Program-made: the position numbers and the translations under genes
NCBI GenBank assembly: GCA_016932415.1
Contig: JAFGCX010000034.1
Location: 62,001-126,000 of the forward strand
Reading direction: 5' to 3'
Origin: Candidatus Krumholzibacteriota bacterium
GTDB lineage: Bacteria > Krumholzibacteriota > Krumholzibacteriia > Krumholzibacteriales > Krumholzibacteriaceae
Length of the DNA: 64,000 bases
Shown: positions 1 to 64,000 of the stretch, in pieces
Layout of the letters: each line of letters opens with the position of its first letter
Position numbering within the stretch: position 1 is the stretch's first letter
Notes under the pieces: model-generated
Seen by the model: the letters and a program-made list of their open reading frames with translations, nothing else
What the model was told of the DNA's origin: nothing
Databases searched by the model: none

Positions 1-1
1 T

Positions 2-508
2 GCGTATATAGCCGGATTCAAATGGGCGCTGGCCAATACTGACGCGAAATATATTTTCGAGATGGACGCGGATTTTTCCCATGATCCTGGCGACATAAAA
101 TTTTTTCTCGAGGCGATCAAGGATAACGATCTCGTCATTGGATCGAGATATCTCAATGGGATCCGGGTCGTAAACTGGCCGCTCAGCAGATTGATCCTCA
201 GCACCGGAGCGAATATATATACCGGAATCGTTACCGGGCTTCCCCTGAAAGATTCAACCGGCGGGTTCAAATGTTTCCGTCGCGAGACACTGGCCGGCCT
301 TCCTCTTGATACGATCAGGAGTGACGGCTACTCTTTTCAGATAGAGATGAATTTCTTCTGCTGGAAAAAAGGTTTCAGGATAAGGGAAATACCAATAATA
401 TTTTCCGACAGGAGAGTCGGCGTTTCGAAGATGTCAAAAAAGATAATATGGGAAGCGGCGTTCATGGTCTGGCGCCTGAGGTTCATGTCCCCGCGGCGAT
501 GGAAGTAA
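2..508 (+). CDS. Glycosyltransferase family 2, dolichol-phosphate mannosyltransferase-like (5' partial)
   Basis: The reading frame is open from the left edge, so the N-terminus lies outside the window; the ATG at 62 is internal. The visible part begins with a stretch like the GT-A core of DPM1-type polyprenyl-phosphate sugar transferases: an EMDADFSHDP segment (the metal-binding DxD region), then the SRY..G and DSTGGFKCFRR segments typical of that subfamily. There is no C-terminal membrane domain; the protein ends with a short basic tail. By family it should move a sugar from a nucleotide donor to a polyprenyl phosphate at the cytoplasmic face. The stop codon is directly followed by the ATG of the next gene, so the two are almost certainly co-translated. 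It belongs to the polysaccharide locus that follows. The exact sugar is unknown. Confidence 0.85.
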   Translation, partial: AYIAGFKWALANTDAKYIFEMDADFSHDPGDIKFFLEAIKDNDLVIGSRYLNGIRVVNWPLSRLILSTGANIYTGIVTGLPLKDSTGGFKCFRRETLAGLPLDTIRSDGYSFQIEMNFFCWKKGFRIREIPIIFSDRRVGVSKMSKKIIWEAAFMVWRLRFMSPRRWK

Positions 509-2584
509 ATGGATCTTTCAATAATAATCATTACGCACAACAGCCTTGTCCCGGTCGAAAAGTGTCTGGAATCCCTCGAGGCCTGCCCTCCCTCGGGCAG
601 CTACGAGACGATCGTCATCGATAACGCCAGCAGTGACGGTTGCGCCGACATGATAGAGGAGTCGTTTCCCAGATGCATGGTGATCAGAAACGAGGAGAAC
701 AGGGGATACTCCCGCGGGGTCAATCAGGGGATCGATCTTTCGATTTCGGAATTGATACTCATACTCAATCCCGATATCGAGGTGAGAGACGGTTCCATCG
801 ACAGGCTCGCCCGGTTCATGAACGATAATCGATCGGCAGGTATGGCTGGATCGAAGCTCCTCTATCCCGATGGACGGCTACAATATTCCTGCCGGGCTTT
901 TTACACAATAAAGGCGCTTTTTTTAAGGCGGACGTTCCTTGGAAGGATCTTTCCGAAGGCGCGCGCTTTGAGAGAACATCTGATGATCGACTATGATCAT
1001 GAGCAGGCGCGCAAAGTCGACTGGCTCATAGGCGCCTGTCTGATGGTCAGGCGGGAAGCGATAGAAAAGGTCGGCAAGATGGATGAAAGGTTTTTTCTCT
1101 ATTTTGAAGATACCGACTGGTGCTACCGGATGAATCAGCACGGATGGGATGTCTATTACATTCCCGATTCGGTGATGACGCACCGGTACGAAAGATCAAG
1201 CGCGAGGTCGGTATTTAAAAAGCCTTTTCTCATGCATCTTCTCAGTCTTCTGCGATATTACGAGAAATGGAATAAAATATTCTACTTTTTCAGGCGGCAC
1301 CGGGGCGCCCTGAAATCAATCATATTCGCCGCGTCCGACCTTGTCGCGGCGAACGCGGGATTCTTCATAGCGTATTATCTGCGTGGTCTGTTCCAGTCCC
1401 TGTTTACAAACAGCCTGTATCCTCTCGACTGGTACGCTTTCTTTATCTACTTCTATAATTTTATCTTCTTTTTCACATTCCTCTTCGGCGGTCTCTACCA
1501 GATCAGGAGGGAGACCGGGGCGGCCCTGGAGTTCTCGAGAGTCGCCAGGTCGGTCTTCGCCTCTTTCGCGATCCTGCTGGGAGCGACATATCTTACCCGG
1601 ATAAGGATATATTCCCGGGCTGTCCTTGGAGGACAGGCGCTGTTGAGCCTTATTCTCGTCTTTGGTTTCAGGAGGATCATCCGGCTTGTTCACAACCAGC
1701 TTGTCAGAGCCTCTTTTGACCTTAAAAGGGTCATCCTGGCAGGTGACGAGGATGAGGTAGAACGGTTCAGGGGACTTGTGCAGGCTGATCCGCATCTGGG
1801 AATCGATGTCGTCGGAGATATTTCCGGTGGACCGGGATCTATCGGAAAGATGGAAGATCTCGAGAGTATAATCGACAGGTTCAAGATACAGGAGGTGCTG
1901 ATACTTCCATCGTATGTCGAGAGGGGCCTGATCTTTCCGTTCCTTTGCATTCATGGTACGCGGATGCTTGAGATAAGAATAGTGTCACCGGTCGCCAGAT
2001 TCATGGGCAGGGAGGTCAGGGTCCAGAAGATCGGTGATAGTTATATGTTTTCCATCGAAAGAGGGACCCAGTTTCTACTTCTGAGATTATTGCAGCGTTT
2101 GTCCGATATCGTCACTGGCGCTGTTTTTCTCCCCCTGTCGGCAGTCTGTCTCTTTTTTTTCAGGATATCCGGAACGGCAGGTCGAAAAGCGTCGGTCTTT
2201 TCGGAAAAAAGGACAGGGTACAGGGAAAAGACAATAGACTGGCCGAGAATCATGACTCGATCAGGCAGGGAGGGATCGGACATGATCAAACCGGCACTCT
2301 GGGCCGATCTGCTGTTCGGGAGACTGGCTCTCGTGGGACCGCCACCTTCACCGGTATCTGATGACGGTGGTCACGCCGGCCCTGACGGAGGAATGAGGCC
2401 GGGGATAAGCGGAAGATGGAGGATCTCTCCCGAAGCTGACTGGAAAAAATCTTTCGAAAACGAGGTAATCGAAACTAGGACACGTTCAATCACTGATTAT
2501 CTGGAGATACTTTTCAGGTCTGTCGGCATGTTTTTTTCAGGCAGATATCCGGAATGGTATTTTAACAAGGGGGATAACCCGTGA
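509..2584 (+). CDS. Fusion of GT2 glycosyltransferase and degenerate polyprenyl glycosylphosphotransferase-like domain
   Basis: A 691-residue fusion. Residues 1-240 are a rhamnosyltransferase-like GT2 domain: THNS near the start, NPDIEV at 87-92 in the metal-binding region, and FEDTDWCYR at 199-207. Residues about 265-395 hold four probable membrane segments and about 400-520 a nucleotide-binding-like domain, the layout of the N-terminal half of WbaP/WcaJ-type enzymes. Residues 527-691 resemble the bacterial sugar transferase fold: LVGPPP at 608-613 for the usual LVGPRP, and RPGISGRW near 630. The catalytic Asp-Glu pair expected about 16 residues before LVGPRP aligns with Ile-Lys, and the usual KFRTM-type segment is not recognisable. 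The GT2 half looks active; the C-terminal half may be inactive or altered. It starts immediately after the previous stop and overlaps the next gene by GTGA. Confidence 0.75.
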   Translation: MDLSIIIITHNSLVPVEKCLESLEACPPSGSYETIVIDNASSDGCADMIEESFPRCMVIRNEENRGYSRGVNQGIDLSISELILILNPDIEVRDGSIDRLARFMNDNRSAGMAGSKLLYPDGRLQYSCRAFYTIKALFLRRTFLGRIFPKARALREHLMIDYDHEQARKVDWLIGACLMVRREAIEKVGKMDERFFLYFEDTDWCYRMNQHGWDVYYIPDSVMTHRYERSSARSVFKKPFLMHLLSLLRYYEKWNKIFYFFRRHRGALKSIIFAASDLVAANAGFFIAYYLRGLFQSLFTNSLYPLDWYAFFIYFYNFIFFFTFLFGGLYQIRRETGAALEFSRVARSVFASFAILLGATYLTRIRIYSRAVLGGQALLSLILVFGFRRIIRLVHNQLVRASFDLKRVILAGDEDEVERFRGLVQADPHLGIDVVGDISGGPGSIGKMEDLESIIDRFKIQEVLILPSYVERGLIFPFLCIHGTRMLEIRIVSPVARFMGREVRVQKIGDSYMFSIERGTQFLLLRLLQRLSDIVTGAVFLPLSAVCLFFFRISGTAGRKASVFSEKRTGYREKTIDWPRIMTRSGREGSDMIKPALWADLLFGRLALVGPPPSPVSDDGGHAGPDGGMRPGISGRWRISPEADWKKSFENEVIETRTRSITDYLEILFRSVGMFFSGRYPEWYFNKGDNP

Positions 2585-4908
2585 GACGGCTCTGTTCATT
2601 TTTCATCCTGATGTCGATACTGTCCACCGGCCAGGCAACGGCAGATCCAGGGGACTGGAATCTATTTCTCGATGCCAGCGCCGTAAACAGGATCACCTGT
2701 CTCGGCGACAGTCTCTGGTGCGGAACCAACGGAGGAATCCTGCTTTTCGACCTCACTGATTCGACTATGACACAGTTCTATTCCGGGCTGGGATTGAGAT
2801 CGAATGAGGTGTCGGCTGTCGCGCTTGATCCAGAAGGCGTCCTCTGGGCGGCATTCAGGGGGGAGGGCCTGGTAAGGATCGAAAATATAGCGACAAACCC
2901 GGTAGTGAGCCATTACAACGAAAAATCGACACTCATCCTCAGCGACAGTATCAATTGCCTTCTCTCTGTCGATGAGGATGTATATTACGGCTCTGACAAT
3001 GGAATAGCCAAATTTTTCGACAAGAGCCATTCCCTGGAACCGAATCTGTCCGATAACCTTGCTGGAAAAAGGATAAACGACCTGCTTCTTGACGATGAAA
3101 ACCGGTTGTGGGTCGCTCATGAAGATGGCGTGGCAAGCTTTGGCCGCGACACGTTCATTTTTACTGACTATCCCATAGGCACAGCGTTTTCGATCACTTT
3201 GCATGAAGGGATGATATATGCCGCAACCTCGACAGGGATAGCGAGATTGAACGGCGAGTCATGGGAGCAGTACGGGACGACTTTTCATAATGGTCTTCTC
3301 CCGGTAAGTATAGCTTCAGGTGGAGGCGAGATATACGCGGCGACCGAGGAGAGAGCGTACAGGCATAACGGGTCATACTGGGAGAGTATCGCCACCGCGC
3401 AGATGAAGGCTATGTTTCTCGACAATTACAGGATCGGTCAGTATCATCTCCGCTCTGTCGCGGTCGACGGGAGAGGTGACCCCTGGATCGGGGGAAGACT
3501 CCCGAGCGGTTCGTCGAGGGGAAGTTATATCTCCGGATTCAATGGCGAAGAATGGGTCAACAGAGCCCTGCCGACATTGAGTCAGAATGACGTCATTGCT
3601 ATCGGAATCGCCCCCGGAGGAGCGGTATGGTCGAGCACTCTCTACGGGATCAACTACAGATCCGGTACCGGTGACTGGATCAGGTATTCAAAGATAAGAT
3701 CGGACACGGGAAATGATGACGCTCTTTCATATTTTGCCTACAACCTGGCGCTGCTTCATGATTCCGGTAATATCCTGTGGTGCAATTCTCTCAATTACGA
3801 CCTCGATATGATCGACCTGGGAAATATCTTCGATAAGGATGATGATATCTGGCGGCATTTCGCGATAGAGGATGGCAATACGATCACGACTGACAGGTTT
3901 GTAAAGGCAAAGGAAGACCCGGCCGGGAACAGGTGGTTTCTTTCCGATGACGATTATTACGAATCGAGCGGGATATGGGGAATAAATATCACCGACCAGT
4001 CAGCGGATCAGTGGTTCGCCGTAAATCCCCTTCTCAATCCTTCGATGAAAGGCGGCAATATCTTCGACTGCGTCTTCGATCAATTCGGAGTATATCTGGC
4101 CATAAAGGGATTTGGAGTCCAGTACTGGAGAACGGGCGGGTTCAGCTGGAGTACACTTACTTCGGAGACCGGTGATATATGGCTCACGCTGATGGATGAA
4201 TCGAACCTTGTCAGTACGGAGATAGAAGCTATAGAGGTTGGAAGCGACGGAACGGTATGGGTCGGGACGGGAGGCGGCCTGGTCAGGTATCGCCAGGGTG
4301 AAATAGAGGTGTATACTGAAAAGGGAGAAGAGACCAATTACGGATTGATCGGACTTTCCGTGAGCGATCTCGAATTCGACAGTTTCGGAAATCTCTGGGT
4401 CGCGACAGACAAGGGACTGAACAGGATCGATGCCGACGGGATCATAGACGCGGCGTTTACTACCGCTACTTTCTGGGAGAACAATATACAGGCATTCTAT
4501 TCAGAGTCGGTCATATCACCCCTTCCGAGTCATGTATGCCAGGTGCTGGCGTGTGATGCCGATGAGGATCTTCTCTGGATAGGGACCGACAGGGGCCTTG
4601 CATCTTTCGACGTGAGGCCACTGGTACAGGTTTCGATCCCACTGTCTCGCGCTATACTCTACCCCAACCCGATACATATCGGCCGGGGTGATTCATCCCT
4701 TAAGATCTCACGCATCTCGGGAATCGTCGATATAAGCGTCTATAATCTGGAAGGAGAACTGGTGCATGAGATAGAGGGTGTCGCCGAGGGAGAGGATGCC
4801 TGGGATCTGCTTACGATAAACGGGTTCACTGCCCAATCCGGGATCTATATAGTAAGAATATCCGGAAGTTCCGGCATAGAGACAAGAAAGGTTGCGATTA
4901 TCAGGTGA
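2581..4908 (+). CDS. Exported two-component-regulator-propeller-like protein with T9SS/FlgD-type C-terminal domain
   Basis: A 775-residue secreted protein with a GTG start inside the previous stop. Residues 1-21 look like a signal peptide (MRRLCSFF, hydrophobic core, ATA cleavage region). The body contains repeated blades with motifs such as LWCGTNGG, VLWAAFRGEG, TVWVGTGGG and LWVATDKGL, typical of Reg_prop beta-propellers. From about residue 690 comes an Ig-like end domain with ILYPNP, a VYNLEGELV strand and SGIYIVRI, as in type IX secretion sorting domains and the related FlgD-like domain of FCB bacteria. No kinase domain follows, so it is a stand-alone exported propeller. Lying between two polysaccharide genes, it may bind or organise exported polymer, but that is inference. 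Its GTGA overlap with the next gene indicates translational coupling. Confidence 0.72.
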   Translation: MRRLCSFFILMSILSTGQATADPGDWNLFLDASAVNRITCLGDSLWCGTNGGILLFDLTDSTMTQFYSGLGLRSNEVSAVALDPEGVLWAAFRGEGLVRIENIATNPVVSHYNEKSTLILSDSINCLLSVDEDVYYGSDNGIAKFFDKSHSLEPNLSDNLAGKRINDLLLDDENRLWVAHEDGVASFGRDTFIFTDYPIGTAFSITLHEGMIYAATSTGIARLNGESWEQYGTTFHNGLLPVSIASGGGEIYAATEERAYRHNGSYWESIATAQMKAMFLDNYRIGQYHLRSVAVDGRGDPWIGGRLPSGSSRGSYISGFNGEEWVNRALPTLSQNDVIAIGIAPGGAVWSSTLYGINYRSGTGDWIRYSKIRSDTGNDDALSYFAYNLALLHDSGNILWCNSLNYDLDMIDLGNIFDKDDDIWRHFAIEDGNTITTDRFVKAKEDPAGNRWFLSDDDYYESSGIWGINITDQSADQWFAVNPLLNPSMKGGNIFDCVFDQFGVYLAIKGFGVQYWRTGGFSWSTLTSETGDIWLTLMDESNLVSTEIEAIEVGSDGTVWVGTGGGLVRYRQGEIEVYTEKGEETNYGLIGLSVSDLEFDSFGNLWVATDKGLNRIDADGIIDAAFTTATFWENNIQAFYSESVISPLPSHVCQVLACDADEDLLWIGTDRGLASFDVRPLVQVSIPLSRAILYPNPIHIGRGDSSLKISRISGIVDISVYNLEGELVHEIEGVAEGEDAWDLLTINGFTAQSGIYIVRISGSSGIETRKVAIIR

Positions 4909-6332
4909 GAAGCTCGAGCAATAAGAAAATACTGGTAGTAGGGGCTGGCGAAGCCGGCCGGATGGTCCTGGGAGAGATAGAAGGACACCCGGAGATCGAA
5001 TCATCGGTGATCGGATTTCTTGATGACGACGATGAACTGGCGGGAAAAACGGTGCGATCCGTTCCCGTTCTAGGTACGACTGACCGGCTAGAGGAGATCG
5101 CCGCTTCGATGGATATCGATGAGGTCATCATCTCGGTGCCGACTGCTCCGGGACGATTCGTGCGGGAGATGATAAGGCGGTGCCGCAGGGCGGGAGTCGT
5201 CTACAGGATAGTACCCGGTGTGATGGAGATAATAAAGGGAGATGTCCACATCGACCAGATCAGGGATGTGCGCGTCGAAGATCTGCTTGGACGCGAAACG
5301 GTCAGTTTTGACCTGGAGTCGGCAAGATTGGAACTTTCCGGCAGGAAGATCCTGGTCACGGGGGCGGGAGGTTCGATCGGTAGCGAGCTTTGCAGGCAGC
5401 TCGCAAGAGTCGGACCGGAAGAACTGATCATACTCGGAAGGGGCGAAAACAGGATATTCATGATAGAGGAGGAGCTCAGGTCCTCTTTTCCCGGTTTGAG
5501 GATATCTACTGTCATCTGTAACCTCACCGATATGGCAAAGATAAAAAGGATGATGAAGGAGATCGCTCCCGGTATCGTATATCATGCGGCGGCCCACAAG
5601 CATGTCCATTACATGGAAAGGGACCCTTCAGAGGCGGTCATAAACAACGTCGCCGGAAGCATAAATGTAATCAGAGCCGCTGAAGAGTGTGGAGTCGAAC
5701 GTTTCGTGTTCATATCGACCGATAAGGCGGCGGATCCCGATGGAGTGATGGGAGCGACAAAGAGAATAGTAGAGCTTTACCTCGGGTCTTACAGCGATCA
5801 CAGCAGGTGCAGGTATATCACTGTGAGATTCGGAAACGTGATAGGGAGCGCCGGAAGTGTTGTTCCTCTTTTTCTCAGGCAGATCGGATGGGGAGGTCCG
5901 GTAACGGTAAGTGACGCCCAGGCGACAAGGTTTTTCATGACGGTAAAAGAAGCTGCTTTTCTTGTCATAAGGTCATCGCTCATCGGCAACGGAAAAGAGA
6001 CATTTATCCTCGATATGGGAGAGCCTCTGAATATCTATGAGATGGCGAAAGATATAATAATGTTGACCGGTCATGAACCGGAGACCGAGATCCCGATCAG
6101 GATGTCAGGCTTGCGTGACGGGGAAAAACTCCATGAAGTCCTCGTAAGTAAAAATGAACAGCTTAAGCCTTCCGGTGAGGACAAGATCCTCATTGCCAGT
6201 TCAATTGAGAGACCTCCAGAGGGCCTGGAACGTATGATATCGGAGATGATCGAGGCCGCGGGAAAAGGGGACGATGGCGCAGTGCTTGGATTGATGTCGA
6301 GTATCATTCCCGGATTCGACCGCGGGGACTGA
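4905..6332 (+). CDS. UDP-sugar 4,6-dehydratase of the CapD/WbpM/PglF family, lacking membrane segments
   Basis: A 475-residue protein with two Rossmann domains. Residues 8-115 form the CoA-binding-like N-terminal domain (VVGAGEAGR). Residues about 140-470 are the extended SDR domain: TGAGGSIG at 152-159, HAAAHKHV near 227-234, STDKA at 271-275 and MGATK at 282-286. Met in the place of the usual SDR Tyr is characteristic of the WbpM/PglF/CapD group, which makes UDP-4-keto-6-deoxy-HexNAc from UDP-GlcNAc. Full-length members have about 600-660 residues with four N-terminal membrane helices; these are absent, so this form should be cytosolic. The GTG start sits inside the preceding stop codon. 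The product would feed rare amino sugars into the glycan built by neighbouring transferases. Confidence 0.85.
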   Translation: MRSSSNKKILVVGAGEAGRMVLGEIEGHPEIESSVIGFLDDDDELAGKTVRSVPVLGTTDRLEEIAASMDIDEVIISVPTAPGRFVREMIRRCRRAGVVYRIVPGVMEIIKGDVHIDQIRDVRVEDLLGRETVSFDLESARLELSGRKILVTGAGGSIGSELCRQLARVGPEELIILGRGENRIFMIEEELRSSFPGLRISTVICNLTDMAKIKRMMKEIAPGIVYHAAAHKHVHYMERDPSEAVINNVAGSINVIRAAEECGVERFVFISTDKAADPDGVMGATKRIVELYLGSYSDHSRCRYITVRFGNVIGSAGSVVPLFLRQIGWGGPVTVSDAQATRFFMTVKEAAFLVIRSSLIGNGKETFILDMGEPLNIYEMAKDIIMLTGHEPETEIPIRMSGLRDGEKLHEVLVSKNEQLKPSGEDKILIASSIERPPEGLERMISEMIEAAGKGDDGAVLGLMSSIIPGFDRGD

Positions 6333-6355
6333 CGGTCAGATGACAGAACGAGGCC

Positions 6356-7312
6356 GTGGTGAATATTGAGATCGAATATGATATCGACAAGGAAGAGATA
6401 AGCGAATTCATCGGATCATGCCGGGGTGCGACCTATTTTCATTCCCCTTCCTGGATGAATATCCTGGTCCGCGCTTTTCCGCGTTTCAGGGGAGGATGGA
6501 TAACGGCACGTGACGGGAAGTCGCTACGCGGCGTCATGCCTTTTATAAGGATAGACAGGGGAGCGGTATTCTCGATATGGTCGATGCCGTTCGGCACCTA
6601 CGGAACGCCTCTTTGCGAGCGGGAGAGCGTCAGGCTGGCTCTCGTCGACAGGTTTTCACAGATAGCCGGATCGTCACGCTGCGCGGAGGCTGTGGCATCT
6701 CTTTTCGAGATCGACGGCGGCGACGGGAGTATGATCGGAAAGGCCGTGGTGGACAGGAACGAATGCAGCCTGATAATGCTCGATGGTGATTTCACCGAGT
6801 ACAGGTCGAAGAGGCTCAGCAGGAAAAAAAGGCAGATATGCAACGGATGCGAGAAGGATGGAGTAGAGATCAGGCTGATTGAAAAAGACGAAGACCTGTC
6901 GATTTTCTATGACATATATTTTTCGGGGTCGACGGGGTGGGGAGGCGTCCACCCCTATCCCAGGGAGTTTTTCAGGGAGCTTTTTAAAAGAAGGGATGAA
7001 GGGATCCTTTTCTGGGGAGCGTTCGTCGAAGGACGGATGCTTGGAGGACATATCGATATTTATTATAAATCGATGGCGCAGGCATGGCAGGCCGGGATCT
7101 CGGACGAGTCCCATTCGGCCGGGATCGCCTGCTACCTCGTGTACAGGGCAGTAGAAGAGGCTTATAAAAGGGAAGTAAAGGTCTTCAATCTCGGAAGCAG
7201 CTGCGGGGACAGCGGGATGCTGTTCTTTAAAAGATCGATGGGAGGGATCGAACACATTTATCCCGAACTGAGAATTCGAAAGAAATGGTGGAAATGGCTC
7301 ACGAGGAAATGA
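6356..7312 (+). CDS. FemAB/BioF2-like GNAT-fold transferase
   Basis: A 318-residue soluble protein resembling the FemAB-like branch of the GNAT superfamily found in polysaccharide and cell envelope loci. Visible features are the N-terminal YFHSPSWM segment, a central basic stretch (RLSRKKRQI), and a C-terminal GNAT half with GGHIDIYY, a Y-rich helix and VFNLGSS, ending in a KKWWKW tail. Members transfer acyl or aminoacyl groups to amino groups of sugars or peptides. Together with the upstream 4,6-dehydratase, N-acylation of an amino sugar is a reasonable guess. GTG at 6356 is followed by a second in-frame GTG at 6359; a GAGG precedes them at short spacing. The 3' end overlaps the next gene. 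The substrate cannot be told from sequence. Confidence 0.68.
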   Translation: MVNIEIEYDIDKEEISEFIGSCRGATYFHSPSWMNILVRAFPRFRGGWITARDGKSLRGVMPFIRIDRGAVFSIWSMPFGTYGTPLCERESVRLALVDRFSQIAGSSRCAEAVASLFEIDGGDGSMIGKAVVDRNECSLIMLDGDFTEYRSKRLSRKKRQICNGCEKDGVEIRLIEKDEDLSIFYDIYFSGSTGWGGVHPYPREFFRELFKRRDEGILFWGAFVEGRMLGGHIDIYYKSMAQAWQAGISDESHSAGIACYLVYRAVEEAYKREVKVFNLGSSCGDSGMLFFKRSMGGIEHIYPELRIRKKWWKWLTRK

Positions 7313-8832
7313 GGAAAGGGAGATCGAAGATCGCTGGGAATTCCATCTCCCTGGCCGTGTCCGGAGCCGGTGGGATGTTGTTCACCCTCGTTCAACTCAG
7401 CATTCTCAGCAGGACGCTTGAGGGAGATCTTTTCGGCGCATTCGTCGTTCTTAAAGGCTTTTCCCTTTTTCTCGCCACAATCATCCTTATCGGTCTTCCC
7501 CAGGTGATAATCAGATTCTTTCCCTCGTACCAGAACCGGGGAGAGAACGGCAAAGCGCTGAGACTTTTCGTAGTATCATCGATCGTCGTTCTTGTCCTTG
7601 GTTCCTCGATCTATTTATCCATAGGACGATTGAAGGCTCTCCTGCCGGACGCGCAGAGCGTTTTCTCGACCGACGAGATACTCTACTGGATGGTGATCTC
7701 CTCCATTACCGTGGCATTGAAATTGATACTGTACGGAGGATTCAACGGATTGCGGGAGATGCGCACGCAGATGTACTTCGAGATATCTTATCTCGCCGTG
7801 CTTACCGCTCTGATCGTGTTTTTCCAGGATTCCCTTTCCCTCACCGCGCTTTTCAGGATGATATCGTTGCTGAATGGAATTGTCTACGTGGCAGGAGCGC
7901 CGGTCCTGTTAAATATGATCGGCAGGATGAATGCTTCCACCGGGACAGGGGATGCCGCGCGAGTCGTCCAGCCGGTTTTTTTATCTTATATGGGTTATTC
8001 GCTCGTACTCAGTTTTGTGGCGTTGGCCTTTACTGATTTCGACAGGTTTGTGATGTCATCCGTCCTGCCGTTGTCGGCGATTTCGATATTTCACGTCGCG
8101 TCGAGGATTAACAGCCTGATAAAAAGATTTCTCGGATTTCCCGTTATCGCGCTTCAGCCCGAAGTCACCAGGATCTACGAAGAGGGAAGATGGGAACAGC
8201 TCCCGGAGAAGATCACATTGTTCACGAAGACTACGGTGATAGCCGCTTTCTTTTTTTCCGTCCTTGCCGCCTTGGCCGGTAATGATGTCATCCTTCTTCT
8301 GAGCGGGAAAAAATACGAAGCAGCGTACCCGGTCATGCTCGTGCTGCTCGCCGGCGTGCCTATTGCCGCATTCATAGCCCCTGTCCTGACGACGATGAGG
8401 GGGCTCAATCATATCAAGTGGGCGGCTCTCTGCGATTTCCTGTGGATGGCGGTATATTTCGGTTCGTTCTTCATATTCGTTACGATCTGGGGCGTGACGG
8501 GGATGGCTATCGCGCAGGTTCTGGCATCAATCGTGCAAATGGCCGCGGCGGTCGCGCTTTCGAAGAAAGAGGGGTTCTACGGAGGACTGGGAAAAAATAC
8601 GGTCAAGGCGATCATCTTTATTCTGCTTCTGGCCATCCCGCTGATAATGGTGACTCGATACCTTGGAATATACGCTGTCATATCAGCCATGGTATTTTCC
8701 CCTCTTATCCTTAGGATCCTGCTGGTGAAGCTGAGAATATTCGAATCGGCCGAGATAGCCGTCTTAAAGGGAATGATACCTCAGAGAGCAGGCCAGAGAT
8801 TCATGGTATGGTTGATCGATCCGGAGGCCTGA
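7285..8832 (+). CDS. Wzx-like polysaccharide flippase (MOP superfamily)
   Basis: An integral membrane protein of about 507-515 residues with some twelve to fourteen hydrophobic segments, of the Polysacc_synt/MviN-MATE type. The N-terminus GNSISLAVSGAGGMLFTLVQ with LSRTL..DLFGAF is the common first-helix pattern of oligosaccharide flippases. Such proteins move undecaprenyl-linked repeat units across the inner membrane. Two starts are possible: ATG 7285, overlapping the previous gene by 28 bases, or ATG 7309, giving the ATGA overlap seen elsewhere here but with a Shine-Dalgarno only two bases away. The next gene begins directly after the stop. This is the only flippase candidate in the locus, so a Wzx/Wzy-type export route is likely, although no Wzy polymerase was recognised. 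Confidence 0.82.
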   Translation: MVEMAHEEMRKGRSKIAGNSISLAVSGAGGMLFTLVQLSILSRTLEGDLFGAFVVLKGFSLFLATIILIGLPQVIIRFFPSYQNRGENGKALRLFVVSSIVVLVLGSSIYLSIGRLKALLPDAQSVFSTDEILYWMVISSITVALKLILYGGFNGLREMRTQMYFEISYLAVLTALIVFFQDSLSLTALFRMISLLNGIVYVAGAPVLLNMIGRMNASTGTGDAARVVQPVFLSYMGYSLVLSFVALAFTDFDRFVMSSVLPLSAISIFHVASRINSLIKRFLGFPVIALQPEVTRIYEEGRWEQLPEKITLFTKTTVIAAFFFSVLAALAGNDVILLLSGKKYEAAYPVMLVLLAGVPIAAFIAPVLTTMRGLNHIKWAALCDFLWMAVYFGSFFIFVTIWGVTGMAIAQVLASIVQMAAAVALSKKEGFYGGLGKNTVKAIIFILLLAIPLIMVTRYLGIYAVISAMVFSPLILRILLVKLRIFESAEIAVLKGMIPQRAGQRFMVWLIDPEA

Positions 8833-10137
8833 TTGAATCGAAAAAAGATATTGATGATGATAAATTTTTTCCCGCCATCGGCGGGAGGAGGAGTGTACCG
8901 TCCATTATCATTTGTACGGTATCTTTCCGGATCAGGATGGGACGTGACGGTGATCACCCCGAGACCCGGGGAATTCTGGATAAATGATCCCGGACTGGAA
9001 AGCAAAGTACCGCCGGAAGTCCGTGTTATAAGGACGAAGTCTTTCTCCGGTCAGAGGATCCTCGCAAACCTTGGAAAAGGAAAGCAGAGTGGCTCATCGA
9101 GATCTTCATCACGCTTCGGCCTGATGAGAAAAGCCGGTGAGTTCGTGCTGATTCCCGACACCTATGTCGGATGGGTCCCTTTTGCGGCCGGCGCGGCCGC
9201 GAAGCTATGCCGGTCTGAAAGATTCGATATGATATATTCGACAAGCCCGCCGGACAGCACCCATCTCGCAGCGGGAAGGACCTCGAGAAGGTTTCATCTT
9301 CCATGGGTAGCGGATTTTCGTGATCCATGGATCTCTCTCTATCTCAGAGATCCCGCGACGCCTATCCACGCGGCGATCCATAAAAATCTGGAAAAGCGGG
9401 TTTCAGCCGCGAAGCTCGTTCTCGTGACGACTACATGGCAGAAAGAGAAGCTTCTCTCTCTTTTTCCTTCATGCCGGGTCGAGAAGATCCCGAACGGTTA
9501 TGAGGAAGAGGATTTTCCCGAAGGTTTGGCGATCCCGGACGGCGACGGAAAGTTGAAGATCGTGCACGCCGGGATGCTTACCCTTGGAAGAAGTTCGCGG
9601 CCTTTTCTCGAAGGATTGAGGCTTTTTCTCGACCGAAGACCCGGTGCCGGAGAATCTGTAGAAGTGACCTTTATCGGACCAAGGGAGTCGGCCAATGAGG
9701 AATGGGTCGGAAGGCTCGGCCTCGGTGGCAACGTCAGGTTCCGTGATAATATCGCTCACAGCGAATGCGTAAATATCGAGAGGGCAAGTGATCTGCTTCT
9801 GCTGATAAAACATGACGATCCGAGATATACAGGTCTGGTTCCCGGAAAACTTTTTGAATATATAGGAGCTAGGCGTCCCATTCTCGCCATCGCTCCCGAT
9901 GGAGAGGCAGCTTCGATAGTCAGGGATCTGAATCGGGGAGAGGTTGTTCCGGCAGGTGACAGGGAGGCTGTCGCGGCAGTTATCGATAAGTTCTTTATCC
10001 TGCATAAAGAGGGCAGGCTGGGCAGTTCATATTCCCTCGGCGTGGTCAGGGAATATTCACGCCGTGTTCTCGCTGGAAAGCTCGAACTGTTGTTAAGGAG
10101 TATCGCGGGAAACGACCATAGTCTCGGAGAGGCGTGA
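8833..10137 (+). CDS. Glycosyltransferase family 4 (GT-B fold)
   Basis: A 434-residue GT-B type transferase. The N-terminal half carries the opening INFFPPSAGGGVYRP, common in GT4 enzymes, followed by YLSGSGWDVTVITPRP. The C-terminal half has KIPNGYEEEDF, KIVHAGML, and a donor-binding end domain with PGKLFEYIGARRPI and a following Glu-rich helix, corresponding to the EX7E-like region. GT4 enzymes are retaining and use nucleotide sugars. The TTG start at 8833 follows the flippase stop directly and has GGAGG at 8823-8827, five bases away, which fixes the start. It should act in the cytoplasm on a lipid-linked glycan. The sugar donor is not determinable. Confidence 0.85.
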   Translation: MNRKKILMMINFFPPSAGGGVYRPLSFVRYLSGSGWDVTVITPRPGEFWINDPGLESKVPPEVRVIRTKSFSGQRILANLGKGKQSGSSRSSSRFGLMRKAGEFVLIPDTYVGWVPFAAGAAAKLCRSERFDMIYSTSPPDSTHLAAGRTSRRFHLPWVADFRDPWISLYLRDPATPIHAAIHKNLEKRVSAAKLVLVTTTWQKEKLLSLFPSCRVEKIPNGYEEEDFPEGLAIPDGDGKLKIVHAGMLTLGRSSRPFLEGLRLFLDRRPGAGESVEVTFIGPRESANEEWVGRLGLGGNVRFRDNIAHSECVNIERASDLLLLIKHDDPRYTGLVPGKLFEYIGARRPILAIAPDGEAASIVRDLNRGEVVPAGDREAVAAVIDKFFILHKEGRLGSSYSLGVVREYSRRVLAGKLELLLRSIAGNDHSLGEA

Positions 10138-10210
10138 ACGGATATCAGAAGGCCTGCGGGGCGCGTCTTTCAGGAGTAGCGTGATATGACCATCGATGGA
10201 GAATGATCGA

Positions 10211-11785
10211 ATGGAAAGAGCGATGAAGAGAAGCGATTATCTGGTCGTCACGGCATCTGTCGCGTTGATGATAATACTTGCCCTGCCACTCAGGGGTTCG
10301 ATCACCGACGATACGTATATACATATGCAGTACGCGCGTAATCTGGTCGAAGCGGGTGAACTCTCATTCAACAGGGGGGAGCCGACCTATGGCGCTACCA
10401 GTCCACTCTGGGTCCTCCTTCTCGCCACGGTGTACCGGCTCGGTGGCGAGATGGCTCTGTGGAGCAGGATACTTTCGCTTTTTTTCGGCGTAGCTTCGAT
10501 ATATATGGTCTACAGGTTTATGATCGCGATCGGGATGGGGAGTTATCCTTCCGCGATAGCCTCGGCGATCTTCGCTTCGGAAGCATGGGTGATACGATGG
10601 AGTATGGTCGGAATGGAATCATCGATGGCAGTTTTCATCGTGATAGCCGCAGTAATGGCAGCTCTGGGAGCTACACGTTCGTTGAGGAGGTCGATGCTGT
10701 TTGGAGCCCTTCTCTTCCTTGCCTATCTTGCCAGACCTGAAACACTTTTGCTACTGCCCCTTTCCCTGATCTCATTCAGCCTCTTTCGCGGCGGCGCCGG
10801 AGGGGCTCGTCGATATGGGTGGCTGCTGATATTTATTCCCGCGATCGTCATCTGGTTCCTTGTGATAAGGGATCATACAGGCACGTGGTTCCCTCTGACT
10901 GCCGGTGCCAAGCAGGGAACGTTCGATTTTTCTCCTGTTCTGCTGACCAGGATGCTCGTCCCGGTAAAAATCCTTTCAATGAGCGTCGGGATCGCGATAA
11001 TCGTCCTTCTTCTTTTTCTGACCGCCGGTATATTTTTCAACAGGGATCTTCTCCGCGTCGAGGATGAGACGAGGCGCCCCGGTCTGTTTCTCGCGCTGAT
11101 ATGGATATTCGCCCTGCCTGCCGCTTATGTACTGATAGATTTTCAGATAATATCGAGGTATCTCATCCCGGTCTCTCCCTTCATAATCATTTTCGCGACA
11201 GGGTCGATCGTGATCTTCTCCGGCCGGCATATCAGAAGAAGGACGAATCTGTTACTGACCGTCTTCGCCGCGGCCGTCATCGCGCAGAACATACTTTTTC
11301 TCAATCTCTTCGTAGTGGGACCGACCAGGGATTTTTCGCGGGGGCTCGAGGATGTCCTCGTGAAGATCGGCATATACCTTTCTGAAAACTCCGATCCCGG
11401 AGATGTGATAGCAGCTCCCGATATAGGGGCAGTAGGATATTTTTCAGGAAGAAAGATCCTGGATCTCGGAGGTCTGGTCACTCCGGAGATAAATAAAATG
11501 CGTTCAAAGGTAGACTACGAGACGCTTATAGAAAGGGGAGACTATCTTCCCCTTGGAGCGGATTACTTTCTCGACCGCAGCAGAGTGCCGGTGAGGTTCA
11601 GCGGTCGTGTCATCCGCGGCGTACTTTTTACTCCAGTGATGAGCGGCACGGTCGCCAACCTTGGGATAAGGCAACCGGGGGAAGTGACTTATGTCCTGTA
11701 TCGACTTGACAGACCCTCGGGTGACGGCGGGTCGGAACTGCCCGGTGTGCCGGAAGAAAAGAGTCTTGATGCGCGGAAGATCTGA
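10211..11785 (+). CDS. Polytopic membrane protein, GT-C mannosyltransferase-like
   Basis: An integral membrane protein of about 524 residues with ten or more helices. The first periplasmic loop contains ITDDTYIHMQYARNL and then GATSPLWVLLL; an acidic pair in the first loop with a following SPLW is the signature of a family of GT-C type membrane glycosyltransferases (ArnT/PMT-like architecture) that use polyprenyl-phosphate sugars. The upstream DPM1-like enzyme could supply that donor, a pairing often seen. A C-terminal soluble part follows the last helix (from about residue 395), with VIAAPDIGAVGYFSG, as in related proteins. ATG 10211 has GGAGA eight bases upstream; an earlier in-frame ATG at 10196 lacks a good ribosome site. 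It probably adds a sugar on the periplasmic side. Confidence 0.7.
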   Translation: MERAMKRSDYLVVTASVALMIILALPLRGSITDDTYIHMQYARNLVEAGELSFNRGEPTYGATSPLWVLLLATVYRLGGEMALWSRILSLFFGVASIYMVYRFMIAIGMGSYPSAIASAIFASEAWVIRWSMVGMESSMAVFIVIAAVMAALGATRSLRRSMLFGALLFLAYLARPETLLLLPLSLISFSLFRGGAGGARRYGWLLIFIPAIVIWFLVIRDHTGTWFPLTAGAKQGTFDFSPVLLTRMLVPVKILSMSVGIAIIVLLLFLTAGIFFNRDLLRVEDETRRPGLFLALIWIFALPAAYVLIDFQIISRYLIPVSPFIIIFATGSIVIFSGRHIRRRTNLLLTVFAAAVIAQNILFLNLFVVGPTRDFSRGLEDVLVKIGIYLSENSDPGDVIAAPDIGAVGYFSGRKILDLGGLVTPEINKMRSKVDYETLIERGDYLPLGADYFLDRSRVPVRFSGRVIRGVLFTPVMSGTVANLGIRQPGEVTYVLYRLDRPSGDGGSELPGVPEEKSLDARKI

Positions 11786-11833
11786 TCTGCCCGATACTGT
11801 CGCGGCAGGACCTGAATTCCAGATGGAGGAAAG

Positions 11834-12640
11834 ATGCTGAAGCTTCCGGAACCGGTGATCCCTGGCGATATCCCCGCGGAAAAGGTCCCGAGCCTTCTCA
11901 GTAACTGGTTTCTTGGTTCGAAAGCCAGAAGGTATCTGAGCAGAAGGCGATTCGTGACGGTAACGGGATTACTTCCGGAAGTTTCGCGGGGAAGGGCTCT
12001 CGATATAGGCTGCGGCTGGGGATATAACCTCTTTCTGCTGAGATCGAGAGGTTTCGCGACCTGGGGTATAGATATAGTCCAGAACGATTTCTTCGCCGCC
12101 AGGAGGATAGCCGACGCGAACGGTTATTCGAATAATCTCCTTGGAGCCGATATGAGCGCGCTGCCGTTTGACGGCTGTTCTTTTGACGCGGTCACTGCTG
12201 TCGAGACTTTTGAACATGTATTCCATCCCGATCGGCCCGATGCTGTCCGGGAAGTGGCCAGAGTCCTCAGGAGAGGCGGAAGGTTCGTTCTCTCGACTCC
12301 GAATTACTATTCCCTCGTCGAAGCGGGGAAACGATTGATAGTGCGTCTGCCCCTTATGAAAAAAATCTTCCCCCCGATGTGCTACCCGGTCTCTGATATC
12401 GAGAGAAGCGATTATCATCCATACAGCTATCACCGGCCGTCGCGATATTCAGAGATAAGAGCCCTCCTCGAGGAGGAAGGCTTTGAGATCACCGAGGTAA
12501 AGAAAATAATATTCGTCTGGAAATCTGTCCCTGATCTGTTTTTTGCTCCCTGCGCCGCTCTTGAGGCGGTTCTCGAGAGGTTGCCGTTCCTTAAGGATCT
12601 CGCAAGCACTCTTGTAGTATCGGCAGTAAAAAAACAGTAA
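11834..12640 (+). CDS. Class I SAM-dependent methyltransferase
   Basis: A 268-residue Methyltransf_11-type enzyme. SAM-binding motif I is ALDIGCGWGYN near residue 56; the acidic end of strand 2 is WGIDIVQND; motif II is SFDAVTAVETFEHVFHPD; the post-motif is RVLRRGGRFVLSTPN. The C-terminal part is variable and includes an aromatic SDYHPYSYHRPSRYS loop likely to shape the acceptor site. The start ATG has GGAGG at 11825-11829. As the last gene of the polysaccharide run, it may methylate a sugar or cap the chain; the substrate cannot be predicted. A gap of about 390 bases follows before mraZ, so transcription of the polysaccharide operon probably stops here, although no clear intrinsic terminator is visible. 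Confidence 0.82.
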   Translation: MLKLPEPVIPGDIPAEKVPSLLSNWFLGSKARRYLSRRRFVTVTGLLPEVSRGRALDIGCGWGYNLFLLRSRGFATWGIDIVQNDFFAARRIADANGYSNNLLGADMSALPFDGCSFDAVTAVETFEHVFHPDRPDAVREVARVLRRGGRFVLSTPNYYSLVEAGKRLIVRLPLMKKIFPPMCYPVSDIERSDYHPYSYHRPSRYSEIRALLEEEGFEITEVKKIIFVWKSVPDLFFAPCAALEAVLERLPFLKDLASTLVVSAVKKQ

Positions 12641-12783
12641 GGTCCAGGACCGGGCCTTCGCGGTAGATCACCGCCCACGTCAAAGCAATTCCCGGATTCT
12701 CTCTCCCCCACATGGAACGCCGCGTCGATTCCCGGCCGGCATCCCTGATCGCTTGAAAGGAAGATCATTTTTTCTCTTTTTAC

Positions 12784-12798
12784 TGGGAGAAAGTGGGA
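12784..12798 (+). promoter_or_regulatory. Distal MraZ-type operator (two TGGGA repeats)
   Basis: Two TGGGA units start at 12784 and 12794, separated by five bases (GAAAG), the arrangement described for MraZ binding sites in E. coli. It lies 135 bases upstream of the main repeat array and away from the proximal promoter. Confidence 0.45.
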
Positions 12799-12909
12799 AA
12801 TCAGTGTTTTTTTCGCGGTTTTATTGAAAAATAATTCAATTATTACGTATCTTATTATATAACAACACAATAAAAATCAACAAAAAACAGACACAATCGG
12901 TATTTTCCC

Positions 12910-12937
12910 TTGACATGGTGGGAAAAAATGGGATAAA
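12910..12937 (+). promoter_or_regulatory. Main promoter of the dcw cluster
   Basis: A perfect TTGACA -35 at 12910-12915 and a GATAAA -10 at 12932-12937 with a 16-base spacer. The MraZ-type repeats cover the spacer and the -10, so bound MraZ should block RNA polymerase. Confidence 0.6.
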
Positions 12938-12953
12938 GTGGGGCGCAATGGTA
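12919..12953 (+). promoter_or_regulatory. Proximal MraZ operator, four repeats at a 10-base period
   Basis: TGGGA at 12919, TGGGA at 12929, TGGGG at 12939 and TGGTA at 12949: direct repeats with exactly five-base spacers, matching the TGGGN-N5-TGGGN rule known for MraZ. The array overlaps the promoter of mraZ itself and predicts autorepression. Confidence 0.75.
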
Positions 12954-13037
12954 GAAAAACAGGTTGATATTGTATCAACTCAGAGTTATTGACAGATCAA
13001 TTAATGAATCAATAGTCACTGGTTTGGAAGTTTGATG

Positions 13038-13472
13038 ATGCAGAATTTTCTGGGAAATTTCGATTGTACCCTTGATTCGAAAGGGCGACTTATGATCCCG
13101 GCCCGTTTCAGGCACCAGATCCCCGAAGCTTCCGGTGGTGAATATGTCATCAGCATGGGAAAAGACAGATGCCTGAATCTTTATCCTCTGAAAGAGTGGG
13201 ACGAAGTCGTAGTCAAAAAACTGCATGAACTCCCATCGGGTCCGGAAAAAAGGCAGTATATCCGTTTTTACAGCCGGAAATCACGGACGGTCAACCTCGA
13301 CAAATCCGGACGGATAGCTATACCTGCGAATTTTCTTGAAGCGATAGGGAATCCGGGGAAAGTCGTCGTTGTCGGAGTCCTCAACTATCTGGAGATCTGG
13401 ACTCCAGAGGATCATGCCAAGATGAGCAAAGATGGAGACGAGGCGTTTCTTGAGGGCGATTGGGAATACTAG
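13038..13472 (+). CDS. mraZ: Transcriptional regulator MraZ
   Basis: A 144-residue AbrB-like (SpoVT-AbrB fold) double-domain DNA-binding protein, first gene of the dcw cluster. The first repeat shows NFLGNFDCTLDSKGRLMIPARFR and the second shows NLDKSGRIAIPANF; the DxKGRxxIP and DKSGRIxIP motifs are diagnostic for MraZ, which forms a ring and binds TGGGN direct repeats. Such repeats lie directly upstream over the promoter. Of three adjacent start codons (TTG 13032, ATG 13035, ATG 13038), the last has the best spacing (seven bases) from GGAAG. It likely represses its own operon, as shown for E. coli. Confidence 0.95.
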   Translation: MQNFLGNFDCTLDSKGRLMIPARFRHQIPEASGGEYVISMGKDRCLNLYPLKEWDEVVVKKLHELPSGPEKRQYIRFYSRKSRTVNLDKSGRIAIPANFLEAIGNPGKVVVVGVLNYLEIWTPEDHAKMSKDGDEAFLEGDWEY

Positions 13473-13486
13473 TGCGGGAGAGGGCA

Positions 13487-13864
13487 ATGAGAGTATACCG
13501 TACCGAATGCGAGGGAGTCTCGATACTGAGGTTGTCCGGAGAGGTGAGAAGCGAGGAGGCACGGATGCTCCTAGATTTCATCGAAGAAACGACATCCTCC
13601 AGGCAGGAAGGGTATATTCTCGATTTTCAGGGCGTCGAGCATGTCAACTATCACGTATTCGAACTTTTCGAAGAATGGTTTTCCGTTCACCCGGACGTCC
13701 TGATAAGCGGTTTGAGCGATTATATCCTTGATATCCTGGCCTTCGTCCGAAAAGGGGACACCATACCTGTTTTTTCCGACTGGAGAACAGCTTTTCGTTG
13801 CCTGAAGGCAGGGAGCAGAAGACTCTCTCCTTCCGGCGCGCGCGAGCTCGTCGCCAGTTGCTGA
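13487..13864 (+). CDS. STAS-domain-like protein inserted between mraZ and rsmH
   Basis: About 125 residues with the secondary structure pattern of STAS/anti-sigma antagonist proteins: VSILRLSGEV, then a helix, then GYILDFQGVEHVNYHVFELF, then LISGLSDYILDILAF. In phosphorylatable members the loop after the third strand reads DSSG; here it aligns with Asn54-Tyr55-His56-Val57, so the usual serine is absent. It may therefore be a constitutive binding partner. ATG 13487 has a GGAGAGGG purine run just upstream and gives a natural domain start; TTG 13460 would overlap mraZ. A STAS gene is not a standard member of the dcw cluster. A GHKL kinase that could be a partner is encoded at 36528-37352. The function is unknown. 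Confidence 0.6.
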   Translation: MRVYRTECEGVSILRLSGEVRSEEARMLLDFIEETTSSRQEGYILDFQGVEHVNYHVFELFEEWFSVHPDVLISGLSDYILDILAFVRKGDTIPVFSDWRTAFRCLKAGSRRLSPSGARELVASC

Positions 13865-13881
13865 ATTGGAGAACCGCGCAA

Positions 13882-14790
13882 GTGCATCATATTCCGGTCA
13901 TGCTCGAACAGGTTGTAAGTCTTCTGATCACGGATCCGGATGGAAGATACGTTGATTGTACGCTGGGTCTTGGTGGACATTCGCTCAGAATACTCGATAC
14001 TGCCGGCAGCCGGATGGAGATAACAGGAATAGACAGGGATCTGGACGCGATCGAGGAAGCGAAAAGACGTCTGATGAAGTTTGGAAGAAGAATGAATTAT
14101 ATCCATGGCAATTTCGCCGATATCGACCTGCTTCTGGCGGGTGGAAAATACGAAGGATTCCTATTTGATCTCGGGCTTTCCTCATTTCAGATATCTGACA
14201 GAAAGAGGGGGTTCAGCTATCTCGACGACCGTCCTCTCGACATGTGCATGGGAAGCGGGGGAGGTTCTGTCATAAAGCTTCTCGCCACGGCATCCGAGGG
14301 CGAGTTACATAGAATAATCAGGGATTATGGAGAGGAAAGAAAAGGAAGAGGCATAGCCAGGACGATCGTCAGGATCAGGGGGGAAAAAGAGATCAAAACC
14401 ACAGGCCAGCTCCGGTCGATCGTTGAGATGGCCGTGCCTTCCGGACATCTTATCAATTCTCTTTCGAGGGTTTTCCAGGCTTTCAGGATATGGGCCAACA
14501 AAGAACTGGAGAATCTTGAAGCGGTCCTTCCCAAAGCCGTCGAAATGCTGATGCCTGGCGGGCGGATCGTGGTCATGAGTTACCACTCACTTGAAGACCG
14601 AATCGTAAAAAATTTTTTTAGAAGTGAAGAGAAAGGGTGTATATGCCCTTCTGATTTTCCGGTCTGTAATTGTGGGAAAAAACCCGAGTTGAAAGTGCTC
14701 ACCCGGCGCCCGATGATTCCCGGCGATGATGAGATCGCCGCTAACAGCAGGGCAAGGAGCGCCAGACTCAGGGCTGCAGAGAGGTTGTAA
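13882..14790 (+). CDS. rsmH: 16S rRNA m4C1402 methyltransferase RsmH
   Basis: A 302-residue MraW/RsmH enzyme that methylates N4 of C1402 in 16S rRNA using SAM. The N-terminus HHIPVMLEQVV and the following YVDCTLGLGGHS (motif I) are diagnostic; later motifs are DLGLSSFQ, SRVFQAFRIWAN and VMSYHSLEDRIVK, ending with the LTRRPM and SRARSARLRAAER segments. The GTG at 13882 is chosen because the protein then begins as family members do and GGAGA lies nine bases upstream; earlier in-frame TTG codons would run into the STAS gene. This is the standard position behind mraZ apart from the inserted STAS gene. Confidence 0.95.
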   Translation: MHHIPVMLEQVVSLLITDPDGRYVDCTLGLGGHSLRILDTAGSRMEITGIDRDLDAIEEAKRRLMKFGRRMNYIHGNFADIDLLLAGGKYEGFLFDLGLSSFQISDRKRGFSYLDDRPLDMCMGSGGGSVIKLLATASEGELHRIIRDYGEERKGRGIARTIVRIRGEKEIKTTGQLRSIVEMAVPSGHLINSLSRVFQAFRIWANKELENLEAVLPKAVEMLMPGGRIVVMSYHSLEDRIVKNFFRSEEKGCICPSDFPVCNCGKKPELKVLTRRPMIPGDDEIAANSRARSARLRAAERL

Positions 14791-14792
14791 CG

Positions 14793-15218
14793 ATGAAAAG
14801 TAAGAAAAATTATGTCGACCATGTTTCCATCGTGCTGAGAAGGACTTTTGAAGGCAAATTGAGTCCGATGAATTTCCTCCTGATCCTCGGCTTCTTCTCA
14901 AGCCTCGTCATGCTTTACATATCGCTTCACGTGCATTTTTATTCCCTGTCGGAAAAGATTAGCGAGGGTGAAGAAAGAGTGGAGATGCTGCGAGAGGAAA
15001 AAATCTATCTTACCGCTGAACAGGACAGGCTGACTTCCCACGAAAGAATCATACCTATCGTTCAGGATCTTGGTTTCAGGGCCGGTTACTCGAGCGAGAT
15101 AAACCGCGTGGCATTGTATGAGGATCATAGAAAGTTCAGCAATGAAGCCCCCTTCTGGGCGCAGGCGCAGGCGGCGGGAATCGGTCTTTCAAGTCCGTTG
15201 TTCAAGCCGGAGCGTTGA
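14793..15218 (+). CDS. ftsL: FtsL-like cell division protein
   Basis: A 141-residue bitopic protein: a basic cytoplasmic N-terminus, one membrane helix at about residues 28-48, then a heptad-like coiled coil (SLSEKISEGEERVEMLREEK) and a short C-terminal part. Size, topology and location between rsmH and ftsI fit FtsL, which joins FtsB and FtsQ at the division site and activates FtsWI. FtsL sequences diverge strongly, so the call rests on topology and gene order. It starts two bases after rsmH ends and its stop overlaps the ftsI start (TGATG). Confidence 0.8.
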   Translation: MKSKKNYVDHVSIVLRRTFEGKLSPMNFLLILGFFSSLVMLYISLHVHFYSLSEKISEGEERVEMLREEKIYLTAEQDRLTSHERIIPIVQDLGFRAGYSSEINRVALYEDHRKFSNEAPFWAQAQAAGIGLSSPLFKPER

Positions 15219-17368
15219 TGGCAAAGAAATTTCCAGAATGGCGGTTGCGCCTCGTGTCGGTCCTGGCGGCCGTGATCGTCTGTGTCCTCTTTTACCGGAT
15301 AATCCAGGTTCAGATAATTCGTCACAAGTCATACAAGGAGATAGCTCTCAACCAGTGGCACCTGAAAGTAAAGTGGCAGGCTCGCAGGGGTACTATTTTT
15401 GACAGAAGGGGTTATCCTCTCGCTGTTTCGTACAAATCGTACGATATAGGGATCACTCCGGCGGATTTTCCCGAATCAGAAGAAGCTGTGAAGTATCTCG
15501 CGGACGTTCTTGGCAGGGACAGAAAATCGATCAGACGTATCCTGAAACAGAAAGAGAGGTATATTCCTCTTGCCAAGGGAGTGAACCTGACCGGGGAAGC
15601 CGAAGCGAGGCTTTCTTCACTTTCAGGGATAAAGATCGATTCATTTCCGGAGAGGCTTAATCCTCTAAGTTCTATCGCTCCTGGATTCATCGGTACAATA
15701 GACAGGAATGGCAAGGGCATGGGAGGGATCGAAAGCGCTTTCCAGGATGATCTCGGCGGAGTCGACGGATGGCTGCTCATAAACCGGGATGCCAGGGACC
15801 ATACTTTCAAACCGGTCAATGCTCCGGGGATGGCGCCGATCGATGGAAAGGACATCTACCTTACTATCGATTCGAGGATCCAGTCTATCGTCGATTTCGA
15901 ACTTCAGCAGGGCGTGGATAAATACGGGGCTGCCGGGGGAGTAGCCCTGATAGTCGATCCTTCCAACGGTGATATAATCGCGATCTCTGAAAAAAAGGGG
16001 GAACGCGATAAGACCGGATCAGATGAATACAATGTGGGCAAACTGTTTTCGACGAGCTGTATCTATGAACCTGGATCGACATTCAAACTGATCACCGGAG
16101 CCTTTCTCCTCGAATCGAAGATGGTAGAACCGTACGATGTTTTTTACGGAGAAAAGGGAACGGCGGATTTTGAATTCGGAAAATTCAAGGACGATCATCC
16201 CGGAGACTGGATGACCTACAAGGAATCGTTCGTTCATTCAAGCAACATATGCACGATAAAAGCTGTCAAGGACGCCGAGATCCAGAAATTCTACAGTTTT
16301 CTGCTGAGGATCGGATTCGGAAGCAGGACAAGCATAGATCTTCCCGCTGAATCAAAGGGCAGACTGCAGGACCCTTCGTTATGGTCGGGACGTTCGCTGG
16401 CAAGTATCGCGATAGGTCAGGAGATCGGCGTGACTCCGATCCAGATGGCAATGGCATACTGCGCGCTGGCCAACGGGGGGACGCTTCTTGTTCCGAGAGT
16501 CGCGTTGATGAAGAGAGACGTTCTTGACGATGAGGTAGAACAAATTCCCGTCATAGAGGTCCGCAGGGTGCTCTCACCGGGAACTGTCGAGACCCTTGTC
16601 GATTTCTGCAAGGATGTGATCAGGGAGGGGACGGGGTCAAAAGCAGCCGTAGACGGGATCGATATCGCGGGAAAGACAGGAACCGCACAGAAATCAGACC
16701 AGTACGGATATGTCGACGGGAAGTATGTCGCTTCATTCATTGGATTTGCTCCCGCGGAAGACCCGCGCATGGTATGTCTCGTGATGCTCGATGAACCGGA
16801 GTACCTCTATCACTATGGCGGTTCATCATCGGCGGTGATCTTCAAAAAGATCATAGAGGGAGTAAATCTCTCCACTGATCTTTTTGTCGATGGAAAATAC
16901 AGTGATTTCGCGATCGGGTACAAAAAAGGAAAAAGGAACAAAGCACCGAATTTTCTCAGATTGAATGTTTCTGAGGCGGAAGAGCTCGCTTCGAAAAGTA
17001 AAGTCGGAATCGTCTATTCCCATGACGCGGGAGAAGTTTTTTCCCAGATACCGGGTCCCGGAACTCTGTTATCCGATGATGAACAGGTCATCCTTTCATT
17101 TTACCCGGTCAATAGAGATGAACTGGCCAAAGTAAACGTACCTGATCTGACAGGTCTTTCCATCAGGAAAGCCAGGAGGATGCTTCTCGAATGCGGTCTG
17201 AAAAGCATAATCAGGGGAACTGGCACGGTCAGGTCACAATCGCCGGGCGCGGGAAAGTCGATCAACGCAGGAAGCGTCATAAAACTTGATTGCAGACCTG
17301 TCAATACCGGTCTGAAAGGGCTGGCTATGAATATTAAGAATAAAATAAAAGCGGGAGAAATCGATTGA
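15218..17368 (+). CDS. ftsI: Penicillin-binding protein FtsI/PBP3-type with two PASTA domains
   Basis: A class B PBP of about 716 residues that cross-links septal peptidoglycan. One N-terminal membrane helix (about 11-32), a PBP dimerisation domain (QARRGTIFDRRGYPLA), then a transpeptidase domain with the three catalytic motifs: STFK near 288, SSN near 342 and KTGT near 487. Residues about 576-630 and 638-693 are two PASTA repeats (VPDLTGLSIRKAR in the second). PASTA tails are usual in Gram-positive and some other phyla but absent from E. coli FtsI. ATG 15218 has GGAG five bases upstream; TTG 15215 is also in frame. The stop overlaps the TTG of murE. Confidence 0.93.
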   Translation: MAKKFPEWRLRLVSVLAAVIVCVLFYRIIQVQIIRHKSYKEIALNQWHLKVKWQARRGTIFDRRGYPLAVSYKSYDIGITPADFPESEEAVKYLADVLGRDRKSIRRILKQKERYIPLAKGVNLTGEAEARLSSLSGIKIDSFPERLNPLSSIAPGFIGTIDRNGKGMGGIESAFQDDLGGVDGWLLINRDARDHTFKPVNAPGMAPIDGKDIYLTIDSRIQSIVDFELQQGVDKYGAAGGVALIVDPSNGDIIAISEKKGERDKTGSDEYNVGKLFSTSCIYEPGSTFKLITGAFLLESKMVEPYDVFYGEKGTADFEFGKFKDDHPGDWMTYKESFVHSSNICTIKAVKDAEIQKFYSFLLRIGFGSRTSIDLPAESKGRLQDPSLWSGRSLASIAIGQEIGVTPIQMAMAYCALANGGTLLVPRVALMKRDVLDDEVEQIPVIEVRRVLSPGTVETLVDFCKDVIREGTGSKAAVDGIDIAGKTGTAQKSDQYGYVDGKYVASFIGFAPAEDPRMVCLVMLDEPEYLYHYGGSSSAVIFKKIIEGVNLSTDLFVDGKYSDFAIGYKKGKRNKAPNFLRLNVSEAEELASKSKVGIVYSHDAGEVFSQIPGPGTLLSDDEQVILSFYPVNRDELAKVNVPDLTGLSIRKARRMLLECGLKSIIRGTGTVRSQSPGAGKSINAGSVIKLDCRPVNTGLKGLAMNIKNKIKAGEID

Positions 17369-18849
17369 AGCTGTCGGAACTTGCAAAAGATCTGGAGATC
17401 AGGGAAAAACGTCATTTCGCTGACGTGGATATAACAGCTATTTCTTCTGACTCAAGAAAGGTCGAGGAAGGGTCGCTCTTTGTCGCGATTAAGGGATACA
17501 CGGTAGACGGGCATGATTTTACGCGCGCGGCTGTCGAATCCGGCGCCTCGGCGATAGTGTCAGAGCGCCCGGTCGAGCATCCCGTACCTGTGATCGTAGT
17601 CAGTGACTCGGCGAAGGCGGGAGCCCATATGGCCAGGCGATTCTACGGGGATCCCGCTTCGGGGATATTCCTTGCCGGGATCACCGGGACAAACGGCAAG
17701 ACATCGACAGCATTTTTTCTGAGATCGATACTTGAGACAGGTATGGGAGCTTCAGGGATCATCGGAACGATAGGATTCGGGTCCTCCAATGATATTCTGC
17801 CTACCGCAAATACTACTCCCGATTCGCTCGAGCTTTTTTCCATACTTGCCGGTTTCGTAGCCGGGGGATGCAGTTCAGCCGTCATGGAGGTCAGCTCGCA
17901 CGCCGCTGTCCAGGGCAGGATAAGCGAGATCGAGTTCGACGCGGGGATTTTTACCAATATCACGCGGGATCATCTTGATTTTCACGGTACCCTGGAAAAA
18001 TACATGGCAGCCAAGGAGACACTGGCTGAAAGTCTTGTTTCGCCGGGGAGGAAGAAACCTCCAGGATTGCTCGTCTATAATACCGATGACAGGTATGTAA
18101 ACGAAATCGGTGAAAGATTCCAGGGCAGAAAGATCTCTTTCGGTTTTTCCAGAGGAGCGGGAGTTCGCGCCGAATCCTTGCTCGCCGATATCAGCGGTAC
18201 AAGGTTCTCACTCGTCACGGACAGGGAGCGTATCGGCATCAAGCTTAACCTCCATGGCAGGTTTTCCGCGTATAACGCTCTCGGAGCTGCTGCCGCCGCG
18301 CTGGAAGCGGGGATATCCGTGGAACAGATAAAAGAAGGGCTTGAAAAGATATTAAAAGTGCCTGGCCGGTTCCAGGTCATCAGGCGTGAGGGCCTGCCGA
18401 CCGTGGTGATCGATTATGCCCATACACCCGATGCTCTTGAAAATCTCCTGGGATTCTGCAGAGAACTCGGTAATGAAAAAGTCATAACAGTCTTCGGCTG
18501 CGGAGGGGATCGCGACAGGGGGAAACGCCCGATGATGGGCGCCGTCGCCGCCAGGTTGAGCGACAGGGTCTTTATAACGAGTGATAATCCAAGGTCGGAA
18601 GACCCGGAGAAGATAATAAACGATATCCTTGAGGGGATCAAGGATCGATCTGCCGCTATAGAGGTAGAGATAGACCGCGCGATTGCTATTAAGAAAGCGA
18701 TCGGAGGTTCGTCGGCGGGCGATCTTGTCGTGATAGCGGGTAAGGGCCATGAAGATTACCAGGTCCTCGGTACGGGAAAAATAGATTTCAGCGATTCTGG
18801 AGAAGCGGAAAAAGCGTTGAGTGAGATGGAGGATGGATATCAAAACTGA
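17365..18849 (+). CDS. murE: UDP-MurNAc-tripeptide synthetase MurE (meso-DAP type)
   Basis: A 494-residue Mur ligase that adds the third amino acid to UDP-MurNAc-L-Ala-D-Glu. The N-terminal domain has SSDSRKVEEGSLFVAIKG; the ATP site is TGTNGKTST at 107-115; further landmarks are TTPDSLEL, MEVSSHA and FTNITRDHLDFHG. The DNPR motif at 407-410 is the signature of enzymes that use meso-diaminopimelate rather than lysine, in line with the LL-DAP aminotransferase-like gene at 58.8 kb. The TTG start at 17365 overlaps the ftsI stop and is preceded by GGGAGA. It overlaps murF by up to 29 bases. Confidence 0.95.
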   Translation: MKLSELAKDLEIREKRHFADVDITAISSDSRKVEEGSLFVAIKGYTVDGHDFTRAAVESGASAIVSERPVEHPVPVIVVSDSAKAGAHMARRFYGDPASGIFLAGITGTNGKTSTAFFLRSILETGMGASGIIGTIGFGSSNDILPTANTTPDSLELFSILAGFVAGGCSSAVMEVSSHAAVQGRISEIEFDAGIFTNITRDHLDFHGTLEKYMAAKETLAESLVSPGRKKPPGLLVYNTDDRYVNEIGERFQGRKISFGFSRGAGVRAESLLADISGTRFSLVTDRERIGIKLNLHGRFSAYNALGAAAAALEAGISVEQIKEGLEKILKVPGRFQVIRREGLPTVVIDYAHTPDALENLLGFCRELGNEKVITVFGCGGDRDRGKRPMMGAVAARLSDRVFITSDNPRSEDPEKIINDILEGIKDRSAAIEVEIDRAIAIKKAIGGSSAGDLVVIAGKGHEDYQVLGTGKIDFSDSGEAEKALSEMEDGYQN

Positions 18850-20248
18850 TCTCGAATGGATAAGCAGTTCGCTGGGCAAAACGGGTCCTCAGGATGGACT
18901 CTTTTCCCGGATCATCGTCGAGGGCGTCGCGATCGATTCAAGAAAGGAATGCGATGGCAAGCTCTTTGTCGCGATAACCGGCGAGAAGACCGATGGACAT
19001 CTCTACGTCAGCGAGGCGGTATCGAAGGGAGCTCGCGCGTTGCTGGTCGAAAGCGGAAGGGAAGAGAGGATAAGGAATGAGAATCCCGGTATTCCGGTCC
19101 TTGATTTTCCCGATACTATTGCCGCTTTGGCGACGCTGGCGCGTAAATGGTGTGAAAAAACCGAGCCTGGTGTACTCGGTATCACAGGTAGTGCCGGAAA
19201 GACCGGAATGAAGGAACTTGCCGCTTCAGCCCTCTCCGCCGGGTATGCAGTTCACGCGACCGAGGGGAATCTTAACAACCATATCGGAGTTCCTCTTACG
19301 ATTCTGGCAATGCCTGAAGATGCCCGGCTGCTGGTCGTCGAAATGGGAGCGAGCAGAAAAGGTGACATAAAGCATCTTACTTCGATCGTCCGGCCACGGG
19401 TCGGCATCATAACCAATATAGGATATGGACATCTTGAGCATTTCGGTTCGCTCAAGGGTGTCGCCTCGGCGAAAGCCGAACTGATCCAGGCTCTTGACAG
19501 CGACGGGACAGCTGTATTGCCAGCCGATGATGAATTCCTGGAGTTTCTCCGGAAAAAGACAGACGCGGCAGTACTGACTTTCGGCTTTAACGAGGGAGCT
19601 GACTATCGCGTGGAAGATATTGAAAAGAAGGAAACGCCGGGATACCGGTTCACAATCGCCGGCTCGGCGATGGAGACATACATGTACGGGAAGCATCATC
19701 TCGTCAATGCTGCCGCGGTCGTTGCGGCGGCCTCGGTATTCGGGGTCTCTCCTTCAAGTGTCGCCGGGGCCATTTCCCATCAGGAGGGGGTCGCCGGAAG
19801 AGGGACTGTCTTCGATATAGGCGGGATCATTTTTGTCGACGACTCCTATAATTCAAATCCGACATCACTGAGAATAGCGATAGAGGCTTTCATGGAGATG
19901 CCGGTCAGTGGAAAAAGATGGTTCGTACTCGGGGATATGCTTGAACTGGGAGAATCGAGCCGGGACCTTCATATAGAGATGGGTGAGTTGTGCGGAAAGG
20001 CAGGAGTGGACGGATTGCTCACTCTCGGTAATTTTACCGTCGAATTGAGCAGAGCGGCGGCCATCCAGAGGAAAGCCCCTGAAAATATCAGCCACTTCAT
20101 AGATACCGGGAAACTGGCGACATATCTCGATTCATTTCTCAACGAAGGCGACTGCGTCCTTGTCAAGGGATCAAGGGGAATGCATATGGAGAAGGTAATC
20201 GAGGAGATGGAAAGAAGGAAAGAGACTGAAAAAAGGAGTGTTGGCTGA
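18821..20248 (+). CDS. murF: UDP-MurNAc-pentapeptide synthetase MurF
   Basis: A Mur ligase of about 475 residues adding D-Ala-D-Ala to UDP-MurNAc-tripeptide. The N-terminal domain has AIDSRKECDGKLFVAITGEKTDGH; the ATP loop is TGSAGKTG at about 122-129 (Ala where Asn or Ser is more usual); later landmarks are EGNLNNHIGVP, EMGASRKGDI, FVDDSYNSNP and VLGDMLELG, all typical of MurF. Two starts are possible: GTG 18821, overlapping murE by 29 bases, or ATG 18833, which abuts a GGAGG with no spacer. No ddl gene for making D-Ala-D-Ala is present in the window. The stop overlaps the mraY start. Confidence 0.95.
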   Translation: MRWRMDIKTDLEWISSSLGKTGPQDGLFSRIIVEGVAIDSRKECDGKLFVAITGEKTDGHLYVSEAVSKGARALLVESGREERIRNENPGIPVLDFPDTIAALATLARKWCEKTEPGVLGITGSAGKTGMKELAASALSAGYAVHATEGNLNNHIGVPLTILAMPEDARLLVVEMGASRKGDIKHLTSIVRPRVGIITNIGYGHLEHFGSLKGVASAKAELIQALDSDGTAVLPADDEFLEFLRKKTDAAVLTFGFNEGADYRVEDIEKKETPGYRFTIAGSAMETYMYGKHHLVNAAAVVAAASVFGVSPSSVAGAISHQEGVAGRGTVFDIGGIIFVDDSYNSNPTSLRIAIEAFMEMPVSGKRWFVLGDMLELGESSRDLHIEMGELCGKAGVDGLLTLGNFTVELSRAAAIQRKAPENISHFIDTGKLATYLDSFLNEGDCVLVKGSRGMHMEKVIEEMERRKETEKRSVG

Positions 20249-21333
20249 TGTTGTACCATCTTCTCTATCCCTTGAAAGAATATTTTTTCGCGTTCAACGT
20301 TTTCCGATACATCACGTTCAGAGCCGCTTATGCCACAGTCACCGCTTTGCTGATCTGTTTCATAATCGGTCCGAAAATGATCCGTTGGCTGGAAAAATTC
20401 CAGATCGGACAGAGGATAAGGGACGAGGTGCCGGAGAGGCATATTCAAAAAGAAGGGACTCCGACGATGGGCGGAGTCCTGATGATAGCGGCGATCATAA
20501 TCCCGACCCTTCTCTGGGCGAACCTTGCGAATCCATATATACAACTGGTCACGGTAGTCACTATCTGGACGGGACTGATAGGATTCGTCGATGACTATCT
20601 CAGCGTCGTGAAAAAGCGCGACAAGGGACTGGTCGGAAGGTACAAACTCCTCGGCCAGCTACTATTCGGAGCGGCTCTCGGGATCTATCTGCTTCTCAAT
20701 CCACTTGTAAGTGAAGGGATCACCCGAACGGCGGTACCTTTTTTCAAGGATCTTTATATTGACTGGGGTTTCTTCTACATCCCACTCGTAATGATCGTCA
20801 TCACGGGTACCTCCAACGCGGTGAACCTGACCGATGGTCTCGACGGGCTGGCGACGGGAGTGGCGGCTTTCTGTTTTCTCGCATTCGCCCTTCTTGCCTA
20901 TTTAAGCGGTAATATGGTCTTTTCAGAATACCTCAATATAACTTACCAGGAAGGCGCGGGAGAACTGACGATCTATTGCATGTCAGTTGTCGGAGCAGCG
21001 CTCGGCTTTCTCTGGTTCAACACGCATCCGGCGCAGATATTCATGGGCGACACGGGGTCGCTCGCGTTGGGTGGAGCCCTCGGTACTGTCGCGGTATTGC
21101 TGAAAAGCGAACTTCTTCTGATCATTTTCGGTGGCGTATTTGTCGCTGAAGCCGTTTCCGTCATATGCCAGGTCGCTTCATTCCGCCTGACGGGAAAACG
21201 GATATTCAGGATGGCCCCCCTTCATCATCATTTTGAACTGAAAGGGTGGACAGAAGGGCAGGTAGTCGTCCGGTTCTGGATAATATCAGCGCTTCTTCTG
21301 CTTCTTGGTATGAGTACGTTGAAGCTTCGTTGA
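20248..21333 (+). CDS. mraY: Phospho-MurNAc-pentapeptide transferase MraY
   Basis: A 361-residue polytopic inner-membrane enzyme that moves phospho-MurNAc-pentapeptide onto undecaprenyl phosphate, forming lipid I. The conserved cytoplasmic loops are all visible: HIQKEGTPTMGG, FVDDYLSVV (metal-binding Asp pair), NLTDGLDGLATG, FMGDTGSLALGG and PLHHHFELKGW near the C-terminus. The length is normal for the family. The ATG shares its A with the murF stop. A gap of about 56 bases separates it from murD, one of the larger gaps in the cluster. Confidence 0.97.
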   Translation: MLYHLLYPLKEYFFAFNVFRYITFRAAYATVTALLICFIIGPKMIRWLEKFQIGQRIRDEVPERHIQKEGTPTMGGVLMIAAIIIPTLLWANLANPYIQLVTVVTIWTGLIGFVDDYLSVVKKRDKGLVGRYKLLGQLLFGAALGIYLLLNPLVSEGITRTAVPFFKDLYIDWGFFYIPLVMIVITGTSNAVNLTDGLDGLATGVAAFCFLAFALLAYLSGNMVFSEYLNITYQEGAGELTIYCMSVVGAALGFLWFNTHPAQIFMGDTGSLALGGALGTVAVLLKSELLLIIFGGVFVAEAVSVICQVASFRLTGKRIFRMAPLHHHFELKGWTEGQVVVRFWIISALLLLLGMSTLKLR

Positions 21334-21389
21334 TAGGAAGGAAACGATTCGGCGAGAGGCCTGTTCGCCAGAGAGGATAAATCGATCGA

Positions 21390-22742
21390 ATGAATCGCGG
21401 AACAAGAAAAAAGGTACTTGTGCTAGGGTTGGCAAGAAGCGGGCAGGCCGCTTTGCGTCTGCTCGCCTGCGAAGGTCTTGAGGTCAGGGGTGCCGATGAT
21501 GACAGGTCGGCGAATATTCCCGGAGACCTCGGAGAGATCGAGGTCTTTACCGGAGATCTCGGGCCGGAAATCCTCGACGGTGTGGGCGAGATAGTTATAA
21601 GTCCGGGAATAAACCTCGATCATCCAGTCATCAGGGAAGCTTCCGGGATGAATATCCCTTTCATCGGAGAACTCGAGCTTGCCTCAAGGTACGCCAGAGC
21701 GCCGGTAATCGCCGTGACAGGCACTAACGGAAAGTCCACCACCGTAGCGATGATTGGAGAGATCCTCCAGGATGATGGCCGCGATGTCATAGTCGCCGGA
21801 AATACGGGGACTCCGTTCAGTTCTGTGGCGACCAAGCTCGGTCCGGACGGTATTTATGTTATCGAAGCAAGCAGTTTTCAACTGGAGACTATCAGGGCAT
21901 TTCATGCCGTCTCGGCAGGTATTCTTAATCTGACCCCCGATCATCTCGATAGATATGAGAGTCTTGAAGATTATTATGAAATAAAAAACCGGATTATCGA
22001 AAACAGCGGTCCGGAAGACCTGTTTTTTTATAACGCTGATGATCAGCGCTGTTCTTCAATAGCCGGCGATTTTAGAGGCAGGACAGCGCCTTTTTCAGCG
22101 AGCAAGGCATGCAGCGGAGGAGTATTCCTCGACGGGACGCATCTGATCCGCTCGATCCACGGAGAGATGGAAGAGATCGTGATCGAGAAGAAAGAGATCG
22201 GAGTCATAGGCAGGCACAACCTTGAGAACGCCATGGCGGCGGTAGCAGCACTACAGGGTCTCGGCGTCGCCAGGGAGTCGTGCGAAAAAGCCCTGCGGAA
22301 TTTCAGGGGATTAAGGCACAGGATGGAAAAGATCGCCGAGATCGGCGGTGTCGCGTATTACAACGATTCAAAGGCAACAAATGTCGAAGCAGCTGTAAAA
22401 TCGCTTTCGGGGCTTTCAGGTAAAGTCGTTTTGATAGCCGGTGGTTACGACAAGGGAAGCGATTATTCGATCTTCAGGGAGGTCCTCCCATCGATCAGAT
22501 CGATCATTACGATAGGAAAGGCCGCTCCCCTGATAGAAGATGCGCTGAAGGGAATGATTGAGATTGAGCGGGCCGGATCAATGATGGATGCGGTAAGAAA
22601 AGGATCTGAAAAGGCTCTTGAAGGGGACATGGTGGTCCTTTCTCCCGCCTGCGCCAGTTTCGACATGTTCAGGGACTTTGAGGAACGTGGAGATGTGTTC
22701 AGGGATTGCGTCCTTAAGCTTGGGGGCCAGGAGGGTGACTAA
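21390..22742 (+). CDS. murD: UDP-MurNAc-L-Ala:D-Glu ligase MurD
   Basis: A 450-residue Mur ligase adding D-glutamate to UDP-MurNAc-L-Ala. The N-terminal Rossmann part is VLGLARSGQAA; VISPGINLDHP and VTGTNGKSTT follow (ATP loop); then AGNTGTPF, EASSFQLET, LNLTPDHLDRY and YYNDSKATN, all MurD landmarks. Near the end lies VLSPACASFDMF, another conserved segment of the family. A purine-rich GAGAGGA lies about 15 bases before the ATG. Its end overlaps the start of ftsW by eight bases. Confidence 0.95.
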   Translation: MNRGTRKKVLVLGLARSGQAALRLLACEGLEVRGADDDRSANIPGDLGEIEVFTGDLGPEILDGVGEIVISPGINLDHPVIREASGMNIPFIGELELASRYARAPVIAVTGTNGKSTTVAMIGEILQDDGRDVIVAGNTGTPFSSVATKLGPDGIYVIEASSFQLETIRAFHAVSAGILNLTPDHLDRYESLEDYYEIKNRIIENSGPEDLFFYNADDQRCSSIAGDFRGRTAPFSASKACSGGVFLDGTHLIRSIHGEMEEIVIEKKEIGVIGRHNLENAMAAVAALQGLGVARESCEKALRNFRGLRHRMEKIAEIGGVAYYNDSKATNVEAAVKSLSGLSGKVVLIAGGYDKGSDYSIFREVLPSIRSIITIGKAAPLIEDALKGMIEIERAGSMMDAVRKGSEKALEGDMVVLSPACASFDMFRDFEERGDVFRDCVLKLGGQEGD

Positions 22743-23907
22743 AAAATCGAAATATGACCTGACTCTTTTCTGTGTGACGCTTCTTCTCGTCTCTCTGGGC
22801 CTTATTATGGTCTTTTCAGCCAGCAACGTTATCGGCAGGGAAAAATTCAAGTCGTCGTTTTTCTTTATGCAGAACCATATGATAAGGGTCGCTATAGGAC
22901 TCTGCTGTTTTTTCATCTTCACCAGGATACCGGTGAGAATATACCGGAAGTCATCTGTCTGGATACTTGTCACCGGGATTATTCTTCTGGCGGCGTTGTT
23001 TGTTTTTGGCAGGAACGTCAGGGGCTGCAACCGGTGGCTGCCTCTTTTCTCCTTCATGCTCCAACCGGTAGAGGTCGCGAAATTCGCTCTCATCATATAT
23101 ATAGCTTCAACGATAACGGAAAGCCGGAAAAAGATCAAAAGGCTGAAAGACGGTTTTCTTCCGCTGATGGGAGTCGTTCTGTTGATCGCTCTCCTTGTGG
23201 GGTTACAGCCGAATCTCAGCAACTCGATCCTCATCATCATGCTTTCGTTCGTTCTGATCTTTATCGGCGGATGCAGGCTTGTCCATCTTCTCTCCTTTGG
23301 CGCCGGGCTGATAGCGGTAGCAGTGCCCGTTCTGTACAGTTTTGATCATGTCCGCGAGAGAGTCTCCGTTCTCTTCAACAGCGGAGTGGACGCTCAGGGA
23401 GCCGGATATCATATCAACCAGTCACTGATCGCCCTCGGATCGGGGTTCATTTTCGGGGCGGGTCCCGGTAATGGACATCAGAAATTCAATTATCTGCCAG
23501 ATGCCCATACGGATTTCATCTATTCGATAATCGGCGAAGAACTGGGGATAGTCGGAACAGCCACGGTCCTTATCCTGTTTTTCGTGATCTTCAGAAGAGC
23601 GGTAAGGATCGCGAAGCGGGCGAATAATGATTTCGGATATCTTTTGTCGATAGGGATCGGACTGATGATCTTCTCGACAGCGCTTATAAATATTTCCATG
23701 ACGCTCGGATTGATCCCCGTGGCGGGGTTGCCACTTCCATTCGTGAGCTACGGAGGATCGTCTCTTGTCACTTCCCTGTCGGCGATGGGGATCCTGCTGA
23801 GTATCTCCTCTTCCGGAAGGGATCAACAGGGAGCGACAAAGAGGATCGCTTCCGCGGCCCGGTCAAGAATCTACGCGAGAAAGGTCGCCCAAGAGGAGAC
23901 GCGATGA
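22735..23907 (+). CDS. ftsW: Septal peptidoglycan glycosyltransferase FtsW
   Basis: About 390 residues, ten membrane helices, SEDS family. FtsW polymerises lipid II at the septum with FtsI. Landmarks are the first helix LGLIMVFSASNVIG, GCNRWLPLFSFMLQPVEVAKFALIIY, GLQPNLSNSI, GAGPGNGHQKFNYLPDAHTDFIYSIIGEELG and GLIPVAGLPLPFVSYGGSS, close to the conserved SEDS pattern. The GTG at 22735 gives a typical N-terminus (TKKSKYDLTLF) but abuts AGGAGG directly; TTG 22720 is also in frame. Translation may depend on coupling to murD. The stop overlaps the murG start (ATGA). Confidence 0.93.
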   Translation: MTKKSKYDLTLFCVTLLLVSLGLIMVFSASNVIGREKFKSSFFFMQNHMIRVAIGLCCFFIFTRIPVRIYRKSSVWILVTGIILLAALFVFGRNVRGCNRWLPLFSFMLQPVEVAKFALIIYIASTITESRKKIKRLKDGFLPLMGVVLLIALLVGLQPNLSNSILIIMLSFVLIFIGGCRLVHLLSFGAGLIAVAVPVLYSFDHVRERVSVLFNSGVDAQGAGYHINQSLIALGSGFIFGAGPGNGHQKFNYLPDAHTDFIYSIIGEELGIVGTATVLILFFVIFRRAVRIAKRANNDFGYLLSIGIGLMIFSTALINISMTLGLIPVAGLPLPFVSYGGSSLVTSLSAMGILLSISSSGRDQQGATKRIASAARSRIYARKVAQEETR

Positions 23908-25028
23908 GAGTGGTATTCGCCGGCGGTGGAACAGGCGGACATGTCTATCCAGCACTTGCGGTCGCCGACAGGCTCGCCGAGTTGGATCCCCGGTTCGAAG
24001 CGCTCTTCATCGGGACAAGATCAGGCCTCGAATCGAAAATTGTACCTGAAAACGGATACAGGATCGAGTTTATCAGTTCACGAGGAGTGAGGGGGAAGGG
24101 AATAACGGGAAAGATAATAAATATGGCGAGTCTCGGGATGGGAGTATTCCAGTCTTCTCTGCTGCTGAGAAGATTCGATCCGGACCTGGTCTTCGGTTCA
24201 GGAGGATACGCAAGTGCCGCTGTCGTATTCGCGGCGTGGCTCCAGAGGCGCAGGATAGTGCTCCAGGAGCAGAATTCCGTTCCCGGCATGGCCAATCGTT
24301 TTCTTTCTCCTTGCGCGGACAGGATATATCTCGGGTTTGAGAAGGCCGCGTCATATCTGAAAAAGAAAAGAGGAGTAGTATTCACCGGTAACCCGATCCG
24401 AAAAAGTATCAACGAGAGTGCTGGCGATCCGGCATCTGTCTTCGGATTGAACGGCGATCTGCCTGTCCTGCTGGTATTCGGGGGTAGCCAGGGAGCCAGC
24501 ACTCTTAACAAAGCGGCTGTTGAATACCTGCTGGCAAATGAGGGTATCCAAGGGATCATTCAGACGGGGAAACGGGATTTTGATGAAGTAAAAGAGAGAC
24601 TCGAGCCCGCGGGGAACAGGGTTCATGTCTCTGAATATATATCAAGGATATCAGACGCGTACGGGGCCGCCGATATAGCGCTGGCAAGATCGGGCGCGCT
24701 GAGTGTATCGGAACTTATAGCAGTGAGGCTTCCCGCCGTCCTCGTACCATACCCGTGGTCGGTGGACGATCACCAATTATATAACGCCAGCGCTGTCGTC
24801 GAGAAAGGCGGCGCGGTCATGATCCCTGATTCTGAACTTGACGGGAAGAGCCTCGATGTGGCGATATCCGGGATCCTTCAGACCGGGGGCAGGATCGAAA
24901 AGATGAAAGAGGTCCTTGGAGGGATATCCAGGATCGATTCGACCGGATTTATCGCGGGCGATATTATTGAAATGATAGGGCTGCCGGGACGCCATTCGGA
25001 AGGCGAAAACCGGGAAGAAGGTAAATAG
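23904..25028 (+). CDS. murG: UDP-GlcNAc:lipid I transferase MurG
   Basis: A 374-residue GT28 enzyme making lipid II from lipid I at the cytoplasmic membrane face. The N-terminal lipid-I site AGGGTGGHVYPALAVADRL is diagnostic; the middle has FGSGGYASAAVVFAAWL, QEQNSVPGMANR and FTGNPIRKSI; the donor domain has VFGGSQGASTLN, ARSGALSVSEL and YPWSVDDHQLYNA. The ATG overlaps the ftsW stop (ATGA). It ends one base before the murC ATG. The length is normal. Confidence 0.97.
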   Translation: MRVVFAGGGTGGHVYPALAVADRLAELDPRFEALFIGTRSGLESKIVPENGYRIEFISSRGVRGKGITGKIINMASLGMGVFQSSLLLRRFDPDLVFGSGGYASAAVVFAAWLQRRRIVLQEQNSVPGMANRFLSPCADRIYLGFEKAASYLKKKRGVVFTGNPIRKSINESAGDPASVFGLNGDLPVLLVFGGSQGASTLNKAAVEYLLANEGIQGIIQTGKRDFDEVKERLEPAGNRVHVSEYISRISDAYGAADIALARSGALSVSELIAVRLPAVLVPYPWSVDDHQLYNASAVVEKGGAVMIPDSELDGKSLDVAISGILQTGGRIEKMKEVLGGISRIDSTGFIAGDIIEMIGLPGRHSEGENREEGK

Positions 25029-25029
25029 G

Positions 25030-26424
25030 ATGGCCGGGAAGAAAAAAATAATGCTCGGGTCAGCGAGACATATTCATTTTGTGGGAATCGGTGGAATCGG
25101 TATGAGCGGGATCGCCGAAGTCCTTCTTAATCTTGATTTCATCGTCAGCGGCTCCGATCTCCAGCTGTCCCAGGTGACCGATCATCTTGAATCGGTCGGA
25201 GCGACGATCTATGAAGGACACTCAGGCGAGAATATAAAGGATGCCGACATCGTAGTAGTGTCTTCGGCAGTGCCATCGGGCAATCCGGAGATCGTAGCGG
25301 CGAAAGAGAACCAGATACCTCTGATACCCCGTTCCGATATGCTTGGTGAACTGATGAAGATCAGGACGGGGATAGCTATTGCCGGTGCCCATGGCAAGAC
25401 CACGACGACGTCCCTCGCCGCGGTCGTTCTTCAGGAAGCGGGTCTCGATCCGACTGTAGTGGTGGGCGGAAAGTTGAAAAGCCTTAATACTAACGCCAAA
25501 CTCGGAACAGGGGATTTCCTTGTCGCCGAAGTCGATGAAAGTGACGGGAATTTTGTCCGGCTCTCACCGGCGATAGCTCTCATTACCAATATTGACGCTG
25601 AACATCTCGATTTCTATGGAAGCCTCGACAGAATATGCGATGCATTCGTAAGTTTTGCCAGGCAGGTGCCTTTCATAGGCACGGTGATCTGTTGTATAGA
25701 TGATCCCCAGATCAGGGGGATCCTTCCACGGATCGACAGGACGATCATTACGTACGGGTTCGGAAGCGATGCCGACATCAGGGGTGAGATACTGGATTAT
25801 CAATCTGATGGAACGAGATTCAGGGTCTTTACGGGAGATGTCGAGACGGGAGAGATATTCATAAAGTTGCCTGGGAGTCACAATGTTCTCAATGCCCTCG
25901 GGGTCGTCGCGCTCGCCCATGTCCTCGATATAGATTTCAGGCACATGAAAAAGGCTCTTTCCGGATTCAAGGGTGTAGGAAGGCGTTTTGAAACGAAAGG
26001 GACGGCGGCCGGAGTACTCGTGATCGATGATTACGGTCACCATCCGACTGAAGTGAAAGCGGCAGTAGAAACAGCGCGCAGAAGTTTTGACAGGAGAGTG
26101 GTAGTAGTTTTTCAACCTCATAGATTCACAAGGACAAGGGATCTTCATAATCGTTTTGAAGGTGTGTTTCAGGCGGCGGACGAGGTTTTTGTCACATCTG
26201 TATATCCCGCGGGAGAACATCCCATACCGGGAGTGGAAGGGGAACTTGTCTACAGGAGCGCGCTTAAGGGCGGCGTAAAAAAGATCACCTATTACCCTGA
26301 ATGGGATGACCTCAGGAAAGCGGTATTCGAATCGATGGGGGAAGGAGATCTTCTCCTCACTCTTGGCGCGGGGGATATTTTCAGACTAGGCGAGGAATTT
26401 TTAAGAGAAAAGGAAGAGAATTGA
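25030..26424 (+). CDS. murC: UDP-N-acetylmuramate:L-alanine ligase MurC
   Basis: A 464-residue Mur ligase that begins the stem peptide. Landmarks are HFVGIGGIGMSGIAEVL, VSGSDLQLSQ, VVSSAVPSGNPEI, the ATP loop GAHGKTTTTSL, VAEVDESDGNF, NIDAEHLDFYG and the C-terminal DDYGHHPTEVKA with VFQPHRFTRT. It starts one base after the murG stop. In many genomes murB and ddl follow murC; here ftsQ follows at once, so MurB must be encoded elsewhere or replaced. The stop shares a base with the ftsQ ATG. Confidence 0.97.
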   Translation: MAGKKKIMLGSARHIHFVGIGGIGMSGIAEVLLNLDFIVSGSDLQLSQVTDHLESVGATIYEGHSGENIKDADIVVVSSAVPSGNPEIVAAKENQIPLIPRSDMLGELMKIRTGIAIAGAHGKTTTTSLAAVVLQEAGLDPTVVVGGKLKSLNTNAKLGTGDFLVAEVDESDGNFVRLSPAIALITNIDAEHLDFYGSLDRICDAFVSFARQVPFIGTVICCIDDPQIRGILPRIDRTIITYGFGSDADIRGEILDYQSDGTRFRVFTGDVETGEIFIKLPGSHNVLNALGVVALAHVLDIDFRHMKKALSGFKGVGRRFETKGTAAGVLVIDDYGHHPTEVKAAVETARRSFDRRVVVVFQPHRFTRTRDLHNRFEGVFQAADEVFVTSVYPAGEHPIPGVEGELVYRSALKGGVKKITYYPEWDDLRKAVFESMGEGDLLLTLGAGDIFRLGEEFLREKEEN

Positions 26425-27182
26425 TGGTCAAAGGTAAAAAGTCGCGGTTGATGAAAAGAAAGAAGACTTCGCGTGTCAGCATCAGGACCATGGTTGTGGC
26501 GGGGATTTCGGTCGTTGCTGCCGGCTCCATCGCTTATCTCGTCTTTTTCACTTCGATCTTCGAGATCAGGGAGATCAGGCTGCATGGTGGAAGGTATCTT
26601 CCGATAGATTCCCTCAGGATCGCCGCTGATGGTTATCTCGGGAAAAATATTTTTACCTTCGGCGGCGATGAATTTAAAAAGTCAATGACCTCTTTTCAGG
26701 AGATCAGCACGGTGAGTTTCAGACGCAGACTGTTTCATACCGTTGATTGCTACCTTCACGAACGGACTCCGGTAGCGCTCATAGCGATCGATGAGATGGC
26801 CGGTGTCGACGCGTTTGGAACAGTCATTCCACAGAGAGCCGGTTCGGTATCATGGGATGTCGATCTACCGGTCATCACGGGGATAGAACCGGGCGAGATC
26901 TTCGAGGAAAGTGGAAAGATCAAGATAGCAAGCGCTCTCGAGATACTTGGATTGCTGAAGGATTTCGGGTTTTCGCCGGCCGAGGAGCTCTCCGAGATCC
27001 ATCTCGACAGCTATGACGTTGTTCTCGTATGGATGGGAGGGGGGACGGAGATACAGATAGGTAAAAAGCGTTTTCATGAAAGGATCAGGAATTTCAGGGC
27101 GGTATATGATGCTTTGGGAGAAGCGGGGACTTTTCCCAAATCGATAGATCTGAGATTTGAACGGCAGGTAGTCATTCGTTGA
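26424..27182 (+). CDS. ftsQ: Cell division protein FtsQ (POTRA domain)
   Basis: A bitopic protein of about 252 residues: a Lys/Arg-rich cytoplasmic tail (KKSRLMKRKKTSR), a membrane helix at about 27-48, then a POTRA domain (IFEIREIRLHGGRYLPIDSLRIAADGYLGKNIFTF) and the FtsQ/DivIB region (TVDCYLHERTPVALI). FtsQ links early and late division proteins and binds FtsB/FtsL. The ATG at 26424 with upstream GGAAGAG is preferred over TTG 26421. Gene order (before ftsA, ftsZ) supports the call. The sequence is divergent, as usual for FtsQ. Confidence 0.9.
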   Translation: MVKGKKSRLMKRKKTSRVSIRTMVVAGISVVAAGSIAYLVFFTSIFEIREIRLHGGRYLPIDSLRIAADGYLGKNIFTFGGDEFKKSMTSFQEISTVSFRRRLFHTVDCYLHERTPVALIAIDEMAGVDAFGTVIPQRAGSVSWDVDLPVITGIEPGEIFEESGKIKIASALEILGLLKDFGFSPAEELSEIHLDSYDVVLVWMGGGTEIQIGKKRFHERIRNFRAVYDALGEAGTFPKSIDLRFERQVVIR

Positions 27183-27209
27183 CAGGCAGGAGGAGGTGCA
27201 GGATCTGAT

Positions 27210-28436
27210 ATGAATCCGGAATACCTGGTAAGTGTCGATATCGGGACGACGAAAATAGCAGTACTCGTCGGTGAGTTCAGTGAGGAAGGGAAGATGAAGG
27301 TCATCGGGGCGGCGAGCGAACCGTCAGCGGGTATACGAAAAGGCAGCGTCGTCGATCTGGAAGAAGCGGCTTTATCGTTGCAGCGATCGGTAGAGCGGGC
27401 TTCCAGGATGGCAGGTGTGGAGATCGAAGGTGTATGCGCCGGTATCTCGGGACCAAGGATCGGCAGCATAAACAGCGGCGGACTCGTCACCATCAACAGG
27501 ATGAGTAATGAAGTCACATCGGCGGACGTCGCCAGGGTCACTGAAAAAGCGGGGAACATCACACTTCCCGCGGATATGGAAGTAGTTCATATCCTGCCCC
27601 AGGATTTTACAGTCGATTCCCAGACAGGGATCAAGGATCCTATAGGGATGGCCGGATTGAAACTGGGAGCCGAGGTCCATCTTGTCACGGCAGAGACGGC
27701 GCATATGGAGAATCTGGTAAAAATCTTTGAGAAATGCGGGCTGGATCTGATAAACGCGGTATTTCTTCCGGTAGCGTCGGCCGAAGCAGTCCTTTCAAAG
27801 GAAGAAAAAGAATCGGGATCTCTTCTGATAGATATCGGAGGAGGGATAACGGACTTTGCTTTTTATTACGGAGGATCGGTGCGGGCGAGTGGAGTGATAC
27901 CTGCCGGGGGAGACAATATAACGAGGGATCTCGCCATCGGGTTGAGAGTCTCGGAGAGGGTCGCAGAGGATATCAAGATACGTCACGGTCTCGCGCTCGA
28001 ATCGATGGCGGGAGAGGATGAGATATTCGTCATGCCGGGAAACCAGGAAAACGGTGGGAGGGAGATAAGGAAACAGATCGCCGCGGCGATCATCGAACCG
28101 CGCTGCGAGGAGTTGTTCAGCATGGTCAAGGCTGTCGTATCAGCAAACAGATATTATTCGATGATGGGGGCGGGAGTAATCATAACCGGTGGAGGGTCGA
28201 AGGTCATGGGAATGAGAAGCGTCGCTTCCCAGGTATTTGACATGCCGGTTCGCAGGGGAGTCCCTTCCGGACTGGACGGGCTTTTCGAGATCGTGAGTGA
28301 GGAATCCTGGAGCGCGGGAGTAGGGCTGCTTCAGTTCGAAAGCGACCGGTTACGGCGCGAAGAGGCAGGTAAAAAGGCGCAAAACAGTATTGACTGGATG
28401 TTTAAAAGTATCAGGAAAATCGCGAGTCTCTTTTAA
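27210..28436 (+). CDS. ftsA: Cell division protein FtsA
   Basis: A 408-residue actin-like ATPase that anchors FtsZ to the membrane. Phosphate-1 is [16 protein letters not shown]; the 1C domain follows ([24 protein letters not shown]); phosphate-2 is [16 protein letters not shown]; the adenosine site is [14 protein letters not shown]. The C-terminus [10 protein letters not shown] can form the amphipathic membrane-targeting helix. The length is normal. An AGGAGGAGG-like purine run lies upstream, followed by a weaker AGGA close to the ATG. Confidence 0.96.
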
Positions 28437-28467
28437 CGGGGCCGCGAAAACCAGAAGGGAGCGGATA

Positions 28468-29616
28468 ATGAGGTTTGAATTCGATGAGATCAACGAGCTT
28501 GCTCATCTGCGGGTGATAGGTGTCGGGGGAGCAGGTGGAAACGCCATTAACAGAATGATCTCGGCAGGTCTTCAGGGCGTCGAGTTTGTCGCTGTCAATA
28601 CCGATGCCCAGGTCCTTGAGCTTTCCCAGGCGCACAAGAAGATGCAGATCGGTGGCAGATTGACCAAGGGGCTTGGATCGGGTGGAAATCCTGAAGTAGG
28701 AAGAAAAGCGATAGAAGAGGATGAAGACCTTATAAGGGAAATGATCGACGGAGCTGACATGGTCTTTGTCACCGCCGGGATGGGCGGAGGGACCGGGACC
28801 GGCGCGTCGCCCTTTGTCGCGAGGATTGCCCGGGAACTCGGCGCTCTTACAGTCGGTATAGTCACCAGGCCTTTTTCCTTTGAGGGAAAACGCAGGGAAA
28901 AGCAGGCGCTTGAGGGGATAGAAGCGTTTAAAAACGAAGTCGACACGATGATAGTCATCCAGAATGACAGGCTTCTCTCTCTTGTCCCGGACAACACTCC
29001 ACTGGCAAAGGCTTTCTCGAAAGCTGATGAAGTCCTTCATCACGCGACAAAAGGTATATCGGATCTTATCATGACTCCCGGTCTGATAAATCTTGATTTT
29101 GCCGATGTCCGTTCGATCATGAGCGGTATGGGAGACGCCCTTATGGGGACAGGGACCGCCGAAGGCGAGAACCGGGCCGTCGAAGCGGCGAGGATCGCCC
29201 TGAGCAGCCCTCTTCTCGACGATATCTCGATCAAGGGTGCCAAAGGCGTTCTTGTCAACATAACGGGCGACGAGAATATGTCTCTGCACGAAGTCTCCAG
29301 GGCTACGGCGATCATCAGCGAGGAAGCGGGGGAAGAGGCCAATGTCATCTTCGGCGCCGTTATCAACAAGGAAGGATCCAAGAGTCTCAGCGTCACCGTG
29401 ATCGCGACCGGTTTCGAGACCCGCGAAAGAGAGATAATGCCTTCGTTCGTCGAGCAAAACGCGGGCAGAAGTGTCTTTGATATTGAAAACAGTTCAAAAA
29501 AACCTGATAATGCGGTAGATATTCATGAAGAGAGAGAATACGATCTGGTAGCTTCCGGTTGCGGTAGTTCCCAGAACCTTGATATTCCGACTTTTCTACG
29601 CAAGCAGCTTGATTGA
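28468..29616 (+). CDS. ftsZ: Cell division protein FtsZ
   Basis: A tubulin-like GTPase of 382 residues that forms the Z ring. The N-terminal core reads [18 protein letters not shown]; the tubulin signature GGGTGTG lies at 106-112; then [38 protein letters not shown] and the T7-type loop are visible. The extreme C-terminus DIPTFLRKQ is the conserved peptide bound by FtsA and other partners. ATG 28468 with GGGAG is the start; further upstream in-frame codons overlap ftsA. The linker between the core and the tail is short (about 55 residues). Confidence 0.97.
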
Positions 29617-29633
29617 TGAGCAGGTGATCTATT

Positions 29634-31283
29634 TTGTCGATTTGGGGAAGGATATTCGGACTCGAAAAAAATCCCGAGTATGAGCTTGGTATTGAGTATT
29701 TCAATCAGGGAAAGTACGGCCTGGCGGTAGAAGCGCTTGAAAAGGCTATTACAGACCTCGGGCCGAGTGATCCTGTCTACGCGCTCGGGATGTTCTACGC
29801 TGCTGAATCGCACGTCCATCTTGGAACCGCGCTTTTTCACTCGGGAGATCTTGACGGAGCGTTCAGGCATTTTGAGATCGCGGTCAGGGAGAATCCGACA
29901 TATCCTGATCTATACTACCGTATGGGCGTGATCTACCACCAGAGGGGCAGCCTGGAAGAAGCTGTCGCGATGCTTGAAAAAGCGATCGATCTTAACAGCA
30001 GCTATTTTGAAGCTGTCTGTTACCTCGGGATCATTCTGCACGAAAAAGGCGAGACAGAGGATGCCGACGAGGTCCTTGCAAAAGCGCTCGAACTTGTCGC
30101 TGAGAATCCTTCACCGATAAGTAAATTCCTTAGCGATCATATGGCCAGCAGGGAGACGGATATTCCTCCACTGGCAAGGATAAGGGAATATGTAAAAGCC
30201 GACTCGGAATTCGAGATCTGCGTAAAAGACGGGATCGAAGCGTACAACACCGGTGATTTCACGCTGGCGATATCCGCGTTCAGGGATGCTTCGGCACTAC
30301 ATCCCGATTATGCCGATATCAGGTTCAAGCTGGGACTTTCTCTTTTGCGCGGCGAGCAAAGATCGGAAGCACGGAAGGAACTTCATAACGCTCTTGAGAT
30401 AAATGAGAGTTATACCGAAGCAAGGTTTTATCTCGGTATCGCGTACCTCGATGAGAAAATGTTCCGGGAAGCACTGCCTCACTTCGAACAGGCCGTGAGG
30501 GAGAAACCAGGGTACGCGGACCTTCAGTGCTATCTTGGCGCCACATATTTTTATCTGGGAGAGATCGCGAAAGGGCGTTCTTCCCTCGAGGAATCCCTGA
30601 GAATATCCCCGCATTATTCAAAGGCTGAATACTACTACGGCCTTCTTCTGTACGAGTCAGGGGAAAAGGAAAAAGCGATAGAATATCTGTCGCGCGGGAT
30701 CGGTGATCATGACAAGCCGGACAATGCCGATATAAGCCTGGCTCTGGTCCATCTGCGCGAGGATAATCTTGAAGAAGCGATGTATGTCCTTAAGGAAATA
30801 CTGAAGACCGGCGGGGAAAGCGCGGATATACTGTATTTTATCGGCGACGTCTATATGCGGATGAAGAGGACAGGAGAAGCTGAAGAATTTTTCAGGAGAT
30901 CGCTGGCGATAAACAGTCACTATACGCGCGCCAGAGAGAAACTGGCGTCAATCCTGATCAGGCGGGAAGAATATCAGCAGGCCGAAGAACTTCTCGAAAG
31001 CAACGGAGATAATTTCGCCGACCTTTACAAGATCATGGGGGATATTCAATTCTATAAGGGAAATCTTGGGCAGGCTGAGACCTATTACAGGAAAAGCCTG
31101 AAAATCAATTCAGAATACAGTGAAGCTATCATCTCGCTGGCCCTGACGATCAGGAAAAAAGGATCGGATAAAGAGGCGGAAGAGCTACTGAGGAATCTTC
31201 TAAAGTTCGATCCCGAGAATGTCGTCGCGAGGAATCTTGTCGGCGATGGCGCGATCGGCCTCGATCGTAAAAGATCGCTGTGA
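29634..31283 (+). CDS. Large tetratricopeptide-repeat protein behind ftsZ
   Basis: A 549-residue protein made almost entirely of TPR units, about a dozen, with typical lines such as YYRMGVIYHQRGSLEEAVAMLEKAI, ARFYLGIAYLDEKMFREALPHFEQA and AEYYYGLLLYESGEKEKAIEYL. No signal peptide or membrane segment is visible, so it is probably cytoplasmic and a scaffold. The start is a TTG at 29634, 17 bases after the ftsZ stop, with only a weak ribosome site (AGGTG); this is the most natural N-terminus (MSIWGRIFGLEKNPEYE). Its place at the end of the dcw cluster suggests co-expression with division genes; the partner is unknown. Confidence 0.75.
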   Translation: MSIWGRIFGLEKNPEYELGIEYFNQGKYGLAVEALEKAITDLGPSDPVYALGMFYAAESHVHLGTALFHSGDLDGAFRHFEIAVRENPTYPDLYYRMGVIYHQRGSLEEAVAMLEKAIDLNSSYFEAVCYLGIILHEKGETEDADEVLAKALELVAENPSPISKFLSDHMASRETDIPPLARIREYVKADSEFEICVKDGIEAYNTGDFTLAISAFRDASALHPDYADIRFKLGLSLLRGEQRSEARKELHNALEINESYTEARFYLGIAYLDEKMFREALPHFEQAVREKPGYADLQCYLGATYFYLGEIAKGRSSLEESLRISPHYSKAEYYYGLLLYESGEKEKAIEYLSRGIGDHDKPDNADISLALVHLREDNLEEAMYVLKEILKTGGESADILYFIGDVYMRMKRTGEAEEFFRRSLAINSHYTRAREKLASILIRREEYQQAEELLESNGDNFADLYKIMGDIQFYKGNLGQAETYYRKSLKINSEYSEAIISLALTIRKKGSDKEAEELLRNLLKFDPENVVARNLVGDGAIGLDRKRSL

Positions 31284-31290
31284 GGTCCCC

Positions 31291-32859
31291 TTGAACTTGC
31301 CCTCATCCAGCCGCAAATCAAAAAACCCTGATATAAGGGAAACATTCCTCGACAGATATCCATCAGTCCCAAAGAGGTCTCCTTCCATATATGTCGGTTA
31401 TCCAGCAAGATACAGTATCGGGATGTCGAATCTCGGTCTGCATTTCATCTACCGGGCCCTTGCTTCGAGGGGGACGATGAATGTCGAACGGTTTTTTTCC
31501 GATTCAGTCCCCGGGACTTATGAGACCGGAGCAGATATTTCACAGGCAGAAGCACTGCTTTTCACCATCTCGTATGAAGAAGATTACCTCGAACTTATAA
31601 GAATGCTTTCCAGCTCGGGAATTGAACCGCTTCGAACGAAGAGGAAAGAAGGGCCGCTGATCATAGCCGGTGGTCCGGCGATAAGCGCCAACCCCCTCCC
31701 TCTTTCCAATATAGTCGATGCCGCGGCCCTGGGAGAGGGAGAGTTGATCATTGAAGATCTGGCCGGCATTCTCGAGAACCCTCGAAATGAAAGCCGATCA
31801 TCCCGGATCGACAAGATGGGGGCGATCGATGGTATCTATATTCCATCGATACCGGAAAAAGTGCCGGTAATAATGAGGGGATCTCCAGCCAGCTTATTTC
31901 CGTATTCATCGATACTCTCCTCCGGGGCTGTTTTTCCCGACACACTCCTTATAGAGACGGGAAGGGGATGCACTGGAAACTGCGGGTTCTGTCTTGCCAG
32001 GGTCCTTTACAGCCCGTACAGGGCGACGCCGGTCGAGTCGATAGGCGCTCTTCTCGAAAAGACCGCCGGAAGAGTCGAAAAGATCGGTCTGGTCAGCACG
32101 GCGGTCACGTCTCATCCCGATTTCGGCAAGATCATAGAAATGATCCTTCGATACCGGCTGAAGGCTGGATTCAGTTCATTAAAGGCGGAAGATCTTGACA
32201 GGGAAAAAGTGATGATGATAGCCAGTACCGGGGTCCGCTCTGCAAGCCTCGCCCCGGAATCAGGGAGCGAACAGGCGCGTTTCAGGCTTGGCAAGAAGGT
32301 AGGTGACGATGTCTATATTAACGCAGTAAAAGAACTTGCGTCGAACGGAATCACTAACATAAACCTCTACATGTTGACAGGGTATCCCGGAGAAGACGGA
32401 ACGCTGTTCGATGAGACAAGAAGATTTCTCACCAGGATCAGGGATGTTTCGGGAAGAAGCAGGATAACTCTTCATACCAATCTTGTCGTTCCAAAACCAT
32501 GGACTCCTTTTCAATTCTACCCGATTCCCTCCGAACGGGAACTTGGCAGAAGGTTTGCGGCCATTTCCGGGATCTGCAGGGAGACGGGGATCGTCTCGCA
32601 ATCGAAATCGATCCGTTCTTCCCTGAGGCAGGCTGTCCTTTCGATCGGTGGAGTTGATGTGGGAGAAGCACTTATCAGATATTCAAGAGGCCGTATCTCA
32701 TGGAAAAAAGCCCTTTCAGAAAACAGGATCGATCCGGAGGGTATACACCGTGAAAGAGGGATAGAGCGGCCGCTTCCCTGGGAAGAGCTGACAGGCGAGG
32801 GAACAAACGAAAAACTGGTCAGAAGATACAGGGGGATCGCGGCCGAGGGGAAAAGGTGA
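31291..32859 (+). CDS. Radical SAM protein, TIGR03960-like
   Basis: A 522-residue radical SAM enzyme. The [4Fe-4S] motif Cx3CxxC is at 227-234 (CTGNCGFC), preceded by LLIETGRGC. The N-terminal domain has VGYPARYSIGMSNLGLHFIYRAL and FTISYEEDY, resembling the cobalamin-binding-like domain of the TIGR03960 family, whose function is unsettled. GGxP and ESGSEQARFRLGK segments fit the SAM barrel. The TTG at 31291 is chosen because GAGG lies five bases upstream and it does not overlap the TPR gene. Family members are often beside or fused to a DUF2344 protein; none is seen here. It ends just before the convergent rpmB terminator. Confidence 0.72.
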   Translation: MNLPSSSRKSKNPDIRETFLDRYPSVPKRSPSIYVGYPARYSIGMSNLGLHFIYRALASRGTMNVERFFSDSVPGTYETGADISQAEALLFTISYEEDYLELIRMLSSSGIEPLRTKRKEGPLIIAGGPAISANPLPLSNIVDAAALGEGELIIEDLAGILENPRNESRSSRIDKMGAIDGIYIPSIPEKVPVIMRGSPASLFPYSSILSSGAVFPDTLLIETGRGCTGNCGFCLARVLYSPYRATPVESIGALLEKTAGRVEKIGLVSTAVTSHPDFGKIIEMILRYRLKAGFSSLKAEDLDREKVMMIASTGVRSASLAPESGSEQARFRLGKKVGDDVYINAVKELASNGITNINLYMLTGYPGEDGTLFDETRRFLTRIRDVSGRSRITLHTNLVVPKPWTPFQFYPIPSERELGRRFAAISGICRETGIVSQSKSIRSSLRQAVLSIGGVDVGEALIRYSRGRISWKKALSENRIDPEGIHRERGIERPLPWEELTGEGTNEKLVRRYRGIAAEGKR

Positions 32860-32895
32860 TCATCACGTTCAGGCGGATGAACCGGCTTGATGGTC

Positions 32896-32926
32896 AAAAA
32901 AAGACCGGAAACAACAATTTCCGGTC
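32896..32926 (-). terminator. Intrinsic terminator of rpmB
   Basis: On the minus strand, a 9-bp perfect stem (GACCGGAAA / TTTCCGGTC) with a six-base loop is followed by seven T. It lies 35 bases after the rpmB stop and just beyond the convergent radical SAM gene. Confidence 0.85.
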
Positions 32927-32960
32927 AGAAATCCCAGAGGAACAGGGTGCCAGAATGATG

Positions 32961-33152
32961 TCAAAGGACTTTCTTAGCAGCTCCGCTCCTGATGCAGTTG
33001 GTACAGACGTAAGTCTTTTTCATCTTGCCGGCGATCTCTATCCTGATCTTCTGAAGGTTCGGAAGCCAGCGCCTTTTGGTCAGGTTGTGGGCATGGCTTA
33101 CATTATTGCCAGTCATGGGTTTCTTCCCGCAGATGGCACATTCTTTACTCAT
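32961..33152 (-). CDS. rpmB: Large-subunit ribosomal protein L28
   Basis: A 63-residue basic protein with the L28 pattern: [32 protein letters not shown] is very close to the family consensus. Cys pairs at 5/8 and 50/53 form a zinc-ribbon, so this is the zinc-binding (C+) form. AAGGAG stands seven bases before the ATG, and an intrinsic terminator follows. It is transcribed on its own against the surrounding genes and diverges from recG, with a shared palindromic -10 region between them. rpmG (L33), a frequent neighbour, is not present. Confidence 0.95.
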
Positions 33153-33184
33153 AGCATTTCTCCTTATATATTCTTATTAGCAAA

Positions 33185-33198
33185 AGATTATATAATCT
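33185..33198. promoter_or_regulatory. Palindromic divergent -10 region between rpmB and recG
   Basis: A 14-base perfect palindrome reads TATAAT on both strands (33191-33196 on +, 33187-33192 on -). It could serve as overlapping -10 elements for rpmB and recG. No good -35 is visible at 16-18 bases on either side. Confidence 0.4.
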
Positions 33199-33229
33199 AG
33201 AGGATAATAACAGATTTGGCAAGTGTTTT

Positions 33230-35329
33230 ATGGAAAAAGAGATCTTTGATAAAAATATTCTTTCAGGCAGCAGCCAGTATGTAAAGGGAGTAGGACCCGC
33301 CAGACAGGTCCTGCTTTCCAGACTTGGGATCGAGACGGTAGAAGACCTGCTGTCGCACTACCCGCGGGATTATTACGACAGGTCGGAGTTGAAAAAGATC
33401 AACAATCTGGAGGAAGGCAGACGGACCGGTTTCACCGGTACTGTGCTCGCAGTTTCGAACAGGAGACTCGGTCCGAGGCGGTCGCTCCTGACTGTCGCTG
33501 CCGGAGACGAGACGGGGATAATCAACCTGGTATTCTTTAACCAACCGTACCTCGAGAAACAGTTCAGACAGGGGCTTCAGATAGTAGCCAGCGGAACACC
33601 CCAGTCATACAGGGGGCAGAAGCAGATCGTCGCTCCCGAATACGAGATCATAGCCGGCGAACTGGGAGATGATCTGATCCACACCGGAAGGATCGTGCCG
33701 GTATATCCCCTGACAGCTGGAATATCCCAGAGGATGATCAGAAGGATAATCAGATCGGCGATTGAAAAGAGCGAAGGGATGATAGCGGAAAATCTGCCTG
33801 AACGGCTGATGAAATCTATGCACCTACCGGGCAGAGCTGAGGGGATCAGGCAGATCCACTATCCCGATGACTGGAAATCTCTGGAAAGGACGGTCCGTCG
33901 GTTCAAGTTTGAAGAGGTCTTTTTCCTCCATCTCCTGATCCACCAGCGGAGGAAGCTTTTCACCGGAGGAAGGCCTAGACCGACTCTGGTCCGTCCATTT
34001 AGACTGGTAGATGCTTTCATCGATTCTCTTCCGTTCCATCTGACAGAAGCTCAGAAAAGAGTCCTCTCAGAGATCGAGAACGATATTACCGGCAAGAGGG
34101 GTCTTGGCAGGCTGCTTCAGGGAGATGTGGGAAGCGGAAAGACGATAGTGGGAATCGTTGCCATGCTGATGGCGGTGAGCAGTGGATATCAGGCGGCGAT
34201 GATGGTACCGACCGAGATCCTGGCCGAGCAGCACGCTCAAAAGATAAGGGAATATCTCAAGGACCTTTCGGTCAATGTGGAGCTTCTGATCGGCTCGATG
34301 AGACCCTCTGAAAAAATGGCGATAAATGAACGACTCGCCGATGGTTCGATAGATATCGTCATAGGGACGCAGACGCTTATACAGGATGGAATATCGTTCA
34401 GGGACCTGGGGCTCGCCGTTATCGACGAACAGCACCGGTTCGGCGTAAAACAGAGAGCCAGACTGGGAAAAGGAGATACGATCCCGCATTTTCTCGTGAT
34501 GACCGCCACACCGATACCGAGATCCCTCGCCCAGACTGTATACGGAGACCTCGACCTGTCGATCATAGATGAACTTCCGCTGGGCAGGAGAAGGGTCAGG
34601 ACCGAGATAGTAGAGTATGGCGGGAGGGAGAAGGTATTCCAGAGGATAAGGGAAATATTCGATTCCGGGAAACAGGCGTTCATACTCTATCCACTGGTGG
34701 AAGAAAACGAGAAAAGTGATCTGAAAGCTGCCGTAGACGAATACGAAAGGTTGCAGAAAGGGGAATTCGCCGGTTATTCGATCGGTCTTCTGCACGGAAG
34801 GATGAGTTTTGAGGAAAAATCGAAAGCGATAGAGATGTTCCGTGAAGGAAAGATAAGCGGGCTGGTCACTACTACCGTGATCGAAGTGGGAGTCGATATT
34901 CCCAATGCGACAGCTTTACTGGTAAACCATCCGGAAAGATTCGGACTGGCCCAGCTTCATCAGCTCAGAGGCAGGGTCGGCCGCGGTGGGGACGAAGGTG
35001 AATGTTACCTCGTACCAGGCGATAACGCGGGAAGCGGCAGCAGCAGAAGGCTCGTTTTTTTTGCGGGGAATGACGACGGGTTCAAAGTCGCCGAAATGGA
35101 CCTTAAAATGAGAGGACCGGGAGAGATATGGGGTCTGAGACAGTCCGGATATCCAACTTTCAGACTTATCAACCCCCTTTCCGATAAGGAACTCGTAGAA
35201 AGGTCGTGGAGTGAAAGCCTCGCCATACTGCAGGAGGACCCTCATCTGGAAAAGAAAGAAAACGAGGTTGTCTCAAGCTATTATCACGGTTATTATAAGA
35301 AAAAAATGGAAATCGCCGACATAGGTTGA
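33230..35329 (+). CDS. recG: ATP-dependent DNA helicase RecG
   Basis: A 699-residue helicase that regresses stalled replication forks and processes branched DNA. An N-terminal wedge domain (QYVKGVGPARQVLLSRLGIETVEDLLSHYPRDYYD) with an OB fold is followed by motor domains: Walker A LQGDVGSGKT, DEQH box (VIDEQHRFGVKQR), motif III MTATPIPR, and the C-terminal VIEVGVDIPNA and QLRGRVGRG. All are RecG-specific in order and length. The ATG at 33230 has no clear Shine-Dalgarno, so it may be weakly translated or leaderless from the palindromic -10 region about 34 bases upstream. Confidence 0.96.
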   Translation: MEKEIFDKNILSGSSQYVKGVGPARQVLLSRLGIETVEDLLSHYPRDYYDRSELKKINNLEEGRRTGFTGTVLAVSNRRLGPRRSLLTVAAGDETGIINLVFFNQPYLEKQFRQGLQIVASGTPQSYRGQKQIVAPEYEIIAGELGDDLIHTGRIVPVYPLTAGISQRMIRRIIRSAIEKSEGMIAENLPERLMKSMHLPGRAEGIRQIHYPDDWKSLERTVRRFKFEEVFFLHLLIHQRRKLFTGGRPRPTLVRPFRLVDAFIDSLPFHLTEAQKRVLSEIENDITGKRGLGRLLQGDVGSGKTIVGIVAMLMAVSSGYQAAMMVPTEILAEQHAQKIREYLKDLSVNVELLIGSMRPSEKMAINERLADGSIDIVIGTQTLIQDGISFRDLGLAVIDEQHRFGVKQRARLGKGDTIPHFLVMTATPIPRSLAQTVYGDLDLSIIDELPLGRRRVRTEIVEYGGREKVFQRIREIFDSGKQAFILYPLVEENEKSDLKAAVDEYERLQKGEFAGYSIGLLHGRMSFEEKSKAIEMFREGKISGLVTTTVIEVGVDIPNATALLVNHPERFGLAQLHQLRGRVGRGGDEGECYLVPGDNAGSGSSRRLVFFAGNDDGFKVAEMDLKMRGPGEIWGLRQSGYPTFRLINPLSDKELVERSWSESLAILQEDPHLEKKENEVVSSYYHGYYKKKMEIADIG

Positions 35330-35356
35330 TTCAGGATCCATAGAAGGGAGAGCCTG

Positions 35357-35905
35357 TTGATATCGAGAAGTGAAGCCATGAGACTCGTCGAAAAGAAACT
35401 GACCAAAAAGAATCTCGTTAAACATGTCCTTGCCGTAGAAGCCATTATGCGAAAACTTGCCGGGAGGTTCGATCAGGACCCTGAACTATGGGGACTTGCC
35501 GGATTGCTTCACGACCTTGATTATGAGGATACATTCGAATCTCCGGAAAGACATGGATATCTCACCGTGGATATTTTAAAGGAAATGGATGTGCCTGCCG
35601 AGATCGGCCAGGCGATCCTGGCCCACGCGGGCCAGGTCGAGTGTAAATCTCTGATGGATAAGGCTATATACTGTTCTGACCCAGTTACTGGCTTGATTGT
35701 TGCATCAGCACTGATGCATCCCGAAAAGAGCCTGGCTGCTACCGATGCCGGATTTGTCGGGAAGCGTTTCAGTGAAAAGAGGTTTGCCGCGGGCGCAAAC
35801 CGCGAGGCTATTGCAAGATGTAACGAGTTGGGTCTTGATTTGCACGAGTTTCTCGAGATATCGATCGAAGCGATGAGGGGTATCTCGGATCAACTTGGAT
35901 TATAG
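35357..35905 (+). CDS. HD-domain phosphohydrolase
   Basis: A 182-residue protein with an HD domain: HVLAVEAIMRKLA supplies the first His, GLLHDLDYE the HD doublet, and AILAHAGQVE a further His; the later conserved Asp appears as YCSDPVTGLI. This matches the small HDIG-like hydrolase family found in many genomes, which acts on phosphate esters of unknown identity. The TTG start has AAGGGAG at good spacing. It lies 27 bases behind recG, so it is likely in the same transcript. No regulatory domain is attached. Confidence 0.75.
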   Translation: MISRSEAMRLVEKKLTKKNLVKHVLAVEAIMRKLAGRFDQDPELWGLAGLLHDLDYEDTFESPERHGYLTVDILKEMDVPAEIGQAILAHAGQVECKSLMDKAIYCSDPVTGLIVASALMHPEKSLAATDAGFVGKRFSEKRFAAGANREAIARCNELGLDLHEFLEISIEAMRGISDQLGL

Positions 35906-35949
35906 AGTCTGCGCGTCGGGCCCATCCAGTAACTTTAAGGAGTGGACAG

Positions 35950-36519
35950 ATGATCGTCACCTGCGGCGGATGTCAGACAAAATATATGCTGGGAGATGAA
36001 AAGATCCCGAATAAGGGGATAAGGGTCAGGTGTCCAAAATGCCAGTTCGTCTGGCGGTTGACCCAGGCTGCTCCCGAACCGGTCTTTGAAGTGAGCAGAA
36101 GCAGCTTCGACTCCGAACCGGCAATATCGGAGAGACAGGCAAGTGGTTGGGCGGCAGGTGAAAGCAAGGCTTCAGCTGTCATAGCCGAACCCGAGGTCTC
36201 GGAGATGGAAAAAGAGTTTGTCATCTCGGAGCCTGAGCCTGAAAAGGAACCTGAGCTCAGGGAGACACCCGAACAGCAGAAAAAAAGAGACCGGACTAAA
36301 AGGTTGGCAAGGGTCTTTGTAAGTGATATCCTGATCTACAATCAGGAGAAGCGAGATCACGCTCTCTCGGAGGGGAATCTGATGACAGCTCTCGGGCCGG
36401 AGATTAAAAAAGCCTGGGAAGCGTACAAGGAAAAAGTGGGGACGGATATCGTCGAATCGAATGAGTATTTCCGTAATGCCCTTAATGAGATTCTCGCCGA
36501 CGGGCAGAAAGTATTCTGA
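35950..36519 (+). CDS. MJ0042-type zinc-ribbon protein
   Basis: A 189-residue protein. Residues 1-37 are an MJ0042-family zinc finger: Cys5-x2-Cys8 and Cys28-x2-Cys31 with MIVTCGGCQTKYML and RVRCPKCQFVW. The middle (about 40-115) is a low-complexity acidic linker rich in Glu, Pro and Ser. The C-terminal 75 residues are helical and charged (KRLARVFVSDILIYNQEKRDHAL), a segment seen behind such fingers in delta- and FCB-type bacteria. The function is unknown; the fingers often occur in gliding or polarity proteins. TAAGGAG precedes the ATG. The next gene begins eight bases after its stop. Confidence 0.7.
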   Translation: MIVTCGGCQTKYMLGDEKIPNKGIRVRCPKCQFVWRLTQAAPEPVFEVSRSSFDSEPAISERQASGWAAGESKASAVIAEPEVSEMEKEFVISEPEPEKEPELRETPEQQKKRDRTKRLARVFVSDILIYNQEKRDHALSEGNLMTALGPEIKKAWEAYKEKVGTDIVESNEYFRNALNEILADGQKVF

Positions 36520-36527
36520 TTACTGGC

Positions 36528-37352
36528 GTGAATAAAAAATCTTTATATATTCTGAACCTTGCTCCTGATGTTTACTCCAGGTTCTTCAGCGGGGCGGGCC
36601 TGCCTGATGATATCGACGTGAAAGTCTACAAGACTTTCCCCGGTTTTATGAAGGGTTTTCAGGCCCGAACAGAGGATTCACCGAATATAATAATGTTTCT
36701 CCGGCAAGCGAGGTTCGATTGCGCCAAGGCCCGTTCGTTGAGATTATCCGACCTGGATTCGCCGATCTATATCGTATCTGACTCATGTGACGAGAAGACC
36801 TATCTGATGTACCTTTCGATGGGGATAAACGGTATTATCACGCCTCCATTCAGCAAGGTCGATGTCCACGCGGTACTCAACGGCCGGAGCGAAAGGGAGT
36901 TGCTTTTTCCCCGGAATAACGACCTTATTAAAGAAGGCCAGGTCAGGCTTGATTTTCTCGTTCCAAGCAAACTCTCAAGAATACTTGGTGTAAACCGCCT
37001 GGTCTCCTTTCTCGCCACCGAATTCGGTTTTCCCAGTGAAGAATGCAGAGTCAACCTGCCGATGGTTATGGATGAAGCGCTGAGCAACGCGATCGAACAC
37101 GGGAATAACGGAAATGAAGAACTTAAAGTACACGTGCGGATATATATCAGTTCCAGCCGGATCATCATACAGGTTGAAGACCAGGGTGACGGATTCATAC
37201 CTGAAAATATAGATGACCCGAGAGACCAGGAAAATATTTACAAGGGGTCAGGCAGAGGTATTTATCTGATCAAAGAGATAATGGACAAGGTCACATTCAG
37301 GAAGGGCGGGCGGCTCATAGAGATCGAAAAGATTAATCCACTCAGCAGTTGA
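36528..37352 (+). CDS. Anti-sigma-factor-type GHKL kinase with a degenerate receiver-like N-terminus
   Basis: A 274-residue, two-part protein. Residues about 155-274 are a HATPase_c_2/RsbW-type ATP-binding domain: N-box DEALSNAIEHGNNG, G1 EDQGDGF and G2 GSGRGIYLIKEIMD. Residues 1-120 look like a CheY-fold domain (PIYIVSD..DEKTYLMYLSMGINGIITPPFS) in which the phospho-acceptor Asp region reads NIIMFLRQ and the late Lys is Pro, so it should not be phosphorylated. No membrane segment or histidine-kinase H-box is present, which suggests a serine kinase/anti-sigma switch. A possible partner is the STAS-like gene at 13.5 kb. The GTG start lacks a clear ribosome site; translation may be coupled to the zinc-ribbon gene. 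Confidence 0.72.
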   Translation: MNKKSLYILNLAPDVYSRFFSGAGLPDDIDVKVYKTFPGFMKGFQARTEDSPNIIMFLRQARFDCAKARSLRLSDLDSPIYIVSDSCDEKTYLMYLSMGINGIITPPFSKVDVHAVLNGRSERELLFPRNNDLIKEGQVRLDFLVPSKLSRILGVNRLVSFLATEFGFPSEECRVNLPMVMDEALSNAIEHGNNGNEELKVHVRIYISSSRIIIQVEDQGDGFIPENIDDPRDQENIYKGSGRGIYLIKEIMDKVTFRKGGRLIEIEKINPLSS

Positions 37353-37377
37353 TTCGATCATCGCGCGATCTTCCTAT

Positions 37378-37833
37378 TTACTTTTCTCCCCATTTCTCAC
37401 GGGATATCTTGTCAAGAAGGCCGTCGATCTGGTTTTTGATCCTGTCATTCTGGTCAGGTTCGAAAAGGACCTTCTTTATACGGCCGTCTTCGTCTTTTTT
37501 TACGTATCGAAGAGCTTTTATATTTTCAAGCGGCATAAGGATATCTTTGCTTACCCTGACCTCGATACTCCTGTCATCAAGGTTTTTGTCGTTGCTGTTG
37601 AAGGGGTGCATACCCATGCCCCATCCGTGAACGAACATCGAACATATTATCGCCCGGAAGGTGTTCTGGCGCTGAATCGAATCAAGTTCAAACGTGTCCT
37701 GGAATTTTTCCATCATCCCGTCTATGACGATCTGCAGTTTATTAAGGACCTCTTGTTTCGGTTCTGTATTAAGAAGCCTGTGGAAAACCTCTTTCAGGAT
37801 TCTTTCTGTTATTTCCATCATACCCCCAGTCAA
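37378..37833 (-). CDS. Protein of unknown function (minus strand)
   Basis: A 151-residue hydrophilic protein that I do not recognise. It is the only good coding frame in this stretch; plus-strand frames have the Ser/Phe-rich composition of antisense shadows. Features: a helical N-terminus (ITERILKEVFHRLLN), a central segment SMFVHGWGMGMHPFNSNDKN with an aromatic Gly/Met-rich loop, then VRVSKDILMPLENIKALRYVKKDEDG with beta character, and a basic C-terminal helix. There is no signal peptide or membrane helix. It converges on the GHKL gene (25 bases apart). Start choice is uncertain: ATG 37833 or a downstream ATG pair near 37821. Confidence 0.6.
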   Translation of the reverse strand: MTGGMMEITERILKEVFHRLLNTEPKQEVLNKLQIVIDGMMEKFQDTFELDSIQRQNTFRAIICSMFVHGWGMGMHPFNSNDKNLDDRSIEVRVSKDILMPLENIKALRYVKKDEDGRIKKVLFEPDQNDRIKNQIDGLLDKISREKWGEK

Positions 37834-38010
37834 GCGCGACTTCCAGAGCGACTACGATTGCCGATGAATTTAAAAACTGTCTGTCAGTCGTAAATATGCA
37901 AAAAGAATACCAATATACGATCTCTCCCCGTTTGCTGCTCCCTTTAGGTCATTGATCATACCGGTGAGGGTCCGTAATCGGCAGTCAAGGAAGGAGCGCC
38001 GATATGAAAA

Positions 38011-38024
38011 TGGCACAATTCTGG
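38011..38024 (+). promoter_or_regulatory. Sigma-54-like promoter before the PH-like/zinc-ribbon gene
   Basis: TGGCAC at 38011-38016 and GGC ending at 38024 give the GG-N10-GC spacing of sigma-54 -24/-12 elements; the -12 part is TGGC rather than TTGC. The predicted start (about 38036) lies 28 bases before the TTG at 38064. rpoN is not in the window. Confidence 0.4.
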
Positions 38025-38063
38025 CTTGAATGCGTGTAAGAGATTCATCAGAGGGGAGATATA

Positions 38064-38480
38064 TTGCAGTCTACTATTGAAATCACCATTTTCATGCAAA
38101 AAGCGATATATTACTGCAGCAGATTGATTGCTGCCAGAGGTGTCCTCGAACTTACCGACAGGATGCTTAACTTCGAGGTCTCTTCGCTCGACGCTTCTTT
38201 CGGGATAAAGAATGTCTCCGTAGACCTGACTGACGTGACCGATATCAGGATCGAGGCAGGAGACCTTAATCCGAGAGTAGTCCTCTGCACGGTCGCTAGG
38301 AATTATGAATTCGTCCTGTCCGGCGGACAGGAACTCTATGACAGGCTCAGGGATCTCGTTGCCACGCCTGGAGAGATAGCTATGAGGAGGGATAGAGCCC
38401 TGTTGACACTGACATGCAATTGCGGCCGGGAGATCGACGCCCATTATAGATTCTGCCCCTGGTGCGGCACGAAATTATGA
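38064..38480 (+). CDS. Small protein with PH/GRAM-like region and C-terminal zinc ribbon
   Basis: A 138-residue protein. Residues 1-105 show alternating strands (RGVLELTDRMLNFEVS, VSVDLTDVTDIRIEAG, YEFVLSGGQELYDRLRDLV), the order of a bacterial PH/GRAM-like domain that ends with one helix. The C-terminal 25 residues form a double-Cys zinc ribbon (TCNCGREI and FCPWCGTKL). No signal peptide is seen. Similar PH plus zinc-ribbon proteins are thought to bind lipids or other proteins; the role here is unknown. The TTG start at 38064 has GGGGAG upstream, and a sigma-54-like promoter precedes it. Confidence 0.58.
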   Translation: MQSTIEITIFMQKAIYYCSRLIAARGVLELTDRMLNFEVSSLDASFGIKNVSVDLTDVTDIRIEAGDLNPRVVLCTVARNYEFVLSGGQELYDRLRDLVATPGEIAMRRDRALLTLTCNCGREIDAHYRFCPWCGTKL

Positions 38481-38508
38481 CCTGCCAGCGAAATATATAT
38501 TTTTTCAG

Positions 38509-38537
38509 TTGTTAAAACCTTCCCATTTTATTACATT
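38509..38537 (+). promoter_or_regulatory. Possible sigma-70 promoter of the lipoprotein gene
   Basis: TTGTTA (38509-38514) and TACATT (38532-38537) with a 17-base spacer, 55 bases before the ATG at 38592, in an AT-rich gap. Each box matches four of six consensus positions. Confidence 0.4.
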
Positions 38538-38591
38538 CTTCTCAGATGGTTTACCGCCTGTTCCAAAGTTGATAATCGGCAGGAGGTCGTT

Positions 38592-38945
38592 ATGAGGCGG
38601 ATCGTTGGGTCTATATTTACAATAAGTTTAATAATGCTTTTATTTGTACCAGGGTGCAAAGATTCTCAATCTTCAGCCGAAACAGGTTTTGAGCTGTCGA
38701 CGACTAACTGCGTAGCGATAGGTATCCATGTTCATATCGATGACGAATATCAGGGATTGGCATCAGCCGAGCAGCCTCAGTTTTTCGCTCTTCCAGCAGG
38801 CACTTATCATCTTTACGCGCGCAGCAACGCCAGCACTTCGGTTGTTATCGATCCCTTGTGCTGGTCGATGGAGATCTCGATCTCGGACGGGAATATAACC
38901 GAGGTGGTCCTCGATTGCACCAACACGATTCCGTGTGAGGATTGA
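38592..38945 (+). CDS. Small lipoprotein of unknown function
   Basis: A 117-residue protein with a type II signal peptide: MRRIVGS, hydrophobic core, lipobox FVPGC at about residues 18-22. The mature part has about 95 residues, with Cys residues at three spaced positions (TNCVAIG, DPLCWSM, LDCTNTIPC) that could pair, and beta-rich segments (HVHIDDEYQGL, GTYHLYARSN) recalling a PEGA-like fold. The following Gly of the lipobox is not Asp-bound (+2 is Lys), so the outer membrane is the likely site. AGGAGG lies upstream of the ATG, and a strong terminator follows about 40 bases after the stop, so it may be a single-gene transcript. Confidence 0.65.
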   Translation: MRRIVGSIFTISLIMLLFVPGCKDSQSSAETGFELSTTNCVAIGIHVHIDDEYQGLASAEQPQFFALPAGTYHLYARSNASTSVVIDPLCWSMEISISDGNITEVVLDCTNTIPCED

Positions 38946-38982
38946 AGCGGAAGAACTCATCGGGCCAATAATCGCAGATTAC

Positions 38983-39018
38983 AAAGCTCTTTCTCAATTT
39001 CAGGGAAAGAGCTTTTTT
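38983..39018 (+). terminator. Intrinsic terminator behind the lipoprotein gene
   Basis: An 11-bp perfect stem, AAAGCTCTTTC (38983-38993) with GAAAGAGCTTT (39005-39015), and an 11-base loop, runs into six T at 39013-39018. It separates the lipoprotein gene from the mglA-like transcript. Confidence 0.85.
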
Positions 39019-39087
39019 ACAAGGTTGCCCTGCAGACGTAAATGCAAGTAATATAACAAGATAAAAAACGATTTGAGGGGAAAAAGG

Positions 39088-39103
39088 TGGCACATTAATT
39101 GCG
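39088..39103 (+). promoter_or_regulatory. Sigma-54-like promoter before the MglA-family gene
   Basis: TGGCAC at 39088-39093 and TTGCG at 39099-39103 give the exact GG-N10-GC spacing of -24/-12 promoters and match the TGGCAC-N5-TTGC consensus well. The predicted start is about 39114. It stands between a terminator and a long leader. Confidence 0.55.
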
Positions 39104-39113
39104 CATGCAGTTG

Positions 39114-39241
39114 ATGTCGGGGTGGATTATTCCTGATTCTAACGAAGTAATAACACCCTAGCTCAAGTGACGTTAGCCTGCTCCGGATTCTGCTTCCTTC
39201 GTCTGTGCATCGAGTGAGTGGGATGGAAGCTGCCCCGACAT
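39114..39241 (+). ncRNA. Candidate structured 5' leader RNA of the MglA-family gene
   Basis: The first nine bases from the predicted transcription start (39114-39122, ATGTCGGGG) pair perfectly with CCCCGACAT at 39233-39241, closing a 128-base domain that ends just before the AAGGAG of the gene. Inside: GGGTG/CACCC (39120-39124 with 39154-39158) extended by TTATT/AATAA (39127-39131 with 39149-39153); CTAACG/CGTTAG (39139-39144 with 39171-39176), which would make a loop-to-downstream pairing; and GCTTCC/GGAAGC (39192-39197 with 39225-39230). The closing stem and the first hairpin share G39120-G39122, so they exclude each other. No known riboswitch class was recognised. This is read by eye from one sequence; covariation is needed. 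Confidence 0.4.
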
Positions 39242-39264
39242 AAAATTATAAGGAGATCATCAAG

Positions 39265-40389
39265 ATGGCAGTCTATAACTATGCAGGTGGAGAGATCAAT
39301 GTCAAGATAGTCTATTATGGCCCGGGAGTAAGCGGGAAAACTACGAATCTTGAACTTATGTATTCGAAACTACCCAGAGAGAACAAGGGAAAGATGGTTT
39401 CGATGAAGACCCGTACTGACAGGACCCTTTTCTTTGATTTTCTTCCGATTGAAATAGGCGATTTCAAGGGGATGAAAGTGCGTTTCCTCCTGTACACGGT
39501 ACCAGGCCAGGTCTACTATAACGCCACCCGGAGACTTGTCCTCAAGGGAGTCGACGCGGTAGTCTTTGTCGCTGATTCTTCTCCAGGCAAGATGGATGAG
39601 AACATCGAGAGTCTTCATAATCTTGAGGAAAATCTCAACGAGCTTGGAATGTCACTCAGCACGATACCATGGATAATCCAGTACAACAAGCGCGACATCG
39701 AAGGATGCATAAGCAGAGATGTGCTTGATATAGAACTGAACACATGGAACGCCGACGCGATAGAATCAGTAGCCGTGACGGGTCAGGGAGTCTATGAGAC
39801 TTTCGAGGGTATAGCAAGAAAAGTCTTTGAATCACTGAAGGATATGCTGAGCGAATCGGAACCGGAAGAAGAACCGGTGGACGAGGAGCCTGAAGATGAA
39901 GATATCAATGTCGAGATAGTTGCTCAGGGTATATCAAGGAATCAAAGCTCAGGGACGGATGAGAGCGAGTCTTTAGGTTACGCAGAGGAGAGAGAAGAGG
40001 AGCACGAGTCTGTCTCTGAGTTTGTAGAAAATGTCCTCAAGGAAGGCGATCTGCCTGAGAACAGCATAGATCTGGGAGCAACCAGGGGAGGATACGAGGA
40101 GTACGGACACGTCGTGGAACTCGGTGGCACGGGGGCGGAGGGTGAAGCTGAGGAGGCTCCAAAGATGACAGTAGCGGTCGAAGAGAAGAAACCCGACTTT
40201 ATAACCGACCCACTCGATAATCTGTCGGAAAATGGACCCCGGGCGGATTCTGATAGCAGTGACGGTGAAATGCTTATATCGGACGAATCGTTCGAGAAGC
40301 TGGTGACGATTCCAGTCGAGCTGACAGAAGACCAGGTCAGAAACAACATCCCGGTCAAAGTCATTCTCGAGATCAAGGTGACACCCTGA
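39265..40389 (+). CDS. MglA-family small GTPase with long acidic C-terminal extension
   Basis: Residues 1-195 are an MglA-type Ras-like GTPase: P-loop GPGVSGKT at 19-26, switch II TVPGQ at 78-82 followed by VYYNATRRLVLKGVDAVVFVADSS, and the base-recognition motif NKRD at 141-144. MglA sets cell polarity and controls motility or type IV pili. Typical MglA proteins have about 195 residues; this one continues to 374 with a Glu/Asp-rich, presumably disordered stretch (about 200-330) and a compact end segment (ESFEKLVTIPVELTEDQVRNN then PVKVILEIKV). The end may be a docking motif. TAAGGAG stands nine bases before the ATG, behind a long leader with a sigma-54-like promoter. No MglB gene lies beside it. 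Confidence 0.85.
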   Translation: MAVYNYAGGEINVKIVYYGPGVSGKTTNLELMYSKLPRENKGKMVSMKTRTDRTLFFDFLPIEIGDFKGMKVRFLLYTVPGQVYYNATRRLVLKGVDAVVFVADSSPGKMDENIESLHNLEENLNELGMSLSTIPWIIQYNKRDIEGCISRDVLDIELNTWNADAIESVAVTGQGVYETFEGIARKVFESLKDMLSESEPEEEPVDEEPEDEDINVEIVAQGISRNQSSGTDESESLGYAEEREEEHESVSEFVENVLKEGDLPENSIDLGATRGGYEEYGHVVELGGTGAEGEAEEAPKMTVAVEEKKPDFITDPLDNLSENGPRADSDSSDGEMLISDESFEKLVTIPVELTEDQVRNNIPVKVILEIKVTP

Positions 40390-40464
40390 TCCGGCGGAGA
40401 CCGAGGCCGGTCTGATATCTCCGTTCAGGCACACTCCCCGCGATTCCCCTCACTTAAATATTCC

Positions 40465-40494
40465 TTGACCGGCAACCAAAATAAGACGAAGATA
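40465..40494 (+). promoter_or_regulatory. Possible promoter of the response-regulator gene
   Basis: TTGACC at 40465-40470 is a good -35; the -10 about 18 bases further (AAGATA) is weak. It lies in the 154-base gap between the GTPase and the CheY-like gene. Confidence 0.25.
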
Positions 40495-40543
40495 TATAAC
40501 GGGTCCAGTGATGCTGATCCGGAATTTTGCCTGGAGAGGAAGT

Positions 40544-40924
40544 ATGCCTAAAATACTTATTGTCGACGATGAAGCGAATGTCAGAATGCTCTACAGGGAG
40601 GAACTTCAGAATGACGGTTACGAGACTGTTCTGGCAGAGAATATCAGTGAAGCGATAGCTTCTGTCAAGAATGACGCTCCTGATCTTGTCATTCTCGATA
40701 TCAAACTGGACAAAGAAAGTGGAATAGATGCCCTGACAAAGATCATGGAGCAGCGCAAGGACCTGCCGGTGATCCTTAATTCGGCCTATTCAGTGTATAA
40801 GGATAATTTCCAGACATGGGCAGCTGACGCATATATAGTGAAATCAGTCGATCTTGATCCTCTGAAGGAAAAGATCAGGGAACTGCTGGACAGGAAAGCA
40901 AAGACCGGAGAATCAGAGGTTTAG
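40544..40924 (+). CDS. Single-domain CheY-like response regulator
   Basis: A 126-residue receiver domain with no output domain. The acidic pair Asp8/Asp9 (ILIVDDE), phospho-acceptor Asp52 (LVILDIKL), Ser80 (VILNSAYS) and Lys100 (YIVKS) are all present, so it should be phosphorylated. ATG 40544 is chosen because GGAGAGGA precedes it and the protein then begins at the first strand; an earlier in-frame ATG at 40511 would add a non-conserved tail. Lying behind an MglA-like GTPase, it may act like the receiver proteins that steer MglA-based polarity; no cognate histidine kinase is in the window. Three bases separate it from the next gene. Confidence 0.85.
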   Translation: MPKILIVDDEANVRMLYREELQNDGYETVLAENISEAIASVKNDAPDLVILDIKLDKESGIDALTKIMEQRKDLPVILNSAYSVYKDNFQTWAADAYIVKSVDLDPLKEKIRELLDRKAKTGESEV

Positions 40925-40926
40925 CG

Positions 40927-41358
40927 ATGTCAAGGATCCAGGCGGTCATTTTCATCCTGTTGATCCTGTCAGCCGGTCGTCTGGCCGGGCAGGAACCGGT
41001 GGCCGGGAGTGTATTCGAAGATTATCTCAATCCCTCCACACAGGCACGGTATCTGAATCTTCCCGGGTTGTCGTTCAACAGTTCGATGGGATTCAGTTAC
41101 TCATCATACGGTAACGACAGATCTCAGGGATATGGTTACTATATGGGGCACATCAGCTACAGGCTTGGTCCCGACTGGTCGCTTAACTGTGATATCGGCG
41201 TTCGGACAACGATGATGGCTTCGGATGGTATGCGGGAAAGCTCTGAACTGTTTATTCCAAATTTTGACCTTACCTACCGGCCGAGCAGCAAACTTATGAT
41301 AAGTTTCCAGTACAGGCAGTACCAGTACCCGGCTGGTTCGAGGTATCTCTTCAGGTGA
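40927..41358 (+). CDS. Small exported beta-rich protein of unknown function
   Basis: A 143-residue protein with a signal peptide (MSRIQAVIFILLILSAGRLAG, cleavage near 20-22). The mature part begins with SVFEDYLNPSTQARYLNLPGLSFNSSMGFSYSS and continues with alternating Tyr-rich strands (GYYMGHISYRLG, DWSLNCDIGVRT, FDLTYRPSSKLMISFQYRQYQY) typical of an outer-membrane beta structure, perhaps six to eight strands, small for a barrel. No family was recognised. It starts three bases after the receiver gene, so the two are co-expressed. Confidence 0.6.
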   Translation: MSRIQAVIFILLILSAGRLAGQEPVAGSVFEDYLNPSTQARYLNLPGLSFNSSMGFSYSSYGNDRSQGYGYYMGHISYRLGPDWSLNCDIGVRTTMMASDGMRESSELFIPNFDLTYRPSSKLMISFQYRQYQYPAGSRYLFR

Positions 41359-41408
41359 TCCGCCCTGCGTCCGTTTCAGAGAGGAAATCGGTAAAAGGGA
41401 TGATCAAA

Positions 41409-41798
41409 ATGAAAAAAAGACCATTACTCTCGATATGCTCTGCCTTGATATTCATGCTTTTTCTTGCTTCCTGTGGCGATGAACTTACCGAACCGATCTA
41501 TGACGGATACACGCTGCAGGGGACAGTGATCGATGATCTGAGCGGAGAACCTCTTGAAGATGTCGAAGTGCTTACAGGGTGGGAGAGTTCGTTTGAGTTC
41601 AGATCCCACTCCCTGACTGATTCAGAGGGTTGTTTCGTCTTCCATGGGTTTCCGGGAACGATGCCGAGCCGAGAGGTCTTCCGGTTCGAGAAAGAAGGGT
41701 ATCGGCCGAATGAGGTCCCGGCCAGCACGGCGACCAGAAAAGCATCTTTCAGGTATCATCTGCAGGTCCGAATGACCGCCGAAGATGATATCTCCTGA
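41409..41798 (+). CDS. Lipoprotein with carboxypeptidase-regulatory-like domain
   Basis: About 129 residues. A lipoprotein signal (MKKRPLLSICSALIFMLFLASC) ends in lipobox LASC. The mature part is one carboxypeptidase D regulatory-like (CarboxypepD_reg) beta-sandwich: YTLQGTVIDDLSGEPLEDVEVLTG and SLTDSEGCFVFHGFPG, closing with the usual FEKEGYRP. Such domains occur on outer-membrane receptors and lipoproteins of FCB bacteria. ATG 41409 has AAAAGGGA at eight bases; the in-frame ATG at 41400 and frames further upstream would overlap the previous gene. The role is unknown. Confidence 0.7.
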   Translation: MKKRPLLSICSALIFMLFLASCGDELTEPIYDGYTLQGTVIDDLSGEPLEDVEVLTGWESSFEFRSHSLTDSEGCFVFHGFPGTMPSREVFRFEKEGYRPNEVPASTATRKASFRYHLQVRMTAEDDIS

Positions 41799-41927
41799 TC
41801 TCCGGAAGGAATCGCGTTCGCTGATGAACGGAGCGAAGTTCCTGCCACAATCGGGAAGCGGGAGCCCGCTCGGCTCGCCGTGCTGATTCGATCTGTTACT
41901 AAACTCTTTACCGCTTCTGGAAATCCC

Positions 41928-41956
41928 TTGACAACAGGCTGTTACTCGGCTAGCCT
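41928..41956 (+). promoter_or_regulatory. Promoter of the TPR-Wzi operon
   Basis: A perfect TTGACA (41928-41933), a 17-base spacer and TAGCCT (41951-41956), 50 bases before the ATG at 42007, within a 208-base gap. Confidence 0.5.
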
Positions 41957-42006
41957 GCCAGCAGGAACAAGTCTTGACGTACTGAATTCCCGAGGGGAGT
42001 CTATAT

Positions 42007-43164
42007 ATGAAATTACGCTGGGACAAGCTGCTTGAATTCACCAGGGGTGAGGTCAAGGAAGAGAGCAGAGAAATAGCCCGGCTGAGAAGAAAGTATGATT
42101 CCGGCGAAGCCGGAGTCGGCGAGATCCTCGAGCTTGCCAGGTATCTTTTTGAAAAAAAGGAAACGAAGATCTCGGAAAGACTGTTAAACGAACTTCTTAC
42201 TCATCCCGACATAGATGAACCGGCGTTGTTCGATATATGTTCTCTCTTCGAAAGGGCGGGGAATTATGACGCTGCCTATTGCGGATATGAAAAATATTGC
42301 GAATTGTCAAGCGGCGACGCGATGCCTTTGTACCGCATGGGCAGGCTTCTCGAGATGCAGGGAAAACTCGATGAAGCGATAGACCTGCATAACAGGGCGC
42401 TTGCTCTTGAGCCTGAAAACCCGGAATGCTTCTACAGGCTCGGTGTCGCCTTTACAAAGTGCCGGAATTTTGATGAAGCGGAGAAGAATTACAGAAAAGC
42501 CCTCGAACTCGATCCGACTCATTCGAAGTCATACACAAATCTGGGGTATATACTTGATCTTGGCGGAAGGAGAAACGCAGCCCTTCAGCAGTTCCGTAAG
42601 GCTGTCCAGCATAATCCTAAAAGCGCTGAAGCTCATTTCAATCTTGGAGCCCTTTATGGGGAAGAAGGTGACCGCCAGCAGGCGATCAAGGAATTCCGGA
42701 TCGGACTGGAGATCGATTCCAACTGCATAGAGGGACATTATAATCTGGGAGTGGCTCTTATCAACGAAGGCAGATATGACGATGCCAGAGATGAATTCAA
42801 AAGGATCCTGAAGATAGAAGGTGATAATGTAAACGCTCTCTTTTATCTCGGGTTGATATATTACCGCAAGGGGGTCTACGCGAAGGCTTTGAAATATCTT
42901 CAGCATGCCGTCAGGTTGAACCCTGGAAATTCGACGATTCTTTACTACCTTGGCGAATCGTATAACAAGCTGGAACAGCCCGACAAGGCGCAGGAATATT
43001 TCAAGAGAGTCGCAGAAATAAATCCGGCGGATCAAAGAGTATATTTCAGCATGGGCATTTCCTACGAAAAGCAGGATGACAAGAGGAAAGCAAGGGAATG
43101 GTACCGGATGGCTGAAAATGAAAGATCATTGAAAATGGGGGAGTCACACCGGATAACAGGATGA
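42007..43164 (+). CDS. Tetratricopeptide-repeat protein
   Basis: A 385-residue soluble protein with nine or so TPR units from about residue 65 to 375: PLYRMGRLLEMQGKLDEAIDLHNRALALEPEN, CFYRLGVAFTKCRNFDEAEKNYRKALELDP, and so on, with canonical Gly/Ala/Pro positions. Residues 1-60 are a charged, helical lead. There is no signal peptide. TPR proteins act as assembly platforms; here it precedes an outer-membrane Wzi-like protein with an ATGA-type overlap, so a joint function in envelope assembly or regulation is plausible. The ATG is preceded by GAGGGGAG. Confidence 0.8.
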   Translation: MKLRWDKLLEFTRGEVKEESREIARLRRKYDSGEAGVGEILELARYLFEKKETKISERLLNELLTHPDIDEPALFDICSLFERAGNYDAAYCGYEKYCELSSGDAMPLYRMGRLLEMQGKLDEAIDLHNRALALEPENPECFYRLGVAFTKCRNFDEAEKNYRKALELDPTHSKSYTNLGYILDLGGRRNAALQQFRKAVQHNPKSAEAHFNLGALYGEEGDRQQAIKEFRIGLEIDSNCIEGHYNLGVALINEGRYDDARDEFKRILKIEGDNVNALFYLGLIYYRKGVYAKALKYLQHAVRLNPGNSTILYYLGESYNKLEQPDKAQEYFKRVAEINPADQRVYFSMGISYEKQDDKRKAREWYRMAENERSLKMGESHRITG

Positions 43165-44711
43165 GGAGTGCGAATTCGATATTGATGATCCTGTTGATCG
43201 CGGGGGCTTCTTTACTTTTCTCTCCCGAAGCGGTTTACTCCTCAGATGAGAATATAGAGGCAGGTTCCTGGGTCTATTCAGCCCTGAGATCGTTCGAACT
43301 CGCCGGGTTTGTAAATCTTCCCCCCGATATTCCATTTACAAGAACAGAGGTCGAATACCATCTCAATACGATCCTGGAAAGGCTCGGAGACGATGGAGAA
43401 AAACTATCGCCAAGGCTTGATTTTCTGCTGGAACGTCTTAAAAAGGAATTCCTGGGAAAGGAAAAGAAGCCGACCGGGCGCGAAGACACTCCGCTGTGGT
43501 CGATACGCGAAGGGAAGAGATATCTTCTTTTTGATCTAGCAGCAGGCAGTACCGTCCAGAAAAGGCCCGAGAGAGACAACGGTGAGGTCGACGGCCTCGC
43601 GATTCCTTCGATCCTTGCCGATCTTGGACAGGGGGTGACCTTTTTCACTTCGTACAGGCTGAAGATGCAGCCGGAACGTGATTCAAATACCGCTGGCGTA
43701 AAACCATCGGCGCGTGAAAGATCGTTTCGCGGATTGACCTCCGAATACGAGAGGGCCTATCTGTCGATAACCGGAGACAGATGGAGGGTGCTGATAGGGC
43801 GTGACCATATCAACTGGGGTAACGGGAGAGATGAGGGACTTGTGATATCACGCAGCGCCGGGTCCCTGGACCAGGCAGGTGTTTCGGTTTCGCTCGGAAG
43901 ATTCAGACTGACGACTCTCCAGGTATTACTTGATCCGCAGAGCCGCAGACGCATGGCCGGCCACCGGCTGACGGTACGTCTTCCCGCCGGCGCGTGGCTT
44001 GGCGTAAGCGAAACGGTATTGTACTCCGGCAGAGACCTTGATTATTCCTACCTTCTGCCCGCGGGTTCTTATTACGCCAACCAGTACAACGAAAGAGACG
44101 ATGATAATATACTTGTAGGAATCGACTGGAAGATACCCCTGTTCAAAAGTGTCATTACGTACGGTGAACTGTTGATAGACGATTTTCAGTATGAAGATCG
44201 TGGAGATGCTCCGGACAGGCTTGGTTACGATGTCTGCGTCGAAGGCCGCTTGTGCTGTTGGGGAAGGGAGATAGAACTTGGCGCGGAATATACCCGTATC
44301 GACATCTTCACGTACGCTCACAAGGAAGATCTCCTTACCCGTTACGTCACCGGAAATGGCGATCAGTACCTGAACCCGCCCATAGGGTCTCCCCTGGGAC
44401 CTGATTCCGACAGGTGGAGGGTCAGAGCCGCCGCCGCGGTACATAGAAGAGTCGTAATATCGACCGCTTTCGAATATGTCAGGAGAGGTGAGGGGAATGA
44501 CTTCAGGGAGTGGGACAGGACAGAGGATCCCGACCCGGCCTTTCCCAGCGGGGCTCTTACGATAGAGAGGGATCTATCGCTCACCGCATCTCTCGACCTC
44601 GGCAGGGGATCTCTTGTCCGCGCCGGAGGAGGGATAAGGGTCATCGACGGTCCCGGGGATGATGATGAAGAGACGGGATTTGGATGGTTTGAAATTCTCC
44701 TGGATTTTTAG
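43161..44711 (+). CDS. Wzi-like capsule assembly outer-membrane protein
   Basis: A 516-residue protein with a signal peptide (MRSANSILMILLIAGASLLF..VYS). Residues about 30-110 are a helical bundle and the rest a beta-barrel with regular Tyr/Trp strands. The conserved Wzi segment LSITGDRWRVLIGRDHINWGNGRDEGLVIS is present, followed by LFKSVITYGELLIDDF as in the family. Wzi is a lectin-like barrel that holds capsule polymer at the outer membrane. The C-terminus ends in a Phe (LLDF), as is usual for barrel proteins recognised by BamA. The start overlaps the TPR gene by four bases; ubiA follows directly. This links the segment to the polysaccharide locus at the left end of the window. Confidence 0.75.
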   Translation: MRSANSILMILLIAGASLLFSPEAVYSSDENIEAGSWVYSALRSFELAGFVNLPPDIPFTRTEVEYHLNTILERLGDDGEKLSPRLDFLLERLKKEFLGKEKKPTGREDTPLWSIREGKRYLLFDLAAGSTVQKRPERDNGEVDGLAIPSILADLGQGVTFFTSYRLKMQPERDSNTAGVKPSARERSFRGLTSEYERAYLSITGDRWRVLIGRDHINWGNGRDEGLVISRSAGSLDQAGVSVSLGRFRLTTLQVLLDPQSRRRMAGHRLTVRLPAGAWLGVSETVLYSGRDLDYSYLLPAGSYYANQYNERDDDNILVGIDWKIPLFKSVITYGELLIDDFQYEDRGDAPDRLGYDVCVEGRLCCWGREIELGAEYTRIDIFTYAHKEDLLTRYVTGNGDQYLNPPIGSPLGPDSDRWRVRAAAAVHRRVVISTAFEYVRRGEGNDFREWDRTEDPDPAFPSGALTIERDLSLTASLDLGRGSLVRAGGGIRVIDGPGDDDEETGFGWFEILLDF

Positions 44712-45536
44712 ATGCGCAGATTTCTCAAGATCATACTGATAATCCGGCCTCACAATGTTGCTGCCGCAGTTCTCTGCGTGAGCGCCGGCTTTGTGCTTGC
44801 CTCTTCGACAGGGGATATTCCGATCGCGCTCCTGACAGCGGTAGCCCTTGTAACAGCCGCCGGAAATGTCATCAATGATTACTATGATCTCGATATAGAT
44901 TCGATTAACAAACCTCGCAGAGCGATTCCATCAGGCTCAGTGTCGGCCAGCCAGGCGAGGGTGATTTATATTATCCTCCTAGCGGCGGCTGCCGCGCTTC
45001 TTATGTTGCTCGATCCCGTAGCCCGCGTATGGATAATCGCGTGGATCGTCACGCTGCACATATATTCAGCCTTCCTTAAAAGAATGTATCTCAGCGGAAA
45101 TCTGGCCGTCTCACTCGTTACGGGAAGCGGTTTCCTCCTTGGCTCGTACTCGGGAGGGAGTATGGCAGCCGGAGTATTTCCATCTGTCTGCACCGCTTTA
45201 TTCGTTCTTGGAAGAGAGCTGGTCAAGGATTGCGAGGATCTTGACGGAGATGCCAGGTGTGGAGCCCGCACCGTGCCGGCAGTCTCGGGCAGAAAGCCGG
45301 CGCTGAGGTCCGCGGCCCTGATATTTTTATTTCTTGCCGTCCTCTTTCCGGCAGCGGGGATCGTCGGGCTTTATAACCATATATATACTGGATTAATGTT
45401 TATTTCTGTCTTGCCGATACTTGTCTTATCGGCGATATTCTCGTTACGCGGAAAGTACCATGCTCTTTCCAGCCTTCTTCTTAAACTGGGGATGTTTTTC
45501 GGTATCCTCGCTTTTTTATTCGGTTCGACAGGCTAG
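44712..45536 (+). CDS. UbiA-superfamily prenyltransferase, (di)geranylgeranylglyceryl-phosphate-synthase-like
   Basis: A 274-residue protein with eight or nine membrane helices. The first Asp-rich motif NDYYDLDIDSINKPRRAIPSG (from residue 55) and the second DCEDLDGDARCGARTVP are those of UbiA enzymes that move a prenyl group from its pyrophosphate to an acceptor. The NKPxRxIPSG ending and the Asp spacing resemble the geranylgeranylglyceryl-phosphate branch rather than the quinone enzymes. The next gene, uppP, recycles polyprenyl pyrophosphate. A quinone or other acceptor cannot be excluded. It begins at the base after the wzi-like stop. Confidence 0.75.
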   Translation: MRRFLKIILIIRPHNVAAAVLCVSAGFVLASSTGDIPIALLTAVALVTAAGNVINDYYDLDIDSINKPRRAIPSGSVSASQARVIYIILLAAAAALLMLLDPVARVWIIAWIVTLHIYSAFLKRMYLSGNLAVSLVTGSGFLLGSYSGGSMAAGVFPSVCTALFVLGRELVKDCEDLDGDARCGARTVPAVSGRKPALRSAALIFLFLAVLFPAAGIVGLYNHIYTGLMFISVLPILVLSAIFSLRGKYHALSSLLLKLGMFFGILAFLFGSTG

Positions 45537-45560
45537 ATCAACGAGAAGGGTGATCGTTAT

Positions 45561-46388
45561 ATGTCATTTGAGATGATAAATGTATTGATTCTGGCCGTGA
45601 TACAGGGTGTGACGGAATTTCTGCCTGTCAGTTCATCAGGCCACCTTGTTCTGGCCGAATCGATTCTCGGCAGTCCCGTCGGAAGAGGGCAGGGATCCCT
45701 GATGTTCGAGATTGCGGTCCATACCGGAACGCTCGGCGCGGTAATTGTGATATACCGGGAACGGGCCAGATCCCTGTTGAGCGCCCTGTTCCAATGGGTA
45801 TCGGGTGCTTTTAAAAGTGATGAGGGAAATATCGGGGAACTTCGCTACCTGGTATGGATACTTCTTGGATCGCTACCTGCCGCTGTAGTGGGGATATTCC
45901 TTCGCGTCCACATCGTCAGATTTTTTGATTCCCCCGTCCTGACTTCAGTCTGTCTTCTTGTGACAGGTTTCTTCCTGCTTTTCTCCAGAAGGCGATCGGG
46001 CGATTCCGATCTGACCTGGAAGATCGTCCTGTTGATCGGGGCCGCCCAGGCAGTGGCTATTCTCCCCGGATGTTCAAGAAGCGGGTGGACGATTACCGCG
46101 GCGCTTCTTGCCGGCGTGGGATTCAGAAAGGCTGCCGAGTTTTCATTTTTTCTTTCGATCCCCGCGGTGCTCGGCGCCCTTCTGCTCGAACTTATCAATG
46201 GAGAGGCTGTATTTACAAGCATGGGGGTCATATATCTTTTGACCGGGATGATCGCCGCCTTCGGGTCTGGATTACTCGCGTTAAGACTGCTCATCTATCT
46301 TCTCGAAAAAGGCAGGCTTTACAGGTTTTCGTGGTACCTGTTACCGGCGGCAACGGCCGCCCTGTGGTATTTTATAAAGACCGGGTGA
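45561..46388 (+). CDS. uppP: Undecaprenyl-diphosphatase UppP (BacA)
   Basis: A 275-residue membrane phosphatase that regenerates undecaprenyl phosphate for peptidoglycan and polysaccharide synthesis. The signatures are AVIQGVTEFLPVSSSGHLVL near residue 14 and LPGCSRSGWTITAALLAG near 170, containing the catalytic Glu/Ser/His/Arg set. About eight helices; normal length. It lies 24 bases behind the prenyltransferase. Its presence beside envelope genes fits the lipid-carrier demand of both ends of the window. Confidence 0.95.
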   Translation: MSFEMINVLILAVIQGVTEFLPVSSSGHLVLAESILGSPVGRGQGSLMFEIAVHTGTLGAVIVIYRERARSLLSALFQWVSGAFKSDEGNIGELRYLVWILLGSLPAAVVGIFLRVHIVRFFDSPVLTSVCLLVTGFFLLFSRRRSGDSDLTWKIVLLIGAAQAVAILPGCSRSGWTITAALLAGVGFRKAAEFSFFLSIPAVLGALLLELINGEAVFTSMGVIYLLTGMIAAFGSGLLALRLLIYLLEKGRLYRFSWYLLPAATAALWYFIKTG

Positions 46389-46432
46389 GAGATCAGCATC
46401 ATTGAGGCGACTTCACCATTCAGGAGTCGTTG

Positions 46433-46461
46433 TTGACCAGGAACGCGCTCTGTGATAGATT
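46433..46461 (+). promoter_or_regulatory. Promoter of valS
   Basis: TTGACC (46433-46438), 17-base spacer, TAGATT (46456-46461), 45 bases before the valS ATG. Confidence 0.5.
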
Positions 46462-46505
46462 TAATCTTTTGAAAATACGGGCCTGACCAGAATCAAGGAG
46501 TGACA

Positions 46506-49205
46506 ATGCTCGACAAGGTCTATGATCCGGCATCGATAGACAAAAAATGGAGCCGGATATGGGCGGAAAAAGATGTATTCCACGCCGGTGGCCGTTCCGG
46601 CAAGCCTTCTTATTCGATAATACTGCCGCCGCCGAATGTGACCGGAAAACTGACTGTCGGACACGCTCTGGGAACGACTGTCCAGGATATATTGATAAGA
46701 TGGAAGAGACTTCGCGGATTTGACGCCCTCTGGCTTTCCGGGACAGACCACGCTGGGATCGCGACTCAGAACGTAGTCGAAAAGGCATTGAGGGAGCGGG
46801 GGATCGAAAGGTCTGACCTGGGCAGGGAAAAATTCCTTGAAGAATGCTGGAAATGGAAAGAGCAATATCACGGAAGGATAGTCGAACAGCTTGAGAGGCT
46901 TGGAGCATCGCTCGACTGGAGCAGAGAGGCCTTTACTCTGGACCCCGGAGTATCGCGCGCTGTCAGAAAGGTATTCGTCTCTCTTTATGAGGAGGGAGCG
47001 ATCTACAGGGGAAGGTATATAGTCAACTGGTGTCCTTCCTGCCAGACGGCGATCTCGGATGAAGAGGTGGATTTCAGGGAAGAAGACTCGAAACTCTATT
47101 ATATCAGATATCCATTTACGGACAGGCAGGGGGGCGTCACTGTCGGTACGACAAGGCCCGAGACAATGCTCGGTGATGTCGCCGTGGCCATGAGTCCCGA
47201 AGACCCGCGCGCCGGTGAGTTCAAGGGACTCACCGTGCGGCTACCCCTGACAGACAGGGATATTCCGATAATCTTCGATGAAGCAGTCGATCCCCAGTTC
47301 GGTACCGGATTTCTTAAAGTCACGCCATCCCACGACTCGACGGATTTCGAAATCGGCCTGAGGCACCGGCTCGACCCCGTCACCGTGATCGACAGGCAGG
47401 GGAAGATGAACGATGATGCGGGAGCTTTTGCCGGAATGGATATTCTTACCGCCCGAAAAGCGGTCCTGTCGGAACTTGAAAAAAACGGTTTTCTCGAGAA
47501 GATAGATGACTACAGGCACTCGGTCGGGCATCACGACAGATGCGGGGTCGTAATCGAACCATATATATCCAGGCAGTGGTTTTTGAAGATGGAGCAGCTG
47601 GCAGCTCCAGCCATATCGGCGGTAGTCGACGGAGAAATAGGGTTTTTCCCCGTTCGATGGAAAAATATCTACCTTAGCTGGATGGAGAATATCAGGGACT
47701 GGTGCATATCAAGACAACTCTGGTGGGGCCACAGGATCCCCGTTTGGTACTGCGGCGACTGCAACGCGGAGATAGTCTCGATGGACGATCCCACCGAATG
47801 TACGCTCTGCGGGAGCTCTGTTCTGAGCCAGGATGAGGATGTCCTGGACACATGGTTCTCCTCATGGCTATGGACTTTTTCGCCGATGGGGTGGCCCGAT
47901 GAGACAAAGGACCTGGAAAGATTCCATCCTACCGACGTTCTTGTGACCGGGGGGGATATCATTTTCTTCTGGGTCGCCAGGATGATAATGGCTTCACTGA
48001 AGTTCAGGAAAGAGATCCCCTTTTCTTCAGTCTACATCACCGGAATAGTAAGGGATGCAAAGGGTCGAAAGATGAGCAAGTCGCTCGGCAACTCCCCCGA
48101 TCCTATCGATATCATAGAGAATAACGGAGCAGATGCTTTTCGTTTCTCTCTCATGATGCTTTCACCTCCCGGCCAGGATATCATGTTCGATGAGAAAAAG
48201 GTCGAAGTCGGCAGGCATTTCGCCAACAAGATATGGAACGCCACGCGTTTTGTCACGGGCCAGGGTGGAAGCGATCTGGATCTATTCGGAGGGCGGGTAG
48301 ATCCCGACCAGGATGATCCCGTGATAGACCTCTTCGGGGCCCTTTATGGCAGAGAACCGGCGGGAGAAATCCGATTCGGATGGGAGGACAGGTGGATCCT
48401 GAGCCGGCTGGCGACGAGATTCGGGGAATTCGAGAAGAATCTTGATTCTTTCAGGTTTGACGAAGCGGTCAAAACGATCTATGATTTCTTCTGGCATGAG
48501 TTCTGTGACTGGTATCTCGAACTTTCAAAGCCGGCGTTCCGCGAAGGGGGAGAAAGAAGTGCCGGAGCGGCAGTGGCGGTGAGGGCGGTACTGGGAGTAT
48601 CAATGGTGATGCTTCATCCGGTGATGCCGTTCATATCAGAGGAGATATGGAGCATGCTCTCTGAAGATCCTCCTCTTCTCGCGGGATATCATTTTCAGGG
48701 GATCGACGGAAGGCTTGTCGATACCGGTCTTGAAGAGGATGTCATCGTATTCAGGGAGATCGTGACCAGCATTAGAAACCTCAGACAGAGTTTCAATATT
48801 CCACATCAGCAAGAGGTAAAGGTCATAATTAACTGCGAACAGGGAAAGTCGCTTCCCGAAAAGCTTTCCCGATTCAGCAGCCAGATAGCCCTGATGACCA
48901 CGGCAGGTTCGCTTCATATAGCGGAAGGGGCGGAGAAACCAGGAGCCAGCGCGGCGGCAGGCCACGCGTCAATAGAGATATACCTTCCCCTCGAGGGGAT
49001 CATCGATATAGAGGCTGAAAAGGCCAGGATCGAGAAGGAGCTTGGAAAACTGGCAATCGAATGTGATAAGATAGGCGCGAGACTCTCGGGTGGCGGATTC
49101 GCGAAAAAGGCTCCTGCCGAAGTGGTTGAAAGGGAAAAGACAAGATTCGAGGAGATGTCTGACAAGAGAAGCAGGCTGGAAAGAATACTGGAGGACCTCC
49201 GGTGA
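46506..49205 (+). CDS. valS: Valyl-tRNA synthetase
   Basis: A 899-residue class I aminoacyl-tRNA synthetase charging tRNA-Val. PPPNVTGKLTVGHAL contains the HIGH-equivalent VGHAL at 51-55; LSGTDHAGIATQ and WCPSCQTAISDEEV follow; the editing domain has GTTRPETMLGDVAV; KMSKS is at 522-526 (GRKMSKSLGNSPDP). The C-terminal coiled-coil arm (IDIEAEKARIEKELGKL) is present. ATG 46506, five bases from AAGGAG, is preferred over GTG 46500. The end overlaps rodZ by four bases (GTGA). Confidence 0.96.
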   Translation: MLDKVYDPASIDKKWSRIWAEKDVFHAGGRSGKPSYSIILPPPNVTGKLTVGHALGTTVQDILIRWKRLRGFDALWLSGTDHAGIATQNVVEKALRERGIERSDLGREKFLEECWKWKEQYHGRIVEQLERLGASLDWSREAFTLDPGVSRAVRKVFVSLYEEGAIYRGRYIVNWCPSCQTAISDEEVDFREEDSKLYYIRYPFTDRQGGVTVGTTRPETMLGDVAVAMSPEDPRAGEFKGLTVRLPLTDRDIPIIFDEAVDPQFGTGFLKVTPSHDSTDFEIGLRHRLDPVTVIDRQGKMNDDAGAFAGMDILTARKAVLSELEKNGFLEKIDDYRHSVGHHDRCGVVIEPYISRQWFLKMEQLAAPAISAVVDGEIGFFPVRWKNIYLSWMENIRDWCISRQLWWGHRIPVWYCGDCNAEIVSMDDPTECTLCGSSVLSQDEDVLDTWFSSWLWTFSPMGWPDETKDLERFHPTDVLVTGGDIIFFWVARMIMASLKFRKEIPFSSVYITGIVRDAKGRKMSKSLGNSPDPIDIIENNGADAFRFSLMMLSPPGQDIMFDEKKVEVGRHFANKIWNATRFVTGQGGSDLDLFGGRVDPDQDDPVIDLFGALYGREPAGEIRFGWEDRWILSRLATRFGEFEKNLDSFRFDEAVKTIYDFFWHEFCDWYLELSKPAFREGGERSAGAAVAVRAVLGVSMVMLHPVMPFISEEIWSMLSEDPPLLAGYHFQGIDGRLVDTGLEEDVIVFREIVTSIRNLRQSFNIPHQQEVKVIINCEQGKSLPEKLSRFSSQIALMTTAGSLHIAEGAEKPGASAAAGHASIEIYLPLEGIIDIEAEKARIEKELGKLAIECDKIGARLSGGGFAKKAPAEVVEREKTRFEEMSDKRSRLERILEDLR

Positions 49206-50146
49206 ACGAGGATAAAAAAGAAGAGAAGGAAGAAAAGAACGAAAAAGAGATCATCGCGGAATCCCTCGATATAAAAGGGGAAAAGACCGTCGGCGAGATC
49301 CTCCTGTCCGCGAGGGAAAGATCGGGGTTGAGTCTCGACGCGGTCAGTCTTGAGACGAGGCTGCCAAAAAAATCGCTTGAATATCTTGAGACTGATAATT
49401 TTGAAGCGATACCGGCAAAGGTTTATGTGACCGGTTTCCTGAGAACGTACGCCGGCGTCCTCGGCCTTGACGTGCAGCAGATCCTGAGCAAGTATGAAGT
49501 CCAGACAGGGCAGACCCATCGCAGCAAGGGGGATTGCTGGGAGATAGAAGAGAGTACGGTCGAGGAAACGCTGGCCTCTCCCAGGATCTTCAGAAAATAT
49601 CTCCTTCCTGTAATCGGGCTAGGGATCATTATCGCAATCGTGATCTGGCTGGCGGTGAGAACGGGAAGCGACAGTGTCGAATTGCCGGATGATTTTCCGA
49701 TTGCCACCGGGCAGGGAGTCACCGCAGGGCAGGAACTTCCGATCGATGAGTCCGGCGGAGGGGACGCCGAGTCTTCAGGTGAAGTGCTTCAACCCGAAGA
49801 GGTCGAAGCGAAACAACCCGTATCTTCTCAATCTTCTCCGGCGCGCGATGAGAATAACAGTGAGTTTGAACTGAAGATCATCGCCGGCAGGGAGGATACG
49901 ACCTGGTTTGATATCGTGATCTACACAAGCGTCGATTCGAGACCGGACAGTATCTTACGTGATTTCATCCTGTTCCCCGGACAGGTCGAATCGATCAGGA
50001 CTAACCGATCGGTTTTTTTCAGGACTATCGGTAATGCCGGCGGGTTTACGATGGAACGAAGCGGAAAGAGACTTCCCTCCTTCGGTAGAAAAGGCGTCGT
50101 AAGAAAAAATATTACAATTACCGGCACCGATATCATCAACGATTAG
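49202..50146 (+). CDS. rodZ: RodZ-like helix-turn-helix membrane protein
   Basis: A 314-residue bitopic protein. Residues about 22-100 are an N-terminal HTH of the RodZ type (VGEILLSARERSGLSLDAVSLETRLPKKSLEYLETDNFEAIPAKVYVTGFLRTYAGVLGLD); a membrane helix follows at about 139-158; then an acidic, Ser-rich periplasmic linker; residues about 220-310 are the DUF4115 beta domain (WFDIVIYTSVDSRPD..FPGQVESIRTNRSVFFRTIGNAGG). RodZ links MreB to the membrane and controls rod shape. MreB is not in the window. The GTG start is coupled to valS, a pairing I cannot explain functionally. Confidence 0.85.
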   Translation: MNEDKKEEKEEKNEKEIIAESLDIKGEKTVGEILLSARERSGLSLDAVSLETRLPKKSLEYLETDNFEAIPAKVYVTGFLRTYAGVLGLDVQQILSKYEVQTGQTHRSKGDCWEIEESTVEETLASPRIFRKYLLPVIGLGIIIAIVIWLAVRTGSDSVELPDDFPIATGQGVTAGQELPIDESGGGDAESSGEVLQPEEVEAKQPVSSQSSPARDENNSEFELKIIAGREDTTWFDIVIYTSVDSRPDSILRDFILFPGQVESIRTNRSVFFRTIGNAGGFTMERSGKRLPSFGRKGVVRKNITITGTDIIND

Positions 50147-50232
50147 AAACAGTTTCCGGCAGGCAGGATCCCCTGCGCCCTGGCTGGTCTGCCGGCCAGA
50201 ATCCCTTCTGTCCGGAACTGAAGATTTGGTTC

Positions 50233-52251
50233 ATGCCTATTATGACGCAATACAGGATCAGTACTGATTATTCCCTGACCGGAGATCAGCCTCAGGCGGT
50301 CGAACTACTTCTCGACGGGATCGCGAGGGGGAAGAAACACCAGACCCTTCTCGGGGTGACCGGATCGGGAAAGACTTTTACGATAGCGAACGTGATCGCC
50401 AGGTCACAGCTGCCAGCACTGGTGATCTCGCATAACAAGACTCTCGCTGCGCAGCTCTATGGCGAATTCACATCTCTTTTCCCTGAAAGCGCCGTGGAAT
50501 ATTTCATCAGCTATTATGATTATTATCAACCCGAAGCCTTTATCCCATCGACCGATACCTATATCGAAAAGGATGTCTCGATCAACGATGATATCGACAG
50601 GATGAGACTTCGAGCTACCGGGTCGCTGATGACAAGAAAGGATGTCATCGTCGTTGCAAGCGTCTCCTGCATATACGGTCTCGGATCGCCGGAGTCATTC
50701 GCAAGGATGACGTTTTCTCTCAAGGAGGGAGAAGAGTTCGGCCGTGACCGTCTTCTCAGGAAACTCGTCAATATCAGGTACAGGAGAAGTGATATCGATT
50801 TTGTAAGAGGGAGCTTCCGGGTCAGGGGGGATACGATCGACCTGATGCCTTCCTACATGGAGAAGGCCCTGAGGATAGAAATGTTTGACGATCAGGTAGA
50901 GAGGATCTCGGTGATCGACCCCGTTTCCGGCAAGATCGAGCGCAGGGCTCCTGAGATCTCCGTTTTTCCTTCTTCGCATTTTGTCGTATCGGAAGAAAGT
51001 ATCGGTTCCGCCGTTGAGGCCATAAGGGCAGACCTTGAGACCAGGGTGGCAGAGCTCAAAAATAACGGGTTCGATTACGAAGCCAGGAGACTTGCCACGA
51101 GGACAAAGTACGATATCGAGATGATGCTTGAGATGGGGTACTGTACCGGGATTGAGAATTATTCGAGATATTTCACGGGACGCTCTCCCGGTGAGAGGCC
51201 TGCAACGCTGATAGATTATTTTCCCGATGATTTTCTTGTCGTTATCGACGAATCGCACGTGACCATTCCTCAGATAAGAGCGATGTACAACGGGGACAGG
51301 AGCAGGAAGCAGACACTTGTAGAACATGGATTCAGGCTTCCTTCAGCTCTCGATAACAGGCCTCTCAAATTCGACGAGTTCGATTCGGTGATCGACAGGT
51401 TCATATATGTCTCGGCTACACCATCGGAATATGAACTGGAGAAGTGCCACGGGGAGATCGTTGAACAGATAGTAAGACCGACAGGCCTGCTCGATCCCCG
51501 GATCGAAGTCCGGCCGGTGGAGGGGCAGGTTGACGATCTTGTCGGCGAAATACGCAAAAGAGTAGAAAAAAGACAGAGGATCCTAGTCACTACGCTTACA
51601 AAAAGGATGGCCGAGGATCTTACCGCGTACCTTGAAAAACTCGGGATAAAGGTACGTTATCTCCACAGCGATATCCACGCCCTCGACCGGATGGAGATCC
51701 TCAGGGACCTTCGCTATGGCGAGTTCGACGTGCTGGTCGGTATCAACCTCCTGCGCGAAGGGCTCGATCTGCCTGAAGTCACGCTTGTCGCGGTGCTTGA
51801 TGCGGACAAGGAGGGATTCCTGAGATCACGAACATCACTGATCCAGACTGCCGGCAGGGCGGCAAGACATACCGACGGCACAGTGATCTTCTACGCGGAT
51901 CGCGTTACCGGATCGATGGAGAAAGCGATCGAGGAGACGAACAGGAGAAGGGAAAAACAGGAGGAGTATAACTTAAGATATGGCATCGAACCCCGGTCGA
52001 TAATCAAATCGATCGAAGAAGTCCGGATCTCCACTTCAGTCGCTGACGCGAAGAGCAGGGAGAAAAAACCTGTCGCCGATGACCTGTTATTACCGATTGA
52101 TATCGATGATCCGCGCCTTATAGAAATAATGGAGATCGAGATGAGGAAGGAAGCGGACGCGCTGAATTTCGAAAAAGCGGCAAGCATCAGGGACAGGATA
52201 GAGGAGATCAGGATGAATCTAAGCAGGAGGCAAAGGCGTGCGGACCCATGA
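50233..52251 (+). CDS. uvrB: UvrABC system protein B
   Basis: A 672-residue DNA-damage verification helicase of nucleotide excision repair. Walker A GVTGSGKT lies near residue 43; the damage-probing hairpin begins at YYDYYQPEAFIPSTDTYIEKD; the motor motifs DESHVTIPQ, YVSATPSEYE, TLTKRMAEDL and GINLLREGLDLPEV are all present; the C-terminal UVR motif (KEADALNFEKAASIRDRIEEI) contacts UvrC. The size is standard. ATG 50233 or ATG 50242 may be used; no strong ribosome site is visible. It overlaps nadC by 14 bases. Confidence 0.97.
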   Translation: MPIMTQYRISTDYSLTGDQPQAVELLLDGIARGKKHQTLLGVTGSGKTFTIANVIARSQLPALVISHNKTLAAQLYGEFTSLFPESAVEYFISYYDYYQPEAFIPSTDTYIEKDVSINDDIDRMRLRATGSLMTRKDVIVVASVSCIYGLGSPESFARMTFSLKEGEEFGRDRLLRKLVNIRYRRSDIDFVRGSFRVRGDTIDLMPSYMEKALRIEMFDDQVERISVIDPVSGKIERRAPEISVFPSSHFVVSEESIGSAVEAIRADLETRVAELKNNGFDYEARRLATRTKYDIEMMLEMGYCTGIENYSRYFTGRSPGERPATLIDYFPDDFLVVIDESHVTIPQIRAMYNGDRSRKQTLVEHGFRLPSALDNRPLKFDEFDSVIDRFIYVSATPSEYELEKCHGEIVEQIVRPTGLLDPRIEVRPVEGQVDDLVGEIRKRVEKRQRILVTTLTKRMAEDLTAYLEKLGIKVRYLHSDIHALDRMEILRDLRYGEFDVLVGINLLREGLDLPEVTLVAVLDADKEGFLRSRTSLIQTAGRAARHTDGTVIFYADRVTGSMEKAIEETNRRREKQEEYNLRYGIEPRSIIKSIEEVRISTSVADAKSREKKPVADDLLLPIDIDDPRLIEIMEIEMRKEADALNFEKAASIRDRIEEIRMNLSRRQRRADP

Positions 52252-53086
52252 ACAGGCGGTAGATACTGCCGTACGAAGAGCCCTTGAAGAAGACCGGGCC
52301 TTCGAGGACTTGACGTCAAGGCTCCTTGTCGGCGGCCGTATGGCAGGGCGTGGAGCGATCGTGGCGAGGAGAGAGGGAATAATTTCCGGACAGGATGCCG
52401 CCATGGCATCGTTCAGGTGCCTCGACGATTCTATCGAATATGACGTCGTCATTCCTGATGGAGGAAAAGCGGGGGCGGGATGCGAAGTGGCAAGGATGTC
52501 AGGCCGGTACGCGGCAATCCTGTCGGCAGAGAGGACTGCGTTGAATTTTCTTGGACACCTTTCAGGGATAGCTACTCTGACGTCCGAGTATGTCCTCCGG
52601 ACTGGTGATACGGGGATTAGGATACTCGATACCCGAAAGACGATTCCGGGAATGAGGATCCTGGAAAAAAAGGCTGTAGCGGATGGGGGGGGAGTAAATC
52701 ATCGTCCTGATCTCGCTTCATATATCCTTGTAAAGGAAAACCATATAGCGGCAGCAGGCGGGATAGAGGCGGCAGTCGAGATACTCGGCCGGCAGATCAC
52801 CGACGCTGAAATTGAGGTCTCCTCTCTGAAGGAATTCAATGCCCTCAGACCGGATCCGCCGGCAAGGATCATGCTTGACAATTTTTCTCCTGGGATGATA
52901 GACGAAGCTGTTGCCAGTATGGCCGGATGGGAAGGGCGAAAACCGGAGATCGAAGTCTCAGGAGGGATCGATCTTGAAAATATTTCCTCATACCTTATAG
53001 AGGGAGTCGACTTTATATCGGTCGGAAGACTTACCTCCTCCGCCCCATCCCTCGACCTGAGCCTACTGCTGGAAGGTGCGGTATGA
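52238..53086 (+). CDS. nadC: Nicotinate-nucleotide pyrophosphorylase (carboxylating)
   Basis: A 282-residue quinolinate phosphoribosyltransferase of NAD synthesis (quinolinate plus PRPP to nicotinate mononucleotide). Landmarks: EDLTSRLL at the N-terminus, ERTALNFLGHLSGIAT, DTRKTIPGMRILEKKAVADGGGVNHR, VKENHI, IMLDNFSP, EVSGGIDLENI and FISVGRLTSSAPSLDLSL. The GTG start has GGAGG seven bases upstream and lies inside the uvrB 3' end. nadA and nadB are not in the window. Its stop overlaps the birA start. Confidence 0.95.
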   Translation: MRTHEQAVDTAVRRALEEDRAFEDLTSRLLVGGRMAGRGAIVARREGIISGQDAAMASFRCLDDSIEYDVVIPDGGKAGAGCEVARMSGRYAAILSAERTALNFLGHLSGIATLTSEYVLRTGDTGIRILDTRKTIPGMRILEKKAVADGGGVNHRPDLASYILVKENHIAAAGGIEAAVEILGRQITDAEIEVSSLKEFNALRPDPPARIMLDNFSPGMIDEAVASMAGWEGRKPEIEVSGGIDLENISSYLIEGVDFISVGRLTSSAPSLDLSLLLEGAV

Positions 53087-53898
53087 CTGCCTGTGATGAT
53101 TTCAGATTGGATGACGGTTGTGAATGGGAAGAACTCCATCCGGCAAGGTTGCTCGGTATGATGGCTTCCACCCGGCTGGGCAGGACAGTGACTCTGTATG
53201 ATGAGATCGATTCGACGAACAGGGCCGCCGCCGAAGCGGCGGCAGGCGGAGCTCCGGAGGGAGCGGTGTTCATAGCGCGGAGGCAATATGCCGGCAGGGG
53301 AAGAAAGGGCAGGGATTGGGTCGCAACAGAAGATGGCAGCCTCGTTTTTTCGATAATTCTCAGGCCATCGCGGTCGCCCGAATCACTCACCACGCTTCTC
53401 GCTCTGGCAGTGGCCCGGACTGTAGACAGGATATCGCCTGAACTTGAAACATCGATAAAATGGCCGAATGATATATTCATCGATGGGAAAAAAGCCGCGG
53501 GGATCCTGGCCGAATCCAAGGGAAATGACGTCATCGTCGGGACAGGGATAGATATAAACGAGACTATTGATGATTTCCCCGAATGGCTGAGGGAGATCGC
53601 CGTTTCTCTCAGGATCGTCTCGGGAATGAGGTTTGACAGGGGAAAGATACTTGCCGGGATAATCGCAGAGCTTGAGGATCTCTACTCCAGATGGGAGAGG
53701 GAGGGATTGAGCGTTTTGAAGTTCGATGTAGAAAGAAAACTTCTCTGGAAGGGGATGGAAGCCTCGATCGATACAGGTGCCGGAATTTTTTCGGGAGTGA
53801 TCACCGGTATCACCTCCGAAGGTTATCTCAGGATGATCTCGGCCGGGGGAGAGGAGATCTTTCAGACTGGTGATGTCGCAGCGAAAGCCGGAGGATAG
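53083..53898 (+). CDS. birA: Biotin--[acetyl-CoA-carboxylase] ligase, short form
   Basis: A 271-residue biotin protein ligase. The catalytic domain begins near residue 35 with DEIDSTNRAA, then ARRQYAGRGRKGRDWVA (biotinyl-AMP loop GRGRKGR) and IKWPNDIFIDGKKAAGILAES; a C-terminal SH3-like domain follows (LLWKGMEASIDTGAG..GVITGITSEGYLRM). There is no N-terminal winged-helix domain, so it should not act as a biotin repressor. The ATG overlaps the nadC stop (ATGA), and coaX starts one base after its own stop. Confidence 0.92.
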   Translation: MTACDDFRLDDGCEWEELHPARLLGMMASTRLGRTVTLYDEIDSTNRAAAEAAAGGAPEGAVFIARRQYAGRGRKGRDWVATEDGSLVFSIILRPSRSPESLTTLLALAVARTVDRISPELETSIKWPNDIFIDGKKAAGILAESKGNDVIVGTGIDINETIDDFPEWLREIAVSLRIVSGMRFDRGKILAGIIAELEDLYSRWEREGLSVLKFDVERKLLWKGMEASIDTGAGIFSGVITGITSEGYLRMISAGGEEIFQTGDVAAKAGG

Positions 53899-54642
53899 AT
53901 GAAAAGAATACTCGTTTTCGACAGGGGTAATAACAGCCTAAAAGCAGCTCTTTTCATCTCGGGAGCGATCGCGGAAAGATGGAACTGTTCCCCCGGGCAT
54001 GATCAGGACGTGATCGATGGGATCATCGAGGAATCGGTCCCGGATGCTGTAGCGTTTTCAAGCGTCGTTCCCGGTTGGGACAGGTCTCTCTTTTCCTGTT
54101 CCAGACGCAGTGGCTGCGATGATATTCTCAAGGTGGGGATCGAAAGTGAATTGCCATTCAGGGTACTGACCGACGAGGGTTCGTCGATCGGTACTGACAG
54201 GATCTGCGCTGCTGCCGGCGTGGTGGAGGAGGGATCCTCCGAGGCTGTCATAATCGATGCAGGTACTGCGGTGACCGTGGACCTGCTTTCCCGGGAAGGA
54301 TTCAAGGGAGGGGCAATCTTCCCCGGGCTTGCTCTGCTGCTTTCTTCTCTTCATACCGGTACAGCTGCTCTTCCCCTGCTCTCTACGGGTGGTGATTTTT
54401 CTCCTCCACCGGGGAAATCAACCACCGGGGCGATAATGGCGGGGGTACACTTCGGGTTCATAGGGGCTGTAAAGGAGCTAGTCGCGAGGACTATTGCTTC
54501 CCACGGTGGGGATATCGATATTTTTCTGACCGGCGGAAGCGCCGGACTGCTGAAAGAATATCTGCCGGCAGAAACGAGAGAAGCCCCCGACCTGGTCCTG
54601 AAGGGCCTTCACCTGATATATCTTTCCACAAGGGAGAGATGA
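53899..54642 (+). CDS. coaX: Type III pantothenate kinase CoaX
   Basis: A 247-residue kinase for the first step of coenzyme A synthesis. It has the ASKHA-fold pattern of type III enzymes: FDRGNNSLKAALF (phosphate-1), FSSVVPGWD, GTDRICAAAG (pantothenate and dimer region), VIIDAGTAVTVDLL (phosphate-2) and GGAIFPGLALL, ending with LTGGSAGLL (adenosine). It follows birA without a gap. panB and panC, for pantothenate itself, stand at 61.5-63.3 kb in the same window. Confidence 0.92.
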   Translation: MKRILVFDRGNNSLKAALFISGAIAERWNCSPGHDQDVIDGIIEESVPDAVAFSSVVPGWDRSLFSCSRRSGCDDILKVGIESELPFRVLTDEGSSIGTDRICAAAGVVEEGSSEAVIIDAGTAVTVDLLSREGFKGGAIFPGLALLLSSLHTGTAALPLLSTGGDFSPPPGKSTTGAIMAGVHFGFIGAVKELVARTIASHGGDIDIFLTGGSAGLLKEYLPAETREAPDLVLKGLHLIYLSTRER

Positions 54643-54741
54643 TGAAAGTACGTGTAGACACCGATCCCCCTGCCGCCTTTCCGTCTGAGAGATATCCGCA
54701 CGCCATTACTTAAAATAATTCTCAGCGGAGACTTTTTTTTC

Positions 54742-54770
54742 TTGAAAAAAAATCCTTTTCACAATATATT
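54742..54770 (+). promoter_or_regulatory. groE promoter
   Basis: TTGAAA (54742-54747) and TATATT (54765-54770) with a 17-base spacer. The predicted start is about 54777, just upstream of the CIRCE element. Confidence 0.65.
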
Positions 54771-54785
54771 ATGGCTCCCGATTGA

Positions 54786-54812
54786 GTAGCACTCCGGGGT
54801 GTTGAGTGCTAA
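54786..54812 (+). promoter_or_regulatory. CIRCE operator (HrcA binding site)
   Basis: An inverted repeat GTAGCACTC-N9-GAGTGCTAA, matching the CIRCE consensus in all but one outer base of the left arm. It lies between the groE promoter and groES, so HrcA-type heat-shock repression is expected. hrcA is not in the window. Confidence 0.88.
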
Positions 54813-54865
54813 CGTAAAGTTAATAAAAAATTTACAGATGGCTAAAATTAAAAAAGGAGGGTGAA

Positions 54866-55153
54866 ATGAAAATTACGCCACTGGCCGACAGGGTCCTGGT
54901 AAAGCCTGTAGATCCTGTGGAAGTAAAGAAGAGCGGGATAATAATCCCCGATACTGCCAAGGAAAAACCCCAGGAGGGTCAGATCATCGCGGTAGGAAAG
55001 GGCCGGATGAACGAGAATACCGGGGAGAGGATCGCTCTTGAAGTCAAAAAAGGCGACAAGGTCCTCTACGGAAAATATTCCGGTACCGAGATCACAGTCG
55101 ATGACAAGGAATACCTTATATTAAGAGAAAGCGATATTCTTGCTATCGTTTAG
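54866..55153 (+). CDS. groES: Co-chaperonin GroES
   Basis: A 95-residue protein forming the seven-fold lid of GroEL. The sequence opens [14 protein letters not shown], has the mobile-loop region [18 protein letters not shown] (hydrophobic IIIP) and ends with [15 protein letters not shown] and [12 protein letters not shown], as normal. The ATG follows AAAGGAGGG at good spacing. It is cotranscribed with groEL, 23 bases downstream, under the CIRCE element. Confidence 0.98.
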
Positions 55154-55170
55154 CCTGCAGGAAGGAGTGA

Positions 55171-56817
<1,647 letters not shown>

Positions 56818-56841
56818 GGATCGTCCGCCGTAGTTCGCAGA

Positions 56842-56879
56842 CAGGCGCCCCGGATATTATCCGGAGCGCCTGTTTCTTT
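56842..56879 (+). terminator. Intrinsic terminator of groES-groEL
   Basis: An imperfect GC-rich stem CAGGCGC-CCGGAT with ATCCGG-GCGCCTG is followed by TGTTTCTTT, starting 25 bases behind the groEL stop. Confidence 0.8.
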
Positions 56880-56948
56880 AGAATTCGCTTGAAATCTCCC
56901 GGGAATATTAATATTTTACAACCGATAAGAGATTAAAATGATCTGGCA

Positions 56949-56954
56949 TATAAT
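56949..56954 (+). promoter_or_regulatory. Possible -10 element of the next lipoprotein gene
   Basis: A perfect TATAAT lies 66 bases before the GTG at 57021, after the groEL terminator. No clear -35 is visible at 16-18 bases. Confidence 0.3.
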
Positions 56955-57020
56955 GCTGGAAGAGAGCGGGATCAGATTCCGCTGACAGAGTTTGCCTGGA
57001 CATAAACCTGGAGGTCTCAA

Positions 57021-58721
57021 GTGAACCGGTGGAAGAGAGTCGGGCCGTGGATGTTGATTCTGGGATTTTCGTTTTACATGGTAATATTTGCTGGCTGCGA
57101 AGACAATTCCAGTAATGTCATTCCGGAGAATCCCGATCTGGAAACGCTCAATATAATATGCCACGATCTGTCCCCCAGGCCTGGAGCCGAAGCCACGCTT
57201 ACGGTGCAGGTCGATGGCTACAGCCCCGATGGCGCTTGGCCTGTTTACACATGGGAAGCCGAGGGAGGATCGTTTCCCGAGGGAAATTCCGGCATATCGA
57301 TAAAGTGGACGACTCCCGAAGACCCCGGAATTTACAGGGTCTCAGTAATGGGAAGCCTCGAAGGAGTGACAGATACCATATCCAAGTATGTCATGGTGAG
57401 GAATTTCGACGAACTCTATACGGGGAGGATATTCAACTGTTCCCCGATCTTTCATTTCGGCGCGCTTTACTTTTTCGCAGAAGCCGGCGCGGTATCGCCC
57501 AGGGACATTTCTTTTCTCGGTTTTCATTGTTACAGATATTCAGTGTCAGGAAACGTGACCCTGGTATCAAATACTGAAGAGTCTGTCGGAGGTGGTCTGT
57601 TCCTGAAATTAAATACCTCGGGAAACACCGTCTCGGGCTCTTTTATAAGGAATTATTTCCCGACCCTTGTGCAGCAGAGACTCGAAGTATGGATCTTCCC
57701 TCTGGCCTTCGGTGACAAGTTCAATATAACGCGCGATGGCGGAGGGATAGTACCAAGGATGAACCAGCATATAACTCCCGAGCAGGATCAATTCGGGCAG
57801 AAGGTAGTATGGGAAGCAAGGATAGTGGGCGACCGCCCGGACGGGACCCAGGACCTCTCGAATATCGGGTTCTGGAACAGGGTTGCCAATGACACGATCT
57901 ACGTTACCAACAGCCACGATTCGATGACTGTCCAGCAGGGTGTCGATCTCAAGGTCATCCACCGGTATTACAATAATATCAAACCTGTCATGACTCCGTC
58001 AGGTGACACTTTGATCTATTTCGTCGATACAACGGGAGTCTTCGAACCGTGCAAGATGGGGATCGAAGACAATCCGGTGGTATCTTCAAGAAAAGCGATG
58101 ATGATCAGCGACGAGGAAGGTATCTTCGAGCAGGCTGGTATCAACATAAATCGCAGTACCCTTTTCATGTGGAACAAGACTTTTGATCTCCTGGGGTTTA
58201 TTTCGCGGTCGAGACAGCTCTGTTTCCTCGATTACAAGAACGAGACCGTCACAGTAGTCGATGGCGTGGAAAATATCAAGGAATTCGCCTGGTCTCCCGA
58301 CGAATCGGAATGCGCCGTCGTGAATGATGAGGGCATATGGAGAGTAAGTGTGGCGGGCGCCGTTTCGAACGCGCCGGTCTATGTCAAGGAGAGATCGACC
58401 GATGAGATCATAGGGATCAACTGGTCTCCGAATATTGAGGATCCCAAGATCGGATTCAGGATGGTCAGGAAAGGAAAGACTGTAGAGGATTCCTATTCCG
58501 CTCTCGTTCTGTGCATGCTCAATACGGGGATCAACGTCTATGCCTCGCCGAGCATCAACTGGTTCTCTACGTATGAACTGAGTTACACATATTCCGATTA
58601 TTCGTATATGAGGATCTTTTTCACTGACGAGGAAGAGATATACGCGCCATTCCCGACTCCTGCTTGGTCAGGAGACCCGGACAGAAATGTGGAATGCGCG
58701 ATCTTCCACAGTTATGAATAG
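57021..58721 (+). CDS. Large lipoprotein with Ig-like domain and WD40-like propeller
   Basis: A 566-residue exported protein. The signal peptide ends in lipobox FAGC (MLILGFSFYMVIFAGC, Cys near 26). Residues about 38-127 look like an Ig/PKD domain (ATLTVQVDGYSPDGAWPVYTWEAEGGSFP, IYRVSVMGSLEGVTDT). A middle beta-rich region follows, then from about 350 a TolB/WD40-like stretch with VKPVMTPSGDTLIYF-, FAWSPDESECAVVND- and NWSPNIEDPKIGF-type blades. No family name is certain. The GTG start has GGAGG seven bases upstream. It stands between groEL and dapL-like genes with its own gap on the left, so it may head the next transcript. Confidence 0.62.
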   Translation: MNRWKRVGPWMLILGFSFYMVIFAGCEDNSSNVIPENPDLETLNIICHDLSPRPGAEATLTVQVDGYSPDGAWPVYTWEAEGGSFPEGNSGISIKWTTPEDPGIYRVSVMGSLEGVTDTISKYVMVRNFDELYTGRIFNCSPIFHFGALYFFAEAGAVSPRDISFLGFHCYRYSVSGNVTLVSNTEESVGGGLFLKLNTSGNTVSGSFIRNYFPTLVQQRLEVWIFPLAFGDKFNITRDGGGIVPRMNQHITPEQDQFGQKVVWEARIVGDRPDGTQDLSNIGFWNRVANDTIYVTNSHDSMTVQQGVDLKVIHRYYNNIKPVMTPSGDTLIYFVDTTGVFEPCKMGIEDNPVVSSRKAMMISDEEGIFEQAGININRSTLFMWNKTFDLLGFISRSRQLCFLDYKNETVTVVDGVENIKEFAWSPDESECAVVNDEGIWRVSVAGAVSNAPVYVKERSTDEIIGINWSPNIEDPKIGFRMVRKGKTVEDSYSALVLCMLNTGINVYASPSINWFSTYELSYTYSDYSYMRIFFTDEEEIYAPFPTPAWSGDPDRNVECAIFHSYE

Positions 58722-58756
58722 GTCTCCAGGGGCGAAAAACGGAGAAGAGAAACCAG

Positions 58757-59917
58757 ATGCAATCAAAGAGGCTCGGTGAACTTCCTCCATACCTGTTTGT
58801 CGAAATGGACAGAAGCAAGGCCGCGATGGTCAAAAGCGGCCGCAGCGTGCTGGATCTGGGCATCGGGGATCCCGATCTGGGAGCTTCCAGACCACTGAAA
58901 GACGCTCTAGTTAGCGCTCTTGACAACGCAAGATACGACAGGTATCCCTCGGACCGTGGACTTCCACTTCTTGTAGAGGCCATAAAGGAATGGGCAAAAA
59001 GAGAACATGGCACCGCGCTCTCGGATGACGAGATCCTGGTCACTATCGGCAGCAAGGAAGCGATAGCCCACCTTCCACTTGCCGTCACGGATCCGGGCGA
59101 TGTAATACTCATACCCGACCCGGGATATCCCGTTTACAATTCGTCAGCGGTATTTGCCGGAGCTGAACCGTACAGGATGCCACTGCTTGATTCGAACCGG
59201 TTCTGGCCTGATCTCGGCAAGGTAGATAAGAAGGTCCTCAGCCGGGCGCGGCTCGCGATATTCAATTATCCGAATAATCCGACTTCCGCTTCCGCCACGG
59301 AGGATATGTTCCTTGGCGCGCTGAAGGTCATTTCTGAAAACGATATAATAATGGTCAACGACGCCGCATACAGTGAAATAGTATTCGATCGGGAACCTTC
59401 AGCGCTTTTTCCCTTAGCAAAGCGGGAGGGCGCTTCCTATATCGAGTTCTTCTCCTTTTCAAAGACTTTGTCGATTACTGGATGGAGAGTCGGATTTGCC
59501 GTCGGTTCTCCCGAAGTTGTATCGGCTCTGGCAAGACTCAAAGCCAACATCGATTCGGGAGTCTTCAGCGCTCTTCAGGAAGCGGTAGCTTCCGTGTTGA
59601 ACGGTCCGTATAAAAAGGTCAGATCGGGGATCATCGATGAATACAGGGAAAGAAGAGACCTGCTTGCCACAAGCCTGAGGCAGGCCGGGTTCGATTTCAG
59701 GATCCCGGACGCGACATTCTATTTCTGGATCCCCATCCCCGGGGGAGGCAGTTCGATTGATTTCTGTGGACACCTGTTGGAAGAGACCGGTATAGTAGCC
59801 ACTCCCGGCGTCGGATTCGGAATGTATGGAGAAGGATATTTCAGGCTTTCCCTGACAGCTCCGACCGCGACGATAAGGGAAGCCGGTAAGAAATTTATTG
59901 AATTCACAAAAAAATAA
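58757..59917 (+). CDS. dapL: Class I/II aminotransferase, LL-diaminopimelate aminotransferase-like
   Basis: A 386-residue PLP enzyme. Residues about 33-50 (LDLGIGDPDLGASRPL), GSKEAIAHLPLAVTDPGDVILIPDPGYPVY, NYPNNPTSASA and the PLP-lysine motif SFSKTLSITGWRVGF are those of the DapL/fold-type I group that converts tetrahydrodipicolinate to LL-DAP in one step. Other aminotransferases of the same group (alanine- or aspartate-type) look alike, so the substrate is likely but not proved; the MurE DNPR motif shows that meso-DAP is needed. It precedes folB by 21 bases and may share the transcript of the fol-pan run. Confidence 0.75.
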   Translation: MQSKRLGELPPYLFVEMDRSKAAMVKSGRSVLDLGIGDPDLGASRPLKDALVSALDNARYDRYPSDRGLPLLVEAIKEWAKREHGTALSDDEILVTIGSKEAIAHLPLAVTDPGDVILIPDPGYPVYNSSAVFAGAEPYRMPLLDSNRFWPDLGKVDKKVLSRARLAIFNYPNNPTSASATEDMFLGALKVISENDIIMVNDAAYSEIVFDREPSALFPLAKREGASYIEFFSFSKTLSITGWRVGFAVGSPEVVSALARLKANIDSGVFSALQEAVASVLNGPYKKVRSGIIDEYRERRDLLATSLRQAGFDFRIPDATFYFWIPIPGGGSSIDFCGHLLEETGIVATPGVGFGMYGEGYFRLSLTAPTATIREAGKKFIEFTKK

Positions 59918-59938
59918 CCACGATTCAGGAGGTAGTCC

Positions 59939-60304
59939 TTGCTAGATGAAAAGGTCGTTCTTAAAGGGATCACCGTCTTCGGATATTATGGAGTATCACC
60001 TACCGAGCGTGAGGTCGGCCAGAAATTACAGATCGATGTAGAGTATTCTCACGATTTTACAAAAGCTTGCGTAAGCGATTCTCTCGAAGATACGGTAAAT
60101 TACGAGAGAGTCTATTCGAAAGTCATGGAAACAGTTGAAAAAAACAGGTTCAATCTGCTCGAGACTCTTGCCGAATCGATCTGCAATGATATTCTCGAAG
60201 ATTTTCCGATAAGCAGGATCAGGACTGAAATCAGAAAACTCACTTTACCTTTTCCAAACAGCCTCGATCATGTCGCAGTCATCGTTGAACGAGAAAAGAA
60301 ATAG
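59939..60304 (+). CDS. folB: Dihydroneopterin aldolase FolB
   Basis: A 121-residue folate enzyme. The N-terminus VVLKGITVFGYYGVSPTEREVGQKLQIDVEY carries the conserved YGV..ER..GQ signature; SLEDTVNYERVYSKV and LLETLAESICNDIL follow as in the family, and the C-terminal KLTLPFPNSLDHVAVIVER is typical. The TTG start has AGGAGG six bases upstream. It overlaps folK by 35 bases. Confidence 0.93.
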   Translation: MLDEKVVLKGITVFGYYGVSPTEREVGQKLQIDVEYSHDFTKACVSDSLEDTVNYERVYSKVMETVEKNRFNLLETLAESICNDILEDFPISRIRTEIRKLTLPFPNSLDHVAVIVEREKK

Positions 60305-60812
60305 AAGCGGCCTCGCCGACGTAATCGTATCCCTCGGATCCAATCTTGGAGATCGGGAATGGAACGTGATCCGCGGCAACAGATGTCTCGGCGGCTATGA
60401 TGGGATCGAACCCCTCCTTTTCAGTTCACTGTATGAGAGCAAGCCGGAAGGAGAAGGTTTCTCCGGCGACTTCGTAAATGCCGTCTCTCTTGTAAGGACT
60501 GCCCATCCTCCCGGCCGGTTTCTTGATATATGCCAGGAGGTGGAGATCCGCTCAGGCCGCGTACGCTCCTCCGTGACAAGGGACAGGACTCTCGATATAG
60601 ATATCATCCTTTTTGGAGGACTTGAGATCGATAGCGACCGGTTGAGGGTCCCGCATCCCTTGTTCAAAAAAAGGACTTTTGTTCTCAGGCCTCTCCTTGA
60701 GATCGTTCCAGGGCTCCATCTTCCGCCCTTTATGACTTCCGTGGCCGAAGCCCTTGAGGCTCTCGGGGACTCGATTGAGACTCGAAAGATATCATCCAGG
60801 GCGATTATCTAA
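60270..60812 (+). CDS. folK: 6-hydroxymethyl-dihydropterin pyrophosphokinase FolK
   Basis: A 180-residue enzyme of folate synthesis. Signatures: VSLGSNLGDREWNV, LYESKPEGEGFSGDFVNAV, RDRTLDIDIILFGG (catalytic metal-binding Asp pair) and VPHPLFKKRTFVLRPLLEI. The ATG at 60270 lies inside folB; TTG 60285 is an alternative start with a similar overlap. FolP, the next enzyme, is not in the window. Confidence 0.93.
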   Translation: MSQSSLNEKRNRSGLADVIVSLGSNLGDREWNVIRGNRCLGGYDGIEPLLFSSLYESKPEGEGFSGDFVNAVSLVRTAHPPGRFLDICQEVEIRSGRVRSSVTRDRTLDIDIILFGGLEIDSDRLRVPHPLFKKRTFVLRPLLEIVPGLHLPPFMTSVAEALEALGDSIETRKISSRAII

Positions 60813-60837
60813 ACCAATTGATTCATAAACAGTTGGA

Positions 60838-61557
60838 TTGATATTGACATCGAAGTCCTTTTTGACTACCGTAGATGTCATGGATGATTTCAGGGAAAAA
60901 CTGCTGCTCAGCGGCATCAGGTATATTTCAATCGAGGGAAATGTCGGGGCTGGCAAGACGACTCTGGCCAGGTTGATAGCAGGCGAGACAGATGCCAGGC
61001 TTTTTCTTGAGGACGTCGACGACAATCCTTTCATAGAAAAATTCTACCAGGATATGCAGGGGTACGCCTTTCAGGCCCAGATATTCTTTCTGTTGAACAG
61101 GTACAGGCAACAGGTCGAGATCGCTCAGCAGGATCTCTTTGCCGATCTTATGATAGCCGATTACCTTTTCGCCAAGGATACGATCTACGCGCACGCTGTA
61201 CTCGGAGATGATGAACTGGTCCTTTATAACAGGCTTCATTCGATGCTGGAACCGAGGATCGTAAACCCCGATCTCGTCATCTACCTGCAGGCCGATCCTG
61301 AAGTGCTGGTTCACAGAATAAAGAAAAGGGGGAGGGGGTTCGAAAAGGGAATCAACGAGGATTATCTGGCCGGACTTAACGATGCCTTCAATCATTTTTT
61401 CTTTCATTATGACGACACACCTCTGCTGATCATCAATACAGACGCCATCGATTTCACGAAACACAGGGAACAGCTGGAAGATATATTTACCAGGATCACT
61501 GAGAAATCGGAAGGGACACGCTACTATTTCCCTTCGTGGGAAGGGGACCAGTCGTGA
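60838..61557 (+). CDS. Deoxynucleoside kinase (dNK family)
   Basis: A kinase of about 239 residues. P-loop EGNVGAGKTT is near 34-43; the deoxynucleoside site includes FYQDMQGYAFQAQIFFLLNRYRQQ, and MIADYLFAKDTIYA follows, with the DRY-type region reading DYLFAKD as in the bacterial deoxyguanosine/deoxyadenosine kinases. YLQADPEVLVHRIKKRGRGFEKG is the LID. It phosphorylates salvaged deoxynucleosides; the base preference is unknown. It often follows folK in bacterial genomes. TTG 60838 and ATG 60880 are both possible starts, neither with a ribosome site. The stop overlaps panB (GTGA). Confidence 0.85.
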   Translation: MILTSKSFLTTVDVMDDFREKLLLSGIRYISIEGNVGAGKTTLARLIAGETDARLFLEDVDDNPFIEKFYQDMQGYAFQAQIFFLLNRYRQQVEIAQQDLFADLMIADYLFAKDTIYAHAVLGDDELVLYNRLHSMLEPRIVNPDLVIYLQADPEVLVHRIKKRGRGFEKGINEDYLAGLNDAFNHFFFHYDDTPLLIINTDAIDFTKHREQLEDIFTRITEKSEGTRYYFPSWEGDQS

Positions 61558-62381
61558 TAAAAAAAGTCACAAAAAGCACTATTATGAAAATGAAGAAGAC
61601 CGGTGACAAGATCGCCGCGATTACATCGTATGATTTTCTGACGACGAGACTGATAGATGAGACGGGAATAGATCTTATCCTCGTTGGCGATTCACTTGGA
61701 ATGGTCATCATGGGGTATGAGAACACGATTCCGGTGACAATGGAGGAGATCATTCATCATCTCAAGGCGGTATCGAGAGCCAGGCCGAAAGCTCTCGTAG
61801 TGGGTGATCTTCCCTTTATGTCCTATCAGGCGAGCGTGGAAGATGCTGTCAGAAACGCCGGGCGGCTCGTAAAGGAGGGAGGCGCGGAAAGTGTCAAGCT
61901 TGAAGGGGGCGAGAGATATGTCCAGGTCATTGAAGCGATAGTGAACGCGTCTATCCCGGTCGTAGGGCATCTTGGACTTACTCCGCAGTCTCTTCATCAG
62001 ATGGGTGGTTACAGGATACAGGGCCGTGACAACGAATCGGCGGAAAAGATGGTCAGGGAAGCAAAAGCCCTTGAGAACGCCGGTTGTTTCGCTATCGTTC
62101 TCGAAGGTATTCCGTGGACTCTCGCCGGGCAGATAACAGCCAGTGTATCGATACCCACCATAGGGATCGGAGCGGGAGCGCATTGTGACGGACAGGTGCT
62201 GGTCCTGAACGATATGCTCGGTATCCATGAAAAACCCCTGCCAAAATTCGTCAAGGTGTACGATCAGCTCGGCGAAAGGATAAAAAAAGCTGTTTCAGCA
62301 TATGTAACGGAAGTCAAGGATGGCAGTTTTCCGACTATAGAGCATAGTTATTCCGGGAAAAAAAAGAATTCTGAAGAGTGA
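61554..62381 (+). CDS. panB: 3-methyl-2-oxobutanoate hydroxymethyltransferase PanB
   Basis: A 275-residue TIM-barrel enzyme making ketopantoate. Landmarks: KIAAITSYDFLTTRLIDETGIDLILVGDSLGMVIMGYENTIPVTMEEI, VVGDLPFMSYQ, VKLEGGERYV, VVGHLGLTPQSLHQMGGY and IPTIGIGAGAHCDGQVLVLNDMLG. The GTG at 61554 sits in the stop of the kinase gene and has GAAGGGG seven bases upstream. PanE, which reduces ketopantoate, and PanD are not in the window. Confidence 0.95.
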   Translation: MIKKVTKSTIMKMKKTGDKIAAITSYDFLTTRLIDETGIDLILVGDSLGMVIMGYENTIPVTMEEIIHHLKAVSRARPKALVVGDLPFMSYQASVEDAVRNAGRLVKEGGAESVKLEGGERYVQVIEAIVNASIPVVGHLGLTPQSLHQMGGYRIQGRDNESAEKMVREAKALENAGCFAIVLEGIPWTLAGQITASVSIPTIGIGAGAHCDGQVLVLNDMLGIHEKPLPKFVKVYDQLGERIKKAVSAYVTEVKDGSFPTIEHSYSGKKKNSEE

Positions 62382-62387
62382 TCCGCG

Positions 62388-63290
62388 ATGAAAAAGTTTA
62401 AATCAGCTTCCGAGATCCGCAAGGCAATCGTTGAAATCAGAAAAACAGGGAAGAAGATCGGTTTTGTTCCGACAATGGGGGCTCTTCATGAAGGGCATAT
62501 CAGCCTGGTGAAGATGGCAGGAAGTGTCTCTGACATGGTAGTCAGTTCGATTTTCGTTAATCCCGTACAGTTCGGTGAGGGCGAGGATTTTGAAAAATAT
62601 CCGAGAGATGAGGGCCGCGACTGTGAGATCCTGCGCGAAAACGGGTGCGATCTTGTATTTATTCCCGATGCCTCCGATCTGTTTTCCGGATCCAGGAGGA
62701 TCGGGATATCGATCGACGGACTGGCCGATAACCTCTGCGGGTATTCAAGACCGGGGCATTTCGAAGGTGTCCTGCTGATCGTAGCCAAGCTTTTTAACAT
62801 TCTTACTCCCGATTTTGCCTTTTTCGGTCAGAAAGACGCTCAACAAGCGCTCATAATACAGAGGATGGCCGCTGATCTGGATTTCCCAGTGAGGATAATG
62901 ATCGGTCCGACAGTAAGGGAAGAAGACGGGCTCGCCCTGAGTTCAAGGAATATCTATCTGTCGATGGCTGACCGCCAGCGCGCGACAGGGATGATAATTG
63001 GATTGAGAGAAGCTTTTTCCAGAGCGCGCGGTGGAGAGAGAGATTCCAGCGTCTTGAAGGATATAGTGACTGGCAGAATGAAAGATTCAGGTTTTGAGAT
63101 CGACTACGTCGAAATTGTCGATGCAGAGTCCCTTCGACCTGTGGGAAAGACCGATGGAACGGTTCTCATGGCAGCCGCTGGACATCTTTCAGGCACGAGG
63201 TTGATAGACAATATTGTCTTTCGGATATCGGCCGATCGCGTTGAGGAAGTACTTCCGGAATTTCACCGTTGGAGCAGATATGAAGAATGA
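62388..63290 (+). CDS. panC: Pantothenate synthetase PanC
   Basis: A 300-residue ligase joining pantoate and beta-alanine. The HIGH-type segment FVPTMGALHEGHISLV, SIFVNPVQFGEGEDFEKYPR, FFGQKDAQQALIIQRMAADL and VREEDGLALSSRNIYLS are diagnostic. The end part is the family dimer/lid domain. It starts six bases after panB and overlaps glmU by 11 bases. With coaX at 54 kb, the window holds three enzymes of coenzyme A synthesis. Confidence 0.95.
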   Translation: MKKFKSASEIRKAIVEIRKTGKKIGFVPTMGALHEGHISLVKMAGSVSDMVVSSIFVNPVQFGEGEDFEKYPRDEGRDCEILRENGCDLVFIPDASDLFSGSRRIGISIDGLADNLCGYSRPGHFEGVLLIVAKLFNILTPDFAFFGQKDAQQALIIQRMAADLDFPVRIMIGPTVREEDGLALSSRNIYLSMADRQRATGMIIGLREAFSRARGGERDSSVLKDIVTGRMKDSGFEIDYVEIVDAESLRPVGKTDGTVLMAAAGHLSGTRLIDNIVFRISADRVEEVLPEFHRWSRYEE

Positions 63291-64000
63291 CAGAGATATC
63301 GCGGCGGTAATCCTTGCCGCGGGCCAGGGGACAAGAATGAATTCCGACCTGGCCAAGGTGCTGCACAAGGTCGCGGGAAAGAGCATGATAAGACATGTCA
63401 TCGATGCTGTCAGTTCTCTTTCGCCTGAAAGACTGATCGTCGTGGTGGGGCATCAGGCTGAAGCGGTAAAAGAAGAATCCCGGGGCGGGAAAGTCAGGTT
63501 CGCGCTGCAATCGGAACGTCTTGGGACCGGCCACGCCGTCCTGCAGGCTCAGCCGCTGCTTGATGATTTTTCAGGTACTGTGATGGTACTGACCGGGGAT
63601 ACGCCGATGCTGAGAGGCAGTACGCTTCGGGCTCTTCTTGAGCATCATATCGGGGAAAAAGCGTCGGCTACCGTCCTGTCGGCCGTCTTCGACGAGGCTG
63701 GCGGATATGGCAGAATAGTAAAGGATGAGAAGGACCAATTCCTGAAGATCGTCGAGGACAGAGACGCGTCAGAAGAGGAAAAGGCTATCAGGGAGATAAA
63801 CAGCGGGATTTTCTGTTTTCAGTCGGAAGACCTCTTCCCAGCTCTGAGGAGGGTGGGAAGGGGAAATAAACAGAAAGAATATTATCTTACCGACGTGATA
63901 GGGATCCTTAGGGAGGATGGAAAGAAGACAGCAGTGTTTCTCTGTGGTGACGGCGTAGAAGTCAGAGGGATCAATGATATCGAGCAGTTGAAGGAAGCGG
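63280..64000 (+). CDS. glmU: UDP-GlcNAc pyrophosphorylase, GlmU-like (3' partial)
   Basis: The frame from ATG 63280 is open to the right edge (240 residues). The N-terminus IAAVILAAGQGTRMNSDLAKVLHKVAGKSMIRHVID is the nucleotidyltransferase signature of GlmU; VVVGHQAEAV, LGTGHAVLQAQ, LTGDTPMLR, GYGRIV and the YYLTDVIGIL segment follow in order. GlmU makes UDP-GlcNAc, the starting point for all mur genes in this window. The left-handed-helix acetyltransferase half lies beyond the window, so bifunctionality cannot be checked here. GGAGCAG precedes the ATG; it overlaps panC by 11 bases. Confidence 0.9.
   Translation, partial: MKNDRDIAAVILAAGQGTRMNSDLAKVLHKVAGKSMIRHVIDAVSSLSPERLIVVVGHQAEAVKEESRGGKVRFALQSERLGTGHAVLQAQPLLDDFSGTVMVLTGDTPMLRGSTLRALLEHHIGEKASATVLSAVFDEAGGYGRIVKDEKDQFLKIVEDRDASEEEKAIREINSGIFCFQSEDLFPALRRVGRGNKQKEYYLTDVIGILREDGKKTAVFLCGDGVEVRGINDIEQLKEA

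Follow-up and report, generated by a model that had tools for sequence, protein, structure and literature searches.

In a MAG of the Krumholzibacteriota, a largely uncultured bacterial group, the message of an MglA-type GTPase gene is likely to begin with a conserved cis-regulatory RNA of ~128 nt, a leader that would act on translation or stability and probably controls the amount of the GTPase made. The folded element, ~125-128 nt long and on the plus strand, lies within positions 39114-39264 of the window (the whole analyzed stretch of 64,000 nt), where the features of the leader could be seen in the sequence as earlier described. Its helices are conserved by compensatory changes, as in structured cis-regulatory leader RNAs, and its position in the 5' leader is consistent within one gene family. 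Comparison between species shows the predicted architecture, in which a three-way junction is closed by a helix (P1) with its extension (P2) and bears two hairpins, P3 and P4, with a conserved loop in each. Judged from sequence, the leader would be a new class within a known kind, the structured leader RNAs, since it is undescribed in the open-access literature searched and without a match in Rfam.

The gene downstream of the leader (39265-40389, plus strand) encodes a small GTPase of 374 aa with a C-terminal extension. Solved MglA chains from the PDB match residues 1-192, i.e. the G domain, with an E-value of about 1e-64, and the product also has a Pfam Arf match, which bears out the MglA-type assignment made in the initial annotation. 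In Myxococcus, MglA determines the direction in which cells move, by type IV pili as well as by gliding. The acidic C-terminal extension, ~180 aa long and ending in EDQVRNNIPVKVILEIKVTP, is common to most orthologues of the order. The same genome also has a second mglA paralogue, whose length is ordinary (G000:C34:3939-4511, an open frame of 203 aa) and which is without the leader element. The leader follows a sigma-54 (-24/-12) promoter of the form TGGCAC-N5-TTGC (TGGCACATTAATTGC, 39088-39102, plus strand), with a predicted +1 at 39114, and the ribosome-binding site AAGGAG is found at 39250-39255 on the same strand.

P1 pairs 39114-39125 with 39230-39241 (plus strand). Within it, AUGUCGGGG (39114-39122) and CCCCGACAU (39233-39241) form 9 bp with no mismatch and close over 128 nt, while inclusion of two G-U pairs gives a helix of 12 bp. 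The 3' strand ends 8 bases 5' of AAGGAG; in homologues this distance to the ribosome site is 5-23 nt, mostly 6-11. In each of the 26 leaders, the P1 core begins between +2 and +5 of the predicted start, which indicates a mutual fit of promoter and RNA and agrees with the earlier proposal of a structured leader that begins at the predicted sigma-54 start. By hand, 22 leaders were aligned, including those of families f7 and f8 and leaving out the bulged L008, L012, L016 and L088. Core pairs 1-8 were paired in 175 of 176 cells, and over all counted pairs there were 39 G-U cells versus no A-C cells, which fixes the RNA strand as plus. On the MglA protein tree, some branches of which are weak, pairs 1, 2, 4, 8, 9 and 10 change 2, 3, 1, 6, 5 and 3 times, respectively.

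P2, which extends P1, consists of UUCC (39130-39133) and GGAA (39225-39228) on the plus strand and is longer in many homologues. Its strands vary between leaders, e.g. CUACA/UGUAG in L007 versus GCUUCCC/GGGAAGC in L016. By employing a strand-swap test on 26 leaders, where the 5' strand of each species was hybridized both with the native 3' strand and with those of other species, we found that P1, its extension and P2 were unmatched by any permutation (0 out of 2000); these permutation figures ignore kinship, which is allowed for in part by the tree counts and by the inner-helix control described below. With core pairing, tree changes and swap test taken together, the closing helix covaries strongly, i.e. 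the compensatory changes sought in homologous leaders are present. P1 alone had 96.2% of its cells paired. For P1 and P4 together the figure was 93.2%, as compared to at most 49.1% when the strands were slid, and column counts gave five pairs with double changes versus 1.8 in shuffles. P2 is absent from one f1 clade, and P1 is retained in families f7 and f8 although the interior differs. The P1 probability of 0.00 obtained for L012, L016 and L088 is an indexing artefact of bulged helices. The folding energy of the leader was unremarkable against shuffled sequence (z 0.01), and the mean z over the 26 homologous leaders (-0.8) likewise gave no signal. Since folding energy fails to separate the leader from shuffled sequence, the structure was judged by comparison across species.

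When 1953 window pairs were scanned without bias (background mean z -0.28, sd 1.21), P1 ranked first with a z of -5.6, followed by P3 (-4.6) and P2 (-4.4), while P4, scanned as CCUGCUC/GAGCGGG, was weaker (-2.9). P3 joins CUAACG (39139-39144) and CGUUAG (39171-39176), both on the plus strand, and is the best window pair outside P1. It corresponds to the six-base pairing of the initial annotation, which thereby stands as the second-best distinct helix of the scan. The per-leader strands point in the same direction: a helix of 6-8 bp recurs in the same place with unrelated sequence, as in L004 (GGCUGAAU/GUUUAGCC), L012 (AAUUCU/AGAAUU) and L020 (GUUAGUG/CAUUAAC), and is weak or bulged in several other leaders. 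P4 pairs CCUGCUC (39177-39183) with GAGUGGG (39216-39222) on the plus strand, with 89.6% of its cells paired and double changes at two of its pairs, and is altered in the sister family f2. The two loops are more conserved than the stems P2-P4 in alignment A3. Loop 1 (CACCCUAGCUCAAG, 39154-39167, plus strand), inside P3, is near-invariant. Its CACCC (CACCU in L020) begins 34-40 nt past the P1 start in 25 out of 26 leaders, other families of the class included, the exception being L012 with CAUCUG. Loop 2 (39184-39210, plus strand), inside P4, contains UCUGCUUCCUU(C)GUCUGUGCA, of which GCUUC is nearly invariant. Small insertions and deletions between species occur in this loop, which is evidence against coding.

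The mglA orthologue was found in 56 out of 58 relatives, the matches being in part to the second mglA paralogue. Families f1 and f2 have the conserved leader directly after the sigma-54 site. A covariance model (R1) built from 21 leaders finds the element in 22 of the 25 genomes of the order, at orthologous mglA genes, and gave no other matches at E 0.05 in 80 genomes of the phylum, and none outside the order. Each genome has one copy, except G017, where a second copy is located on a separate contig (contig 279) that ends just past an mglA start. Copies outside the training set of R1 were recovered in G015 (1.7e-16) and on contig 279 of G017 (1.1e-16). Families f7 and f8 have diverged relatives of the element (L023, L025, L028) that retain its P1 and a CACCC motif. 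Family f6 retains the sigma-54 site and has a short leader, while no TGGCAY-N5-TTGC site was seen before the gene in the f4 genomes looked at. A pattern match on a viral contig (L144) was dismissed as chance, being AT-rich and scoring only 10 bits with R1. In one f7 genome (G036), a different leader (L157) occupies the same place, with a possible GC-rich closing helix near +1 (GGCGGAG with CUCCGCGCC). A 5'-terminal helix may therefore be general in leaders of the mglA gene.

Perfect TGGCAY-N5-TTGC sites were found upstream of 28 of the 29 orthologues examined. The genome as a whole has 29 such sites, compared to 8 for the reversed control pattern, together with about 20 sigma-54 activator genes. 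Further upstream lies a candidate site for an activator (enhancer-binding protein), TCGCAGATTACA (38972-38983, plus strand; consensus TYGCAnnTTnCA). Similar motifs start 113-117 or 126-128 bases 5' of the sigma-54 TGG in most orthologous upstream regions. These two spacings (about -116 and -127 from TGG) differ by approximately one helical turn, as expected for an activator site, and the motif is likely to be such a binding site, common to much of the class. With its -24/-12 element, predicted start and candidate activator site, the mglA unit has the appearance of a sigma-54 dependent transcription unit. Just upstream (38984-39018), mglA is separated from a preceding lipoprotein-like gene by a hairpin that resembles a terminator, has a T run and recurs in similar form in many family members. 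Elsewhere in the genome, perfect sigma-54 sites (L131, L132, L133, L122 and L128) precede pilM, the gene of a pilA-like prepilin, that of a pilB-type ATPase and those of two GGDEF proteins, so that the regulon takes in pilus and c-di-GMP functions. This makes a link to pilus-based motility reasonable, albeit inferred.

The view that no known RNA family is involved was upheld, as a search of Rfam at gathering threshold gave no match in the window or in 15 homologous loci. Relaxing the threshold to E 10 added a chance snoRNA match only, with none to c-di-GMP-I, c-di-GMP-II or other families. The open-access literature searched had nothing relevant on an mglA riboswitch or on noncoding RNA of Krumholzibacter, and control of an mglA gene at the RNA level was not found described there. 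GEMM-type cyclic-dinucleotide riboswitches include c-di-GMP-I, and cGAMP-sensing relatives are known from Geobacter. This type resembles the mglA leader in having a P1-closed three-way junction with two hairpins before motility or pilus-type genes. The mglA leader differs in its conserved loops, in the lack of an Rfam match even at E 10, and in its linkage to mglA and to a sigma-54 start. The stabilizing 5' stem-loop of the ompA leader shares with it a stem at the extreme 5' end and an unpaired ribosome site downstream, whereas the mglA leader has a long-range helix closing a three-way junction with hyperconserved loops. Orphan bacterial leader motifs from comparative genomics, of the sort treated in PMC7266159, similarly have conserved secondary structure and are gene-linked. 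Compared to these, the mglA leader is limited to a single order, apart from its diverged relatives elsewhere in the class, and is not in Rfam 15.

A further proposal in the initial annotation was that of mutually exclusive helices, and of this the physical premise stands. GGGUG (39120-39124, plus strand) can pair with CACCC (39154-39158), and this inner helix shares G residues with P1, both helices being able to form in most leaders. For many leaders, the inner hairpin is highly probable in prefixes of 53-61 nt but has next to no probability in the full leader, and the sister family has longer versions, GGGUGUA/UACACCC in L018 and GGGUGUUG/CAACACCC in L022. That P1 and this hairpin are alternative functional states chosen by a signal is nevertheless improbable. 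Both strands are near-invariant across leaders, column counts revealed no double change, and native pairing was no better than swapped among the 26 leaders, 1718 out of 2000 permutations being as good; as the inner helix shares the phylogeny of P1, it serves as an internal negative control for the swap test. In addition, it loses a pair where U10 of P1 becomes C (L011, L019, L025) and is also broken in the divergent L012, and the stability of the prefixes equals that of shuffled sequence (mean z 0). A local hairpin competing with P2 was likewise considered and showed no covariation. A switch as folding path is not required by the comparative evidence. GGGUG/CACCC is a possible early folding intermediate, which may precede P1 during transcription and give way once the 3' half of P1 emerges.

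As for the manner of action, no terminator was found inside the leader, and no conserved anti-Shine-Dalgarno (OFF-state) pairing was found in the leaders, where P1 leaves the ribosome site uncovered. Translation initiation or stability is consequently a likelier target than attenuation. Sequestration of the Shine-Dalgarno sequence by the conserved pyrimidine loop or by the 5' strand of P4 was rejected, as the pairing is possible but the native one no better than swapped. It is highly improbable that there is no RNA element at all and that the conservation is due to the promoter or to a leader peptide. An AUG at +1 in the window does open a 15-codon frame that stops at a conserved UAG, but the frame is lost in homologues through different starts and indels (alignment A3), and G-U cells without A-C cells, together with pair-preserving changes, are signatures of RNA, so that the covariation contradicts a coding or promoter reading. 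A passive role, where the P1 stem would shield the message from 5'-end-dependent RNases with nothing being sensed, and a sigma-54 burst would yield long-lived mRNA, fits both the start of P1 in 26 out of 26 leaders, 2-5 nt from the predicted 5' end, and its conservation in f7 and f8 despite the different interior. We regard this as unlikely, as a protector has no need of invariant loops, yet CACCCUAGC and CUGCUUC..GUCUGUGCA are at least as conserved as P1. Somewhat less doubtful, and a special case of the cis-regulatory leader, is a metabolite riboswitch whose junction would have a small-molecule ligand, possibly a nucleotide second messenger. The three-way junction and its two conserved loops near the ribosome site are consistent with this tentative reading, as are the pilus and GGDEF genes behind the other sigma-54 sites. 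Against it, no known riboswitch model matches in the window or the 15 homologous loci, a protein ligand is equally possible, and a single gene family is attached, so that gene context says little about the ligand.

In the cis-regulatory leader that we favor, RpoN-RNA polymerase would initiate at a site that places the 5' end of the transcript within P1, and either a small molecule or a protein would bind at the junction and its two loops. Formation or stabilization of P1, close 5' of the ribosome site, could then alter ribosome loading or mRNA lifetime and in this way set the dose of the MglA GTPase. Weighing against this reading are the ordinary single-sequence folding energies, the single downstream gene family, a ribosome site that P1 leaves uncovered with no conserved OFF-state pairing found, and the alteration of P4 in f2 and loss of P2 in one f1 clade. 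A more specific version, which we hold to be rather unlikely, is a new riboswitch class found only in Krumholzibacteriota, in which metabolite sensing would set the dose of a polarity GTPase within a sigma-54/pilus regulon, with the early hairpin displaced co-transcriptionally; the metabolite could in that case be a signaling nucleotide.

Lastly, a conserved orphan leader before mglA in a little-studied phylum constitutes a new and concrete target when screening for ligands or protein partners. If a signal is sensed by the leader, the control of polarity would be linked to that signal.
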